A DNA stretch of 64,000 bases from Pengzhenrongella frigida. GTDB taxonomy: Bacteria; Actinomycetota; Actinomycetes; Actinomycetales; Cellulomonadaceae. The DNA is taken from positions 1 to 64,000 of the forward strand of contig NZ_SDWW01000004.1 of NCBI RefSeq assembly GCF_004168625.1, read 5' to 3'. Within the stretch, counting starts at the first letter, position 1, and every line of letters starts with the position of its first letter. The position numbers were made by a program, and so were the translations under genes. The notes under the pieces are model-generated. The model did no database searches and was not told the DNA's origin. It worked only from the letters and a program-made list of their open reading frames with translations. Shown here piece after piece: positions 1-64,000 of the stretch.

Positions 1-82
1 AATCGTTCCAGGTCAGGAGCACTTTTCACGTCATCGACACGACCTCACGCCACCGCGCCATGAAAGCGCGAGGCTAGGAGCG

Positions 83-1600
83 ATGGGACTCGTGGCCACC
101 TTCATGGGCGTATTGGGAGCGATCCGAATCGCGGACCTTGCCGCGGGAGAGGCCCGGCTGTACACCGAGCATGTGGAGCCGCTCGTCGAACTGGGCGTGG
201 TCCAGCGCACGATCCAGGGCAGCCGGGTCCGCGCGAACGCCCTGTTGGCGGCGGGCGATGACGAGCGCCTTGAGCTGCGCGCGGAACTCCTCAGCCGACA
301 GGCAGATCTGACCGAACTGGTCGGGGCCTACCGGCCGGCGGCGATCGATGCGGGCAATGTCGACACCTTCCTCACGGAGGTGGTGGCATTCCACGAGGCC
401 GTTGACGGCGAGTTCTTCGCCGCGTCGGCGGCCGGTGACATCACCGAGGTCGGGCGCCTGTATGCCGAGGTCGTCTATGTCCACGCCGATGCCGCTTTGG
501 ACGCGCTCGAGGCCGAGACGACCGCACAGTCAGACGCTGCGGCGCAGGAGAGCGAGGCGGGTGCCGCGGCGGCTCGGAGCGCTCGCACGATGCTGATCGC
601 CTCTCTCGCGGCGGGGCTTGCCATATCGATCTTGATCGCGATCGTGGTCATGCGGCAGATTGGCGGGACCATTCGCTCGGTTGGGCGCTCGCTCGACGCG
701 ATCGCCTCAGGCGACTTGACGCTTGACCCAGAGGTCAGCTCTGCCGACGAGCTTGGTCGGATGGCGAGCGCACTCGCGCAGGCACAGGTCTCGCTCCGAG
801 CGACCTTGAGCGGGGTCGGAGAGACGGCGCAGACGGTAGCGGCGGCGGAGGAGCTGTCCGCGGCGAACACGCAGGTCGCGGCCGGGTCGGAGGAGACCAG
901 CGTGCAGGCCGGGGTGGTGGCGGCGGCTGCGGAGCAGGTGTCGAGGAACGTGCAGACGGTGGCCGCGGGTGCGGAGCAGATGGGGGCGTCGATCCGCGAG
1001 ATCGCGCAGAACGCGAACGAGGCAGCAAAGGTCGCGACGAAGGCGACCGGAGTGGTCGCGGCCACGAACGACACGATCGCCAAGCTCGGCGTCAGCAGCC
1101 AGGAGATCGGCACCGTGGTCAAGCAGATCACGAGCATCGCGGAGCAGACCAACCTGCTCGCGTTGAACGCGACGATCGAGGCGGCGCGTGCGGGCGAGGC
1201 AGGTAAGGGGTTCGCGGTCGTGGCCGGGGAGGTCAAGGAGCTGGCGCGGGAGACGGCACGGGCGACGGAGGAGATCACCCGGCGGGTGGAGGCCATCCAG
1301 GTGGACACCACCGGTGCGGTCGAGGCGATCGAGGAGATCAGCGCGATCATCGCGAGCATCAACGACTACCAGCTCACCATCGCCAGCGCGGTGGAGGAGC
1401 AGACGGCCACGACGAACGAGATGTCCCGGTCGGTGACCGAGGCTGCGACCGGGTCCAGCGAGATCGCGTCCAACATCTCGGGTGTCGCCTCCGGCGCGGC
1501 CTCCTCGAGCGAGGTGCTCGTGGAGATGGGCGGCTCCGTGAGCGAGCTCGCCCGCCTGTCAGCCGACCTGCGCGGCCGGCTGGGTGCATTCACCTACTGA
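83..1600 (+). CDS. Methyl-accepting chemotaxis protein (MCP 1)
   Basis: Transmembrane chemoreceptor feeding CheA/CheW, 505 aa. A short hydrophobic N-terminus (about residues 2-14) precedes a helical periplasmic region like the four-helix-bundle MCP sensors. TM2 is at about 170-190, followed by HAMP and a long cytoplasmic signalling helix with the conserved hairpin tip near residues 354-385 ([20 protein letters not shown]). The start is chosen at ATG 83 because of the upstream AGGAG. The frame is open to the left window edge, but the upstream codons have poor third-position G/C. TM1 is unusually short, so a start outside the window is possible. The signalling half closely resembles the second MCP at 52940. 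Ligand unknown. The first third of the gene has fewer G/C-ending codons than most of the window. Confidence 0.9.
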
Positions 1601-2254
1601 GCCTGTTCGCACGGGCGAAGGCGGGAAGGGGGTGTGCAGAACTCGAAGGTAGCCATTCCCGTCATCGTGTCGGCCTCGTGGTCCACGACAGACGACCACG
1701 CAAGATCAAGCCCCACCCGAAGGTCCGTGCGGCTGGGGTCGGATCGCGCTGGATGTCGCGTCGGATGTCGGTGCGGGGATGCGGGCGCGCGGGGTGGGCA
1801 AGTATTGGGCACTTTGGTGTCGTGAGACGCCTCGATCGGCTCGATCTTGCACTAGAGACTTCGATGGCGCTTGCCACGCAACGTTCACCTCGCCCAGCCA
1901 TTCGCCCAGTTCAGGCGGCTAAAACTTCGAGTCGCCACGATTCCTCGTGGGTTGGAGATCATTCCCCTGGATTCACGGGGTCAGGGGTTCGAGTCCCCTC
2001 AGCTCCACCGAGGTAGCAGTTCGCAGGGCCCAGGCCGTGTCTGAGTCTCCGAGTTTGGGGGCAAGGGCATGGCCTGTGGTGTTTGTCGGGCACGACCCGA
2101 TCTCGGCGCGTCTCGACGTGTGGTGGTGCGCGCCGCGCACCTGAGGGTCCTGGACACGCACGACACCTCCCTGCGCGTCCTCGCGGTGCTGTCGCTGCCC
2201 GGAGGTCGCCGAGCTGCTCCACGTCACCGCGCAGGCGCTGTACGAGCTCATGTC
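1601..2254. other. Gene-poor stretch with integration scar
   Basis: I see no convincing protein gene here. The short open frames lack normal third-position G/C bias, and several read through a tmRNA-like sequence, giving the familiar false peptides of the RGLEPLTP kind. The stretch holds the tmRNA 3'-end fragment at 1959-2009 and an excisionase-like remnant around 2202-2258, both listed separately. The rest looks like degenerate or non-coding accessory DNA. Confidence 0.6.
1959..2009 (+). ncRNA. tmRNA (ssrA) 3'-end fragment, likely att site
   Basis: Positions 1983-1999 form a perfect T-arm: AGGGG, loop TTCGAGT, CCCCT. It is followed by CAGCTCC and ACC (2000-2009), the 3' acceptor strand of bacterial tmRNA, which pairs with a 5' GGGGCTG. 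No 5' acceptor strand, tag-peptide frame or pseudoknot region lies in the 370 nt upstream, so this is only the tail of the gene. Integrative elements that use ssrA commonly leave such a duplicated tail. A fragment of a tRNA with the same acceptor stem is the alternative. Confidence 0.6.
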
Positions 2255-2258
2255 CTAG
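2199..2258 (+). pseudogene. Excisionase-like helix-turn-helix remnant
   Basis: One frame reads EVAELLHVTAQALYELMS and then a stop (TAG at 2256). This resembles the MerR-like helix-turn-helix of phage and plasmid excisionases (usual form EVAELLGVSRxTVYRLM). No start codon, upstream domain or DNA-contacting tail is present, so at most a decayed fragment remains. Its place just after the tmRNA tail fits past integration and excision, but the match is short. Confidence 0.3.
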
Positions 2259-3292
2259 GACCTCGGCGGCGCGGACGTCTCCCGAATGATGAGCTCACCT
2301 GGGGCGCAGCTGGTGCCTTGGGCTCGCTGGAGAAGCTTCAACGAGGCCAGCCGTCCCATCTCGCGCGTCGGGATCCGCACGGTCGTCAAGCGCGGGAAGA
2401 CGCGGGTGGCGATGCTGAAGTCGTCGAAGCCGACGACGGTGAGATCGTTGGGAACACGCAAACCGGCTCGCTGCGCCGCTTGCATGACCCCCACCGCCAT
2501 CTCGTCGTTGGCGGCGAACACGGCGGTCGGCGGCTGAGGTCCGCCCAGCAGTGACTCACCGGCCGCCAACCCCGAGGCGAAGGTGTACTCGCCCCCTTTG
2601 ATCAGGCTGGGCGCAAGGGCCGCCCCGAATCCCTCGAGGGTGGCGAGGAAGCCCGACTGTCGCTCTCGGGCTGAAAGGAATGACGGCGGGCCGGCCACCA
2701 TTGCGATCTCACGGTGACCCAACGCGTAGAGGTGTTCTGCTGCGAGTCCCGCCGCCGCCCGATCGCCGCCCACCACGCTCCGGGGACGGGTGTCCAGCGC
2801 CTTCGCGGCCACCCGGACGTAGGGGACACCAAGGTCCTCCATGAGGGGCCGTATGCGGCGGTCCTCCGAGACGGACGAGGTGAACACGACTCCGTCCAAG
2901 CGGTGCCGGTCCACGAAGCTCCGCAGGCGGTCGAGGAACTGCGGGTCGTCGCGCTGCATCGGGAAGCTGACCAGCGCGTGGCCTGTCTCTTCGAGGGCGT
3001 CCAACAACCCCTGCTGCATCAGCATCAGGTACTCGGGGTTGGGGTTGTTGAACACATGAGCGATCAGGAAGGCCCGCCCGGTGGCCAGCCCCTGAGCCTG
3101 CGCCCGTGGGGTGTATCCGTGCTGCTCGATCAGCTCTTGAATCCGGAGCCGGGTCTGCTCGCCCACCCCTGGCAGTCCGTTCACGACAAGTGACACCGAC
3201 TTGCTCGACACGCCTGCCAGTGCGGCGATATCGCGCATCGTGAGGCCGCCGCGCCGCCGGTCCGTCCGCTCGTCGTCATGCGTCGACGTCAT
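2255..3292 (-). CDS. LacI-family transcriptional regulator
   Basis: 345-aa repressor. The N-terminal HTH (TMRDIAALAGVSSKSVSLVVNG, about residues 18-39) and hinge are followed by a periplasmic-binding-protein-like effector domain ending in RETSAPPRS. The start is ATG 3292 with a weak purine-rich stretch upstream; an in-frame ATG just before MRDIAAL is an alternative, and the longer frame to 3475 runs over the operators and is not credible. It is divergent from the hydratase-MFS operon. Two palindromes in the shared gap (3362-3373 and 3385-3398) are the obvious targets, so the effector is probably the sugar acid, or a derivative of it, that the operon handles. Confidence 0.92.
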   Translation of the reverse strand: MTSTHDDERTDRRRGGLTMRDIAALAGVSSKSVSLVVNGLPGVGEQTRLRIQELIEQHGYTPRAQAQGLATGRAFLIAHVFNNPNPEYLMLMQQGLLDALEETGHALVSFPMQRDDPQFLDRLRSFVDRHRLDGVVFTSSVSEDRRIRPLMEDLGVPYVRVAAKALDTRPRSVVGGDRAAAGLAAEHLYALGHREIAMVAGPPSFLSARERQSGFLATLEGFGAALAPSLIKGGEYTFASGLAAGESLLGGPQPPTAVFAANDEMAVGVMQAAQRAGLRVPNDLTVVGFDDFSIATRVFPRLTTVRIPTREMGRLASLKLLQRAQGTSCAPGELIIRETSAPPRS

Positions 3293-3361
3293 CCCACTCA
3301 CTTCCCGTGCAAACGCCGTGCGGCGTCCCAGCAGCCTACCCAGTCCGAGGATCCGAGTTGC

Positions 3362-3373
3362 GTAACCGGTTAC
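3362..3373. promoter_or_regulatory. LacI operator 1
   Basis: Perfect 12-bp palindrome GTAACCGGTTAC with the central CG typical of LacI-family operators. It lies 44 bp before the hydratase start and 70 bp before the lacI-type start, so binding could control both genes. Confidence 0.75.
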
Positions 3374-3384
3374 TCCACTACTAC

Positions 3385-3398
3385 GGTAACCGCTTACC
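3385..3398. promoter_or_regulatory. LacI operator 2
   Basis: GGTAACCGCTTACC, with 5-bp perfect arms (GGTAA/TTACC) and near-identity to operator 1. The centre-to-centre distance to operator 1 is 24 bp, a little over two helical turns, which suits cooperative binding. It sits 19 bp from the hydratase ATG. Confidence 0.7.
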
Positions 3399-3416
3399 CG
3401 ACAGAAGGGGAGGCAC

Positions 3417-4271
3417 ATGGACGTGCTCAAGGCAACCGAGATCGCGAGGGCGTTGGTATCCGCCCGCCGACGCACGACTCACTTGATGAGCTACCCGGGG
3501 GAGATCCCGGCCACCCTCGAAGAGGCGTACCAGGTTCAGGACCTCGCCATCGCGATGTGCGGGGAGCAGGTGCGGGGCTGGAAGGTCGGGCTGGTCCAAC
3601 CCGCGTGGCGGGATGTCGCCGGTGTGGAACGCCTGGTGGGGCCGATCTTCGCGCCCAACGTGTGGACGAAGTCCACGGACGGCACCACGCCCCTGCCGGT
3701 GATCGTCGGCGGCACCGCGTGTGTCGAAGCCGAGATCGTCCTGGAGGTGGGAGTCGACATCGAGCCCGGGGCGAGGGCCTGGTCGCTCGAGGACGCTCGC
3801 CGGTGCCTCGCCGGGCTGCATCCGGCCGTGGAGCTGGCGGGCAGCCCGGTGGCCGGCCTCAACGCACTCGGCCCGATCGCTGTGGCGTCCGACTTCGGCA
3901 ACAACGCGGGCCTCCTCGTCGGACCATCGGCGGACGTCGACCCCGACACCTGGGCCTCGATGCGGTGTCACACCTGGGTGGACGGCGAGCTGGTGGGCTC
4001 AGCCCCCGTCTCGACCATTCCCGGGGGGCCGCTGGAGGCCTTCCGGTTCGCGCTCGAGACGATCACGGCGCGCGGGCGCGGCCTCACTGCGGGTGACCTG
4101 ATCGCCACCGGTGCCGTGACCGGCGTCCACGACGTCGTCGCGGGGCAGAGCGCACACATCGAGTTCGGGGACATGTTCGACGTCGACATCGCCTTCGTCG
4201 ACGGATCCCGTCCGGGCGAGAGCCCTCGGACGCCATCAAGCCTTTGTGCAACGACGCACGGGAAGAACTGA
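3417..4271 (+). CDS. 2-keto-4-pentenoate hydratase / FAH-family protein
   Basis: 284-aa protein of the fumarylacetoacetate hydrolase superfamily, closest in pattern to MhpD/HpcG hydratases, which hydrate 2-oxo-alkenoates with a divalent metal. Family signs are the GWKVGL segment near residue 58, the acidic metal-binding run CVEAEIVLEVGVDI near 101-114, HPAVELAGSPV, and the late ATGAVTGVHDVVAGQ. A good ribosome site (AGGGGAGG) precedes ATG 3417. It is the first gene of an operon with the MFS gene 9 bp downstream, under the LacI operators. The hexuronate-type transporter suggests a sugar-acid substrate rather than an aromatic meta-cleavage product. Exact substrate unknown. Confidence 0.8.
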   Translation: MDVLKATEIARALVSARRRTTHLMSYPGEIPATLEEAYQVQDLAIAMCGEQVRGWKVGLVQPAWRDVAGVERLVGPIFAPNVWTKSTDGTTPLPVIVGGTACVEAEIVLEVGVDIEPGARAWSLEDARRCLAGLHPAVELAGSPVAGLNALGPIAVASDFGNNAGLLVGPSADVDPDTWASMRCHTWVDGELVGSAPVSTIPGGPLEAFRFALETITARGRGLTAGDLIATGAVTGVHDVVAGQSAHIEFGDMFDVDIAFVDGSRPGESPRTPSSLCATTHGKN

Positions 4272-4280
4272 AAGGGTGAA

Positions 4281-5591
4281 ATGAGCAGAACGCTTGAAGA
4301 AACCGCGGTCTCGACCGCCACGGAGCGCATGTCGCGATACCGGTGGGTCATTGTGGGGCTGTTGTTCGCCGCCATGGTGATCAACTATGTGGACCGGCAG
4401 ACGCTCGGCCTGTTGAAGGCCGACCTGTCCAACGAGTTCGGCTGGTCGGAGCAGGACTACGCCCGGGCGATCATGTGGTTCCAGGCCGCCTACGCCGCCT
4501 CCTACCTGGTCTGGGGCAGGGTCATCGACCGTGTCGGCGCCCGCTGGGGCCTGGGGGTCGCGTTCGCCATCTGGCAGGTCGCACACATCATGCACGCCGG
4601 CATGCGTGGCCTTTCCGGTTTCATCTTTGCCCGGTTCATCCTCGGTCTGGGTGAGGGTGGCGGGTTCCCCGGCAGCATCAAGGCCGTCACCGAGTGGTTC
4701 CCGAAGAAGGAACGAGCGTTCGCCACCGGACTGTTCAACGCCGGCACCAACGTGGGCGCAATCGTCACTCCGCTCGTTGTGCCGATGATCGTGCTCGCCT
4801 GGGGTTGGGAGGCCGCATTCGTCGTCACCGGCGTCGCGGGCCTGATCTGGTTGCCGATCTGGTTCCTGATGTACCGCCGGCCGCAGGATCACAAGCGGGT
4901 GAACGCTGCTGAGCTGGCCCACATCACTCAGGATCCCGAAGAGGCGATCGAGAAGATCGACTGGCGGCTCATCCTCAAGCAGCGCGAGACCTGGGCGTTC
5001 GCGTTGGGCAAGTTCCTGACCGATCCGATCTGGTGGATGTTCCTGTTCTGGCTGCCCGACTTCCTGGGTAAGGCCTACGGCCTGGATCTGAAGAGCTTCG
5101 GCCCGCCGTTGGTGGTCATCTACCTGGTCTCCGACTTCGGGAGCGTCTCCGGCGGCTGGCTGTCCGGCCGATTCATGAAGCGTGGATGGTCGATCAACCG
5201 GTCGCGCAAGACGACGATGCTGATCTGTGCGATGGCGGCTCTTCCGGTGGCCTTCGCGGGACAGTTGAGCAGCCTGTGGCTCGCTGTGGCGATCATCGGA
5301 CTCGCCACCGCCGCCCACCAGGGCTTCTCGGCCAACCTCTACACGCTGCCCAGCGATGTGTTCCCCCGGGGTGCGGTCGCCACCGTGGTGGGAATCGGTG
5401 GTGCGCTCGGCGGTGTCGGCGGCATGTTCATGTCGATCTACGCCGGCCACATCCTGGCTAGCGTCGGCAACTACACGCCGATCTTCATCGTCTGCTCGAT
5501 GGCCTACCTGATCGCGCTCAGCGTCATCCACCTGCTGATGCCTCGGATGGATCGGGTACTCACCGACAGGTCCGTCATCCCCGTCAGCTGA
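4281..5591 (+). CDS. MFS transporter, ExuT/anion:cation symporter type
   Basis: 436-aa, 12-helix major facilitator. The start (RYRWVIVGLLFAAMVINYVD near residue 17), WGRVIDRVGARWG and LGLGEGGGFPGSIKAVTEWF are typical of the hexuronate/galactonate/tartrate symporter branch, which imports sugar acids with protons. An AAGGG ribosome site precedes ATG 4281. It is the second and last gene of the LacI-controlled operon and is followed at once by a strong hairpin terminator. Its third-position G/C is visibly lower than in the housekeeping genes of the window, which supports acquisition with the hydratase. Hexuronate, galactonate or a similar acid is likely; the substrate cannot be fixed from sequence. 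Confidence 0.87.
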   Translation: MSRTLEETAVSTATERMSRYRWVIVGLLFAAMVINYVDRQTLGLLKADLSNEFGWSEQDYARAIMWFQAAYAASYLVWGRVIDRVGARWGLGVAFAIWQVAHIMHAGMRGLSGFIFARFILGLGEGGGFPGSIKAVTEWFPKKERAFATGLFNAGTNVGAIVTPLVVPMIVLAWGWEAAFVVTGVAGLIWLPIWFLMYRRPQDHKRVNAAELAHITQDPEEAIEKIDWRLILKQRETWAFALGKFLTDPIWWMFLFWLPDFLGKAYGLDLKSFGPPLVVIYLVSDFGSVSGGWLSGRFMKRGWSINRSRKTTMLICAMAALPVAFAGQLSSLWLAVAIIGLATAAHQGFSANLYTLPSDVFPRGAVATVVGIGGALGGVGGMFMSIYAGHILASVGNYTPIFIVCSMAYLIALSVIHLLMPRMDRVLTDRSVIPVS

Positions 5592-5595
5592 CCCG

Positions 5596-5628
5596 GACGC
5601 GTCGCGGGCACGCTGCCCGCGACGCGTC
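5596..5628 (+). terminator. Terminator of the LacI-controlled operon
   Basis: Perfect 15-bp stem (5596-5610 with 5614-5628) around a CGC loop, starting 4 bp after the MFS stop codon. It has no T-tract, as is usual in such high-GC genomes. Confidence 0.75.
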
Positions 5629-5740
5629 GTCGGTGTGCGGAGCGCGTCTGACCACTGGTCGGGCGCGCTTCGTCGCATCTCCGGACCGCCCGAGGCGGCG
5701 TGCCCACCCCGACCCGGTCCACCTCGCGGAACAGATCCCC

Positions 5741-5770
5741 TTGCAAAGTGATTGAGCACTCAAGTACATT
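5741..5770 (+). promoter_or_regulatory. Promoter with embedded operator for the VOC gene
   Basis: TTGCAA (5741-5746) and TACATT (5765-5770) are spaced by 18 bp like -35 and -10 boxes. Between them lies the inverted repeat TTGAG-CA-CTCAA (5752-5763). A repressor bound there would block RNA polymerase directly. The palindrome resembles MarR-type sites; no regulator gene is adjacent. Confidence 0.6.
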
Positions 5771-5797
5771 GGGAACACGCGAACCACCGGAGGAACC

Positions 5798-6712
5798 ATG
5801 ACCCAGGACACCGTCCGCTCGACCGCCGACCTGATCGCGGCCGACACCGGGCTCGACGCCGTGACCCTCCACGTCGGCGACCTCGACAGGATGACCTCGT
5901 ACTACCGGGACGTCCTCGCGCTCCAGGTGCTCGACGTCCCCGCGCCGACCGTGGGCATCCTGCCGGTCCGCGCGGCCGCGACGGTCACCCTGGGACGGGG
6001 CGGAACGCCGCTGGTCGTGCTGCGCCACACCCCGGATCTGCCCGCGGCGCGCCGCGGGCAGGCGGGCCTGTTCCACACCGCGATCCTGTTCGACGACCAG
6101 GCCGGGCTCGCGGCGACGGTCGCCTCGATCGCCACCCAGGCGCCGGGCACCTACACCGGCAGCGCCGACCACCTCGTGTCGAAGGCGTTCTACTTCACCG
6201 ACCCCGAGGGCAACGGGATCGAGCTCTACTGGGACCGCGCCCGCGCCGAGTGGGGCTGGGAGAACGGTCGCGTGACGATGGACTCGCTGCGCCTCGACCC
6301 GAACGAGTTCCTGCGCGAGCACCTCAGCGAGTCCGCCGCCGACCAGTCCGGCGCGGGCGACGCCGTCGTCGGCCATGTCCATCTTCAGGTCGGCAACGTC
6401 CCGAGCGCCCGGGCGTTCTACGTCGATGCGCTGGGGTTCGAGGTCACCGCGTCCTGGCACGGCGCGCTGTTCGTCGCTGCGGGCGGGTACCACCACCACC
6501 TTGCGATGAACACGTGGAACAGCGCGGGCGCCGGACCGCGCGCCTCCGCCCTCGGCCTGGGCGAGGTCGCCATCCGCGTCCCCGCCGCCGACGACGTCGC
6601 GGCGCTGGCCGGGCGGCTCGCGCACCACGGCGTGGCCGTGGCCGACGACGGCGCCACGCTCAGCTTCGAGGACCCGTGGCGCAACCTGATCAAGGTCACC
6701 GCGGACCACTGA
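5798..6712 (+). CDS. VOC-family dioxygenase (CatE-like)
   Basis: 304-aa vicinal-oxygen-chelate protein with two glyoxalase/dioxygenase modules (about residues 18-145 and 185-300). Metal-ligand candidates are His in VTLHVGDLDRM, Glu in EGNGIELYWDR and the second-module His in HVHLQVGNV. The two-module arrangement, GLFHTAILF and the DHLVSKAFYFTDPEGN segment match CatE-type extradiol (catechol 2,3-) dioxygenases; a glyoxalase or another VOC role cannot be excluded. An AGGAGG-like ribosome site precedes ATG 5798. The promoter carries an operator in its spacer, so it is probably induced by an aromatic or oxidative signal. No other aromatic catabolism genes are nearby. Confidence 0.8.
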   Translation: MTQDTVRSTADLIAADTGLDAVTLHVGDLDRMTSYYRDVLALQVLDVPAPTVGILPVRAAATVTLGRGGTPLVVLRHTPDLPAARRGQAGLFHTAILFDDQAGLAATVASIATQAPGTYTGSADHLVSKAFYFTDPEGNGIELYWDRARAEWGWENGRVTMDSLRLDPNEFLREHLSESAADQSGAGDAVVGHVHLQVGNVPSARAFYVDALGFEVTASWHGALFVAAGGYHHHLAMNTWNSAGAGPRASALGLGEVAIRVPAADDVAALAGRLAHHGVAVADDGATLSFEDPWRNLIKVTADH

Positions 6713-6722
6713 GTCGCACGGC

Positions 6723-8261
6723 TCAGCGCAACCAGCGCCGCTTCCCCCGGGCCGACATGCGGCGCCAGGCCCGGGGCAGCTGCGCCTCGAGAGCCGCGGC
6801 GTGCGCCTGCTCGAGCGCATGGAGCCGGCCGTAGGTGAACGCGCTCTCGCCGGCGAGCTGGGCCTGCGATCCGACCCGGAGCAGGACGGATCGCAGCTCG
6901 ACGGAGTCGTGGTGGTCGCCGAGCAGGGTCTGCAGGTCCTTGGCGGCGCGGGCGAACTTCTCGGCCGGTCGACCCAGCACCGGGGACACGGCCTCGGCGG
7001 CGTACCGGGCGCGCTTGGCTGCCTTGCGGGTCTCGTGCAGGTGCTCGTCCCGGCGCGGGCCGGGTGGCGCCTTGGTGGCCGCCCGGAACGCGCGCTCCAG
7101 CCGCTTCCACTCGCGCCGCACCCGGGCCGGCAGGACCTTCCGGGCAGGCCCGCGGGCCGCGGCGGCGAGCGGCGGGGCGTCCGCCAGGTCGTCCAGCGTG
7201 TCGAGAAGTCGGAAGTACCGGGCCGAGTCGAGCTCGGTGAGGGCGTGGTCGTGCGCTGCGCGGTACGCGTCGGCGCGGTCGGCGTCGAGGCGTTCGCCGA
7301 CCGGCCCGGCAACGAGCTCCGCGGGCTCCGCCGCCACCAGCTCGGCCAGGCGGGCGCGGGCCACCTCCGCGTCCCGGGCGACCCCCAGGAGCTCGCCGAG
7401 CCAGCCCAGCTCCGCGCGCAGGTGCTCGCCGGTGTCGCCGCTGAGCAGCGGGCGGAAGGTCGCCAGCGCGCTGCGCAGCTGGCGGGTGGACACCCGCATC
7501 TGGTGCACCGCATCCGGCTCGTCGCGCCGGACCTGCGGGTCTCGGGTGAGCAGGTTGTCGCGCTGGGCGCGCAGATGGTCGCGGAGCGCCGCGCCGGCCG
7601 TCCCGGCCGCGGGGACCGCCTGCCGGTCCTGCTCGGCGGGGTCCGGCAACCGGTCACCCAGGGCCCGGGCCAGCTTCGACGAGTGGGCGGGCATGGCGCC
7701 GTCGGCGGCCTGGAGGAGGTCCACCGCGGCCGCGAGGAGGTCGAGGTCACCTTCGACGAGCTCGAGCTCCCACTCGCGCCAGGTGTCGAGGATCTCGTCG
7801 CGGGCGGCCGGGGAACGAGCGGTGACCGAGTCGTCGGCCAGCTCCGCGAGCACGCGGCCGGCCCGGTCGCGCAGCACCCGCACGGTGCGGCGGGTGTGCA
7901 GCACGACGACGGGCTCGATCGGGGCCGTGCGGACCCGGGCGGCGACGGCCGCGGCGATCTCGGCGGGCACCGGGTCGGCGGCGGGGTCGTCCGCGGACCC
8001 GAGGGCGACGCCGAGCTCGATCCGCTCCTGCGCCGAGACGGGCAGCTTCAGGTGCCACCCGGCGTCGGTGCCGCCGGTGCGCCGGCGCAGCGTGATCCTG
8101 GCGCGGGCGAGGCGCAGGTCGGGGGTGTCCAGGTAGACGGCCTCGAGCGTGAACGTGGCCGGGGCGTCGATCGTGGCGACTCCGGCAAGGGCGGCGAGGT
8201 CCGGCAGCACCGCATCGGGCGCCACCTCGAGCTTGGCCTCGATCTCCCGATGCGTCTTCAT
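6723..8261 (-). CDS. CYTH and CHAD domain protein
   Basis: 512 aa. The N-terminal CYTH domain (about 1-200) begins MKTHREIEAKLEV, the ExExK motif of triphosphate-tunnel enzymes, and continues with basic strands such as ARITLRRRTGG. The C-terminal CHAD domain (about 220-512) is helical with paired conserved histidines (VHQMRVSTRQLRS, HLHETRKAAKRARY). CYTH enzymes hydrolyse inorganic triphosphate or thiamine triphosphate, and CHAD domains bind polyphosphate, so a polyphosphate-linked role is likely. ATG 8261 is chosen because CYTH begins exactly there; the longer frame overlaps the GST gene. Convergent with the VOC gene, with a 10-bp gap. Confidence 0.88.
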   Translation of the reverse strand: MKTHREIEAKLEVAPDAVLPDLAALAGVATIDAPATFTLEAVYLDTPDLRLARARITLRRRTGGTDAGWHLKLPVSAQERIELGVALGSADDPAADPVPAEIAAAVAARVRTAPIEPVVVLHTRRTVRVLRDRAGRVLAELADDSVTARSPAARDEILDTWREWELELVEGDLDLLAAAVDLLQAADGAMPAHSSKLARALGDRLPDPAEQDRQAVPAAGTAGAALRDHLRAQRDNLLTRDPQVRRDEPDAVHQMRVSTRQLRSALATFRPLLSGDTGEHLRAELGWLGELLGVARDAEVARARLAELVAAEPAELVAGPVGERLDADRADAYRAAHDHALTELDSARYFRLLDTLDDLADAPPLAAAARGPARKVLPARVRREWKRLERAFRAATKAPPGPRRDEHLHETRKAAKRARYAAEAVSPVLGRPAEKFARAAKDLQTLLGDHHDSVELRSVLLRVGSQAQLAGESAFTYGRLHALEQAHAAALEAQLPRAWRRMSARGKRRWLR

Positions 8262-8280
8262 CGATCCAGGTTCCCAGAGG

Positions 8281-9351
8281 TCAGTCGGCGTCGCTCCCGA
8301 ACGAGGCCACCGAGCCCGCCGGGGTGTGCGCGGCCGGGACCGTCTCCGCCGCACGCGGCGGCCCGGGCGGGCTGCCGGCGCCGAAGGGTCGGCCGCCGAG
8401 GCTCTCGCGTCCGTGCGGGGTCAGCCAGTTGGCCAGGTCCGGTCCGCTCGGGACGATCTGCGTCGGGTTGAGGTCCGTCTGCACGACGTAGTAGTGCGCC
8501 TTGATGTGCTCGAAGTCGACCGTGTCGCCGAACCCGGGGGTCTGGAACAGGTCGCGCGCGTAGGCCCAGAGCACCGGCATCTCGCTCAGCTTGGAGCGGT
8601 TGCACTTGAAGTGACCGTGGTAGACGGCGTCGAACCGGACCAGGGTGGTGAACAGCCGGACGTCCGCCTCCGTGATCGTGTCGCCCACCAGGAACCGCTG
8701 GTCGCGCAGCCGTTCCGTCAGCCGGTCCAGGCGGTCGAACAGCCGCACGTAGGCGCGCTCGTACGCTTCCTGCGACCCCGCGAACCCGCACCGGTACACG
8801 CCGTTGTTGACGTCGCGGAAGATCGCCAGCGCGACCTCGTCGATCTCGCCGCGCAGGTGCTCGGGGTACAGGTCCGGGGCACCGGCGCGGTGGTGCGCCG
8901 CCCACTCGACGTCGAGGTCGAGCGTCAGCTGGGCGTAGTCGTTCGTGACCACCTGCCCGGTCGACACCTCGACGATCGCCGGGACGGTGATGCCGCGCTC
9001 GTAGCCCGGCACCCGCGCGAAGTAGGCGTCCTGCAGGCGAGCGATCCCGAGCACCGGGTCGACGCCGCCCGGGTCCAGGTCGAAGGTCCAGCTTCGCCGG
9101 TCGTGGGTCGGCCCGCAGATGCCCATCGGCAGGGCCTGCTCGAGGCCGAGCAGCCGGCGGACGATGATGGCGCGGTGCGCCCAGGGACAGGCGCGGGAGA
9201 CCACCAGGCGGTACCGGCCGGCCTCGACCGGGTAGCCCTGCGCGCCGTCACGCGTGATGCGGGTCGTCAGATAGTTCATGTCCCGCGTGAACGACTCGCC
9301 CGCGGTGACGTACGCGCCGGTGGTCTCGTGCGCTTCGGTACCCGACCCCAT
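8281..9351 (-). CDS. Xi-class glutathione S-transferase (hydroquinone reductase type)
   Basis: 356 aa. The N-terminal thioredoxin-like domain carries CPWAHR with the catalytic Cys of Omega/Xi GSTs. The C-terminal helical domain has the usual GDTITEADVRLFTTLVRFD and YHGHFKCN segments, matching glutathionyl-hydroquinone reductases (YqjG/ECM4). Most actinobacteria make mycothiol, so the physiological thiol is more likely mycothiol than glutathione (inference). Tail residues after about 310 are low-complexity Pro/Ala. It reads away from the LLM oxidoreductase; the 19-bp gap to the CYTH gene may allow co-transcription. Confidence 0.9.
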   Translation of the reverse strand: MGSGTEAHETTGAYVTAGESFTRDMNYLTTRITRDGAQGYPVEAGRYRLVVSRACPWAHRAIIVRRLLGLEQALPMGICGPTHDRRSWTFDLDPGGVDPVLGIARLQDAYFARVPGYERGITVPAIVEVSTGQVVTNDYAQLTLDLDVEWAAHHRAGAPDLYPEHLRGEIDEVALAIFRDVNNGVYRCGFAGSQEAYERAYVRLFDRLDRLTERLRDQRFLVGDTITEADVRLFTTLVRFDAVYHGHFKCNRSKLSEMPVLWAYARDLFQTPGFGDTVDFEHIKAHYYVVQTDLNPTQIVPSGPDLANWLTPHGRESLGGRPFGAGSPPGPPRAAETVPAAHTPAGSVASFGSDAD

Positions 9352-9459
9352 GTCGCGCGCGCCTCTCTGCCTGCACCGGACGCCGCTGATCGGTGCCGGT
9401 GGGACCCCAGCCTAAGGAGTGGTGGCGCCGATCCCGCGGTGGGTGCCACAGTCACCGGT

Positions 9460-10233
9460 ATGAACCCCCCCATCCGCATCGGAGTCCAGCTCCAGCCGCA
9501 GCACGCCGACTACGCCCAGATCCGCGACGCAGTGCGGCGCGCCGAGGACGCAGGGGTGGACGTGCTGTTCACGTGGGATCACTTCTTCCCGCTCACCGGC
9601 GAGCCGGACGGCAAGCACTTCGAGTGCTGGACCGTGCTCGGAGCGTGGGCCGAGCAGACCTCGCGGGTCGAGATCGGCGCGCTCGTGACCTGCAACAGCT
9701 ACCGCAACCCCGATCTCCTGGCCGACATGGCGCGCACGGTCGACCACATCTCGGGCGGGCGGCTGATCCTCGGGATCGGCGCGGGCTGGTTCCAGCGGGA
9801 CTACGACGCGTACGGCTACGAGTTCGGCACGCCCGGCACGCGCATCGCCGACCTCGGCCAGGCCCTGCCCCGCATCGAGGCGCGCCTCGCGGCCGTCAAC
9901 CCGCCGCCCGTGCGCCACATCCCGGTCCTGATCGGCGGGGGCGGGGAGCGCAAGACGTTGCGCCTGGTCGCCGAGCACGCCGACGTGTGGCACGGATTCG
10001 GCAGCGTCGGGACGCTCACCCGGAAGAGCGCGATCCTCGACGAGCACTGCGCCGTCGTCGGGCGGGACCCGGGTGCGATCGAGCGGTCCGCCGCCGTCAC
10101 GAAGTCGCCGTCGGAGATCGCCGAGCCGCTCGTGGCGGCCGGTGCGACGCTCTTCACCATCGGGGTCGGCGGGCCGGACTACGACCTGTCGCTCGCGCGC
10201 GAGTGGGTCGCCTGGCGCGACGCACGGGGCTGA
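9460..10233 (+). CDS. LLM-class F420-dependent oxidoreductase
   Basis: 257-aa luciferase-like TIM-barrel oxidoreductase. Family signs are IRIGVQLQPQ at the N-terminus, TWDHFFPL, the LLADMARTVDHISGGRLILGIGAGWF block and the PVLIGGGGERKTLRLVAEHAD phosphate-binding segment. Members of this actinobacterial branch use coenzyme F420 for hydride transfer; the substrate is unknown. The longer upstream frame is antisense to the GST and was rejected. ATG 9460 has no clear ribosome site. CACAGT ends 7 nt upstream and could be the -10 of a leaderless transcript. Confidence 0.88.
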   Translation: MNPPIRIGVQLQPQHADYAQIRDAVRRAEDAGVDVLFTWDHFFPLTGEPDGKHFECWTVLGAWAEQTSRVEIGALVTCNSYRNPDLLADMARTVDHISGGRLILGIGAGWFQRDYDAYGYEFGTPGTRIADLGQALPRIEARLAAVNPPPVRHIPVLIGGGGERKTLRLVAEHADVWHGFGSVGTLTRKSAILDEHCAVVGRDPGAIERSAAVTKSPSEIAEPLVAAGATLFTIGVGGPDYDLSLAREWVAWRDARG

Positions 10234-10282
10234 TCGGGGCGCGGTTTTGGTGTCTTGTCGCAGATGAGCGAGGCTTGTGGGG

Positions 10283-11956
10283 ATGACTGCGACCCCGAGA
10301 GCGAGCGTGCCGCCCTGGCTGGCGCACCTGCGAGGGATGCGCTGGGGTCGGATCGTCGTCGTGGGGCTGCTCGCCCTCGTGGCTGCCGCCACCTTCGGGG
10401 TGACGACCGCGTCGGTCCAGCTCAGTCTCGGTCCCCACCAGGCGCGATACGACGTCACCACGGACGACCTGGTGACCCTCGATGTCGGGCCGCTGGGCAC
10501 CGTCCAGATCGAGTCGCCGCTGCCGCTCACCCTCGGCGTGCGGGTGACGCTGCAGGAGATCCCCGCCGACGTCCGGGCCGTGGACCCGGTGAAGACGATC
10601 GAGGCCCTGAGCGGGGACCTGCAGGGCTACGTCCAGTTCTTCAGCGCGCCGCGCGCCACCGTGACGAGTGCCGCGCAGGCGCTGATCCTCGACGCGCTCC
10701 TGCGCACCGGGACCGTGCTGCTCGCCGCCGTCGTGCTGGGCCTGGCCGGTCGCGCGCTGCTGGGGGCGCAGCGCCGCTCGGAGCTGGCCGCTGAGCTCGT
10801 GCCTCATCGCCGGGTGATCGTCGGCACGGGCCTGCTCACCCTGGCGGTCGCGATCACCTCGGTCAGCAGCCTGAGCCCGAACGAGCTCCGCCCGACCGGA
10901 CGGGCCGCGTCGAGCGTGTTCGACGGCACGGCGCTCGAAGGAGCGCGGATCACCGGTCGCCTGGCCGGGGTGGTTGACACCTACGGCGGGCAGGTCGTGG
11001 AGGCGTACCGCGAGAACCAGGACTTCTACGCGGCGGCGGACGACGCGCTGGTCGAGGCCTGGACGCTCCGGGCGGAGGGGACCGCGGCCCGGGCGAAGGC
11101 CCAGGAGCTGATCCTGCAGCGTCCGGGGGACACCTCGACCCCGCTCGTGGCGGACGCCGATTCCGAGCCGGTCGTCATGCTCCTGGTCAGCGACCTGCAC
11201 TGCAACGTGGGGATGGCCGGACTCATCCGGTCCGTCGCGGAGCTCGCGGAGGCGGACCTCGTCCTCGATGGCGGCGACACGACCATCAACGGCACGGCGG
11301 TCGAGCAGTACTGCGTCACGACGTTCGCCGACGCGATCCCGAACGGCATCCCGGTCGTCGTGGCGAACGGGAACCACGACTCGGCCGAGACCGCCGGCCA
11401 GGAGCGCAAGGCCGGCATGACCGTGCTCGAGGGCGAGGTGATCACGGCGGCCGGGGTGCGCATCCTGGGGGATCGCGACCCGAACGAGACCCGCATCGGC
11501 GGCGGCACGAACCCCGGCGGCGAGGAGACCGCGGACGAGATGGGGGAGCGCCTGGCCCGGGCCTCGTGCGACGACCCCGACGTCGACCTCCTGCTCATCC
11601 ACGACCCGAACGTGGGACGGGCCGCGATGGCACGCGGGTGCGTGCCCGTGCAGCTCTCAGGCCACCGCCACGTACGGGAAGGCCCCGTCCCGAACGGGCT
11701 CGGTGTGCGCTACATCAACGCCAGCACGGCGGGGGCAGCCCCCGGGCAGCCGACCGTGGGCCCGCTGCGGGGCACCGCGGAGATGACCGTCCTGCGGTTC
11801 GACCCGGTCGAGCGCCGCTTCCTCGACTACCAGCTGGTCGAGGTGCGCCCGAACGGGTCGGCCTCGGTCGGGTACCGGGTGACGTTCCCGGCCGCCGTGA
11901 CCCCGCCGGACGTCGACGACGACGGCGGGCTGTCCGACCGCCGCTCCACGCCCTGA
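10283..11956 (+). CDS. Membrane-anchored metallophosphoesterase
   Basis: 557 aa. Hydrophobic segments lie at about residues 22-42 and 137-160, with another at about 185-200. The C-terminal half is a calcineurin-like phosphoesterase with VSDLHCNVG, LDGGDT, NGNHD and SGHRH motifs supplying the two-metal site. TM topology suggests the catalytic domain lies outside the membrane. ATG 10283 is preferred over the in-frame GTG 10277; GAGGCT ends 7 nt before it and could serve as a leaderless -10. Substrate unknown. The next gene (DtxR-like) starts 89 bp downstream with its own -10. Confidence 0.85.
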   Translation: MTATPRASVPPWLAHLRGMRWGRIVVVGLLALVAAATFGVTTASVQLSLGPHQARYDVTTDDLVTLDVGPLGTVQIESPLPLTLGVRVTLQEIPADVRAVDPVKTIEALSGDLQGYVQFFSAPRATVTSAAQALILDALLRTGTVLLAAVVLGLAGRALLGAQRRSELAAELVPHRRVIVGTGLLTLAVAITSVSSLSPNELRPTGRAASSVFDGTALEGARITGRLAGVVDTYGGQVVEAYRENQDFYAAADDALVEAWTLRAEGTAARAKAQELILQRPGDTSTPLVADADSEPVVMLLVSDLHCNVGMAGLIRSVAELAEADLVLDGGDTTINGTAVEQYCVTTFADAIPNGIPVVVANGNHDSAETAGQERKAGMTVLEGEVITAAGVRILGDRDPNETRIGGGTNPGGEETADEMGERLARASCDDPDVDLLLIHDPNVGRAAMARGCVPVQLSGHRHVREGPVPNGLGVRYINASTAGAAPGQPTVGPLRGTAEMTVLRFDPVERRFLDYQLVEVRPNGSASVGYRVTFPAAVTPPDVDDDGGLSDRRSTP

Positions 11957-12045
11957 CCGGGCGGCGACCTCTGCCGATCCGACCTCCGCGCCGGCGACCT
12001 CGGCCCGGCACGGGCGCGAGCCGGCCCCGCGCATAGGCTGAACCG

Positions 12046-12720
12046 GTGTCCCGCGCCGAGTTCGCCGACCTCACCCCGGTCGCCCAGGACTATCTGAAGA
12101 TCATCTGGTCCGCTCGCGAGTGGTCCAGCGCGCCGGTGACCATCAAGATGCTGGCCGGGCGGCTCGGCGTCGGCGCGCCGACCGTCTCGGAGACGGTGCG
12201 GCGGCTGAGCAGCCAGGGTCTGGTCGAGCACGCCCCGTACGGCGAGATCGGGCTCACGGAGCTCGGCCGGGCGCACGCGGTGGCGATGGTGCGCCGGCAC
12301 CGGCTGCTCGAGACCTTCCTGGTGCAGGAGCTCGGCTACGGCTGGGACGAGGTGCACGACGAGGCCGAGGTGCTCGAGCACGCGGTCTCGGACCTAATGA
12401 TCGAACGGATCGACGAGCGCCTCGGACGGCCCGCCCGAGACCCGCACGGCGACCCGATCCCGACCCGTGACGGTCGAGTTCCGACGCCGCCCGCACGCCG
12501 CCTGTGGGACCTCGAGCCGGGGGAGTGGGTCGTGGCCCGGATCTCCGATGCGGACCCGGACCTGTTGCGGTTCTGCACGGCGGTCGGACTGGGGCTCGAC
12601 GCCCGGGTCACGGTCGTCGCGCGCCACCCGCAGAGCGGATTGATCGCGCTGCGGGTCGGCGGCCGGCACGTCGATCTGGCCGAGCCGGCCGCCTCGGCCC
12701 TCTGGGCCGTCCCCGCCTGA
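12046..12720 (+). CDS. DtxR/MntR-family metal-dependent regulator
   Basis: 224 aa. An N-terminal winged HTH (LTPVAQDYLKIIW... VGAPTVSETVRRLSSQGLVEH) is followed by a dimerisation and metal domain with H85, E89, H104, E108, E111 and H112, and a C-terminal FeoA/SH3-like domain (about 155-222). The residue aligned with DtxR Cys102 is Glu (E108), as in manganese-sensing MntR, so Mn2+ is more likely than Fe2+ as co-repressor (inference). GTG start; TAGGCT at 12034-12039 ends 6 nt before it, giving a leaderless transcript. No Mn transporter is adjacent, so it must act in trans. Confidence 0.88.
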   Translation: MSRAEFADLTPVAQDYLKIIWSAREWSSAPVTIKMLAGRLGVGAPTVSETVRRLSSQGLVEHAPYGEIGLTELGRAHAVAMVRRHRLLETFLVQELGYGWDEVHDEAEVLEHAVSDLMIERIDERLGRPARDPHGDPIPTRDGRVPTPPARRLWDLEPGEWVVARISDADPDLLRFCTAVGLGLDARVTVVARHPQSGLIALRVGGRHVDLAEPAASALWAVPA

Positions 12721-12865
12721 CCGTGCCCGCCTGACGACGGTGGCCTCGCGCCGGTCCACCGGTATGATCGGCGCAATCCCGAGACTGTCGATGGCGTGGT
12801 GCGGGCCGAGATCGAATCGTTTCGACACGTTCACGCCACGCACCGCTGAGCAGCCGAGGAGTCAC

Positions 12866-14206
12866 ATGACCGGGTCCGAGAAGCACACCGGGGCACTCCG
12901 CACCACCGACGTCGCCGCGAGCCCGGCCGTCGCGTCCGACGGCCTGCCCGGGGTCCGGGTACGTCCGGCGATGCTGGCGCTGGCCCTCGGCGGGTTCAGC
13001 ATCGGGACCACCGAGTTCGCCACCATGGGCCTGCTTCCGCAGATCGCGACCGACCTGCAGGTCTCCATCCCGGTGGCCGGCCATGTCATCACCGCGTACG
13101 CGCTCGGCGTCGTCGTCGGGGCGCCCCTGCTGACTGCCACCGCGGCCCGCATCGACCGCCGCGTGCTCCTGATCGGTCTCATGGTCGCCTTCACGCTGGG
13201 CAACGTGCTGTCGGCCTTCGCCCCCAGCGTCGGCTGGCTGATGGCCGCGCGATTCGTCGCCGGGCTGCCGCACGGTGCGTTCTTCGGGGTCGGCGCGGTC
13301 ATGGGCACGGCCGTCGTCGGCCCGTCGAGGCGCGGTCGTGCGGTCGCGACGATGATGGCGGGGCTCACGATCGCGAACGTGGTCGGAGTCCCGCTGTCGA
13401 CCGTCGTCGGGCAGAACGTGAGCTGGCGCGCCGCGTTCGTGCTCGTCGGCCTGCTCGGGCTGACGACCCTCGCCGCGCTCTGGCGGTGGGTGCCGGGGCT
13501 CGCCGCCCACCCGGAGACGACCGTGCGGAGCGAGCTGCGGTCACTGCGCAGCCCCCCGCTGTGGATCGCGTTCGCGGCCACGTCGATCGGGTTCGGCGGG
13601 ATGTTCGCGGTGTACTCCTACGTCGCACCGCTGATCACCGACGTCACCGGTCTGTCGGCCGCGACCGTGCCGATCGTGCTCGCGCTGTTCGGTGTCGGGA
13701 TGACCGTCGGCACGCTGATCGGCGGCCGGCTCGCCGACCGGTCCGTGCTCGGCACGGTGTACCTCGGGTTTGCCAGCACGGCGGTCGTGCTGGTGCTCGT
13801 CGCCGTGACCGGGCGGCAGCCGGTGGGCGCGCTGACCGCGATCGTCCTGCTCGGGGTCACGTCCCAGATCCTCGGCCTCGCGCTCCAGACCCGTCTGATG
13901 GACCTCACGCCGGCGGCCCCGTCGCTCGGCGCGGCGCTGTCGCACTCGGCCCTCAACGTCGGCAACGCTGCGGGAGCGTTCGTCGGCGGGCTCGTGATCG
14001 CGCGGGGCCTCGGCTACCTCGCCCCGGCCTGGGTCGGCGCCGGGCTCACCGGGCTCGGCCTGGTGATCTTCGCGCTCGCGAGCCGCCGGCCGGTGTCGCG
14101 ACCGTCCTTCTCGATCTCGCACCCGGCCCCGGCGACGCCCCAGCCCGAGGGCCCGCTCGAGCGTGCCGCCGTCAGCGCCGCCGGGTCCCGAACAGCGAGC
14201 GAGTGA
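12866..14206 (+). CDS. MFS transporter (AraJ/Cmx drug-export type)
   Basis: 446-aa major facilitator with 12 helices. LALGGFSIGTTEFATMGLLPQIATDL and the following VAGHVITAYALGVVVGAPLLTATAARIDRR are typical of the DHA1 branch containing AraJ, YdhP and Cmx (chloramphenicol export). ATG 12866 follows a clear GAGGAG ribosome site; the longer frame upstream lacks one. A TATGAT element lies upstream at about 12762. The tail (about 415-446) is low-complexity. Substrate unknown; calling it a resistance gene would be over-reading. Confidence 0.87.
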   Translation: MTGSEKHTGALRTTDVAASPAVASDGLPGVRVRPAMLALALGGFSIGTTEFATMGLLPQIATDLQVSIPVAGHVITAYALGVVVGAPLLTATAARIDRRVLLIGLMVAFTLGNVLSAFAPSVGWLMAARFVAGLPHGAFFGVGAVMGTAVVGPSRRGRAVATMMAGLTIANVVGVPLSTVVGQNVSWRAAFVLVGLLGLTTLAALWRWVPGLAAHPETTVRSELRSLRSPPLWIAFAATSIGFGGMFAVYSYVAPLITDVTGLSAATVPIVLALFGVGMTVGTLIGGRLADRSVLGTVYLGFASTAVVLVLVAVTGRQPVGALTAIVLLGVTSQILGLALQTRLMDLTPAAPSLGAALSHSALNVGNAAGAFVGGLVIARGLGYLAPAWVGAGLTGLGLVIFALASRRPVSRPSFSISHPAPATPQPEGPLERAAVSAAGSRTASE

Positions 14207-15764
14207 TCTCGCGGCCGAGCACCGTGCCGGCCGATCGCAGGAACGAGCGCATCGGCGCCGACGTCACCACCTGCTCGAACCCGCTCGGCTCCGCTCGCTC
14301 GACCCGTTCGCGCGGGGTCCGCTCGGCCTGAGGCGTCCGCTCGGCGCGCTCGACCTGCTCGGCCCGGGCCGACTCGGTCGCCGTCGCGCGCGCGGCCAGC
14401 AGCTCGTAGGCCGACTCGCGGTCGACGGCGGTCGCGTACTTCCGGGCGACCCCCGATGCGGCCACTGCGCTCGCCAGCGCCGCCGGCGGCGCTGGCGCCA
14501 TGGACGACTGCGGTGCCCGCAGCCGGGTCCAGGCGACCGGCGTCGGGGCGCCCCGCTCCGAGAGCACCGTGACCACGGCCTCGCCGGTGCCCAGTGTGGT
14601 CAACAGCTCCTCGAGGTCGTACGGGGAGTCGGGGAAGGTGCGCACCGCGGCCCGCAGCGCGCGGGCGTCGTCGGGCGTGTAGGCGCGCAGCGCGTGCTGG
14701 ACCCGGTTGCCGAGCTGGGCGAGCACGTCCGGCGGCACGTCCTTCGGGCTCTGCGTCACGAAGAACACCCCGACGCCCTTGGACCGGATGAGCCGGACGG
14801 TCTGGGTGACCTGGGTGAGGAAGTCCTTCGACGCGTCAGTGAACAGCAGGTGGGCCTCGTCGAAGAAGAACACGAGCTTGGGCTTGGCGAGGTCGCCCAC
14901 CTCGGGCAGCTCGGAGTAGAGCTCGGCGAGCAGCCACATGAGGAACGTCGAGAACAGCGCGGGCCGGTCCTGCACCCCGGGCAGCTCGAGGGCGGAGATG
15001 ACACCCCGGCCGTCGTCGGCCGTGCGCAGCAGGTCCGCGACCTCGAACGCGGGCTCGCCGAAGAACACGTCCGCGCCCTGGGACTGCAACGTGACGATCG
15101 TCCGCAGGATCACCCCGGCGGTCGCCGCCGACAGGCCGCCGATGCCCTTGAGCTCGGGCTTGCCCTCGTCCGAGACGAGGTAGGCGATCGTCGCTCGCAG
15201 GTCTTGCAGGTCGAGCAGCGCGAGCCCCTGGCTGTCGGCCCAGTGGAAGACGAGCCCGAGGCTCGACTCCTGGGTCGCGTTCAGGCCGAGGACCTTCGCG
15301 AGCAGCAGGGGGCCGAAGTCCGTCACGGTGGTGCGCAGCGGCGTCCCGGTCCCGAGACCGCCGAGGGTGAAGAACTCCACCGGGTGCCCGACGGCGGCCC
15401 ACTCCTGGCCGATGCTCGCCGTGCGGGCGAGGAGCTTCTCGGTCGGCTCCCCGGGGACCGCCAGCCCCGACAGGTCGCCCTTGAGGTCGGCGAGGAACAC
15501 CGGGACCCCGGCGGCCGACAGCCCCTCCGCGAGGACCTGCAGCGTCTTGGTCTTCCCGGTGCCCGTGGCCCCGGCGACCAGCCCGTGCCGGTTCATCATC
15601 GCGAGCGGCAGCCCGACCTGGACGGCCGGGTCCGCATGGTCGCCGGTGACCAGGGCTCCGAGCCCGAGCCTCGCGCCGGCGAACGTGTAGCCGGCGGTGA
15701 CCTCGGCGGCCCACCCGGGCGGCGGGCCGGCGGTGGGCGCTGCAGGGTCCTTCTGGTCCGTCAT
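14172..15764 (-). CDS. HerA-like ATPase, DUF853 (YjgR) family
   Basis: 530 aa. The FtsK/HerA-type ATPase core has Walker A GATGTGKTKT near residue 63, Walker B KLVFFFDEAHLLF near 295 and QSPKDVPPDVLAQLGNRVQHALRAYTPDD towards the end. DUF853 proteins are widespread cytosolic relatives of the HerA helicase with poorly known function. ATG 15764 fits the family start (MTDQ...YTFAGARLGLGALV); the frame continues upstream antisense to the desaturase and is not coding. The C-terminus is Glu/Arg-rich and followed by SLFGTRRR. Its last 35 bp overlap the MFS gene tail to tail. Confidence 0.87.
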   Translation of the reverse strand: MTDQKDPAAPTAGPPPGWAAEVTAGYTFAGARLGLGALVTGDHADPAVQVGLPLAMMNRHGLVAGATGTGKTKTLQVLAEGLSAAGVPVFLADLKGDLSGLAVPGEPTEKLLARTASIGQEWAAVGHPVEFFTLGGLGTGTPLRTTVTDFGPLLLAKVLGLNATQESSLGLVFHWADSQGLALLDLQDLRATIAYLVSDEGKPELKGIGGLSAATAGVILRTIVTLQSQGADVFFGEPAFEVADLLRTADDGRGVISALELPGVQDRPALFSTFLMWLLAELYSELPEVGDLAKPKLVFFFDEAHLLFTDASKDFLTQVTQTVRLIRSKGVGVFFVTQSPKDVPPDVLAQLGNRVQHALRAYTPDDARALRAAVRTFPDSPYDLEELLTTLGTGEAVVTVLSERGAPTPVAWTRLRAPQSSMAPAPPAALASAVAASGVARKYATAVDRESAYELLAARATATESARAEQVERAERTPQAERTPRERVERAEPSGFEQVVTSAPMRSFLRSAGTVLGREITRSLFGTRRR

Positions 15765-15953
15765 GAGCGGATTGTAGGGGATCGGATCCGGACCGCGCGG
15801 GGGAGAATCCGCCGCGAACTGTACGAACCGCCGGACCGGTGATGTGCGTTCGGGGCCGAGGTTCAGGGGGTCCGCGGTTACTCTTTTTCGGACCACTGGA
15901 TGTGTTGCCCCACCCGGCTTCGCGTCACGAATCGATGCGCGAGGGCGGTCCAT

Positions 15954-17036
15954 GTGAACACCACCACCGATGCCAAGGCGAGCTCGCCCCGCGAGCGTCA
16001 GGTGAGCGACTTCACCGCCCTGACCCGCACGGTCCAAGAAGCCGGGCTGATGAAGCGGCGGCAGGGCTACTACTGGACCCGGTTCGTCGTGCTCACCGGG
16101 CTGCTGCTCGCGTTCGGCGCCGCGATCGTCGTCATCGGGGAGTCCTGGTGGCAGCTTCTGGTCGCCGCCGGCCTCGCCTTCGTCCTCGGTCAGGTGATGT
16201 TCCTCGGGCACGACGCCGCCCACCGACAGATCTTCGCGTCCGGGCGCTGGAACGACTGGTCCAGCCTGGTGATCGCGAACCTCTACGCCGGGATGAGCTA
16301 CGGCTGGTGGAACCACAAGCACAGCAAGCACCACGCGAAGCCCAACCAGGTGGGCGCCGACCCCGACATCGGCACCGGGGCGATGGTCTTCCACACCCAG
16401 GACATCCCCGCCGCGAAGACCGGGTTCCCCGCGTGGTTCGCGCAGCGCCAGGGCTGGTTGTTCTTCCCCCTGCTCCTGCTCGAGGGCCTGAACCTGCACG
16501 CCTCGGGCATCAAGACCGTGTTCGGGCGCGGCGAGGTCAAGCGCCGCCCGGTGGAGATCGCCTTCGTGACGGTGCGCCTCGGCGGGTACCTCGGCCTGGT
16601 GTTCTGGGCCCTGCCGGTCGGGATGGCGTTCGCCTTCCTCGGCGTCCAGCTGGGCCTGTTCGGGCTGTACATGGGCGCGGTGTTCGCGCCGAACCACAAG
16701 GGCATGCCGATCGTGCCGGCCAACTCGCGGATCGACTTCCTCAGCCGACAGGTGCTCATGAGCCGCAACGTGCGCGGCGGCCGGCTCATCGATCTGTTCA
16801 TGGGTGGGCTGAACTACCAGGTCGAGCACCACCTGTTCCCGAGCATGCCGCGACCGCACCTGCGCCGCGTGCAGCCGATCGTGCGTGAGTTCTGCGCGAG
16901 CCGGGGCATCGCCTACACCGAGACCTCGCTGATGGAGTCGTACGGCATCGTCGTGCGGTACCTCAACAAGGTCGGCCTCGCGGCCCGCGACCCGTTCCAG
17001 TGCCCGCTGACGGCGGAGTTCCGCTCAGCGCGCTGA
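15954..17036 (+). CDS. Membrane fatty acid desaturase
   Basis: 360-aa integral membrane di-iron desaturase with the three histidine boxes HDAAH (residues about 85-90), HSKHH (about 122-127) and the late QVEHHLFP box, plus four to six hydrophobic segments. The QVEHH form with Gln before EHH is typical of front-end/acyl-CoA desaturases; chain position cannot be told. GTG 15954 follows GAGGGCGG; the overlapping ATG at 15952 runs directly into a stop. It sits between the HerA-like gene (divergent) and leuS. Likely adjusts membrane fluidity. Confidence 0.9.
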
Positions 17037-17122
17037 CTCTCCCGTTCCGCGCCTGCCCCACCGGGCGGGCGCGGTGCGCTGTGCGGGCGGGCGCGGTGCG
17101 CTGCGCCGGTAAACTCGCGCAG

Positions 17123-20046
<2,924 letters not shown>

Positions 20047-20050
<4 letters not shown>

Positions 20051-21003
20051 CGCCCGGGATCCGCGGCCTGTTCCGGTCGGGGGACCGCGGCCCACGGGTC
20101 GCGGTCGTCACCGACTCCACCGCGTCGCTGCCCGCCGGTCTGGCCGAACGCTGGGGGATCGAGGTCGTCCCGCTCGAGGTGGTGGTCGACGGCGAACGTC
20201 ATCACGAGGGTCTCGACCTCACCTCCGCCGACCTGCTCACCGCCCTGACCGCGGGCCGGAAGGTGACCACGTCGCAGCCGTCCCCGGCGGTGTTCGCGCG
20301 GGCCTACGCCCACGCGGTCGAGCGGGGCGCGCGGGAGATCGTCTCGGTGCACCTGTCCGGTGAGCTCTCCGGCACCGTGCGCGCGGCCGAGCTCGCCGCC
20401 CTCGCGGCTCCGGTGCCGGTGCATGTCGTCGACTCGCGGACCGTGGCGATGGGGCTCGGGCTCGCGGCGATCGCCGCGGCCGAGCTTGTCGCCCCGCCGC
20501 CCAGGACCGGCCACGGGCTGCCCGGCCGATCACCGGCCGGCCGGTCGCTCGCCCCGGGCGGTGCGCTCGCGGCCGAGCGGGCCCGTCAGGTGGCGGCCTC
20601 GAGCTCGACGCTCTTCCTGCTCGACTCGCTCGATCAGCTCCGTCGCGGTGGCCGGATCGGCTCCGGCGCGGCGACGATGGGCACCCTGCTGGGACTGCGC
20701 CCGCTCCTGACGCTCCGGTCCGGGCGGATCGAGGTGGTCGAGAAGGTGCGCACGCGGCGAGCGGCGCGCGAGCGCCTCGAAGCGCTCACCGTCAAGGACG
20801 TGCGCGCCCGCGGCGGCGCGCAGATCGCCGTGCACCACCTGGGCCAGCCCGAGCTCGCGGCGCAGGTCGCTGCAGCGCTCGAGTCGGCGCTGTGCGACGG
20901 GGACGCGCGGGTGGTCGGGCGCGTCGCGGTGTCGGAGATCAGCGCGGTCATCGCGGCGCACGCCGGGCCGGGGCTGCTGGCCGTGGTGGTCGCGGACCGC
21001 TGA
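20047..21003 (+). CDS. DegV family fatty-acid-binding protein
   Basis: DegV-fold protein that binds a fatty acyl chain and, in Firmicutes, presents it to fatty acid kinase. The hallmark [12 protein letters not shown] and HLSGELSGT are both in this frame, as is the [11 protein letters not shown] segment. The DSTAS motif begins near 20101, but no in-frame ATG, GTG or TTG lies between the upstream stop at 19945 and GTG 20179, which would cut off the motif. CTG 20047, overlapping the leuS stop (CTGA), or CTG 20068 must be used unless there is a sequence error. Extra residues sit around 147-170. Confidence 0.8.
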
Positions 21004-21136
21004 CGGTCCGACGCCGCTGACGGTCCGACCGTGCCGCTGGAGTGCGCGCCCGTCCCCAGACGGTTGCTTTGTGCGTCGGTCCCCATGGCGTCGAGGTGGA
21101 GCAGGGCGGAACCCGTGCGCGATCTAGCGTGCTCAG

Positions 21137-22414
21137 ATGCCGCGCGCGTCCGAACCCCTGCAGCGGGCGGCCCGCGACCGCCTGCATGGTCTCGCGGTGC
21201 CGCACGGGCCCTCGGCGCGGCAGGGTCCTGGCGGGGTGCAGGGGTTTGGCGAGCCGCACGGTCTTGGTGAGCCGCACGGTCTTGGTGAGCCGCAGGGGTT
21301 TGGTGAGCCGCAGGGGCTCGGCGGACTGCAGGGCCTGGCCCCGCCGCGGGTGCTCGGGGAACCCGGCAAGGTGGCCGTGCGACGGGCTCTCGATGTACCG
21401 GCGGCGGCGCCCGGTTGGGTTCCCGAGGCGCCGTCCGCGGACGTGGGCCTCGCGGGACCGCCACTCGAACTGACCGACCCGGCGGCGGACGTCGATTCGG
21501 ACGGCCTCGACGCGCCAGGCTCGGACGCGTCGGGCTCGGCGCCGTGGGGGACGCCGCCGGACACGCAGGACGTGCGCGACGTCGTGGCCCGGATCCGGGC
21601 CGGTGCGCTGGACAGCGCGGCGGCGGCCTACACCTCCGTGCACGGCCATCCGCTCGAGCACCCGTCCGCGGATGCGCCGGCCGGCAGACGGCGCTGGCTG
21701 CTGAGCGTGCGCCTGGCGCTCGTCGCCGCCCTCGCGGTCGTGGTGCTCGGGGCCGGGGTCGTGGCGCGGGCGACGCTCAGCGCGCCCTCCGTCCCGGTGG
21801 CGACCGCGCCGGCTCCGGGTGGGCCACTGGTCGAGGGGGCGGCGGGCTCCGAGGGGGCGGCGCGGTCCGCGGACGCAGCGGGGTCGGGCGAGACCTCGGC
21901 CGGTCCGGGGGCTGCGGTGCCGGCACCGAGCCCGGCCGACGTCGTCGTGCACGTCGTCGGTCAGGTCAACGCGCCCGGGGTGGTCCACCTCCCGACCGGA
22001 TCGCGGGTGGCGGATGCGGTCTCCGTGGCCGGTGGAGCCGCTCCCGGCGCGGTGCTCGCCGCGGTCAACCTGGCGAGGGTGGTCCAGGACGGCGAGCAGA
22101 TCGTCGTCCCGGCCCTCGGAGAGGTCGCGCCGGGCACGACGGGCGCGGGTGGTGCTGCCGCGAGCGATGCCGACCGGAACGGTGCGGACCAGACCGGTGC
22201 GGCCCCCGGGGGCGATGCGAGCACACTCCTCGACCTGAACACCGCGGACGCAACCGATCTCGAGTCCCTGCCCGGCATCGGTCCGGTGCTCGCGCAGCGG
22301 ATCGTGGACTGGCGTACCGAGCACACCCGGTTCACCGCCGTCGACGAGCTCGGCGAGGTGGCCGGGATCGGCGACACGCTGCTGGGACGCCTTCGTGAGC
22401 TCGTGCGGGTCTGA
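21137..22414 (+). CDS. comEA: ComEA-type DNA-binding competence protein
   Basis: 425 aa. A long cytoplasmic N-terminus (about 190 residues, low-complexity, with GLGEPH-type repeats) precedes one TM segment at about 193-213, an SLBB domain (VVHVVGQVNAPGVVHLPTGS, about 275-330) and a C-terminal helix-hairpin-helix pair (LDLNTADATDLESLPGIGPVLAQRIVDW). ComEA binds incoming dsDNA outside the membrane during transformation and hands it to ComEC, encoded next. The usual ComEA is much shorter before the TM. TAGCGT at 21125-21130 ends 6 nt before the ATG, suggesting a leaderless transcript. Confidence 0.88.
   Translation: MPRASEPLQRAARDRLHGLAVPHGPSARQGPGGVQGFGEPHGLGEPHGLGEPQGFGEPQGLGGLQGLAPPRVLGEPGKVAVRRALDVPAAAPGWVPEAPSADVGLAGPPLELTDPAADVDSDGLDAPGSDASGSAPWGTPPDTQDVRDVVARIRAGALDSAAAAYTSVHGHPLEHPSADAPAGRRRWLLSVRLALVAALAVVVLGAGVVARATLSAPSVPVATAPAPGGPLVEGAAGSEGAARSADAAGSGETSAGPGAAVPAPSPADVVVHVVGQVNAPGVVHLPTGSRVADAVSVAGGAAPGAVLAAVNLARVVQDGEQIVVPALGEVAPGTTGAGGAAASDADRNGADQTGAAPGGDASTLLDLNTADATDLESLPGIGPVLAQRIVDWRTEHTRFTAVDELGEVAGIGDTLLGRLRELVRV
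21242..21331 (+). repeat. 18-bp tandem repeat in comEA (5 units)
   Basis: Five 18-bp units (type GGTCTTGGTGAGCCGCAC) encode hexapeptides GFGEPH, GLGEPH, GLGEPQ, GFGEPQ and GLGGLQ in the cytoplasmic tail of ComEA. Units 2 and 3 are almost identical. Copy number is likely to vary between strains without breaking the frame. Confidence 0.9.
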
Positions 22415-22417
22415 CGC

Positions 22418-23977
22418 GTGCGGCCGACCCGGACGGACCTTCGCCTCGTGCCCGCGGCCGTCGCCACGTGGGTGGTGGCGTTCGTCGTGGTCGGGCTGCC
22501 CGCCGGGGGTGCGCTCGCCGTCGGCCTCCTGGCCGGGGGAGGGGTCGCCGTCGTCGGCGGCTGGCGGTTGGGGCACCGCAGCCGGGTGGGCGTGACGGAT
22601 CGCAGCCGGGTGGGCGTGCGGACGACGGATCGCAGCCGGGTGGGTGCCGGTGTGGCCGGGGTGGTGGGGCAGGGCATTCTCGTGCTCGTCGTGGCCAGCG
22701 CCGTGGCGCTCTCCGCCGCCGGGCAGCTCGCGGTTCGCGGGGCCGGGCTGCTCGGTGCGCTCATCGACGAGGAGGCCACCGTGCGGGTGGTCGGCACCGT
22801 GCGGTCCGAGCCGATACCGCTCGCCGCGCCAGCGGGGTGGGGCGAGCCGGAGGTGCGCTACCGGGTCGTGCTCGGTGTCGATCGGGTCACCGGCCGCGGC
22901 CGGACCGGGTCTGCGGCCGCATCAGTGCTCGTCCTGGGCGGACCGGCGTGGGCCGGGATCGGGTTCGGCGCGCACGTGGAGGTGGACGGTCGGTTGATGC
23001 CCGCCGAGCGTGGCCGGGCCGAGGTCGCGATCCTCTCGGGGCGGGGAGCCCCGCGCGTCGTCGACCCCCCGGGCACGATCGACCGCGCGGTCAGGCAGGT
23101 GCGGACCGCGCTGCTGGTCGCCACCGATCAGCTCGCCCCGGACCCGCGCGGACTCGTGCCGGGGATCGCCGTGGGTGACACCTCGCGGCTGTCGCCGGAC
23201 CTGGCCGAGGCGATGCGGGTCGCGGGTCTCACCCACCTCACCGCCGTCTCGGGTGCCCATTTCGCCATCATCGGCGCGGCGGTGCTCGGGCTCACGGGCG
23301 TGATCGGCCTGCCGCGCCGCGCCCGGATCGCCGTCGTTGTCGCGGCGATGGGCGGGCTGGTGCTGCTCGTACACGCCGAGCCGAGCGTGCTCCGGGCGGC
23401 GGCGATGGGGGCCATCGGTGCCGGCGGCATGCTTCTCGGGCGCCCGTCCCGGGCCCTGGCGGCGCTCGGTGCGACGGTCATCGTGTTGCTGGTGGTCGAT
23501 CCGTGGCTCGCACGCAGCTACGGATTCGCCCTGTCGGTGCTCGCGACGGCGGGGATCGTGCTGCTCACCGGGCCGATCGCGCAGGGCCCGGGTCGGGCAC
23601 TGCCCCGGGGCCTCGCGCGCGCGATCGCCGTCCCGCTCGCAGCGCAGGCGGTGTGCGCGCCGGTGATCGTGCTCCTCAACCCGGCGCTCGCGATGTACGC
23701 GGTCCCGGCGAACCTCGCCGCGGCGCCGGCGATCGCGCCGGCCACGGTCGCCGGAGCCCTCGCCGCGATGGTGGCGCCGTGGTGGGCCACCGGCGGTGCC
23801 GCGCTCGCGCAGGTCGCCGGATGGGCCACCTGGTGGATCGCACAGGTCGCCCGCGGGTGCGCCGCGCTGCCCGGGGCGCAGATGCCGTGGCCGGGCGGGG
23901 CCGGCGGCGCGGGACTGCTCGCGGCGGTTACCGTGGTGGTCGGCGTCGGGGTCGCGCGGGGGAGCAGAGCCCGATGA
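22418..23977 (+). CDS. comEC: ComEC/Rec2-type DNA channel protein, short form
   Basis: 519-aa polytopic membrane protein with an N-terminal DUF4131-like region and the Competence domain (PDLAEAMRVAGLTHLTAVSGAHFAIIGAAVLG near residue 265, then VHAEPSVLRAAAMGAIGAGGMLLGRP). It forms the inner-membrane channel for ssDNA uptake. Full ComEC is usually 700-850 aa with a C-terminal metallo-beta-lactamase nuclease domain. Here the protein ends after the last helix (VVVGVGVARGSRAR), so that domain is absent. GTG 22418 starts 3 bp after comEA. A three-copy DRSRVG repeat lies at about residues 53-76. Confidence 0.87.
   Translation: MRPTRTDLRLVPAAVATWVVAFVVVGLPAGGALAVGLLAGGGVAVVGGWRLGHRSRVGVTDRSRVGVRTTDRSRVGAGVAGVVGQGILVLVVASAVALSAAGQLAVRGAGLLGALIDEEATVRVVGTVRSEPIPLAAPAGWGEPEVRYRVVLGVDRVTGRGRTGSAAASVLVLGGPAWAGIGFGAHVEVDGRLMPAERGRAEVAILSGRGAPRVVDPPGTIDRAVRQVRTALLVATDQLAPDPRGLVPGIAVGDTSRLSPDLAEAMRVAGLTHLTAVSGAHFAIIGAAVLGLTGVIGLPRRARIAVVVAAMGGLVLLVHAEPSVLRAAAMGAIGAGGMLLGRPSRALAALGATVIVLLVVDPWLARSYGFALSVLATAGIVLLTGPIAQGPGRALPRGLARAIAVPLAAQAVCAPVIVLLNPALAMYAVPANLAAAPAIAPATVAGALAAMVAPWWATGGAALAQVAGWATWWIAQVARGCAALPGAQMPWPGGAGGAGLLAAVTVVVGVGVARGSRAR
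22577..22644 (+). repeat. Three-copy in-frame repeat in comEC
   Basis: The 14-mer CGCAGCCGGGTGGG occurs at 22577, 22601 and 22631 (spacings 24 and 30), encoding three RSRVG copies between the first two hydrophobic stretches. All spacings are multiples of three. Confidence 0.8.
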
Positions 23978-23979
23978 AG

Positions 23980-24063
23980 GTGCAGGGCGCGGTGAGGGTG
24001 CAGGGTGCCGTGAGGGTGCATGGCCCGGTGAGGGTGCATGGCCCGGTGAGCGTGCAGCGTGCG
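23980..24063 (+). repeat. 18-bp tandem repeat after comEC
   Basis: Four full units (type GTGCATGGCCCGGTGAGG) at 23980-24051 plus a 12-bp partial unit. They start right after an ATGA overlap with the comEC stop and lie in a frame (VQGAVR / VHGPVR hexapeptides) that stays open for long but then looks like out-of-frame noise over holA. I call it a repeat, not a gene. Confidence 0.85.
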
Positions 24064-24145
24064 CGGGACAGCGACGGCGACGGCGACGGCGTGGGCGCGG
24101 GCGTGGGCGAACGGGAGCGACGGCGTCCCGTGGCAGGCTGGGGCC

Positions 24146-25201
24146 GTGCCACCCGCCGAGCGTCGCCCCTCATCCGCGCGTCCCGCATCCCGGCCCGCGC
24201 CCGCGCGCTCCTCGACGGCGGGTCGAGCCACCACCATGGCGTGGGACGCGGTCGAGCTTGCCCCGATCGTGCTCGTGACGGGCGCCGAGCAGCTGCTCGC
24301 CGAGCGTGCCGTCGCCGGCCTGATCGCCGCGGCCAAGCAGCGGGATGCCGATGTCGAGGTGACCCGGCTCGAGGGTGCCGGCTATGTCGGCGGGACCCTG
24401 CTCGTCGCGACGAGCCCGTCCCTGTTCGGCGAGGCGCGGATCGTCGTCGTGCAGGGGGTCGAGCAGGCGAACGACGAGCTGATCAGTGACGCGCTCGCCT
24501 ACCTGGACGCCCCGGCCGACGACGTCGTGCTGGTGCTGCACCACGGCGGCGGTCAACGCGGCAAGAAGTTCCTCGACGCCGTGCGCGGCGCGGGTGCGAC
24601 CGTCGTGACCTGCGAACCGATCAAGAAGGACACCGACAAGGTCGCGTTCGCGGCCGCGGAGCTGCGGCGAGCGGGTCGGCGTGCGGACGCCGCGGCGATG
24701 CGCGCGCTGGTCGAGGCGGTCGGCGCGGACCTGCGCGAGCTCGCGGCGTCCTGCGCGCAGCTCGTGGCCGACACCTCGGGCGTGATCGGTGCGGACGTCG
24801 TGAACCGCTACTACGGGGGGCGGATCGAGGCCACCGGCTTCCGGGTCGCGGACGCCGCGATCGCGGGGCAGACCGGTCAGGCTGTCGCGCTCTTGCGGCA
24901 CGCGCTCGCGACGGGGGCGGATCCGGTGCCGCTGGTCGCCGCGCTGGCCGCGAAGCTGCGGGTTCTCGCCAAGGTGGCCGCAACCCGCGGGCGGGGCGGT
25001 GCCGCGGCCCGGGACCTCGGGCTGGCTCCGTGGCTGGTCGAGCGCGCGCTGCGCGACCTCTCCCGGTGGACGCCGGAGGCTCTCGCGGCGGCGATCACGG
25101 CTGTTGCGCAGGCGGACGCGGAGGTCAAGGGCGGGGGGCGCGATCCGGTCTTCGCGGTCGAGCGTGCGGTGATCCGGGTCGCGTCAGCCGCAGCGTCGTG
25201 A
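24146..25201 (+). CDS. holA: DNA polymerase III delta subunit
   Basis: 351-aa HolA-type AAA+ wrench of the clamp loader, which opens the beta clamp. Recognised from APIVLVTGAEQLLAERAV at the N-terminus, the SPSLFGEARIVVVQGVEQAN stretch and the C-terminal helical RDLGLAPWLVERALRDLSRWTPEAL. GTG 24146 is chosen because CAGGCT ends 6 nt before it, as in other leaderless starts of this window; ATG 24236 (321 aa) is the alternative and begins nearer the conserved fold. In actinobacteria holA commonly sits before rpsT and after comEC, as here. It overlaps the EAL gene tail to tail by 18 bp. Confidence 0.92.
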   Translation: MPPAERRPSSARPASRPAPARSSTAGRATTMAWDAVELAPIVLVTGAEQLLAERAVAGLIAAAKQRDADVEVTRLEGAGYVGGTLLVATSPSLFGEARIVVVQGVEQANDELISDALAYLDAPADDVVLVLHHGGGQRGKKFLDAVRGAGATVVTCEPIKKDTDKVAFAAAELRRAGRRADAAAMRALVEAVGADLRELAASCAQLVADTSGVIGADVVNRYYGGRIEATGFRVADAAIAGQTGQAVALLRHALATGADPVPLVAALAAKLRVLAKVAATRGRGGAAARDLGLAPWLVERALRDLSRWTPEALAAAITAVAQADAEVKGGGRDPVFAVERAVIRVASAAAS

Positions 25202-25924
25202 CGGCACCACGGCGGTCCGATCGAGCACCGTGGTGACCTCGAGCGCGAAGCCCTGGTAGAGGTCGAAGCCCAGGCTCTGGCACTCATCGAGCATCGACTC
25301 GGACTCGACGCACTCGGCGACGACCTGTGCCCCGTGCGAGCGCGCGAGGTCGATGAGGGGCTGGCCCTCGACGTCGAGATCACGAACGTCGATCTTGACG
25401 TAGTCGGCGTAGGGCAGCAGTCGGCGCTGGCTGGCGAGCCCGATGAAGTCGTCGATCGCGATCCGGAAGCCGCGGTCGCGCAACCGCCGGACGCCGGCCA
25501 TCACGGCGTCGTCGGCGACCACCGACTCGACGATCTCGACCACGAGCTGCTCCGGCAGGTACGGAATGGACAGGTCGTTCACAAGGTACGAGCGCGTGAA
25601 GTTGACGAAGATGCGCCGATCACCCGCGACCGAGGACACCCCGGGGCCGGCGAACGTGGTGTGCAGCACGTGCGCGGTCGCGGCGTTCTGCTGCTCGGCG
25701 GTCCAGTGGTCGACATGCAGCGGGGCCGGGTGGGGGGAGCGGAAGTACAGCTCGTACCCGAGGACGTCGCCGCTCCCGGTGAAGATCCCCTGTCGCCCGA
25801 GCAGCATTCGATCGGTGCGCAAGAACCTGTTGCAGTCGCGCTGCGAGGGCGGCGCTGGCAGGTCATCGGGGGCATCGGCGAGGCGTCCCAGAAGGGCTGG
25901 CGGGGCGTAGACATCTGTTGTCAT
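25184..25924 (-). CDS. Stand-alone EAL-domain protein (c-di-GMP phosphodiesterase-like)
   Basis: 246 aa, almost only an EAL domain (about 40-240). Substrate and metal residues appear as YELYFR (EAL position), NFTRS, VEIVES, IDDF, VKID, AECVE and LYQGF, so most of the catalytic set is kept, though the EAL signature itself is diverged. The pattern resembles EAL-HDOD proteins such as YuxH, but the HDOD half is missing. It would lower c-di-GMP or act as a c-di-GMP sensor. It is transcribed towards holA and divergent from the peptide-regulator pair. GTCAC-type boxes lie just upstream of ATG 25924. Confidence 0.8.
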   Translation of the reverse strand: MTTDVYAPPALLGRLADAPDDLPAPPSQRDCNRFLRTDRMLLGRQGIFTGSGDVLGYELYFRSPHPAPLHVDHWTAEQQNAATAHVLHTTFAGPGVSSVAGDRRIFVNFTRSYLVNDLSIPYLPEQLVVEIVESVVADDAVMAGVRRLRDRGFRIAIDDFIGLASQRRLLPYADYVKIDVRDLDVEGQPLIDLARSHGAQVVAECVESESMLDECQSLGFDLYQGFALEVTTVLDRTAVVPSRRCG

Positions 25925-25930
25925 GTCTCA

Positions 25931-25958
25931 TGTGACACCCAGACAGCATTGCTGTGAC
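25931..25958 (-). promoter_or_regulatory. Putative operator upstream of the EAL gene
   Basis: On the minus strand GTCACAG starts at 25958 and a second GTCAC ends 7 nt before the EAL start. Between them is the palindrome ACAGCA-T-TGCTGT (25943-25955). The pentamers match those before the peptide and regulator genes. Confidence 0.45.
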
Positions 25959-26082
25959 GGGTTATTGGCGAGCAAGAGGTCGATTGACGCCAAATTCACC
26001 CATATGGCGGTAACTCGTGACGCGGAGGCGTCCGATCCACGCACGGCGGACCGTTCTTGTGCCCTGACCTGCAAGTTCATCC

Positions 26083-26131
26083 TTGACAGGAGGTTCTGCA
26101 CAGGCGATCTTGGTGTCACCGTGACTGTGAC
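26083..26131 (+). promoter_or_regulatory. Promoter and GTCAC-box operator of the peptide gene
   Basis: TTGACA (26083-26088), 17-bp spacer, GATCTT (26106-26111). Just downstream, over the expected start of transcription, lies 26115-26131. On the minus strand it reads GTCAC-A-GTCAC-G-GTGAC, three pentamers with a 6-bp period, the same layout as the box before the XRE-TPR gene. A protein bound here should repress. Confidence 0.55.
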
Positions 26132-26163
26132 AAGCAGTCAAAATACCCTGACTGGAGATTCTC

Positions 26164-26301
26164 ATGAAGCGCACGATCAAGTCGGTCTTTGTTGTCGCCC
26201 TCGCTGCCGGCCTCGCCCTGGTCTCGGTCGCACCCGCCTCTGCTTTCGGCGGCGTCACCACCAACGGTGCCGGTTGCTGCCGCTACTCGGGCACCAACTA
26301 G
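26164..26301 (+). CDS. Small secreted peptide, putative signalling pro-peptide
   Basis: 45-aa ORF too short for most gene finders. A classical Sec signal peptide (basic MKRTIKS, hydrophobic VFVVALAAGLALVSV, cleavage motif APASA) would release the 18-mer FGGVTTNGAGCCRYSGTN. A GGAG ribosome site lies 7 nt before the ATG, and a TTGACA promoter stands upstream. The mature part has vicinal cysteines and many small polar residues. The next gene on the same strand is an XRE-TPR regulator, the partner type for exported peptides in RRNPP systems, so a pheromone role is the best hypothesis. A small bacteriocin or a redox-active peptide is an alternative. I know no named family for it. Confidence 0.75.
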   Translation: MKRTIKSVFVVALAAGLALVSVAPASAFGGVTTNGAGCCRYSGTN

Positions 26302-26346
26302 CAGTCGCTGGCGGCGCTGAAGCAGCAGTGGCGCATGTCTCAACTG

Positions 26347-26387
26347 ACGTCCGGGTCGCGCTGTGACGGTGGTGCCGACCCGGACGT
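26347..26387 (+). terminator. Hairpin between peptide gene and regulator
   Basis: Perfect 12-bp stem ACGTCCGGGTCG (26347-26358) with its complement at 26376-26387 around a 17-nt loop that contains TGTGAC. It lies 45 bp after the peptide stop, with no T-tract. It could end the short peptide mRNA or attenuate read-through into the regulator. Confidence 0.5.
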
Positions 26388-26446
26388 GAGGTGCTCGGTG
26401 AATCGATGGGAAAGTCCGCGCGTCGTTTGGGACACGCTGACCCAAG

Positions 26447-26463
26447 GTCACAGTTACAGTCAC
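26447..26463 (+). promoter_or_regulatory. GTCAC-box operator of the XRE-TPR gene
   Basis: GTCAC-A-GTTAC-A-GTCAC, three pentamers with 6-bp period. It covers the likely -10 (TACAGT, 26455-26460), which ends 8 nt before the ATG at 26469. This placement predicts autorepression and leaderless translation. Confidence 0.55.
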
Positions 26464-26468
26464 TTTTT

Positions 26469-27800
26469 ATGACAGACATCGGTGACCGCATTCGGGTGCT
26501 GCGCGTGGCGGCATCGCTGTCCCAGACCGCCCTCGCGGGTGAGTCATTCTCGCCCAGCTACATCTCTCTGATCGAGGGTGGCCGGCGCGAACCGACCGAT
26601 TCGGCGCTCGCCGTGCTCGCGGCACGTCTCGACACGACGGCGGAGTACCTCCGGCACGGCGAGAGCGGGCCCAACGAGGCGAGAGCTCGTCTCGAGATCG
26701 ACTACGCCAAGCTCGCTTCCGAGAACGGTCACCCCGAGGAATCGCGTGATCGGATGCTCGCGCTCGACCTGACGGGGATCGCCCCGGCGCTTCATCCGGA
26801 GATCCTCAAGACTCTCGCGCGAGCGCACGAGGGACTCGGAGACCTCGAAGCGTCGATCGCCGTGCTGGAGCCGTTGCTCGAACGGGTGCGTGCGCACGAG
26901 AACCACCTGGATGCCGCCGAGATCACCACGAGTCTCGTGATCTCCTATCTCCAGTCCGGGGACCTCCACCGCAGCGTCGAGCTAGGTGAGGAGGTGCTCG
27001 CCGACCTGGAGTCGGCTGGGCTCACCGGGACCGACGAGCACCTGCGTCTCGGCGCGTCGATTCTCTGGGCCTACGTCGAGCGGGGCGACCTGATGTACGC
27101 CACCCACCGCGCGTCGGAGCTGATCGCCCAGGCGGACGCGCTCGGGACGCCCCGCGGGCGTGGCGGTGTCTACTGGAACGCCTCGCTCGTCGCTGAAGGG
27201 CGCCACGACTACGCCCTCGCCCAGCGGTACACCACTCGCGCGCTCGCTCTGGTGGGTGAGACCGGCTCGACCCGGGACGTGGCTCGGCTCCGGCACCACT
27301 ACGCATGGCTTCTCCTGCGCGGCGAACCCGCGGCACCCGAAGCCGCGCTGGTGCAGTTCCAGCTCTCTGTGCCGGTGCTTGCAGTTGTCGGCTCGTCCGA
27401 CGACATCGCGTTCGCCGAGATCGAGCGTTCGCGTGCGTACCTGATGCTCGGCGATGTCGCCAAAGCTGAGGATGACGCCCGAAGTGCGATCGAGCGCCTG
27501 GGATCGAAGCCCCGTCTGGACACCTGGCGCGCTCACCTCGTTCTCGGCGATGCGCTGCTCGCTCGCGGCGACGACATCGGCGCGGCGGACGCGTACCTCC
27601 GGGCGGCCGACATGCTCGGGATGATGGCGGCCAGCCGGCAGTCGGCGGCCGCCTGGCGCGAGCTCGGTGATCGGTACCTCGCTCAGGGTGACGTCTCGGG
27701 CGCGGCCCGGTCGTTCGACCGCGCACTGCGTGAGGCGGGGCTCCGTCCGACCGTCCCGGCGGCCATGCTCGCGGCTCGGTACAAGGTCACCGTCGACTGA
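26469..27800 (+). CDS. XRE-family HTH regulator with TPR sensor domain (RRNPP-like)
   Basis: 443 aa. The N-terminal XRE helix-turn-helix (about 3-60: IGDRIRVLRVAASLSQTALAG, PSYISLIEGGRREPT) is followed by helical TPR-like repeats to the end (ILKTLARAHEGLGDLEASIAVLEPL, AEITTSLVISYLQSGDLHRSVELGEEVL and others). This is the build of PlcR/Rgg/NprR-type cytoplasmic receptors for re-imported peptides. ATG 26469 fits the HTH; the longer frame from 26391 crosses the operator. It lies 167 bp after the secreted-peptide gene on the same strand and shares its GTCAC box, so it probably regulates itself, the peptide and the EAL gene. Peptide binding is inference. A strong terminator follows. Confidence 0.85.
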   Translation: MTDIGDRIRVLRVAASLSQTALAGESFSPSYISLIEGGRREPTDSALAVLAARLDTTAEYLRHGESGPNEARARLEIDYAKLASENGHPEESRDRMLALDLTGIAPALHPEILKTLARAHEGLGDLEASIAVLEPLLERVRAHENHLDAAEITTSLVISYLQSGDLHRSVELGEEVLADLESAGLTGTDEHLRLGASILWAYVERGDLMYATHRASELIAQADALGTPRGRGGVYWNASLVAEGRHDYALAQRYTTRALALVGETGSTRDVARLRHHYAWLLLRGEPAAPEAALVQFQLSVPVLAVVGSSDDIAFAEIERSRAYLMLGDVAKAEDDARSAIERLGSKPRLDTWRAHLVLGDALLARGDDIGAADAYLRAADMLGMMAASRQSAAAWRELGDRYLAQGDVSGAARSFDRALREAGLRPTVPAAMLAARYKVTVD

Positions 27801-27817
27801 TCGCACGCAAACGACCG

Positions 27818-27857
27818 ACGACGCCGCCTCGGGGTCAACCCCGAGGCGGCGTCGTCG
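27818..27857 (+). terminator. Terminator of the XRE-TPR gene
   Basis: Perfect stem of 18-19 bp (27818-27836 with 27839-27857) with a tiny loop, 18 bp after the stop codon. Confidence 0.85.
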
Positions 27858-27913
27858 TGAGGTCCAGCGCGGCATCCGCACCCGACGAACCGGCGGTTCG
27901 GGTGGTTCGGGCA

Positions 27914-27957
27914 CACGAAGAGGGCGTCACCCCGGCGGGGGTGACGCCCTCTTCGTG
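27914..27957 (-). terminator. Terminator of rpsT
   Basis: Perfect 20-bp stem (27914-27933 with 27938-27957) with a 4-nt loop, 9 bp beyond the rpsT stop codon on the minus strand. Confidence 0.85.
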
Positions 27958-27966
27958 GTCAGCGCC

Positions 27967-28227
27967 TCAGAGGGCGTTGACGACCTTCGCCAGGGCCGAC
28001 TTCTTGTTGGCTGCCTGGTTGGCGTGGATGACGCCCTTGGAAACGGCCTTGTCCAGCTTGGTGGACGCAGCGACGAGGGCGACCGAGGCGGCGTCCTTGT
28101 CGCCACCGGCGACAAGGGTGCGAACCCGACGGACGTGGGTCCGAAGCTCGGACTTCACGGCCTTGTTGCGCAGCCGCGCCTTCTCGTTGGTACCAATGCG
28201 CTTGATCTGGGACTTGATGTTAGCCAC
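27967..28227 (-). CDS. rpsT: 30S ribosomal protein S20
   Basis: 86-aa basic three-helix protein ([34 protein letters not shown], ending [11 protein letters not shown]) that binds 16S rRNA early in 30S assembly. Start is GTG 28227 with an AAGAGAG ribosome site; the longer frame upstream overlaps the PemK gene and is not coding. rpsT transcribed alone on the strand opposite holA is the usual actinobacterial arrangement, here separated from holA by the EAL-peptide-regulator insertion. Confidence 0.97.
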
Positions 28228-28379
28228 GTGTGAACTCTCTTGTGCGCTCGCAGAAACGAAATCTGACAGGTCTAGAGGGCTGCCCAGCTCCGGGACTGGG
28301 GCGTGGGGACACCCGCGGGGAGGAACTGGATCTGTGCCCGCCGACCTGGGCGGACACGCGAGGGAACATGCTACCAGCC

Positions 28380-28955
28380 CTACCGGCTCCGCAACCAGGC
28401 CGCGACACGATCGAAGACAACCCGGTCCATGATCGCACCCTCGCGGCGTACCGCGGACGGGTCGAGCCGCAGGACGCGGTCCAGCCGGATCTCGCTCGGC
28501 CGTCGCTGCGCGTCCCAGGCGCCGCTGCCGACGTCGAGCCAGAACCGCCCGTGACGCGCCTCGTCGGCGGCATCGCGCGCGTGATCCTTGCTGGTGAGCA
28601 TGAGGCCGAGCAGCCACGGCCCGTCGCGGCCGATCACCAGGACGGGTCTGTCCTTGCCGCGGGAGGCGTCCTCCTCGTAGGGCACCCAGGTCCACACGAT
28701 CTCGCCGGGGTCACCATCGCCGTCGAGCACGGGCTCGTAGACCGGGTGCACGACGCCGTCGAAGTCCCCGGGGTTCGTGCGGCGAGGCGTGGTGGACGGC
28801 GCTGTGGTCGACGGCGCTGCGGTCGAGGACCGGGCGGTCGAGGGCCGGGCGGTCGCCGAGCGGGCGCCGTCCGGGGTGCGCGGGCCCGCGGACCTGGGCG
28901 GGGTCGCTCGTCGGGCAATCGAAAGCAGGCGGTCGAAAAGCGGGTGCCGGGCCAT
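28380..28955 (-). CDS. PemK/MazF-like toxin-fold protein
   Basis: 191 aa. The C-terminal part (about 75-191) has the MazF/PemK barrel pattern ([29 protein letters not shown], then LTSKDHARD and later [10 protein letters not shown]), typical of mRNA-cleaving toxins. The N-terminal 65 residues are a Ser/Thr/Ala/Pro repeat-rich tail unlike canonical MazF (about 110 aa). No antitoxin-like gene precedes or follows it. Its location beside rpsT and the long spacer suggest a housekeeping actinobacterial relative rather than a mobile toxin-antitoxin pair. Nuclease activity is uncertain. Confidence 0.75.
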
Positions 28956-28989
28956 GGCCCGACCCTACGGCGAGGCGTGTGATTTGCCG

Positions 28990-29030
28990 GTAACACAAGG
29001 GTGTTCCAGTTAACACGCGGGGATTACGGT
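28990..29030 (+). promoter_or_regulatory. Promoter of the ATP-grasp operon with TAACAC repeats
   Basis: TAACAC occurs at 28991 and 29011 (20 bp apart). The inverted pair AACAC-N4-GTGTT spans 28992-29005. TGTTCC (29002-29007), 17 bp, TACGGT (29025-29030) would serve as -35/-10, with ATG 29037 only 6 nt later. The repeats overlap the -35, so an activator or repressor site is likely. The GTAAC-n6-GTGTT layout loosely resembles GlnR boxes. Confidence 0.45.
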
Positions 29031-29036
29031 CGCGGC

Positions 29037-30614
29037 ATGGCGGACCTTTTCGATGGCTACCCACCGGGCGCTGCGTGGGACGAGATGTTCGAGCGGGGCG
29101 GTGACGTCCGGTCGGCGTACAAGCTGGTGCACCGGGCGCTCGCTCAGATGTCGGCGGGCGAGATCGGCGGCCGCGCCGAGCGGTTGGCGCGCACCTACGT
29201 CACCCAGGGGGTCACGTTCGACTTCGCGGGGGAGGAGAAGCCGTTCCCGCTCGACGTCGCGCCGCGGGTGCTCGACGGGGCCGAGTGGGACCTGGTCTCG
29301 CCGGGGGTCGCCCAGCGGGTCCGGGCCCTCGAGGCGTTCCTCGCGGACGTCTACGGGCCGCAGCGGGCAGTGGCCGACGGCGTCGTCCCGCGCTCGCTGA
29401 TCACGTCGTCGAAGCACTTCCACCGCGCGGTGATGGGCATCGAGCCGCCCAACGGGGTGCGCGTGCACGTCTCGGGCATCGACCTGGTGCGCGACGAGGA
29501 GGGCAGCTTCCGGGTCCTGGAAGACAACGTCCGGGTGCCGAGCGGGGTCAGCTACGTGCTGGCCAACCGGCGGGCGATGGCCCAGACCTTTCCGGAGCTG
29601 TTCGCCGCGCTGCGCATCCGGACCGTCTCGGACTACCCGCGGCGCCTGCTCGCGGCGCTGACGGCCGCGGCGCCGCACGGGGTCGACGACCCAACCGTCG
29701 TCGTGCTCACCCCCGGCGTCTTCAACAGCGCGTACTACGAGCACTCGCTGCTCGCCCGGACCATGGGCGTCGAGCTGGTCGAGGGTCGGGACCTGTACTG
29801 CTCGGCCGGGCGGGTGTGGATGCGCACCACCAACGGTCGGCGGCGCGTCGATGTGATCTACCGACGGGTCGACGACGAGTTCCTCGACCCGGTGGCGTTC
29901 CGCGACGACTCGGCGCTGGGCAGCCCCGGTCTGCTCACGTGCGCGCGCCTGGGCACCGTGACGATCGCGAACGCGGTGGGCAACGGCGTCGCCGACGACA
30001 AGCTCGTCTACACCTACGTGCCCGACCTCATCCGGTACTTCCTGGGGGAGGAGCCGATCATCGCGAACGTCGACACCTGGCGGCTCGAGGAGCCGGCCGC
30101 GCTCGAGGAGGTGCTCGACCGCCTGGACGAGCTCATCGTCAAGCCCGTCGACGGTTCGGGAGGCAAGGGCCTCGTGGTCGGATCGCGGGCCTCGCGCGCC
30201 GAGCTCGACGTCCTGCGCACCACGCTGACGGCCGATCCGCGCGGCTGGATCGCGCAGCCGGTCGTGCAGCTCTCCACGGTCCCGACCCTGATCGGCGACG
30301 AGCTCCGGCCACGGCACGTGGACCTGCGGCCGTTCGCGGTCAACGACGGCGAGCGGATCTGGGTGCTCCCCGGCGGCCTGACCCGGGTCGCGCTGCCCGA
30401 GGGGGAGCTCGTCGTGAACAGCTCGCAGGGCGGCGGGTCGAAGGACACCTGGGTGATCGGCGGGAAGGTCCCGGCCCGCCCGCGCGCGGCCGAGGTCCCC
30501 CGCGCCGTGCCGCAGGGCTCCCAGGTGCCCATGGACGCGAACCCCGACGACGTCCGCCCGCAGGCGATGCAGCAGCAGCAGAGCGTCACGAGCCCGGAGG
30601 TGGGACTGTGCTGA
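29037..30614 (+). CDS. Circularly permuted ATP-grasp type 2 protein
   Basis: 525 aa. The circularly permuted ATP-grasp family is recognised from VYGPQRAVADGVVPRSLITSSKHFHR, SGIDLVRDEEGSFRVLEDNVRVPSGVSYVLANR, VDVIYRRVDDEFLDP and IVKPVDGSGGKGLVVG (glycine-rich ATP loop). Such enzymes are predicted peptide/amide ligases; the substrate is unknown. ATG 29037 is taken for its leaderless-type -10 (TACGGT). It is first in a three-gene overlapping operon with alpha-E and transglutaminase genes, a conserved set that Iyer and Aravind linked to a modified-peptide pathway. The C-terminus is Gln-rich. Confidence 0.9.
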   Translation: MADLFDGYPPGAAWDEMFERGGDVRSAYKLVHRALAQMSAGEIGGRAERLARTYVTQGVTFDFAGEEKPFPLDVAPRVLDGAEWDLVSPGVAQRVRALEAFLADVYGPQRAVADGVVPRSLITSSKHFHRAVMGIEPPNGVRVHVSGIDLVRDEEGSFRVLEDNVRVPSGVSYVLANRRAMAQTFPELFAALRIRTVSDYPRRLLAALTAAAPHGVDDPTVVVLTPGVFNSAYYEHSLLARTMGVELVEGRDLYCSAGRVWMRTTNGRRRVDVIYRRVDDEFLDPVAFRDDSALGSPGLLTCARLGTVTIANAVGNGVADDKLVYTYVPDLIRYFLGEEPIIANVDTWRLEEPAALEEVLDRLDELIVKPVDGSGGKGLVVGSRASRAELDVLRTTLTADPRGWIAQPVVQLSTVPTLIGDELRPRHVDLRPFAVNDGERIWVLPGGLTRVALPEGELVVNSSQGGGSKDTWVIGGKVPARPRAAEVPRAVPQGSQVPMDANPDDVRPQAMQQQQSVTSPEVGLC

Positions 30615-31534
30615 GCCGGATCGCCGAGTCGCTGTTCTGGATCGGCCGGTACATGGAGCGGGCCGACGACACCGCGCGCCTGCTCGACGTGCACCTGCAG
30701 AGCCTGCTCGAGGACCCGTGGGCCGAGGAGGACCTCGCGTGCCGCTCGCTGCTGTCCGTGATGGACTGCGAGGACCCGCCCGCCGGCGAGATCGGGCGCG
30801 CCCATGTCCTGGACGTCCTCGCCTACGACCGTGTCTCGCCGTCGGCCATCGCGGGCTCGATCGTCTCGACGCGGGAGAACGCGCGCCGTGCGCGGGAGAT
30901 CATCTCGACCGAGCTCTGGGAGGCGGTCAACGGCACGTGGAACCAGCTGCCGGCGCACCTGTTCGTGGCCCAGCCGCACGACTTCTTCCAATGGGTGCGC
31001 GAGCGTGCCGCGGTCGTGGCCGGGATCGTCGACTCGGCGACGGCCCGCGACGACACCTGGCAGTACCTGGTGCTCGGCCGCTCGATCGAGCGGGCCGACA
31101 TGACCGCGCGCCTGCTGACCACGCGGGCGCTCGCGGGGGCCAGCGGTCCGGACTGGACCACGCTGCTGCGTTCGTGCGGGGCGCACGAGTCGTACCTGCG
31201 GCGCTATCGCGGGCAGGTGTCCGACGAGAGCGCGGCGGGCTTCCTGCTCATCGACCAGCTCTTCCCTCGATCGATCGTGCACGCGCTCGGGCAGGCGGAG
31301 GCGTGCCTCGACGCGCTCGAGCCGCCCAGTGAGAGCGCGACGGTCAGCAAGGCGCGGCTCTACCTCGGGCACGCGCGCACCAGCCTGGAGTACGCCTCGC
31401 CCGAGGACATCCTGCACCGGCTGCCGGCCAAGATGGAGACGGTCCAGCGCGCCTGCTCCGCGGCGAGCGACGCCATCCGGTCCCGGTACTTCCCCTCCGG
31501 GGCGCCCACGACCTGGGTGGGCGAGGCCCTGTGA
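30608..31534 (+). CDS. Alpha-E domain protein
   Basis: 308 aa, almost all helical: LSRIAESLFWIGRYMERADDTARLLDVHL at the N-terminus and a matching second half (YLVLGRSIERADMTARLL) are the alpha-E signature. No catalytic function has been shown for the family. GTG 30608 has a strong GGAGG site and overlaps the ATP-grasp stop by 7 nt; its own TGA overlaps the transglutaminase GTG (GTGA), so the three genes are translated as a unit. Confidence 0.9.
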   Translation: MLSRIAESLFWIGRYMERADDTARLLDVHLQSLLEDPWAEEDLACRSLLSVMDCEDPPAGEIGRAHVLDVLAYDRVSPSAIAGSIVSTRENARRAREIISTELWEAVNGTWNQLPAHLFVAQPHDFFQWVRERAAVVAGIVDSATARDDTWQYLVLGRSIERADMTARLLTTRALAGASGPDWTTLLRSCGAHESYLRRYRGQVSDESAAGFLLIDQLFPRSIVHALGQAEACLDALEPPSESATVSKARLYLGHARTSLEYASPEDILHRLPAKMETVQRACSAASDAIRSRYFPSGAPTTWVGEAL

Positions 31535-32409
31535 CGACCACGACCACGACGAGGTCAGGACGACCAGTGAGCCGCCTGCACATCATGCACACCACGACCT
31601 TCCGCTACTCGGGCTCCGTGGCGGCCTCGTACAACGAGGCACGCATGGTGCCGGTGTCCCAACCGGGCCAGCGGGTGCTGGAGGCGAGCCTCTCGGTGAC
31701 CCCGCAGTCCTGGCGGCACGACTACACCGACTACTGGGGCACGGCGGTGTCGGCGTTCGAGGTCCGGCTCCCGCACGATCGCCTCGTCATCGCCGCGCGG
31801 TCCCGGGTCGAGATGGAGGGGACGTTCACGATCCCCACCGAGGTCGCGCCCTGGGACGTCGTGCACGGGCAGCCCGTGGCCGACCGGCTCGCCGAGTTCC
31901 TCGCCTCGACCACGACGACGGCGGCGCCGGCCGAGGTGGTGGCGCTCGCCGAGGCCTGCGTGGCGGGCCGCGGTCCGCACGAGGCCGCCGAGGCGATCTG
32001 CCGCGCGGTCCGCGACGAGCTCGAGTACGTGCCCGGCGTCACCGCGGTGCACACCCCGGCGACGGAGGCCTGGGCGGCGCGGACGGGCGTGTGCCAGGAC
32101 ATGGCGCACCTCAGCCTCGGTGCGCTGCGCGCCGTCGGCATCCCCGCGCGGTACGTCTCGGGCTACCTCTACCCGCTCAGCGGTGGCGAGCTCGGCCAGA
32201 CGGTCGTCGGCGAGTCGCACGCCTGGATCGAGTGGTGGGCCGGGCAGTGGACCGGGTTCGACCCCACCAACCGGATCTTCGCCGACGACGGCCACGTGAT
32301 CCTGGCGCGCGGCCGGGAGTACTCCGACGTCGCGCCGCTGCGGGGCATCTACGCGGGGACCGGGACCGAGGATCTCGAGGTCGAGGTGCAGATCACCCGC
32401 GAGGAGTGA
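31531..32409 (+). CDS. Transglutaminase-like cysteine peptidase/ligase
   Basis: 292 aa. The N-terminal beta domain (about 15-120, [22 protein letters not shown]) is followed by a transglutaminase core with catalytic Cys in [10 protein letters not shown] (near residue 190), His in ESHAWIEW and Asp in FDPTN. Members of this operon type are predicted to form or cleave amide bonds on peptide substrates of the ATP-grasp enzyme. Start GTG 31531 overlaps the alpha-E stop; GTG 31567 is an alternative. Confidence 0.9.
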
Positions 32410-32515
32410 GCCCGGCGGAGCCCACGTTCTCGGGGGACGGCCCGGGCATGGGACCATGGACGCATCCGCCCGAAGGGCGCCCGCAGTCCTTTGCCGATCC
32501 CCGGAGCGCCACCCG

Positions 32516-34381
<1,866 letters not shown>

Positions 34382-34385
34382 ACCG

Positions 34386-35642
34386 ATGAGTCCTGCACTT
34401 CCGCTCGGGGATGCCGCGCCCGACGACGGGGGGCTGCCCGCGTCCGTTGCCGAGGGGGCCGCCGGACGCGCGTTCGGGCTGTATCTGCACGTGCCGTTCT
34501 GCACCGTGCGGTGCGGGTACTGCGACTTCAACACGTACACGTCCGCCGAGCTCGGCGGCGGGGCGAACCAGGCGTCCTACGCCGACACCGCGCTGCGCGA
34601 GATCGAGCTCGCCGCGCGCGTGCTGGAGGGCGCGGGCCTGCCGGAGCGCCCGCTGGCGACCGTCTTCGTCGGTGGCGGCACCCCGACCGTGCTGCCGCCC
34701 GGGGACCTCGCGCGGATGCTCGACGGCGCCCGGTCCGCGTGGGGCCTCGCCCCCGGCGCGGAGGTGACCACGGAGGCCAACCCCGACTCCGTGACGCCCG
34801 AGTCGCTCGCGCAGCTGGCCGAGGCCGGGTTCACGCGCGTGTCGTTCGGGATGCAGTCGGCCCGCCCGCACGTGCTCGCGACCCTGGAGCGGACCCACGA
34901 CCCGCGTCGGATCCCCGACGTGGTGCGCTGGGCCAGGGCCGCCGGTCTGGCGGTGTCGCTCGACCTCATCTACGGCACGCCGGGGGAGTCGCCGGACGAC
35001 TGGCGCGCGAGCCTCGACGCGGTGCTGGCCACCGGCGTCGATCACGTCTCCGCCTATGCGCTCGTGGTGGAGCAGGGCACCAAGATGGCGGTCCAGGTTC
35101 GCCGCGGCGACCTCGCGCTGCCGACCGAGGAGGACCAGGCGGCGAAGTACGAGATCGCCGACGAGCTGCTCTCCGCCGGCGGCCTGCAGTGGTACGAGGT
35201 GAGCAACTGGGGGCGCACCCCGGCTCAGGCGTGCCAGCACAACCTCGCCTACTGGCGCGGCGACGACTGGTGGGGGATCGGTCCCGGCGCCCACTCGCAC
35301 ATCGGCGGAGATGCCGGCGGCGGCCTGCGGTGGTGGAACGTCAAGCACCCGCGGGCGTACGCGGAGCGGCTCGAGGCCGGGCTCAGCCCCGCGGCCGGCC
35401 GCGAGACGCTCGACCTGGCCACGACGCGGCTCGAGCGGGTCATGCTCGGGGTCCGGCTCGCCGACGGGTTGGCGCTGGACCTGCTGTCGACTCGGGCGCG
35501 GCGCGAGGTCGCCGGCCTGGTCGCCGATGGCCTGCTCGACGGGCGGGCGGCGCTGGGCGCGGACGGCCACGGTGCGCGCGTGCTGCTCACGCTGCGCGGG
35601 CGGCTCCTGGCCGACGCCGTCGTGCGCGCGCTGACCGACTGA
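34386..35642 (+). CDS. hemW: Radical SAM heme chaperone HemW
   Basis: 418 aa. The radical-SAM cluster motif CTVRCGYC (near residue 39) lies in LYLHVPFCTVRCGYCDFNTYT, followed by GGGTPTVL, TTEANPDSV, RVSFGMQS and a HemN-C-like end. HemW proteins bind heme and lack true coproporphyrinogen oxidase activity. It shares an operon with lepA (4-bp gap), as in many actinobacteria. In that setting hrcA often follows directly; here three genes on the other strand intervene. Confidence 0.94.
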   Translation: MSPALPLGDAAPDDGGLPASVAEGAAGRAFGLYLHVPFCTVRCGYCDFNTYTSAELGGGANQASYADTALREIELAARVLEGAGLPERPLATVFVGGGTPTVLPPGDLARMLDGARSAWGLAPGAEVTTEANPDSVTPESLAQLAEAGFTRVSFGMQSARPHVLATLERTHDPRRIPDVVRWARAAGLAVSLDLIYGTPGESPDDWRASLDAVLATGVDHVSAYALVVEQGTKMAVQVRRGDLALPTEEDQAAKYEIADELLSAGGLQWYEVSNWGRTPAQACQHNLAYWRGDDWWGIGPGAHSHIGGDAGGGLRWWNVKHPRAYAERLEAGLSPAAGRETLDLATTRLERVMLGVRLADGLALDLLSTRARREVAGLVADGLLDGRAALGADGHGARVLLTLRGRLLADAVVRALTD

Positions 35643-35665
35643 CACCCGCACCCGAGCTCCCGCTC

Positions 35666-35703
35666 TGACGAAACCCCCGCGAGTGTTCGCGGGGGTTTCG
35701 TCA
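35666..35703. terminator. Terminator after hemW, possibly bidirectional
   Basis: Perfect 17-bp stem (35666-35682 with 35687-35703), GTGT loop. The stem contains a run of A on one side and T on the other, so it can serve hemW and the convergent DUF4870 operon. Confidence 0.85.
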
Positions 35704-35736
35704 GGTCGAGCGTCCGTGCAGGTCAGGCCGGAGGTG

Positions 35737-36405
35737 TCACTTGATGAAGCGGTACGTCAGGGGGTAGCGGTAGAGCACGCCCTGGCTGGACTGGACGGCC
35801 GCGATGATGATGAAGACCAGCCACGCGAGCCCGAACGGGAGGAACAGGAAGAAGCCGATACCGAACGTGATGACGCCGACGATGGAGAGCACGATCGCGG
35901 CGATCGTCGCGGTGATCTGGAAGTTCAGCGACTCCTTCGCCTGGTCCTCCAGGAACGCCCCGCGTCCCTTGAACACGAGCCAGATGATCAGTGGCGTGAG
36001 GATCGAGGCGATCAGGGTCCCGAGGTGGGCCACGACGGCCCACGTGCGCTGGTCCGAGGGACTCAGGAGCGTGCCGGGAGCGTAGGGCGGCGGGTAGCCC
36101 TGCGGTCCGCCGAAGCCGGGTGCGGGCGGCGGGGGGTACCCACCGGTCGGCGGCGGCGCGTATCCGCCGGTCGGCGGCGGGGCGTAGCCCGGAGCCGGTG
36201 GCGGCACGGGACCTGCCGACGGGGCCGCAGGAGGCGTCGCGTCGCTCGGGAGGTCGGTGGTCGCGTCCGAGGGGACGTCGGACGGCACGTCGGACGGCAC
36301 GTCGGACGGCACGTCGGAGGGCACGTCGGACGGAAGGTCGGACGGCAGGTCAGACGGCGCGTCGGACGGTACGTCCGACGGCTTCTCAGGGGAGTTGTCG
36401 GTCAT
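35737..36405 (-). CDS. DUF4870 membrane protein with PSDV repeat tail
   Basis: 222 aa. The N-terminus has about ten tandem P-S-D-V/L tetrapeptides, then Pro/Gly-rich repeats (PPPTGGY), then a DUF4870 unit (about 118-222) with two to three TM helices: RTWAVVAHLGTLIASILTPLIIWLVF, SLNFQITATIAAIVLSIVG and FGLAWLVFIIIAAVQ, ending YRYPLTYRFIK. Function unknown; the Pro-rich cytoplasmic tail suggests protein contacts. Its ATG overlaps the stop of the upstream paralogue (ATGA), so the two are co-translated. Confidence 0.88.
   Translation of the reverse strand: MTDNSPEKPSDVPSDAPSDLPSDLPSDVPSDVPSDVPSDVPSDVPSDATTDLPSDATPPAAPSAGPVPPPAPGYAPPPTGGYAPPPTGGYPPPPAPGFGGPQGYPPPYAPGTLLSPSDQRTWAVVAHLGTLIASILTPLIIWLVFKGRGAFLEDQAKESLNFQITATIAAIVLSIVGVITFGIGFFLFLPFGLAWLVFIIIAAVQSSQGVLYRYPLTYRFIK
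36264..36384 (-). repeat. 12-bp tandem repeat encoding PSDV
   Basis: About ten copies of a 12-bp unit (GTCGGACGGCAC on the + strand) inside the DUF4870 gene. Copies in the middle are identical, which points to recent expansion by slippage. Confidence 0.9.
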
Positions 36406-36914
36406 TTGATCAGATCCAGAGTGAACGGGTACCTGTAGGCCTGGCCGCGCTGGACGGCCTGGTAGCCCTGGATGGAGAAGACCAGGGAGGTCACCCAGAT
36501 CGCCAGGGTGACGAGGCCGCTCAGCCCGCCGATGAAGGGGAGCGCGCCCAGAACGGCGGATCCGACGTAGCCGATCAGCACCGAGATCTGGAAGTTGAGC
36601 GCCTTCTTCGCCTCCTGGTCCACGAACGCGCTGCGCTCGCGGAAGACGAGCCAGATGACCAGCGACGGCAGAAATCCGAGGATGCCACCGAGGTGCGCCA
36701 GACCTGCCCACTGCCGGGTCTGGGCGTCGTCGAGCGGAGCCGCGGAGGTGTACGGCTGCTGAGTCGAGCCGTAGGGCGGCTGTGCCGGCGAGCCGTAAGG
36801 AGGCTGTGCCGACGTGCCGTACTGCGGCGGGACGGGCGTGGCGTAGTTCGGCGGGACCTGGCCGGTGTTCGGCGGGACGCCGTCGGCTGGCGGCGGCGGG
36901 TACTGGTCGGACAT
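36402..36914 (-). CDS. DUF4870 membrane protein, upstream paralogue
   Basis: 170 aa. The Pro/Gln/Tyr-rich N-terminus (QPPYGSPAQPPYGSTQQPYT) is followed by a DUF4870 domain (about 66-170): TRQWAGLAHLGGILGFLPSLVIWLVF, ALNFQISVLIGYVG and LVTLAIWVTSLVFSIQGYQA, ending YRYPFTLDLIK, nearly the same end as the next gene. The pair arose by tandem duplication. ATG 36914 has a GAAAGG ribosome site. Function unknown. Confidence 0.88.
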   Translation of the reverse strand: MSDQYPPPPADGVPPNTGQVPPNYATPVPPQYGTSAQPPYGSPAQPPYGSTQQPYTSAAPLDDAQTRQWAGLAHLGGILGFLPSLVIWLVFRERSAFVDQEAKKALNFQISVLIGYVGSAVLGALPFIGGLSGLVTLAIWVTSLVFSIQGYQAVQRGQAYRYPFTLDLIK

Positions 36915-37039
36915 GGCGGGCCTTTCGCGGAGGATGTGGCACAGCGGGCGCCGGTGATCTGAGGATCACCAAGCCGCCCTCAACACTAGCGAGATCGCGT
37001 CGCGCGTGGTGAGACCCCTGTCCGAGGGGTGGTCCGCGC

Positions 37040-37903
37040 TCAGCCCGTGACGAAGTCGATGAGCTCCTCGACGCGGCCGAGCAGCGAGGGTTCGAGGTCG
37101 GCGTAGCTCCGCACCGTGCCCAGGATCCGCTTCCAGGCCTGGGCGACATCGGCCTGGTCCGCCGCCGGCCAGCCGAGCTCGCGCAGGATGCCGTACTTCC
37201 ACTCGATGCTGCGCTCGATCGTGGGCCAGGCCGTCAGCCCGACGCGCTCTGGCCGGACCGCCTGCCACACGTCGACGTACGGGTGCCCGAGGACCAGCAC
37301 CGTGCCCGCCGGTGCGAGCCGGAGCGCGTCCGCGGCCAGGCGGCTCTCCTTGGACCCGCGCACCAGGTGGTCGACCAGCACCCCGACGCGACGACCCGGC
37401 TCGGGAGCGAAGTCCCGCAGCGCGTCGGCGAGGTTGTCGACTCCGTCGAGCAGCTCGACGACGACCCCCTCCACACGCAGGTCGTCCCCCCACACCTTCT
37501 CGACGAGCTCGGCGTCGTGCTTGCCCTCGACCCAGATCCGGCTGCCGCGAGCGACGCGGGCCGGGGCGTCGTGCACCGCGCGGGATCCCGAGGCCGTCCG
37601 GGTCGGGCGGGCGGGGGCGGTCGGGCCGGCGGGCGCCGTCAGCACGACCGGCTCGCCGTCGACCCAGAACCCCGGACCGAGGGGGAACGTCCGCGTGACC
37701 CCGCGCCGGTTCTCGACCACGACCACGTGCATCCCGCCGGACTTCTCCACCCGGACCACCGCGCCGACCCAGCCCGAGGTGACGTCCTCGACGACGAGCC
37801 CGGGCGTCGCTGCCAGCGGGGTCGACGTCCTGGGCCGGCGCGGATGACTGCCGGGCGCGTTGCTGGCGAGCACATCCGGGCCGTAGCGATCTGTCGGACT
37901 CAC
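37040..37903 (-). CDS. DUF3097 family protein (Toprim-like)
   Basis: 287-aa actinobacterial conserved protein. A beta-rich region (about 35-90, [32 protein letters not shown]) is followed by a Toprim-like part: [23 protein letters not shown] (acidic metal residues), [11 protein letters not shown] and [18 protein letters not shown]. This suggests a metal-dependent nucleic-acid role, but no function is established. Start GTG/ATG near 37903. It is convergent with nothing and divergent from hrcA across a 198-bp gap. Confidence 0.85.
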
Positions 37904-38025
37904 CGCGGCAGCCTACGGCCCGGCCGCGCGCCGGCCGGCCCGCCACCCCGCCCGCGAGCCGGCCCGTCACCCCGCGGACGGCCGGGGTTGAGCCGGTGGT
38001 CCAGGACATCTCACCGGCTGCAGCG

Positions 38026-38057
38026 TAGAATTAGCACTCCCCGGTGTCGAGTGCTAC
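38026..38057 (+). promoter_or_regulatory. CIRCE element and -10 of hrcA
   Basis: TTAGCACTC (38031-38039), 9-bp spacer, GAGTGCTAC (38049-38057). This is the HrcA operator with one mismatch to the TTAGCACTC-N9-GAGTGCTAA consensus. TAGAAT (38026-38031) just overlaps its left end and is the probable -10. HrcA therefore represses its own operon until heat stress. Confidence 0.93.
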
Positions 38058-38101
38058 CCGGGATGTGCAATGGTCACGACGGCTCGAGGGTGGGAGGTGC
38101 G

Positions 38102-39127
38102 ATGGGAAGCGAAGACCGCAGGCTGGACGTGCTGCGCGCCATCGTCGAGGACTACGTCGAGACGCGTGAACCCGTCGGATCCCGCATGCTCGTCGAACGG
38201 CACCGTCTGGGCGTCTCACCCGCCACGATCCGCAACGACATGGCAGCCCTCGAGGAGGGCGGGTACATCGCCCAGCCGCACACCTCGGCCGGGCGGGTTC
38301 CCACCGACAAGGGCTACCGGATGTTCGTGGACCGGCTCTCCACGGTCAAGGCGCTGTCGACGCCGGAGAAGCGCGCCATCCAGGACTTCCTCGAGAACGC
38401 CGTCGACCTGGACGACGTCGTGGACCGCTCGGTGCGGCTGCTCGCGCAGCTGACCCATCAGGTCGCCGTCGTGCAGTACCCCTCGCTGCGGCACTCGGCG
38501 ATGCGGCACCTCGAGCTGGTGCCGGTGGGGGAGCGGCGCCTGCTGGTCGTCCTCATCACCGACACCGGCCGGGTCGAGCAGCGGACCTTGGAGCTGGCCG
38601 GACCGGTGACCGACCTGCTGGTCGCCGAGATGCGCACGCGGCTGAACGCCGTCGCGAGCGGCCAACGACTCGCCCAGCTCGTCGGGACGCTCGAGAACCT
38701 GCCCGACGCGTTCGCGCCGATCGACCGGCCGCTCGTGCGGTCCGTCATCCAGGTCATCGAGGAGACGCTCGCCGAGGAGAGCGAGGAGCGGATCGTGCTC
38801 GCGGGCACGGCCAACCTCGCGCGCGGTGGCGGGATGGACTTCACGCACACGCTCAGCCCGGTCCTCGAGGCGCTCGAGGAGCAGGTCGTGCTGCTGCGGC
38901 TGCTCACGGAGATGGCCCAGGACTCGGTCACCGTGGCGGTCCGGATCGGGCACGAGACGCAGCACGAGGGGCTCGTCGAGACGAGCTTCGTGACCACCGG
39001 GTACGGCAACGACGGCGACTCCGTCGCGCGCATCGGGTCGATCGGCCCGACCCGGATGGACTACCCCGGAACCATCGCCGCGGTGCGCGCCGTGGCACGC
39101 TACTTGTCTCGGATCCTCGCGGCGTGA
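38102..39127 (+). CDS. hrcA: Heat-inducible repressor HrcA
   Basis: 341 aa. An N-terminal winged helix ([63 protein letters not shown]) is followed by a GAF-like dimerisation domain with the inserted segment. It represses the groE/dnaJ regulon through CIRCE, and GroEL assists its folding. GGGAGGTG precedes ATG 38102, and a CIRCE lies 45 bp upstream. dnaJ follows after 58 bp. Confidence 0.97.
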
Positions 39128-39185
39128 TGCGCGCGGACCCGATTCCGACCGACGAATGCCCCGTACTTCCTGCAGAAAGTGACCA

Positions 39186-40316
39186 GTGAGCGACTACTAC
39201 CAGATCCTCGGGGTCGAACGGGACGCAAGCCCCGAGCAGATCAAGAAGGCCTACCGCAGGCTCGCTCGTGAGTTCCACCCGGACGTGAACTCGGGTGACG
39301 GCTCGGAGGACCGCTTCAAGGAGGTCTCGCGCGCCTACGAGGTGCTGTCGAACCCGGACAAGCGGCGGCAGTACGACATGGGCTCCGATCCGTCCGCGCC
39401 CGGCGGCGGGATGGGTGGCGGCGGGGGCTTCGGCTTCCAGGACATCTTCGAGACCTTCTTCGGTGCGGCCCAGGGCGCCAGCGCGCAGCGGGGTCCGACC
39501 CCGCGCGCCCGGCGCGGCCAGGACGCGCTCGTGCGGCTCGACCTCGACCTCGCCGAGACGGTGTTCGGCGTGCGGCGCGAGATCCAGGTCGACACCGCCG
39601 TCGTGTGCACCACCTGCTCCGGCTCGTGCTGCCGACCGGGCTCCTCGCCCCGCACCTGCGACGTGTGCGGCGGGCGCGGCGTCGTGCAGCGCGTGGCGCG
39701 CTCGTTCCTCGGTCAGGTCATGACGTCCTCGCCGTGCGCGGCGTGCCACGGGTTCGGCACGATGATCCCCGAGCCCTGCCCCGAGTGCTCGGGCGAGGGT
39801 CGGGTGCGCTCGCGGCGCACGCTCACGATCGACGTGCCCGCCGGTGTGGACACCGGGACCCGGATCAAGCTCACCGGTCAGGGCGAGGTCGGCCCGGCCG
39901 GCGGACCCCCCGGCGACGTGTACTTCGAGGTCCGCGAGCGCCCGGACGAGAAGTTCGTGCGCCGCGGTGACGACCTGCACTGCACGCTCGAGGTGCCGAT
40001 GACGGCCGCCGCGCTCGGCACGGTGCTCGACCTCGACACGTTCGACGGCACCCAGGAGGTCGACCTGCGTCCGGGTACCCAGCCTGCGCACGTCGTCACG
40101 CTCAAGGGCCTCGGCGTCGGACACCTGCACATCGGCGGCCGTGGTGACCTGCACGTGCACATCGACGTCCAGGTCCCCGCCGCGACCGACCCCGAGCAGG
40201 AGCAGCTGCTGCGCCAGCTCGCGGCGCTGCGCGGCGAGGAGCGCCCCGAGGCCCGCCTGTCGGCGGCGCACGGCAAGGTGTTCTCCAAGCTGCGCGACAA
40301 GCTCTCGGGCCGGTGA
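39186..40316 (+). CDS. dnaJ: Chaperone DnaJ (type I, DnaJ2)
   Basis: 376-aa Hsp40 co-chaperone of DnaK. J domain (1-65) with HPD in REFHPDVNS, Gly-rich linker (about 69-105), four-cysteine-pair zinc region (about 138-205) and the C-terminal substrate domain with [20 protein letters not shown]. Zinc motifs 2-4 are canonical ([24 protein letters not shown]); in the first, the last Gly of CxxCxGxG is replaced by Cys (CTTCSGSC). GTG start. It is co-transcribed with hrcA; rsmE follows 25 bp on. Confidence 0.95.
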
Positions 40317-40341
40317 CCCCGGCACCCTGCGGGGTTGCGCG

Positions 40342-41151
40342 ATGAGCGCGCCGGTCTTCCTCGCGGAGCCCGGTTCACTCACCGGCTATGCCCCCGGGTC
40401 GGTCTACGTGCTGGCCGGCGCCGAGGGGCGCCACGCCGCCGTCGTCCAACGACGCCACGCGGGTGAGCGGGTCGACGTGGTCGACGGCGCGGGGGTGCGG
40501 CTCGTCGGCACGGTCGAGGCCGCGAGCCCCGAGGGCCTGCGCGTGCTCGTCGCGGACCGGGTCGACGAGCCCCGGCCCGAGGTCGCGCTCGTGCTCGTCC
40601 AGGCGCTCGCCAAGGGTGACCGCGACGAGCAGGCGATCGAGGCCGCGACCGAGATCGGGGTCGACGGCGTACTCCCCTGGCAGGCGGAGCGCTCCATCGT
40701 CGTGTGGCGGGCGGACCGCGCCGCGAAGGGTCTCGCGCGCTGGCAGGGCATCGTGCGGGCGGGCGCGAAGCAGTCCCGGCGGGCGCACGTGCCCGCCGTC
40801 GAACCGGTCGTCGACCATCGCGGGCTGGCCGCTCGGGTCCGCGCCGTGGTCGGTGCCGGCGGGGTCGCGCTCGTGCTGCACGAGGAGGCGAGCGTGCCGC
40901 TGGCCCAGGTCTCGCTGCCGTCGCCGGTGGCCCGACCGATGGCCGGGCTCTCGGCCGGCGACCCGAGCATCGCGCCGCGCGAGGTGCTCGTCGTCGTCGG
41001 CCCCGAGGGCGGGATCAGCGACCGCGAGCTGGCGACCCTGACCGGGGCCGGGGCGCAGGTCGTCCGGCTCGGCCCGCACGTGCTGCGCACCTCGACCGCG
41101 GGACCCGTCGCGCTGGCACTGCTCGCGGAACGGCTCGGGCGCTGGACCTGA
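40342..41151 (+). CDS. rsmE: 16S rRNA m3U1498 methyltransferase RsmE
   Basis: 269-aa SPOUT methyltransferase modifying U1498 in the decoding region. An N-terminal PUA-like domain (GRHAAVVQRRHAGERVDVVDGAG) is followed by the knotted C-terminal domain with VVVGPEGGISDRELATL and VRLGPHVLRTSTAGPVALALL, the SAM-binding knot. Standard neighbour of dnaJ. Its end overlaps a hairpin that can serve as terminator. Confidence 0.95.
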   Translation: MSAPVFLAEPGSLTGYAPGSVYVLAGAEGRHAAVVQRRHAGERVDVVDGAGVRLVGTVEAASPEGLRVLVADRVDEPRPEVALVLVQALAKGDRDEQAIEAATEIGVDGVLPWQAERSIVVWRADRAAKGLARWQGIVRAGAKQSRRAHVPAVEPVVDHRGLAARVRAVVGAGGVALVLHEEASVPLAQVSLPSPVARPMAGLSAGDPSIAPREVLVVVGPEGGISDRELATLTGAGAQVVRLGPHVLRTSTAGPVALALLAERLGRWT

Positions 41152-41172
41152 GCTCAGCCAGGTCCAACGCCC
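41137..41172. terminator. Terminator between rsmE and the lipoprotein gene
   Basis: Stem GGGCG + TGGACCTG (41137-41150) pairs with CAGGTCCA + CGCCC (41159-41172) with one internal mismatch and an 8-nt loop. It spans the rsmE stop codon and can work for both convergent genes. Confidence 0.65.
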
Positions 41173-41190
41173 GTCAGGACACCGCGCCCG

Positions 41191-41751
41191 TCAGGACACC
41201 GTGAACGTCGTCGTGGCCAACCCGCGTGGCGCGTCGTCGACGCCGTCGCCCTCGCCGTCGGACATGTCCGGCTCCCAGATCTCGAGCGTGTAGCTGCCGG
41301 GAGCCAGCTCGACGGTGAACGCGAACGGGCCGATGGTGCCGTTGGCCCCGCCGGTGGTGAAGTTCTCCGTGACGACGTCGTCGGTGCCGGCCGCCAGGAC
41401 CCGCCAGGTCAGGGTCCCCTCGAACGCGGTGCCCGCCCCGGTGACCTCGACCTGCGGTCCGGCGACCGTCGAGCCGTCCGCGGGGGTCGCGATGGTGGTC
41501 GTCCCGGTCTCGTCCGTCGCCGGTGTCTCGGCGGGCTCGGCCTCGGGTGACGTGGTCGGAGTCGAGCTCGGCGTGGCCGACGGCGACTCCGTGGCCTCGG
41601 TCGATGCGCTCGGGGTGGTGTCCGCGTCCGCGCAGCCGCCCAGCGTGAGCGCCGCGGCGACGGCGAGCGTGGCGACCGCGATCACCCGTCCTGGACCAGC
41701 GCTCCGCACGGGGCGCAGGGATGCGCGGAGCGGGTTCGTCGAACGCGTCAT
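41191..41751 (-). CDS. Gmad2-like domain lipoprotein
   Basis: 186 aa. A lipoprotein signal with lipobox LGGC (Cys near residue 34) is followed by a Thr/Ser/Pro/Glu linker (about 38-75) and an immunoglobulin-like Gmad2 domain (ATPADGSTVAGPQVEVTGAGTAFEGTLTWRVL... FAFTVELAPGSYTLEIWEPD). Gmad2 domains occur in secreted bacterial proteins and probably bind surface polymers; function unknown. Start ATG 41751 lacks its own ribosome site but overlaps the stop of a six-codon ORF that has one. A 17-bp tandem duplication (41168-41184, 41185-41201) spans the stop codon. Confidence 0.83.
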   Translation of the reverse strand: MTRSTNPLRASLRPVRSAGPGRVIAVATLAVAAALTLGGCADADTTPSASTEATESPSATPSSTPTTSPEAEPAETPATDETGTTTIATPADGSTVAGPQVEVTGAGTAFEGTLTWRVLAAGTDDVVTENFTTGGANGTIGPFAFTVELAPGSYTLEIWEPDMSDGEGDGVDDAPRGLATTTFTVS

Positions 41752-41771
41752 GAGGCAGGGCTCGTCATGGT
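41751..41771 (-). CDS. Six-codon upstream ORF (MTSPAS)
   Basis: A GGAGGT ribosome site is followed by ATG and five codons (MTSPAS), with a TGA that overlaps the ATG of the lipoprotein (ATGA). Translation of the mini-ORF probably delivers ribosomes to the lipoprotein start. Positions were read on the minus strand and may be off by a base or two. Confidence 0.45.
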
Positions 41772-41854
41772 GACCTCCGTGGGGGAATGGCGTCCAGTCA
41801 ACCCGGGTCGGCCAGCCCAGGGCAACGAGCCACGCCGGGGATAGCCTGACTTGC

Positions 41855-42202
41855 ATGTCAACCGTCGCTCAGTGCCTGTTCTGTCGGATCGTCGCGGGCG
41901 AGATCCCGGCCGACGTCGTCGCCGAGAACGCCGATGCGGTCGCGTTCCGGGACATCAACCCGCAGGCCCCCCTGCACGTGCTGGTCGTGCCGCGCGAGCA
42001 CCACGCCGACGTCGCCCAGCTCGCGGCGGCCGACCCCCGGCTGCTCGCCGCGGTCGTCGAGCTCGCGGACCAGGTCGCCGGGACCGAGGCCGACGGCCAG
42101 TTCCGGCTCATCTTCAACACCGGCCCGGAGTCGGGGCAGTCCGTCTTCCACGCCCACGGCCATGTGCTGGGCGGTGTCCGCCTCGGCTGGACACCCGCCT
42201 GA
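41855..42202 (+). CDS. HIT-family nucleotide hydrolase
   Basis: 115-aa HINT-type protein with the FCRIVAGEIPADVVAE start, NPQAPLHVLVVPREH and the active-site triad VFHAHGHVLGG (HxHxH). It hydrolyses purine nucleotide phosphoramidates such as AMP-lysine. TAGCCT (41842-41847) ends 7 nt before ATG 41855, so the transcript is probably leaderless. phoH follows 115 bp on. Confidence 0.94.
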   Translation: MSTVAQCLFCRIVAGEIPADVVAENADAVAFRDINPQAPLHVLVVPREHHADVAQLAAADPRLLAAVVELADQVAGTEADGQFRLIFNTGPESGQSVFHAHGHVLGGVRLGWTPA

Positions 42203-42317
42203 CCCGGTCGGGAACGCCCGACGGAGGCATCCCGGGAGGTCCTCGGTAGGATGAGGCGGAGCGGCGCGCACCAGCGGCGCCCGGAACGAGGAGAACTCAG
42301 GCCGCACCGGCCGTCCC

Positions 42318-43430
42318 ATGGCAGAGACCACACCCGCACGGCGCACCCCCGGTGGTTCGCCCGCGCGCGTCGAGCACCGGATCACCATCCCGTCCACCGT
42401 TGCGATGGTCTCCCTGCTGGGGCTCGGCGACGAGGTCCTGCGGGCCATCGAGGACGGTTTCACCGCCGTCGACGTGCACGTCCGGGGAGACGAGATCACC
42501 CTGGCGGGTCCCGCCGGCGAGGTCGCGCTGCTCGCCCGCCTAATCGAGGAGCTGACCGAGGTCGCCGCGGCCGGCACGCCGCTCACGGCCGACGTCGTCA
42601 GCCGCTCGGTCGCGATGCTGACCGCGCCGGCCGGCACCCGGCCCGCCGACGTGCTGACCCTGAACATCCTCTCCAACCGCGGACGCACCATCCGGCCGAA
42701 GACCACCGGCCAGAAGGAGTACGTGGACGCGATCGACCGGCACACGGTCACCTTCGGGATCGGGCCGGCCGGGACCGGCAAGACCTACCTCGCGATGGCG
42801 AAGGCGGTGCAGGCCCTCCAGTCGCACCAGGTGAACCGGATCGTGCTGACCCGCCCGGCGGTGGAGGCCGGCGAGAAGCTCGGGTTCCTGCCCGGTGGCG
42901 TGAGCGAGAAGATCGACCCCTACCTGCGACCGCTGTACGACGCGCTGCACGACATGGTCGACCCGGACTCGATCCCGCGGCTGATGGAGGCCGGCACGGT
43001 CGAGGTCGCGCCCCTGGCCTACATGCGCGGGCGCACCCTCAACGACGCGTTCATCATCCTCGACGAGGCGCAGAACACCTCGGCGGAGCAGATGAAGATG
43101 TTCCTCACCCGCCTCGGCTTCGGCTCGAAGGTCGTCGTCACCGGCGATGTGACGCAGGTCGACCTGCCGCACGGGACGGCCTCCGGCCTGCGGGTCGTCG
43201 AGGAGATCCTCGAGGACGTCGACGACGTCGCGTTCTGCCGCCTGACCTCGACCGACGTCGTCCGCCACCGCCTGGTGAGCGACATCATCGACGCCTACGC
43301 CCGCTGGGACGTGGCGCCCGACGGCCCCGCCCGGTCCGGCGACCACCGGAGCCACGGGCGGGACGGGCGAACCGCCCGCCGACCCGAGCCCCGCACCGAT
43401 ACCCGACCTGAGACGAGAGAAGCCCGATGA
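42318..43430 (+). CDS. phoH: PhoH-family ATPase
   Basis: 370 aa. PhoH ATPase with Walker [20 protein letters not shown] near residue 150 and Walker [28 protein letters not shown]; the N-terminal KH-like part covers about 18-100. PhoH partners YbeY in RNA processing, and the two genes overlap by ATGA. The C-terminus is a charged tail ([18 protein letters not shown]). First gene of the phoH-ybeY-CNNM-era operon. Confidence 0.95.
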
Positions 43431-43879
43431 GCGTCGAGGTCAACAACGAGTCCGGCTACGAGACCGACGAGGCCGAGTTCGCCGCGCTCGGGCGCTACGT
43501 GCTCGACCAGATGCGGGTGCACCCCCAGACCGACCTGTCGATCCTGCTGGTCGGCACCGAGGTGATGACCGAGCTGCACGTGCAGTGGATGGACGAGCCC
43601 GGACCTACCGACGTGCTCTCGTTCCCGATGGACGAGCTCCGGCCCGGGCTCGACGGCGAGATCACCCCCGCCGGTCTGCTCGGCGACGTCGTGCTGTGCC
43701 CCGAGGTCGCGGCCCGGCAGGCCCGCGAGGCCGGTCACTCGACGATGGAAGAGCTGCTGCTGCTCACCACGCACGGCATCCTGCACCTGCTCGGCTACGA
43801 CCACGAGGAGCCCGAGGAGGAGAAGGAGATGTTCGCGCTGCAGCGCCAGCTGTTGCTCACGTTCCTCGCTGGCCGATGA
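43427..43879 (+). CDS. ybeY: Endoribonuclease YbeY
   Basis: 150-aa UPF0054 metalloprotein for 16S rRNA 3' maturation and 70S quality control. The zinc motif is [11 protein letters not shown] near residue 115; [15 protein letters not shown] is the other family block. ATG overlaps the phoH stop, and its own stop overlaps the next ATG. Confidence 0.97.
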
Positions 43880-45207
43880 ACGCTGCCCCGATCGGGCTCC
43901 TGGTCGCGCTCGCTGCTGCGGGGATCGTCCTGGCCGCGCTGCTCTCCGCGGGCGAGGCCGCGGTGCTGCGGGTCACCCGCTCGGCCGTGAGCGATCTCGT
44001 CGTCGAGGGCCGGCCGCACGCCGACCGGATCCGTCGACTCGTCGCCGCGCCGGCCCGCACGGCGGCCACGGCCGCCTTCGTCCGGCTCGTGGCGGAGATG
44101 ACTGCCACCACCTGCATCACGCTCGGGCTCGCGTCCGGGTCGCTCGACTGGTGGCAGGTGCTGCTGCTCTCGGTGCTCGTCTCGGGGCTGGTCGCGCTCG
44201 TGATCGTGCGGATCAGCCCGCGCATGCTGGGTCGCAACCATCCGCTGCAGGTGCTCGTCGCGCTCTCGGGCCTGCTCGCCGTCGTCGTCCGGCTGCCCAT
44301 CGGCAAGCTCGCCCCGGTGGCGCGCCGCACCGGCGAGGTCGACGAGGACGAGCTGCGCGACATGGTCGACCGGGTGAGCGAGTCCGAGGGGATCGAGGAC
44401 GACGAGCGGGAGATGTTCCGCTCGGTCTTCGAGCTCGGCGACACGCTCACGCGCGAGGTCATGGTGCCGCGCACCGAGATGATCACGACGTCGGCGACCT
44501 CGCCGCTGCGCAAGGTCCTCGCGCTGCTCGTGCGCTCCGGCTACTCCCGCATGCCGGTGATCGGCGACTCCGTGGACGACCTGCTCGGCGTCGTCTACCT
44601 CAAGGACGTCGTGCGGCGGCTGCAGGACGCGCCCGGCCAGGCGAACGACCCGGTCGGCACGGCCCTGCGACCGGCGGTGTTCGTGCCGGAGACCAAGCCC
44701 GTGGACGACCTGCTCCGCGAGATGCAGTCCAGCGCGTCCCACATCGCGATCGTCGTCGACGAGTACGGCGGCATCGCGGGTCTCGTGACCATCGAGGACG
44801 CGCTCGAGGAGATCGTCGGTGAGCTCACCGACGAGCACGACCACTCCGGTCCGGAGGTCGAGGACCTGGGGGACGGGCGCTTCCGGGTGCCCGCGCGGCT
44901 GCCGGTCGACGAGCTCGGCGAGCTGTTCGACCTCGACCTGGACGACGACGACGTGGACACCGCCGGCGGGCTGCTCGCCAAGGCGATCGGCAAGGTCCCG
45001 TTGCCGGGCTCCGTCGGTGACATCCACGGTCTGCACCTCGTCGGTGATCGCGTGGAGGGCCGCCGCAAACAGCTCGCCACGCTCATCGTCGCGCTGACCT
45101 CGCCGGTCACCGCCTCAGGATTCGGCGGGTCGTCCGCCTCGTCCGCCTCCGTACCTTCCACTTCCTCCTCCCACGATCGCCCTGACCTGCCTGGAGCCTC
45201 GAGATGA
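43876..45207 (+). CDS. CNNM/CBS-domain membrane protein (CorC/hemolysin C family)
   Basis: 443 aa. The N-terminal CNNM transmembrane domain (four hydrophobic segments, about 1-140) is followed by a CBS pair (about 195-320, [35 protein letters not shown] ... [29 protein letters not shown]) and a CorC_HlyC C-terminal domain. The family includes Mg2+/Co2+ efflux proteins. The Ser-rich tail is strain-specific. ATGA-coupled on both sides with ybeY and era. Confidence 0.93.
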
Positions 45208-46094
45208 CTGACTTCCGATCCGGATTCGCCTGCATGGTCGGGCGGCCCAACGCGGGCAAGTCCACCCTGACCAACGCCCTCGTCGGGCAGAAGGTGGCGA
45301 TCACGTCGGAGCGGCCGCAGACGACGCGGCACACGATCCGCGGCATCGTGCACCGGCCCGACGCGCAGCTCGTGCTCGTCGACACCCCCGGGCTGCACCG
45401 CCCGCGCACTCTCCTCGGGGAGCGGCTGAACGCGCTCGTGCGCGACACCCTGACCGAGGTCGACGTCGTGGTCTTCTGCCTCCCGGCCGACCAGAAGGTC
45501 GGCCCCGGCGACCGCTACATCGCCGCGCAGCTGGCCCAGGTCAGCTCGCCGGTGATCGCGGTCGCGACCAAGGCGGACCTCATCGGCCGGGGCCGGCTCG
45601 CGGAGCACCTCCTGGCGATCTCCCAGCTCGGCGAGTTCGCCGACATCGTGCCGGTCTCGGCGGTCGACGGGTACCAGGTCGAGGTGCTCACCGACGTGAT
45701 CGTCGGGCACCTGCCCCCCGGGCCGGCGCTGTACCCGGACGGGGAGCTGACCGACGAGCCCGAGGTCGTGATGGTCGCCGAGCTCGTCCGCGAGGCGGCG
45801 CTCGAGGGCGTGCGCGACGAGCTGCCGCACTCGCTCGCCGTCGTCGTCGACGAGATCGTGGCCCGCGAGGGCCCCACCCCCATGCTCGACGTGCGGGTGA
45901 ACCTCTACGTGGAGCGCGACAGCCAGAAGGCGATCATCATCGGCAAGGGCGGTGCGCGCCTGCGCGACGTCGGCAGCGAGGCCCGTCGCGGCATCGAGGC
46001 GCTGCTGGGCACGCGGGTGTTCCTCGATCTGCACGTGAAGGTCGCGAAGGACTGGCAGCGCGACCCGAAGCAGCTCGGACGCATGGGCTTCTAG
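45204..46094 (+). CDS. era: GTPase Era
   Basis: 296 aa. The GTPase domain has GRPNAGKST (G1), DTPGLH (G3) and TKAD (G4); the C-terminal KH domain has [26 protein letters not shown]. It binds the 16S rRNA 3' end during 30S assembly. Last gene of the phoH operon; the ATG overlaps the CNNM stop. Confidence 0.97.
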
Positions 46095-46117
46095 GGGTCG
46101 CCCCCTAGGATGCGCGG

Positions 46118-47611
46118 GTGCTCTTCCGAACGATTGCCACCAGCGCCATCGGCGTCATCGCGCTCGCCGTTGCCGGGGCGACCATGGGGCCGCAGTGGGA
46201 CCCGGTCGCCCTGACCGACCCCCTGATGATGGAGAGCTCCTCGACCGTCATCGGGGGACCGGTGGACGCGACGCCGGTCGGCACGTACGAGGTCACCACG
46301 CGGGTCGTGCCGGTCCAGCTCGACGGGACCGTGATCGAGGCGCAGATCAGCACGCCGGTGGGTGCGCCCGCCGGTCTGCCCGGGATCGTGTTCGTGCACG
46401 GCGCCGGTACCGGGGCGTACGTGCAGGCGTTCAAGACCCAGGCGCACGCGCTGGCCAGCGCGGGCGTCGTGACGATGGTCCCGAACAAGCGCCTCGACAC
46501 CTACTCCAACCGGCACCGTGACTACGTCCAGATGGCCCGCGACTACGAGCGTTCGGTCGAGGTGCTCCGTGCGGTCGAGGAGGTCGACCCGGACCTCGTC
46601 GGGGTGTACGGGGAGAGCGAGGGGGCCTGGATCGTCCCGGTGATGGCGGCCGACCACCCGGTGCTCGCGTTCGCCGCCCTGATCTCCGCCCCGGTCGTCC
46701 CGCCGCGCGAGCAGGCGGCCTTCGCCGCCGACTCCTACCTGCGCAACACGGGCGTGCCGCAGGGGGTGTTCCGCGCCATCCCACGCGCCGTCGGGATGGC
46801 GTTCCCGGGCGGTGGCTTCGAGTACGCGGACTTCGAGGTCACGCCGTACCAGCAGCGCATGGCGCAGCCCACCTTCGTGGCCTACGGCACGGGCGACGCG
46901 TCGATGCCGACCGTGCAGGGCGCCCAGCAGATCATCACGGACCTGGCGGTGGCGGGCAACGACCAGGTCACCGTCCGGTACTACGCCGACGCCAACCACG
47001 GCATCCGGGTGGACGGTGAGATCTCCGCGGACTTCGTCCGGGACCTCTCCCGGTGGATCGACGGCCTGCCGGCGACGGCGACGGCCGCACCCCAGGTCGC
47101 CGGTGACCAGCCGCACCAGACCTTCCGGGCCGAACCCGTGCCCACGCCGCGGTGGTTCGGGGACGGCAACACCGTGCTGAACACCGTGCTGGGGGCGTGC
47201 GGCGCGATCGTCGTCGGCGCGGGGGTGTGGCTGTGCGCGCGCCTGCTGCGCCGCCGCGGCACGGGGTTCGCCGTCGGTCTGGGCCGACCGCTGTTCTGCC
47301 TCGGGCTCGGGTCCGTGCTCACCGTGGCCGGGCTGGTCTGGTACCTGTTCGCGATCACCAAGCTCGCGCTCGACTACGACCAGAACCCCTGGGTCGTCCA
47401 GGGCGGGTGGATCGGGGTGCGGCTGCTCGGGATCGCCACCGTGGTCGCCGGCGCCGTGCTGGTCAACCGCCTCGACGACGTGCGGGGCGATCCGGACCGT
47501 CAAGCGGTCCAGGGAGTTCCCGCCGTGGCCTCCCTCGCTCTGGTCAGTCTCGGATCGGTCGTGCTCCTCGTGATGCTCGCGTACTGGGGCGTGTTCCAGC
47601 TCGGGATCTGA
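46118..47611 (+). CDS. Alpha/beta hydrolase with C-terminal membrane domain
   Basis: 497 aa. An N-terminal signal-anchor (about 5-25) is followed by an alpha/beta-hydrolase domain (about 60-310) with [11 protein letters not shown] (oxyanion region), GESEGAW (nucleophile Ser near 168) and ANHGI (catalytic His). Four TM helices (about 350-497) follow. The hydrolase domain is likely outside the cell. It resembles the S33/dienelactone-hydrolase-like group; the substrate is unknown. TAGGAT (46106-46111) ends 6 nt before GTG 46118, suggesting a leaderless transcript. Confidence 0.85.
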
Positions 47612-47670
47612 CCCGGCGAGGGTCCGTCCGGGAGAGGTAGCAGCGGGCGACCGCGCGTACCGTCGAAGAC

Positions 47671-49188
47671 ATGGCGCGGGGCCAGCTCCAGCAGGTCCAC
47701 CTGATCGAGGTCACCGAAACCGACCGGGACGACCGCGCGCGCACCCGTCCCGACAGCGCCGCCGGTGCCGATCGGTCGGACCTGCGGAGCCGGCTGATCC
47801 GCGCCGCGCGACGCTGGTGGGTCGTCGCCGTCGCGTCGGCCACCGTGCTCGCGCTCGGCCTGCTCGTGTCCGGGCTCCTGGCCCGCCAGCGCGCCGACCG
47901 GCTCGCTGCCCTGCCGGGAGTGCTCGCGCCGCTGGACCGGTCGCTGCCCGAACGGTGGCGGCTGCCGGCCTGGGGGTGGGGCGAGCTGGCCGCCGTCGGC
48001 GACGACGACCTCCTCGTGTTCGGTCGCGACGCCCGGGGCGCCGTCCGGGCGACGTTGGTCGACAGCGCCACCGGCGAGCAGTCCTGGTCGGCGTCGTTCC
48101 CCGAGGTGACGGCGAGCGGCAGCCTCCGCTGCATCTCGCTGCCCGACGACGACGCGCGCGTCGTGTGTCACGTCGTGACGGGCGCGTGGGTCGCCGCCCC
48201 CGGGGCGGGGGACTCCGGTGCCGGGGACGTCGGGGACGAGGTGGCCGAGCCGGCGCGGCTGGTCGTCCTGGCCACGGCGACGGGACGGCGGACGGCGACG
48301 CACTCGCTGCGCAGCGACAACTCCGCGATCGCCGCTGCCGGATCGGACGTGGTCGTCACCGAGGTGCTCCCGGACGGGCGGGCGTCCGTGGCGCTCCGGG
48401 ACCCGGTCTCGGGCCGGGCCCGGTGGTCCTTCCGCAGCCCGGCGGTCTTGCGGACGCCGTCGGCGGGACCCGCGTGGCTGTACCCGGTCGTGCAGCACGG
48501 GGTGGTCATCGCGAACGGCCCGGTGACCTGGGCGTTCGCGCTCGACGGCACCGTGCTGGGCGAGTGGCACCTCGAGGGGGGCGACTGGGCCGTGCGTGGC
48601 GGGTGGGGGCTGGACGTCACGGTGCTGGCCGACGGGCGGTTCGCCGTGGGGGAGGCCGGTGGGGTCGGCCTGAGCGACGAGGACTACGGCACGGTCTCCG
48701 CGACGGACGCGCGCGACGGGTTCGCGATCCCCGGGCCGATCCTGGAACCTTTGGTCGACGACGGCTCGGCGGGCGATGTGCTGCTGACGGCACCGGCGGA
48801 CCGCGGCGGGATCGTCGCCCTCGACGCCGCCACCGGTGAGGTGCTGTGGGCGGCCGGCGCGGCGTCGTGGGGGAGTGCGCTCGTGCTCGACCGGCGGGTG
48901 ATCGTGGTCGCCGGGCGGGGGCTGGAGGCGTTCGACGCGCGCAGCGGGCTGATGCTCTGGACCGTGGACATCCCGATGGGCAACCACGCCAAGCTGGTGC
49001 TCACCGACGGGCGGACGGTGCTGGTGCCGCGGTTCGACCCGGACCGGGGCGCGGTCCTCACCGCGGTCGATCCCGCGGACGGCCGCGAGCAGTGGACCGC
49101 AGCGCTGCCTGCCCGGGTGAGCCGTCTCGACGTCGTGCAGGGGCGACTGATCGTCACCACGGGACGAGACCTCGCGGCTGTGGGCTGA
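47671..49188 (+). CDS. Membrane-anchored PQQ-like beta-propeller protein
   Basis: 505 aa. A cytoplasmic Arg/Asp-rich N-terminus (about 1-48) is followed by one TM (WWVVAVASATVLALGLLVSGLL, about 49-70) and an outer domain of PQQ-enzyme-type repeats (DSATGEQSWSASFPE, LDAATGEVLWAAG, FDARSGLMLWTVD, VDPADGREQWTAALP). The repeats suggest a BamB-like or binding propeller without enzyme residues; function unknown. TACCGT (47658-47663) ends 7 nt before the ATG, suggesting a leaderless transcript. Confidence 0.82.
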   Translation: MARGQLQQVHLIEVTETDRDDRARTRPDSAAGADRSDLRSRLIRAARRWWVVAVASATVLALGLLVSGLLARQRADRLAALPGVLAPLDRSLPERWRLPAWGWGELAAVGDDDLLVFGRDARGAVRATLVDSATGEQSWSASFPEVTASGSLRCISLPDDDARVVCHVVTGAWVAAPGAGDSGAGDVGDEVAEPARLVVLATATGRRTATHSLRSDNSAIAAAGSDVVVTEVLPDGRASVALRDPVSGRARWSFRSPAVLRTPSAGPAWLYPVVQHGVVIANGPVTWAFALDGTVLGEWHLEGGDWAVRGGWGLDVTVLADGRFAVGEAGGVGLSDEDYGTVSATDARDGFAIPGPILEPLVDDGSAGDVLLTAPADRGGIVALDAATGEVLWAAGAASWGSALVLDRRVIVVAGRGLEAFDARSGLMLWTVDIPMGNHAKLVLTDGRTVLVPRFDPDRGAVLTAVDPADGREQWTAALPARVSRLDVVQGRLIVTTGRDLAAVG

Positions 49189-49192
49189 CGTG

Positions 49193-49198
49193 TAGGCT
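49193..49198 (+). promoter_or_regulatory. -10 of the leuL-leuA transcript
   Basis: TAGGCT ends 6 nt before the GTG of the leader peptide at 49205, so the leader ORF begins at the very 5' end of the mRNA. Confidence 0.6.
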
Positions 49199-49204
49199 TG
49201 ACAG

Positions 49205-49240
49205 GTGGATTCATCCAGGCAGCGACTCCTTCTTCGTCGC

Positions 49241-49255
<15 letters not shown>
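49205..49255 (+). CDS. leuL: Leucine leader peptide
   Basis: 16-residue leader VDSSRQRLLLRRRDEV with three successive Leu codons (CTC CTT CTT), two of them the rarer CTT, then TGA. It stands 67 bp before leuA. Ribosome stalling at the Leu codons when charged tRNA-Leu is scarce would change folding of the mRNA just downstream. Such leuA leaders with Leu runs are known in Streptomyces and Corynebacterium relatives. Confidence 0.8.
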
Positions 49256-51079
<1,824 letters not shown>

Positions 51080-51088
51080 CCGTGGTTC

Positions 51089-51125
51089 CGGGCCTCGATG
51101 TCCACCAGGTGGGCATCGAGGCCCG
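51089..51125 (+). terminator. Terminator of leuA
   Basis: Perfect 12-bp stem (51089-51100 with 51114-51125) continuing into an inner CCAC/GTGG stem, 10 bp after the leuA stop. Confidence 0.85.
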
Positions 51126-51168
51126 AACTCCTCACCCCAAGGCCTCGGTGGTCGATGGGCCCGGCGTG

Positions 51169-52791
51169 ATGGGGGCATCGGGTCAGGGGGCTACCGACCG
51201 GCATGCGGTCGTGCTGGTGGGCGAGTTCGGGGTCTACGACGCCCTGAGCGACGTCGCGCACTCGGCCTACCAGGACGGCGACACCCCCGGGGCCATCCTC
51301 ATGTGCCGGGCGCTCGAGACGCTCGCCGTGGCGGTCGGGGACGCCCAGACGCTCCGGTACGCGCTGTACATCCGGGGCCTGGCCGCGAACGAGCTCGGTC
51401 GCGGGGACGAAGCCTCGGACTGCGCCGAGCAGCTCCTCGTGCTCGCGCGGGACGACCTGCGCACGTACTGGCAGGCCAAGGCGCTCGCGCTCAAGGCCAA
51501 CGCGCACTCGGGGCGCGGTGACAGCGCCGGTGCGCTCGACCTCCTGGCCCGCGCCTCGGTGATGCTCGGGGTGCTGGACGGGCGCGACTACAACCAGGTC
51601 TCGGCGAGCGGTGCGATCGCGCTGGCGCTGCGCCGGGTGGACCTGTTCGAAGCCAGCGACAAGCAGCTGCGCCAGATGATCGGGCTGCTGCGACCGTGGG
51701 ACGCGATCACGATGGTTGCGGACTCGCTGCACACGGTGGCCGAGTGGGGTCTGGCCCTGCAGGTGATCGGCGACACCGCCGCGGCGGCGCAGCAGTTCGT
51801 GGTGTGCGCGTCCCGGGCCGCCTGGCTGCGCCGGCTCGTCACCCAGACCGGGCGTTGCGCGTTCGACACCTTCGCGGTCACAGGTGAGGTCTTTGCCGCG
51901 ACGATGCTCGGTGAGACGCAGATCGCGCTGGACGTCATCCCGCAGCTCCTCACCCGGGACGAGCTGCGCACCGAGCGGGTGGAGCGGCTCCTCGCGCACT
52001 TCGCCCTCGCCACCGCGCTGGTCGAGGTCGGCCGGTTCGACGAGGCGCAGGACCACCTGCTCAAGCTGCGCGAGATCGCCGTCGACGAGCGACGCACGAC
52101 CTGGATGACCATCGCGGATGCGGCGCTGATGCGGATGTACGTGCGTCAGTTCGGCGATCACCCGGCGGTCAGCCGTTCCTTCGCGATGTACCAGCGTCTG
52201 GCGGTGAGCCAGTGGTCCGAGCGCGAGGCCCGGTTCGACAACCTCCAGAGCCGGGTGCGCGTGCACCGGCTGATCGAGGAGGGGGCGCAGATCACGGAGC
52301 TCAGCCGGCAGGACGCGCTCACCGGTGCGAGCAACCGGCGCGTGCTCGCGGACGTGCTCGACGGCCCCCTGGTGCCGGTCTCGGCCGTGTTCGTCGACGT
52401 GGACAACTTCAAGTGGGTCAACGACTCCTTCTCGCACGTCGTCGGCGACCAGGTGCTGGTCCGGCTCGTCGAGCTCCTGCGGACGGCCTCGCGCTCCGAG
52501 GACCGGATCGTGCGCTACGGCGGGGACGAGTTCCTGGTCCTTCTCGACCCGGTCACGACCGGGTCGGTCGTCGCGGCGGAGCGGGTGGCCCTCGGGCTGG
52601 CGAACCGCATCCTGCACGTGGTCCGGTCCCACGACTGGGCCGTGCTCTGCGCCGGGCTCGCGATCACGGTCTCGGTCGGGGTCGTCTCGAGCGTCGACCC
52701 GGCCGACCTGCTCACGTCGGTGAGCGCGGCGCTGCACGAGGCGAAGGAGTCCGGGCGGGACCGGCTCGTGGTCGGGGACCCGCGCCTGTAG
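51169..52791 (+). CDS. Diguanylate cyclase with TPR-like N-terminus
   Basis: 540 aa. The N-terminal two thirds (about 20-350) are helical TPR-like repeats without TM, pointing to a cytosolic sensor. The GGDEF domain (about 370-540) has RYGGDEF as active site and RSED five residues before it, the RxxD I-site for product inhibition, so it should make c-di-GMP and be feedback-controlled. ATG 51169 is preferred because the leuA terminator lies before it; GTG 51076 overlapping the leuA stop is possible but would span the terminator. An EAL protein at 25184 could be a counterpart. Confidence 0.9.
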   Translation: MGASGQGATDRHAVVLVGEFGVYDALSDVAHSAYQDGDTPGAILMCRALETLAVAVGDAQTLRYALYIRGLAANELGRGDEASDCAEQLLVLARDDLRTYWQAKALALKANAHSGRGDSAGALDLLARASVMLGVLDGRDYNQVSASGAIALALRRVDLFEASDKQLRQMIGLLRPWDAITMVADSLHTVAEWGLALQVIGDTAAAAQQFVVCASRAAWLRRLVTQTGRCAFDTFAVTGEVFAATMLGETQIALDVIPQLLTRDELRTERVERLLAHFALATALVEVGRFDEAQDHLLKLREIAVDERRTTWMTIADAALMRMYVRQFGDHPAVSRSFAMYQRLAVSQWSEREARFDNLQSRVRVHRLIEEGAQITELSRQDALTGASNRRVLADVLDGPLVPVSAVFVDVDNFKWVNDSFSHVVGDQVLVRLVELLRTASRSEDRIVRYGGDEFLVLLDPVTTGSVVAAERVALGLANRILHVVRSHDWAVLCAGLAITVSVGVVSSVDPADLLTSVSAALHEAKESGRDRLVVGDPRL

Positions 52792-52794
52792 GAC

Positions 52795-52812
52795 TCTGAA
52801 CGATCGTTCAGA
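52795..52812. promoter_or_regulatory. 18-bp perfect palindrome, TetR-type operator candidate
   Basis: TCTGAACGATCGTTCAGA is a perfect inverted repeat without a loop gap, AT-richer than its surroundings, placed 3 bp after the GGDEF stop and 128 bp before the MCP start. TetR-family sites often look like this. No tetR gene is near. It could instead be a weak terminator. Confidence 0.5.
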
Positions 52813-52939
52813 TTCCGGGGCGGCGACTTCTCACATCTCTGGGTACCGCTGCCGATCTGGCTCCCAGATGATCACCTGCTCGCGCGGCGGCGGTGACTCA
52901 TACCGTGGTGCGTTCTGCGCCAGCGGGAACCAGTCGCTG

Positions 52940-54547
52940 ATGAAAGTGGTCCAACGAATGAGCTGGAATCTTGGCCGTAAGAGCGCGGTGGCGCTCGGCG
53001 GGCTGGCGCTCGTGCTCGCGGGTGTGGATGGGTTCGTGCTCCAGCAGGCGCTGGGAGCCGAACGCACCGTCCGCGACTTCCGCACCGAGACGAGCGTGCT
53101 GCAGACGGCGGTGTCGCACCTGCGCAGCGACTTCTTCGCCTACGACGGCGCCACGAACATGTACATCCTGGTCGGCGCGACGGGCGGGGCCGCGGGCGCC
53201 GAGCTCGCGGACGTGACCTATCAGCAGGCGGTCGCGTGGGCCGCGCAGGTCGACGACGAGTACGACACCCTCAACGCCTTGGCGGCGGGCACCGACCTCG
53301 AACCGGTCCTGGTCGAGCTGCGCACCGCGATCGACGGGTACGACAGCTTCTTCGCCCAGGGGTACCAGGAGTTTCTCGCCGGCGAGTTCGTCGAGGCCGC
53401 CGACACGGTCACCGCGAAGAACGTCGACGTGAGCGACTCGATCGGCGCGCAGCTGGACACGATCCAGGCGACCGTCGACGCGCGCACCGGGGAACAGCTC
53501 ACCGCGCTCGAGGACGGCCAGCGCAACCTCGTGCTCGTCTCGGCCTCGGTCCTGGTGCTCACGGTCGTCCTCCTGGCCGGACTCGGGCAGGTCTTCAACC
53601 TCGGCGTCCTTCGTCCGATCGGTCGGTTGCGCCGGGAGATCGACGCGGTCGACGGCGACCTCACCACGCGGGTCCACCAGGGCCGCGACGACGAGATCGG
53701 TGCGCTCGCCGCCGCGTTCAACACCTTCGTGGGAGCGCTCCACGACGTCGTCCTGCGGGTGGCCAGCAGCGCCGCGGAGCTCGGCACGGCATCGACCCAG
53801 CTCTCCGGGGTGTCGCAGCAGATCGGGGTGAGCGCCCTCGAGTCCTCGAGCCAGGCCGACGTCGTGGCGGCCGCGGCCGAAGAGGTGTCCCGGAACGTCC
53901 AGACGGTCTCGGCGGGTGCGGAGCAGATGGGTGCGTCCATCCGGGAGATCGCCCAGAACACGTCCGAGGCCGCGCGGGTCGCCGCCGGCGCGGTCCTGAT
54001 CGCCAGCGAGACCAACGACCGGGTCGCCAAGCTGGGCCAGTCGAGCACGGAGATCAGCGACGTGGTCAAGGCGATCACCTCGATCGCGCAGCAGACGAAC
54101 CTGCTCGCGCTCAACGCGACCATCGAGGCGGCCCGGGCAGGCGAGGCGGGCAAGGGCTTCGCGGTCGTCGCGCACGAGGTCAAGGAGCTCGCCCAGGAGA
54201 CCGCGCGGGCGACCGAGAGCATCACGGTGCGGATCGCGAGCATCCAGGCGGACACCGCGGGCGCGGTGGCGGGCATCGCGCAGATCGGTGACGTGGTGGA
54301 TCGGATCAACGACTTCCAGACCACGATCGCCAGCGCGGTCGAGGAGCAGACCGCGACGACCAACGAGATGAGCCGGTCGGTCACCGAGGCCGCCGCCGGC
54401 AGCACCGCGATCGCCGCGAACATCGTCGGGGTCGCGCACGCCGCCCGAGCGACCACGGGCGCAGTCGAGGAGAGCCAGCGAGCCGGCCGTGAGCTGGCCC
54501 GGGTGAGCGGTGAGCTCCGCGAGCTCGTCGGCCAGTTCCGGGTCTGA
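52940..54547 (+). CDS. Methyl-accepting chemotaxis protein (MCP 2)
   Basis: 535 aa. TM1 at about 15-35 ([21 protein letters not shown]), a periplasmic helical sensor (about 36-190), TM2 at about 195-220, HAMP (about 221-275) and a signalling domain with the hairpin tip near residue 384 ([20 protein letters not shown]). Its signalling half matches MCP 1 of this window almost word for word ([26 protein letters not shown]) while the sensor differs, so the two share the kinase but not the ligand. ATG 52940 is used; ATG 52958 is an alternative. The upstream gap holds the palindrome at 52795 and an ATCTGG-CTC-CCAGAT repeat near 52853. Confidence 0.92.
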
Positions 54548-54606
54548 CCGGCTGCCGCGGGCGTGGGGCGTGCCCCGATGTCACCGGCGCAGGGAACAAT
54601 GGCCCC

Positions 54607-55338
54607 GTGAGCCTCTACCGCGACGAGGGGATCGTGCTGCGCACCCAGAAGCTGGGTGAGGCCGACCGCATCGTCACCCTCCTGACGCACACCCACGGCA
54701 AGGTGCGTGCGGTGGGCAAGGGCGTGCGCCGCACGTCGTCGCGGTTCGGCGCGCGCCTCGAGCCGTTCATGGTCGTGGACCTCCAGCTGCACGCCGGACG
54801 CAGCCTCGACATCGTGACGCAGGTCGAGACGATCCACGCGTTCGCGCGGCCCATCTGCCAGGACTACGCGATGTACACGGCGGGCACCGCGATGCTGGAG
54901 ACGGCCGAGCGGCTGGTCGAGGCCGAGGGCGAACCCGCACCTGCGCAGTTCCGGCTGCTCGTCAGCGCCGTCCGGGCGCTGGCCGAGGGTGCGCACTCGC
55001 CGAGCCTCGTGCTGAACTCCTACCTGCTGCGCGCACTGTCCATCGCGGGTTGGGCTCCGAGCTTCACGGACTGTGCCCGGTGCGGCGCGCCCGGGCCGCA
55101 CCGCTCGTTCGCCGTCGCGCAGGGCGGCGCCGTGTGCGGGGTGTGCCGCCAACCCGGGGCGACCTCACCGGCCCAGGAGACGTTCGCCCTGCTCGCCGCC
55201 CTGCTGAGCGGTGAGTGGGGGACGGCCGACGCGAGCGACGAGCGTCATCGTCGCGAGGCGGACGGGCTCGTGGCGGCCTTCCTGCAGTTCCACCTCGAGC
55301 GTCAGCTGCGCTCGCTCCGGCTCGTCGAGAGGGTCTGA
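54607..55338 (+). CDS. recO: DNA repair protein RecO
   Basis: 243 aa. An N-terminal OB fold ([53 protein letters not shown]) is followed by a helical domain with a zinc-type [10 protein letters not shown] ... GAVCGVCR motif. It loads RecA onto SSB-coated ssDNA with RecR. AACAAT ends 6 nt before GTG 54607, a leaderless-type start. Its stop overlaps the uppS ATG by one base (TGATG). Confidence 0.95.
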
Positions 55339-56162
55339 TGGCGCGCGACCGCACGAGCGAGGGGGGCCGTTCCGAGCGGACCCCGCACGTCGTCGTCCCC
55401 CCGCCGCCGCACCCCTCGGGTGCTCGGCCGCCCGCCATCCCGCGCGACCTCGTCCCGCAGCACGTCGCGATCGTGATGGACGGCAACGGGCGGTGGGCCA
55501 ACGCCCGCGGCCTGCCGCGGACGGCGGGGCACGAGGCGGGGGAGGCCGCCCTGCTCGACGTGGTCGCCGGGGCGATCGAGATCGGCGTCCGGCACGTGTC
55601 CGCGTACGCGTTCTCGACGGAGAACTGGAAGCGCTCGCCCGACGAGGTGCGCTTCCTCATGGGCTTCAACCGCGACGTGCTGCGCCGCCAGCGCAACGTG
55701 ATGAACGACTGGGGGGTGCGGGTCCGCTGGGCGGGCCGGCGCCCGCGGCTGTGGCGCTCGGTGATCAACGAGCTCGAGGAGGCCGAGCGCCTGACCCTCG
55801 GCAACGACGTGTGCACGCTCACCATGTGCGTCAACTACGGCGGCCGTGCCGAGGTGGCCGACGCCGCCAAGGCCATCGCCCGGGAGGTCGCCGCGGGGCG
55901 CCTCGACCCCGAGAAGGTCACCGAGAAGACCGTGGCCGCGTACCTCGACGAGCCGGACCTGCCCGACGTCGACCTCTTCCTGCGCACGTCCGGGGAGCAG
56001 CGCACGTCGAACTTCATGATCTGGCAGGCGGCCTACGCGGAGTACGTGTTCCTCGATGAGCTGTGGCCCGATGTCGACCGACGCTCCCTGTGGCGGGCCG
56101 TGGAGACCTACGCCCGTCGCGACCGTCGTTACGGCGCGGCCGTCGACGCGCCGGGAACCTGA
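55338..56162 (+). CDS. uppS: Isoprenyl diphosphate synthase (UppS)
   Basis: 274-aa cis-prenyltransferase building the C50/C55 lipid carrier for cell-wall synthesis. [24 protein letters not shown] (catalytic Asp), FSTENWKRS and [27 protein letters not shown] are the family blocks. The N-terminal 30 residues are a Pro-rich extension seen in actinobacteria. Co-transcribed with recO, the standard actinobacterial pair. Confidence 0.96.
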
Positions 56163-56224
56163 CGCCCCACGACACCGCCCGGCGACACCGCCCTGCGACA
56201 CCGCCCGGCCGCAGCAGGGCGGGG

Positions 56225-56803
56225 TCAGCGGGGGTCGTCGCGCTGCGCGGCGAGCAGGGTGATCGGCGCGAGCCGCTCGGCCTGGCGACGGCGCCGTACC
56301 AGGAGCGCCCCGACGCCGACGAGCACCACCAGGGCCGTGACGGCGAGCGCCCACGGCGAGCCCGCGGCGAGCGCGACCGCCCCGTAGAACGCCGCGAACC
56401 CGACGGTCGCGTAGATCAGGGCCCAGGCCAGGCAGCCGGGGAGCATCGCGACGAGGTACCGCGAGAAGCGCATCCGGGTCAGGCCGGCGGTCGCGTTGAC
56501 GGCGGTCTGGATCCCGATGGTGAAGAAGCTCAGCGTCACCGCGACCGGGCCCCAGCGATGCAGCAGTGCGGTCGCCCGCCGTCCGCCGGGGCCGTGCGAC
56601 CAGCGCTCGACGGCGGCGGCGAAGCGGGCCCAGCGGCCCGCGGTCGGTCGGTGGCCGGCACGCAGCCGCCGCGTGCTGGCTGTGACAGCGCGCCCGAGCC
56701 AGTAGGTGCCCTGCGCGCGGCCGAGGACGATGACGAAGAGCGCCGCGACGAGCGCGGGGAACGTCAGCGTGTCCAGGCCGAGGACCGACGGGATCGCGTC
56801 CAT
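56225..56803 (-). CDS. DedA/VTT-type membrane protein
   Basis: 192 aa with four hydrophobic segments. LLHRWGPVAVTLSFFTIGIQTAVNATAGLTRMRFSRYLVAMLPGCLAWALIYATVGF matches the DedA/SNARE-associated core, where members flip lipids or keep membrane homeostasis. It lies 30 bp after znuB on the same strand, so it may be co-transcribed under Zur. Shorter than typical DedA. Confidence 0.75.
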   Translation of the reverse strand: MDAIPSVLGLDTLTFPALVAALFVIVLGRAQGTYWLGRAVTASTRRLRAGHRPTAGRWARFAAAVERWSHGPGGRRATALLHRWGPVAVTLSFFTIGIQTAVNATAGLTRMRFSRYLVAMLPGCLAWALIYATVGFAAFYGAVALAAGSPWALAVTALVVLVGVGALLVRRRRQAERLAPITLLAAQRDDPR

Positions 56804-56833
56804 GTCAGATCTCAGCGTGCGCCGCGGGTCCGC

Positions 56834-57745
56834 TCACGCCGCGACCTCGACGTCGTCGGGCACCTGGGGGTGCGGATCGTGCGACCGGGAGCGCACCAGC
56901 AGGGGGCGCGCCAGCGCGACCACCGCGTAGACCGCGATCGCGATCACGACGATCGTGGCGCCCGGGGACAGGTCCCGCCAGTACGTGATCGACAGGCCGG
57001 TCACGCACACGACCACGCCGATCGCCATCGCGATCCCCATGGTCTGCCGGAACGACGACGCCACCAGCTGGGCGACCGCGACGGGCACGATCATCAGCGC
57101 GCTGACCAGCAGCAGCCCGACCACGCGCATCGAGACCGTCACGGTGAGCGCCGCCACCACGGCGATGGTGATGTTGAGCACCCGCACCGGCAGCCCCGCG
57201 GCGCGGGCGAACTCCTCGTCGTGGCACACCGCGAACAGTGCGGTGCGCAGGCCGATGCCGACGACCAGGATGATCGCCGTGAGGATGACGGTCAGCCAGA
57301 GGTCCCCGGTCGAGACGGTGGAGATCGAGCCGAACAGGTAGGCCATGAGGTTGGCGTTGGTGCCGCCCGCGAGGGAGATGAGCAGCACCCCGCCGGCGAT
57401 CCCGCCGTAGAACAGCAGCGCGAGGGCGACGTCGCCGCTGGTCCGCCCGCGTTCGCGGACCAGCTCGATGACGACGGCGCCGATGATGGCCGTCACGATC
57501 GCGCCGGGGACGGCGAGCACGTCGTGCGGCACCAGGTTCATGGCGTTGCCGACCAGCCACCCGAGCGCCACCCCGGTGAGGGCGACGTGCCCGATGCCGT
57601 CGCCGAGCAGGCTCAGGCGCCGCTGGACGAGGTAGGTCCCGATCACCGGGGCCGCGAGGCCGACGAGCAGTGCCGCGAGCAGGGCCCGCTGCATCAGCGG
57701 GTCGCCGAGCATGCCGGCGATCTCGTCGCCGATCACGGTTCCCAC
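56834..57745 (-). CDS. znuB: Zinc/manganese ABC transporter permease (ZnuB-like)
   Basis: 303-aa permease with eight to nine helices of the ABC-3 family: MQRALLAALLVGLAAPVIGTYLVQRRLSLLGDGIGHVALTGVALG at the N-terminus and ADLAVAARAAGLPVRVLN-type CHDEEFARAAGLPVRVLNI in the coupling loop. It moves the metal delivered by the ZnuA-like protein. GTG 57745 overlaps the ATPase gene by 13 nt. Confidence 0.92.
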   Translation of the reverse strand: MGTVIGDEIAGMLGDPLMQRALLAALLVGLAAPVIGTYLVQRRLSLLGDGIGHVALTGVALGWLVGNAMNLVPHDVLAVPGAIVTAIIGAVVIELVRERGRTSGDVALALLFYGGIAGGVLLISLAGGTNANLMAYLFGSISTVSTGDLWLTVILTAIILVVGIGLRTALFAVCHDEEFARAAGLPVRVLNITIAVVAALTVTVSMRVVGLLLVSALMIVPVAVAQLVASSFRQTMGIAMAIGVVVCVTGLSITYWRDLSPGATIVVIAIAVYAVVALARPLLVRSRSHDPHPQVPDDVEVAA

Positions 57746-58512
57746 CTCAGTCCGGCCACGCCGGTGTCGGCGAACGCCTCGTCGGGGTCGTGCGGATGCA
57801 CGTGGTCGTGGTCGGGGTCGCCGTGCTCGCGCGCGGGGGTGGGTGGGGCGCCGTCGTGCACGACGGCGCCGTGGCGGAGCACGACGGCGCGCTGCACCAG
57901 CGGGGCGATCGCGCCGAGCTCGTGCAGCACGACGAGCACCGTCCGGCCGCGGGCGGTCAGCGCGCCGAGCGTGGTGGCGAACGCCTCCTGACTGGGCAGG
58001 TCGACGCCGGCGACGGGCTCGTCCAGCACCAGCAGGGCGGGGTCGCGCACCAGGGCGCGGGCGATCAGCACGCGCTGCTGCTGCCCGCCGGAGAGCTCGC
58101 GCACCGGGCGGTCGAGGTGGTGCGTCAGCCCGACGAGCTCGAGGGCGTCGAGCACCAGCCGGCGGGCATGGCGGGGCGGGCGCAACCGGTGCCCGTGCAG
58201 CAGTCCGGACGTCACGACCTCGCCCGCGGTGGTCGGCACCCCGGTGGCCGCGCTCACGCGCTGGGGCACGTAGCCGATGCGGGACCAGTCGACCGCGCCA
58301 CCCAGCGGTTTGCCGAGGAGCTCGACCTCACCGGACTCGATCGGCACCGCGCCGACGAGCGCGCGGACGAGGGTCGACTTGCCGGAGCCGTTCGCCCCGA
58401 GCAGGGCGACGACCTCACCGTCATTGACGCTGAGATCGATGCCCCGCAGGATCACGTTTCCGCTGAGGACGACCCGCACACCGCGGGCCAGGACCGCCGG
58501 GGTCACGTGCAC
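57733..58512 (-). CDS. znuC: Zinc/manganese ABC transporter ATPase (ZnuC-like)
   Basis: 259 aa. Walker A GANGSGKST, ABC signature ELSGGQQQRVLIARALVRDP, Walker B LLVLDEP and the H-loop LHELG. The C-terminal tail is His/Asp-rich (HGDPDHDHVHPHDPDE), a likely metal-buffering stretch. Start GTG 58512 or GTG 58506; both overlap the znuA stop. Confidence 0.92.
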   Translation of the reverse strand: MHVTPAVLARGVRVVLSGNVILRGIDLSVNDGEVVALLGANGSGKSTLVRALVGAVPIESGEVELLGKPLGGAVDWSRIGYVPQRVSAATGVPTTAGEVVTSGLLHGHRLRPPRHARRLVLDALELVGLTHHLDRPVRELSGGQQQRVLIARALVRDPALLVLDEPVAGVDLPSQEAFATTLGALTARGRTVLVVLHELGAIAPLVQRAVVLRHGAVVHDGAPPTPAREHGDPDHDHVHPHDPDEAFADTGVAGLRWEP

Positions 58513-59450
58513 GCGAGGGCGGCGCGCAGGGCGGTGAGATTCTTCTCCATGACGCCACGGTAGTCGGAAGTCTCGTCGGTCAGGCTCTCGACCGGATCGA
58601 GCACGTCGGAGGTGATCCCGAGGTCGGAGGCGAGGGTCTGGGCGACCTTGGGGTTGACGAGCTGCTCACCGAAGATGGTGGTCACGCCCTCGGCTCGGAC
58701 GACGTCGCCGATCTCCTTGAGCCGGGCCGGGGAGGGCTCGGCTTCGGGGTCGAGCCCCGAGATGCCGACGAGCTCGAGGTCGTAGCGGTCCGCAAGGTAG
58801 CCGAACGCGTCGTGCGAGGTCACCACGACGCGCCGCTCGCAGGTGGCGAGCCCGGTCTCGAGCTCGGTGTCGAGGGCCGCGAGGTCCGCCTCGAGCGCGG
58901 CGGCGTTCGCGGTGTAGCTGTCGGCGTTCGCGGGGTCCGCCTCGGCAAGCGCGGCCGCGACGGGGGCGGCGAGCCGGGCGAGGCGCTCCGGGTCGAGCCA
59001 GAAGTGCGGGTCGAGCCCGGCGTCGTCGTGCCCGGCGTCGTCCGCACCCTCCTCCTCGGCGTGGTCGTCGTGACCCTCGATCAGGTCGACGGTGTCGGCC
59101 GCGTCGACGACGTGCGCGGGCTCGCGGGCCGCGATCGCCTCGTCGACCGCGCTCTGGAAGCCGGCGAGGTAGACCACCAGGTCCGTCTCGCCGACGGACC
59201 GGACCTGCCGGGGGGAGAGCTCGACGTCGTGCGGCTCCGCGCCCGGCGGCGTCAGCGAGCTGACCTCGACGCGATCGCCACCCACCTGCTCCGTGACGTA
59301 CTGCAGCGGGTAGAACGAGGCAAGAACCTCGACCTTGGCCGCCTGACCGGTGCCCGCCTCATCGCCGGAGCTCGCGGCCGAGGTGCAGCCCGTGAGCAGC
59401 AGGGCCGTCGCCGCGAGGGCAGGAAGGACGCGAGAGGGGGACTTGTTCAT
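58503..59450 (-). CDS. znuA: Zinc-binding ABC lipoprotein (ZnuA-like)
   Basis: 315 aa. Lipobox LTGC (Cys near residue 22), then a cluster A-I metal-binding fold: ASFYPLQYVTEQVGGDRVEVSSLTPPGAEPHDVELSP (His ligand), a His/Asp/Glu-rich loop (GHDDHAEEEGADDAGHDD) typical of zinc rather than manganese binders, DPHFWLDP, and VVTSHDAFGYLADRYDLELVGI. ATG 59450 is 7 nt after the predicted -10 (leaderless); the longer frame reaches over the Zur box and is not coding. Confidence 0.94.
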   Translation of the reverse strand: MNKSPSRVLPALAATALLLTGCTSAASSGDEAGTGQAAKVEVLASFYPLQYVTEQVGGDRVEVSSLTPPGAEPHDVELSPRQVRSVGETDLVVYLAGFQSAVDEAIAAREPAHVVDAADTVDLIEGHDDHAEEEGADDAGHDDAGLDPHFWLDPERLARLAAPVAAALAEADPANADSYTANAAALEADLAALDTELETGLATCERRVVVTSHDAFGYLADRYDLELVGISGLDPEAEPSPARLKEIGDVVRAEGVTTIFGEQLVNPKVAQTLASDLGITSDVLDPVESLTDETSDYRGVMEKNLTALRAALACT

Positions 59451-59457
59451 GAGGATG

Positions 59458-59486
59458 ATTCTCAACGATATGAGAATCATTGTCAA
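59458..59486 (-). promoter_or_regulatory. Zur box and promoter of znuACB
   Basis: TGACAATGATTCTCA on the minus strand (59471-59485) fits TGANAATNATTNTCA exactly. TTGACA (59486-59481) and GAGAAT (59463-59458), 17 bp apart, are the -35/-10. A wider inverted repeat ATGATTCTCA-N6-TGAGAATCAT covers 59455-59480. Zur-Zn would cover the whole promoter. Confidence 0.88.
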
Positions 59487-59599
59487 AACCAGTAATCGGT
59501 CCGCGACCGACACGGCGGTGGGTCGCGGTCCCGGCGGTAGCCTGTGCTGTTCGTCCCGCCCAGCCAGGTCGGGGCCCGTGTGCAAAGGTGATTCCTTCC

Positions 59600-60985
59600 G
59601 TGGCTGCGCCCTCTCGTCTTGACTCCGTCATCTCCCTGGCCAAGCGCCGCGGCTTCGTCTTCCCCTCGGGGGAGATCTACGGCGGCACCCGTTCGGCCTG
59701 GGACTACGGCCCGCTCGGCGTCGAGCTGAAGGAGAACATCAAGAAGCAGTGGTGGCGCACCATGGTGACGAGCCGCGACGACATCGTCGGGCTCGACTCC
59801 TCCGTGATCCTGCCGCGCAAGGTCTGGGAGGCCTCGGGCCACGTCGGGGTCTTCACCGACCCGCTGACCGAGTGCACCAGCTGCCACAAGCGCTTCCGCG
59901 CGGACCACCTGATCGAGGCCTACGTCGAGAAGAAGGGCCGCGAGCCGGAGAACGGCATCGCCGACCTCGCCTGCCCCAACTGCGGCACGCGCGGCGCGTG
60001 GACCGAGCCGCGTGACTTCAACATGATGCTCAAGACGTATCTCGGCCCCGTCGAGGAGGAGTCCGGGCTGCACTACCTGCGGCCCGAGACCGCGCAGGGC
60101 ATCTTCGTCAACTTCGCCAACGTCGTCACCACGAGCCGCAAGAAGCCGCCGTTCGGGATCGGCCAGATCGGCAAGTCCTTCCGCAACGAGATCACGCCGG
60201 GGAACTTCATCTTCCGCACGCGCGAGTTCGAGCAGATGGAGATGGAGTTCTTCGTCGAGCCCGGCACGGACGAGACCTGGCACCAGTACTGGATCGACGC
60301 GCGGACCGACTGGTACACGGGTCTCGGGATCTCCCGGGACAACCTGCGCCTGTACGAGCACCCGCAGGAGAAGCTGTCGCACTACTCCAAGCGGACGGTC
60401 GACATCGAGTACCGCTTCGGCTTCCAGGGCAGCGAGTGGGGCGAGCTCGAGGGCGTCGCCAACCGCACTGACTTCGACCTCAAGACGCACACCAAGCACT
60501 CCGGCACGGACCTGTCGTACTTCGACCAGGCCAAGAACGAGCGCTGGGTGCCGTACGTGATCGAGCCGGCCGCCGGTCTGACCCGGTCGCTGATGGCCTT
60601 CCTGGTCGAGGCCTACACCGAGGACGAGGCGCCCAACACCAAGGGCGGCGTCGACGTGCGGACCGTGCTCAAGCTCGACCCGCGGCTCGCGCCGGTCAAG
60701 GCTGCGGTGCTCCCGCTGTCCCGGAACGAGGCCCTGTCGCCCAAGGCGCGCGACCTCGCCGCCGAGCTGCGCGGGTTCTGGAACGTCGAGTTCGACGACG
60801 CGGGGGCCATCGGCCGCCGGTACCGCCGCCAGGACGAGATCGGCACGCCGTTCTGCATCACGGTCGACTTCGACACCCTCGAGGACCAGGCCGTGACGAT
60901 CCGTCACCGCGACGACATGTCCCAGGAGCGCGTGGCCCTCGACCAGGTGGCCGCCTACCTGGCGACCCGCCTGCTGGGCGCCTAG
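59600..60985 (+). CDS. glyQS: Glycyl-tRNA synthetase (single-chain alpha2)
   Basis: 461-aa class II synthetase for glycine. Motif blocks are [23 protein letters not shown] near the start, zinc-type CTSCHKRF and [37 protein letters not shown] (motif 2) and [19 protein letters not shown] 59600 with AAAGGTG upstream is favoured; GTG 59588 is possible. TAGCCT (59538-59543) may be the -10, leaving a leader of about 50 nt. Divergent from znuA. Confidence 0.97.
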
Positions 60986-61028
60986 CGGGGAAGGTGGGGG
61001 CGGTCGGGTCGTAGGGGACAATCGGTAG

Positions 61029-62192
61029 GTGACCCAGACCGCTGTCCGACTGCTGCCGCCCCTGCGGATCGGTCCGTTGACCGTCGACACGCCCGTCGTG
61101 CTCGCGCCGATGGCCGGCGTGACCAACGCCGCGTTCCGCCGGCTGTGCCGCGAGAGCGGCGCCGGGCTGTACGTCGCGGAGATGGTGACGTCCCGGGCGC
61201 TCGTCGAGCGCGGCGAGGAGTCGCTGCGGATCATCGCGCACGAGCCCGACGAGCGGCCGCGCTCCGTGCAGATCTACGGCGTCGACCCCGCGACGGTCGG
61301 CGCCGCGGTGCGGATGATCGCCTCCGAGGACCGGGCCGACCACATCGACCTGAACTTCGGCTGCCCGGTCCCCAAGGTCACCCGCAAGGGCGGCGGCGCC
61401 GTGCTGCCGTGGAAGCGGGACCTGTTCGCGTCGATCGTGCGCGCCGCCGTCGACGCCGCCGCGCCGTACGGCGTGCCCGTCACCCTCAAGATGCGCAAGG
61501 GCATCGACGCCGACCACCTGACCTATCTCGAGGCCGGCCTGGTCGCGCAGGACGCCGGCGTCGCGGCGGTCGCGCTGCACGCGCGCACCGCGGCCGACTA
61601 CTACTCGGGCACGGCCGACTGGGAGGCGATCGCGCGCCTCAAGGAGGCCGTCACCGACATCCCGGTCCTCGGCAACGGGGACATCTGGTCGGCCGAGGAC
61701 GCCGTCGCGATGGTGGCCCAGACCGGGTGCGACGGGGTCGTCGTCGGGCGCGGGTGCCAGGGCCGGCCGTGGTTGTTCGCCGACCTGGCCGCCGCGTTCG
61801 CGGGCTCGGACGTGCGCGTGCGCCCGACCGTGCGCGAGGTGGCCGTCGTCGTGCGCCGGCACGCCGAGCTGATGGTCGAGACGTTCGGCGAGGAGGGCAA
61901 GGCCCTGCGCGAGATGCGCAAGCACATGGCCTGGTACTTCAAGGGGTACATCGTCGGCGGCGACCTGCGGCGGTCGCTCGGGCTGGTCTCGACGCTCGTC
62001 GAGCTGGACGACCTGCTCGCGGCGCTCGACCTGGACCAGCCGTACCCCGGTGAGCCGGCCGAAGGCCCCCGCGGCCGCGCCGGCTCCCCGAAGAAGGTCT
62101 CCCTGCCCGAGGGCTGGCTCGCCTCGCGCGACCTGAGCGACGACTTCCGCCGCGCCCTGCGCGAGGCCGAGCTGAGCGTCTCCGGCGGCTGA
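61029..62192 (+). CDS. dusB: tRNA-dihydrouridine synthase
   Basis: 387-aa FMN enzyme that reduces uridines of tRNA. VVLAPMAGVTNAAFRRLCRESGAG (FMN site), DHIDLNFGCPVPKVTRKGGGAVLPW with the catalytic Cys, LHARTAADYYSGTADW and GNGDIWSAEDA fit DusB/Dus. GACAAT ends 6 nt before GTG 61029, a leaderless-type start. glyQS lies 43 bp upstream. Confidence 0.95.
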   Translation: MTQTAVRLLPPLRIGPLTVDTPVVLAPMAGVTNAAFRRLCRESGAGLYVAEMVTSRALVERGEESLRIIAHEPDERPRSVQIYGVDPATVGAAVRMIASEDRADHIDLNFGCPVPKVTRKGGGAVLPWKRDLFASIVRAAVDAAAPYGVPVTLKMRKGIDADHLTYLEAGLVAQDAGVAAVALHARTAADYYSGTADWEAIARLKEAVTDIPVLGNGDIWSAEDAVAMVAQTGCDGVVVGRGCQGRPWLFADLAAAFAGSDVRVRPTVREVAVVVRRHAELMVETFGEEGKALREMRKHMAWYFKGYIVGGDLRRSLGLVSTLVELDDLLAALDLDQPYPGEPAEGPRGRAGSPKKVSLPEGWLASRDLSDDFRRALREAELSVSGG

Positions 62193-62213
62193 GCCGTCCC
62201 CGCGGCGTCGGGG

Positions 62214-64000
62214 TCAGCGGGCCGGCTGGAGCCAGACCGTCGTGTCGGTCGGCAGGGTGGTGATGCCCGACGACGTCTCCAACGGCGCGCTGGCGATCAG
62301 CACGGTCGCGTCCGCGGGCAGGGTCACCGGCGCGCTGCCGAGGTTGGCCAGCACCAGGACACCGGAGTTGACCAGCGCCAGGACGGCGGCGGCGTCCGCC
62401 CCGGGTGCGACGTCGCCGGGGGCATCTACCCAGGCCAGCGAGCCGGCCCCGAGGTCGAACCGACGCCGCAGCGCGAGCGCGGTGCGGTAGGTCTCGTAGG
62501 TCGAGCCGGCCACGCCCTGCTGGGCGTCGAGCGCGTACCCGGACCACGACGCGGGCTGGGGGAGCCAGGTCGTCCCGGTCGGGGAGAACCCGAAGCCGGG
62601 GTCGCCGGCGGCCCACGGCAGCGGCACGCGGCAGCCGTCGCGCCCGCGCTCGCTGTGCCCGGAGCGCCACCACGCCGGGTCCTGGCGCAGGTCGTCGTCG
62701 AGCGCCGTGTGCTCAGGCAGGCCGAGCTCCTCGCCCTGGTAGAGGTACGCGGAGCCCGGCAGCGCGAGCATCAGCAGCGACGCGGCGCGGGCCCGGCGCA
62801 GGCCGAGCGCCTCGTCCGGCTGCTCGTCCCCGTGGCCGATGCCGTTGGGCCGGGCGTTCGCCTCGGTCAGGCCGAGCCGCGAGGTGTGCCGCACGGTGTC
62901 GTGGTTGGACAGCACCCAGGTGGTGGGGGCGCCGACGGCGTCGCTCGCCTCGAGGGACGCGGTCACCACCCGGCGCAGGGCCGGGGCGGCCCAGCGGGTG
63001 GTGAGGAACGAGAAGTTGAAGGCCTGGTGCATCTCGTCGGGGCGCACGTAGCGCGCCAGCCGCGCGAGCGGCTCGACCCAGGCCTCCGCGACGAGCGCCC
63101 GGTCACCGTCGTACTCGGCGAGCACCCGGTGCCATGCCCGGTAGATCTCGTGCACGCCCTCCTGGTCGAACATCGGGCCGGGATCACCGGCGCCGGTGGA
63201 GACGTCGTCCGGGTCGACGGTGCCGTCGGGAGTGGCAGCGCCGTCGGGAGCGCCGTCGGCCCCCTCGATCATCGACGTGTCACCGTCCCAGTCGGGCAGG
63301 CCCGGCTCCTTGACCAGGCCGTGCGCGACGTCGATCCGGAACCCGTCGACGCCCTTGTCCAGCCAGAACCGCAGCACGTCCTCGAACTCGGAGCGGACCT
63401 GCGGGTTGTCCCAGTCGAGGTCCGGCTGCTTCGTGTCGAACAGGTGCAGGTACCACTCGCCGTCGGGCACCCGGGTCCAGGCGCGCCCGCCGAAGATGGA
63501 CTTCCAGTTGTTCGGCGGCTGCGAGCCGTCTGCGCCCGTGCCCGGCCGGAACAGGTAGCGCGCGCGTTCGGGGCTTCCGGGCGGCGAGGCGAGCGCCGCG
63601 ACGAACCAGTCGTGCTCGTCGGAGGTGTGGTTCGGCACGAGGTCGACGATGACCCGCAGGCCGACACCGTGGGCGCGCTCGAGCAGGGCGTCGAAGTCGG
63701 CGAGCGTGCCGAAGATCGGGTCCACGTCGCGGTAGTCGGCGACGTCGTAGCCGGCGTCGGCCTGGGGGGAGCGGTAGAACGGGGACAGCCAGAGGGCGTC
63801 GACGCCGAGGGCCACGAGGTGGTCGAGCCGGGCCGTGATGCCGGGCAGGTCGCCGATCCCGTCACCCGAGCCGTCGGCGAAGGACCGCGGGTAGACCTGG
63901 TAGATCACGGCGTGGCGCCACCACTCGCCGCCGGGCGCCTGCGCGGCGTGGACGAGGGTGGTCGTGGGTGCCAGGGCGCGAGCGGTCGTCTGCGGGGTCA
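62214..64000 (-). CDS. GH13 alpha-glucosidase / oligo-1,6-glucosidase, 5'-truncated by window edge
   Basis: At least 595 aa. GH13 blocks are AVIYQVYPRSFADG, VDLVPNHTSDEHDWF, GFRIDVAHGLVKEP (nucleophile Asp), VAEAWVEP (acid/base Glu) and LSNHDTVRHTSR (transition-state Asp). It hydrolyses alpha-glucosidic bonds of maltose- or isomaltose-type sugars. The frame runs to the edge, where the last bases read TG ACC CCG CAG on the minus strand, so an ATG or GTG with its first base at 64001 is likely. GTG 63908 would cut off the WWRHAVIYQ start. Convergent with dusB. Confidence 0.93.
   Translation of the reverse strand, partial: TPQTTARALAPTTTLVHAAQAPGGEWWRHAVIYQVYPRSFADGSGDGIGDLPGITARLDHLVALGVDALWLSPFYRSPQADAGYDVADYRDVDPIFGTLADFDALLERAHGVGLRVIVDLVPNHTSDEHDWFVAALASPPGSPERARYLFRPGTGADGSQPPNNWKSIFGGRAWTRVPDGEWYLHLFDTKQPDLDWDNPQVRSEFEDVLRFWLDKGVDGFRIDVAHGLVKEPGLPDWDGDTSMIEGADGAPDGAATPDGTVDPDDVSTGAGDPGPMFDQEGVHEIYRAWHRVLAEYDGDRALVAEAWVEPLARLARYVRPDEMHQAFNFSFLTTRWAAPALRRVVTASLEASDAVGAPTTWVLSNHDTVRHTSRLGLTEANARPNGIGHGDEQPDEALGLRRARAASLLMLALPGSAYLYQGEELGLPEHTALDDDLRQDPAWWRSGHSERGRDGCRVPLPWAAGDPGFGFSPTGTTWLPQPASWSGYALDAQQGVAGSTYETYRTALALRRRFDLGAGSLAWVDAPGDVAPGADAAAVLALVNSGVLVLANLGSAPVTLPADATVLIASAPLETSSGITTLPTDTTVWLQPAR

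Follow-up and report, generated by a model that had tools for sequence, protein, structure and literature searches.

Closest described peptide-sensing systems

Peptide pheromones that are read in the cytosol by TPR regulators have been described for Firmicutes, and in the PlcR-PapR and NprR-NprX systems of Bacillus the local promoters are autoregulated, an arrangement that is also proposed for the locus described here. Rap-Phr systems resemble this locus in the TPR superhelix, which is common to Rap and to the predicted regulator, but the regulator here carries an XRE domain according to Pfam, whereas we know of no Rap protein with a DNA-binding XRE domain. In a survey of complete genomes that covered Firmicutes (and viruses) only, RRNPP-type quorum-sensing systems are defined by five criteria, and actinobacterial signals are described as typically small molecules (PMC10075063). 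A literature search among open-licence papers found no actinobacterial RRNPP system.

The window analyzed here, a 64,000-nucleotide stretch of Pengzhenrongella frigida (contig NZ_SDWW01000004.1), contains a locus that probably encodes a chemical signalling system not described before, comprising genes for a small putative secreted peptide, an XRE-TPR regulator and a divergent EAL protein (Table 1). Set against the ranges in that survey (PMC10075063), the propeptide (45 aa) lies within 10-100 aa and the receptor (443 aa) within 250-500 aa; TPR repeats are recognized in the receptor by Pfam and in a predicted superhelix, the two genes are directly adjacent (167 bp apart, with the pairing found in 97 of 99 family genomes), and Sec export is suggested by a putative signal peptide identified from sequence features and a crude hydropathy rule. 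The locus resembles PlcR-PapR and NprR-NprX in joining a small, putatively Sec-exported propeptide to a cytosolic regulator of 250-500 aa with HTH and TPR domains. It differs from both in belonging to Actinomycetota rather than Firmicutes, in the GCC[R/K] core of its peptide and in the position of the peptide gene upstream of the receptor gene, and the regulator shows only weak sequence similarity to PlcR (profile match to 2qfc, E 0.0023; to the HTH of ComR, E 9e-5). If Cellulomonas and Actinotalea share a conserved pair of peptide and receptor, TPR-read peptide signalling would extend to another phylum, in hosts that are cellulose degraders of practical use and through a circuit that is simple, testable and built on three promoters.

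Organization of the locus

Table 1. Features of the peptide-regulator-EAL locus, in coordinates of the window.
Feature	Position	Strand	Description
EAL gene, stand-alone	25184..25924	-	Divergent; catalytic residues kept in this genome
EAL-start palindrome, GTCATGTCTCATGTGAC	25920..25936	.	Perfect GTCA-N9-TGAC spanning the EAL start codon
Peptide-gene palindrome, GTCACCGTGACTGTGAC	26115..26131	.	Perfect GTCA-N9-TGAC, 49 bp upstream of the peptide ATG
Peptide gene	26164..26301	+	45-aa putative secreted propeptide, ~18 aa exported, ending in NGAGCCRYSGTN
Hairpin between peptide and regulator genes	26341..26393	+	Arms of 18 nt, 89% complementary
Regulator palindrome, GTCACAGTTACAGTCAC	26447..26463	.	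7/8 positions of GTCA-N9-TGAC, 22 bp upstream of the regulator ATG
XRE-HTH + TPR regulator gene	26469..27800	+	443 aa, counted from the ATG at 26469

The sequence-only reading had placed the three genes between holA and rpsT and regarded them as a module inserted between genes that are normally neighbours. ORF coordinates and Pfam matches confirm the layout: the regulator ATG lies 167 bp past the peptide stop on the same strand, the EAL stop is overlapped by holA, which ends at 25201, and rpsT, a minus-strand gene that begins near 27967, comes next after the regulator. The adjacency of holA and rpsT holds in other genera, where the gap is 103-208 bp in 4 of 11 module-less genomes, these being the four whose 1.5-kb flank reached rpsT so that it could be measured, but fails in 12 regulator-less Cellulomonas genomes, in which two EAL genes intervene. 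The locus is thus an inserted module only in part, since the EAL pair persists in Cellulomonas without the peptide and the regulator.

Conservation and coding potential of the peptide gene

The regulator is present in 99 of 221 family genomes, and in 97 of these a small ORF lies directly upstream on the same strand. Of these pairs, 95 were recognized with a peptide profile (76-370 bp apart; not every match was inspected letter by letter) and two, in G014 and G011, by eye. The linkage first suspected in a single genome is thus consistent among the regulator orthologs of the family. Profile matches reach E 2.9e-5 or better in the 95 regulator-bearing genomes, and none of those listed in the 122 regulator-less family genomes is better than E 1.3e-4; for the g19 matches (G186, G190 and G193; E ~0.0016), a pattern search of the fetched stretches found no GCC-ending ORF. 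When only a signal peptide is required and Cys-Cys is not demanded, the upstream peptide ORF is recovered in 52 of 54 loci.

Over 26 disjoint pairs, the pN/pS ratio is 0.35 for the whole peptide and falls to 0.05 within the GCC core, compared with 1.8 and 2.8 for the +1 and +2 frames (18 pairs), and substitutions at codon positions 1, 2 and 3 number 47, 26 and 150. Judged by these substitution patterns, the peptide reading frame is under purifying selection, and its conservation with synonymous bias among relatives upholds the original assignment of the small ORF as a gene. The conserved palindromes and hairpins of this region could also be explained if the ORF were untranslated and the region were regulatory DNA or a small RNA, but the codon-position bias, the rise of pN/pS from 0.35 in frame to above 1.7 out of frame, and the Shine-Dalgarno-like GGAG that precedes the peptide ATG make such an explanation scarcely credible.

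All 62 distinct aligned peptides, which are similar in size and occupy an alignment of 53 columns, begin with a stretch that resembles a signal peptide and carry Cys-Cys close to the C-terminus, the latter partly as a selection effect because the rule by which they were chosen required Cys-Cys. The N-terminus consists of a charged start, a hydrophobic stretch and an AxA-like cleavage site, and in a rough hydropathy screen of 54 loci it passed in 52. GCC is found in 60 of the 62 peptides, CC[R/K], with Arg or Lys directly after the cysteines, in 59, and the full consensus GGA[T/S]GCC[R/K] in 30. Adjacent cysteines followed by Arg or Lys are unusual in a linear pheromone, and their occurrence in nearly the whole alignment would suit an extracellular thiol or metal sensor or ligand, with a circuit that reports redox or metal state instead of cell density. 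We regard this role as quite improbable for a peptide whose putative receptor is built like peptide binders, and no metal or redox gene was seen within the conserved neighbourhood. The frozen Cys-Cys core nonetheless raises the question of redox-gated signalling.

Palindromes, promoters and hairpin

The peptide and XRE-TPR genes are co-conserved neighbours, and both of them, like the EAL gene, have one and the same palindrome, GTCA-N9-TGAC, at their promoter or start. At the regulator it is perfect in 55 of 62 loci and carries one mismatch in the other 7 (0.04 of 62 in shuffles), at the peptide gene it is perfect in 44 of 62 (0.08 in shuffles), with shuffles that preserve base composition only, and it extends across the EAL start codon in 52 of the 55 loci with an EAL gene. 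The position of these sites suggests that the XRE-TPR protein binds GTCA-N9-TGAC. The regulator palindrome of the window contains a -10-like TACAGT, 8 nt upstream of the ATG, and a leaderless start of the regulator transcript may be read from this spacing. The palindromes overlap the regulator -10, the EAL start codon and the region where the peptide promoter starts, so that repression of all three genes by the regulator is the most likely mode of control.

Among 220 genomes, 68 match a stricter, regulator-type form of the palindrome, each exactly once and always 4-8 nt upstream of the regulator gene. This form was discarded as a guide to further target genes, the single site in each matching genome being that of the regulator itself. 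The window genome has no match to the stricter pattern because its regulator site has one mismatch, and a looser pattern finds six matches there, including the site at the EAL start. The hairpin that follows the peptide gene, with a z of -1.9 in the window and below -2 in 39 of 62 loci, is a candidate terminator or mRNA-stabilizing stem.

The XRE-TPR regulator and its relatives

The regulator matches HTH_31 (E 7.2e-9), TPR_2 (E 7.4e-13) and TPR_12 (E 2.3e-9) in Pfam, and its predicted structure is composed of an HTH and a TPR superhelix (pLDDT 91.6, pTM 0.80) whose fold resembles Rap, NprR and PlcR in structure comparison. The best RRNPP match by VIA-align is Rap (4gyo; Z 22.1, rmsd 6.2, 338 aligned), and NprR reaches Z 21.6, though the unrelated LGN scores higher (Z 24.6) and many unrelated TPR peptide-binding proteins fit the prediction better than RRNPP receptors do. 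The RRNPP-like build ascribed to this protein by the sequence-only reading is supported by Pfam, the fold and the published criteria, and on its domains and model it is a candidate intracellular peptide receptor.

Relatives of the regulator with no linked peptide are common across Actinomycetes, and the majority of distant XRE-TPR relatives there are without such a peptide. Also weighing against the proposed circuit, a diverged regulator and the EAL persist in genomes G034 and G048 with neither peptide nor palindrome. Two distant relatives from other families (L145 and L221, one genome each) are accompanied by a signal-peptide ORF ending near Cys-Cys; in f32 the regulator is found in 5 of 12 genomes, and just one of these, already counted here, has an ORF of this kind. 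Distant relatives occur on 30 plasmid records (28 from Streptomyces) and one phage record, with 34-38% identity among the best 11 matches listed. Internal stops in paralogous regulators were considered and rejected, as local alignments run through without a stop in the three loci checked.

In partial Mantel tests on 48 loci, corrected for holA, mature-peptide distances follow TPR distances with a partial r of 0.265 and signal-peptide distances follow them equally (0.29); the signal part correlates as well as the mature part, and there is therefore no specific sign of ligand-receptor coevolution. This result, the abundance of unlinked regulator relatives, and the peptide gene's own promoter region and strong downstream hairpin, as for an abundant product, would fit an exported effector (a small bacteriocin, an envelope peptide or a surface-active peptide) controlled by an XRE-TPR protein that senses some other ligand. 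Such a role appears unlikely in view of the nearly frozen GCC core (pN/pS 0.05) and the near-strict pairing with the regulator clade (97/99), with no peptide lacking a regulator among the matches listed. In addition, the conserved peptide-regulator-EAL set between holA and rpsT showed no gene for export, maturation or immunity.

Proposed circuit and candidate EAL output

We favour, with moderate confidence, a local, autoregulated RRNPP-type peptide-sensing circuit in Actinomycetota that has the EAL gene as its target, and we infer peptide sensing and peptide-receptor binding as its central steps. The propeptide would be exported by Sec and cut to a short C-terminal peptide containing the Cys-Cys core, which an oligopeptide permease would re-import; the window genome encodes five SBP_bac_5 peptide-binding proteins. 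Binding of the mature peptide to the regulator's TPR superhelix would then alter the hold of this XRE protein on the palindromes, most likely lifting repression, which would give positive feedback and more EAL protein as cell density increases. The output would be the EAL protein, joined in many relatives by a catalytically intact tandem copy, and in the species of the window it would act by hydrolysing c-di-GMP.

The EAL protein matches PF00563 (E 2.4e-18) and in the window keeps E58, N108, E130, D158, D159, K177, E204 and Q224 (EAL motif and metal ligands), residues that we take to be catalytic. It resembles EAL-type c-di-GMP phosphodiesterases in this domain and these residues, but it is stand-alone and short, and the operator-bearing copy of relatives is degenerate: among 54 relatives, Asn108 is replaced by Arg in 53 and kept in one, and the DD pair has lost D158 in 53 and D159 in 52. 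Control of c-di-GMP, as first suggested, is compatible with the window copy but doubtful in relatives, and this output is uncertain because their operator-bearing copy nearly always lacks catalytic residues. In the degenerate copy, an enzyme may have become a pheromone-controlled effector. A more elaborate model, which we put forward tentatively, combines an RRNPP-like pheromone whose vicinal Cys-Cys would be oxidized outside and reduced inside the cell, the thiols gating recognition, with an output that would be a former c-di-GMP phosphodiesterase, duplicated and in most Cellulomonas now a catalytically dead, signal-controlled effector beside an intact copy.

The EAL gene had been counted as part of a core with the peptide and regulator, which does not hold, as no EAL was seen in the stretch of DNA covered at 7 of 62 loci, Actinotalea among these. 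Its link to the circuit is supported by a shared operator that is absent where the peptide and regulator are absent. The 12 Cellulomonas genomes that lack both peptide and regulator, which may be the product of one loss event, retain both EAL genes; around the start of the rpsT-side copy none of them has a perfect palindrome, although 4 of the 12 match it at 7 of 8 positions close to the EAL start.

Locus Organization and Conservation

The window belongs to a Cellulomonadaceae-type genome of 4.3 Mb, and the closest named relative found was Cellulomonas fimi strain SB, whose regulator shares 76% identity. The sequence-only reading had located the genes correctly, including the 167-bp gap between peptide and regulator, and its 18-residue exported part holds provided that cleavage occurs after ASA. 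Short GC-rich repeat copies (ATGGCCCGGTGAGGGTGC-like) occupy 23940-24060, immediately ahead of the holA reading frame.

Features of the candidate circuit and its GTCA-N9-TGAC palindromes in the window
Feature	Position	Strand	Remark
holA	end at 25201
EAL gene	25184-25924	minus	between holA and rpsT
Palindrome, EAL start	25920-25936
Palindrome, peptide	26115-26131
Peptide gene, 45 codons	26164-26301	plus	between holA and rpsT
Palindrome, regulator	26447-26463		one mismatch
XRE-TPR gene	26469-27800	plus	between holA and rpsT

The regulator is present in 99 of 221 family genomes, spread over 4 of 25 genera, and a scan of named genomes returned 49 regulator loci, mostly named Cellulomonas and Actinotalea, one of which (L082) encodes a regulator of only 38% identity. 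With a signal-peptide-like start as the sole rule, 52 of 54 loci showed an ORF ending in Cys-Cys upstream of the regulator, and a rule requiring Cys-Cys also recovered it in the remaining two. A profile of 62 distinct peptides matches 95 of the 99 regulator genomes (E 2.9e-5 or better), always on the same strand and 76-370 bp upstream of the regulator; the peptide was recognized by eye in two genomes (G014, G011), and neither peptide nor palindrome was found in G034 and G048, whose regulators have 44-48% identity. Among the matches listed, the best profile E in regulator-less genomes was 1.3e-4, and those noted are partial and lie within longer open frames. Two loci (L083, L089) carry an extra diverged XRE-TPR gene between EAL and peptide, giving the order EAL - XRE - peptide - XRE.

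Judged by its substitution pattern, the peptide is a protein under selection. The entire ORF has a pN/pS of 0.35 across 26 disjoint nearest pairs, and the eight columns surrounding Cys-Cys have 0.05; the two alternative frames give 1.8 and 2.8 (18 equal-length pairs), and substitutions by codon position number 47, 26, and 150. Cys-Cys is found in 62/62 peptides, GCC in 60/62, CC[R/K] in 59/62 and the fuller GGA[T/S]GCC[R/K] in 30/62, while residues downstream of CC and upstream of the core differ among species.

A Palindrome Common to the Three Genes

A single palindrome, GTCA-N9-TGAC, is the candidate operator common to peptide, regulator and EAL genes. It lies 19-22 bp upstream of the regulator start in all 62 aligned loci (perfect in 55, a single mismatch in 7), is perfect upstream of the peptide in 44, and covers the start codon of the EAL gene in 52 of the 55 loci that carry one; composition-preserving shuffles yielded 0.04 (regulator) and 0.08 (peptide) perfect palindromes per 62. 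A stricter regulator-site pattern occurs once each in 68 of 220 family genomes, at the regulator in 68/68. Within the regulator palindrome, 8 nt upstream of the ATG, sits a TANNNT -10-like box, at a spacing from the start that is found in leaderless genes of Actinomycetes, so that a repressor bound there would block the promoter.

Among 62 scanned loci of distant XRE-TPR relatives, the palindrome is missing at that position except in one, the ortholog-bearing L162, where a site matching 7 of 8 positions lies no more than 60 bp from the start. XRE-TPR paralogs elsewhere in Cellulomonas (L084, L091, L093, L095), at which the peptide was not found, have a perfect GTCA-N9-TGAC 72-73 bp upstream of the estimated start, and related regulators may therefore read the same word. 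Two such palindromes stand at -154 and -131 in L153-L155, from another family, and an additional perfect copy lies 424-516 bp upstream of the regulator in four loci of Actinotalea and C. bogoriensis (L074, L075, L078, L079), where EAL was not found.

The EAL Gene as a Probable Target

Among 13 Cellulomonas genomes lacking the regulator, holA and rpsT are separated by a pair of EAL genes in 12; no EAL was matched in the remaining one, which is 67% complete. The rpsT-adjacent copy has a perfect palindrome near its start in 0/12 (a 7-of-8 match in 4/12), as against 52/55 with the regulator, which argues that EAL gene and palindrome are tied to the regulator, although the 12 genomes may descend from one loss. 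At these 12 Cellulomonas loci (L258-L262, L265-L271), which lack peptide and regulator, the EAL pair persists and its rpsT-adjacent copy is degenerate. Four module-less genomes outside Cellulomonas have a holA-rpsT distance of 103-208 bp, and EAL was not seen in the sequence retrieved around 7 of the 62 regulator loci. The three-gene module proposed earlier is thus better described as a core of peptide and regulator with EAL as a frequent target.

The operator-bearing EAL copy looks catalytically dead in most relatives: among 54, Asn108 is replaced by Arg in 53, 53 have lost D158 and 52 have lost D159, and E58 is Gln in 35. Those relatives may have an intact copy next in the operon, the tandem second copy retaining E58, N108, E130, D158, D159, and K177 in 16/16. 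The window's only EAL retains the same six residues, making c-di-GMP hydrolysis a fair guess for this species; the EAL tree pairs it with the C. fimi SB copy (support 0.56), and both fall on the second-copy side (support 0.92). The suggested control of c-di-GMP stays plausible for the window's species and is doubtful in most relatives, given their degenerate operator-bearing copy.

Receptor Fold and Proposed Mechanism

The AlphaFold2 model of the regulator comprises an XRE domain and a TPR superhelix (mean pLDDT 91.6, pTM 0.80), a predicted fold that fits a peptide receptor without singling out RRNPP. Foldseek retrieved PlcR with PapR (E 6.9e-6) beneath many generic TPR proteins, and VIA-align gave Z 24.6 for LGN (rmsd 4.7, 321 aligned), compared with 22.1 for Rap 4gyo (rmsd 6.2, 338 aligned) and 21.6 for NprR 5dbk (rmsd 6.7, 341 aligned). 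Sequence profiles likened the regulator to PlcR (E 0.0023) and to the ComR HTH (E 9e-5). Four of the five RRNPP features set out in a survey (PMC10075063) were found, and for the fifth, Sec export of the peptide, the putative signal is plain by eye. In its predicted mode of action the circuit is like an RRNPP system.

Most likely, the propeptide would be exported via Sec, trimmed, and re-imported (the genome encodes 5 SBP_bac_5 proteins), and would then bind the TPR groove of the regulator. Binding would release the regulator from the three adjacent promoters, producing positive feedback and higher EAL. In 39 of 62 loci the peptide gene is followed by a strong hairpin (z < -2; -1.9 in the window), which suggests that the peptide transcript is separate and abundant or stable.

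Distribution Beyond the Family

No description of an RRNPP-like system in Actinomycetota was found in the open-licence literature; the survey covers Firmicutes (PMC10075063), and the accessible text of a review on actinobacterial quorum sensing does not mention RRNPP, PlcR or Rgg by word (PMC4748050). At class level, 59 of 394 genomes encode distant XRE-TPR relatives (E 1e-60). A scan of 29 such loci gave one, L221, in which a signal-peptide ORF that ends in GCC lies at -235 to -70 before the XRE-TPR gene; in L145, from another family, a second signal-peptide ORF, ending near Cys-Cys, occupies about -256 to -64 upstream of the XRE-TPR gene. These two loci, each from a single genome of a different family, are candidate leads.
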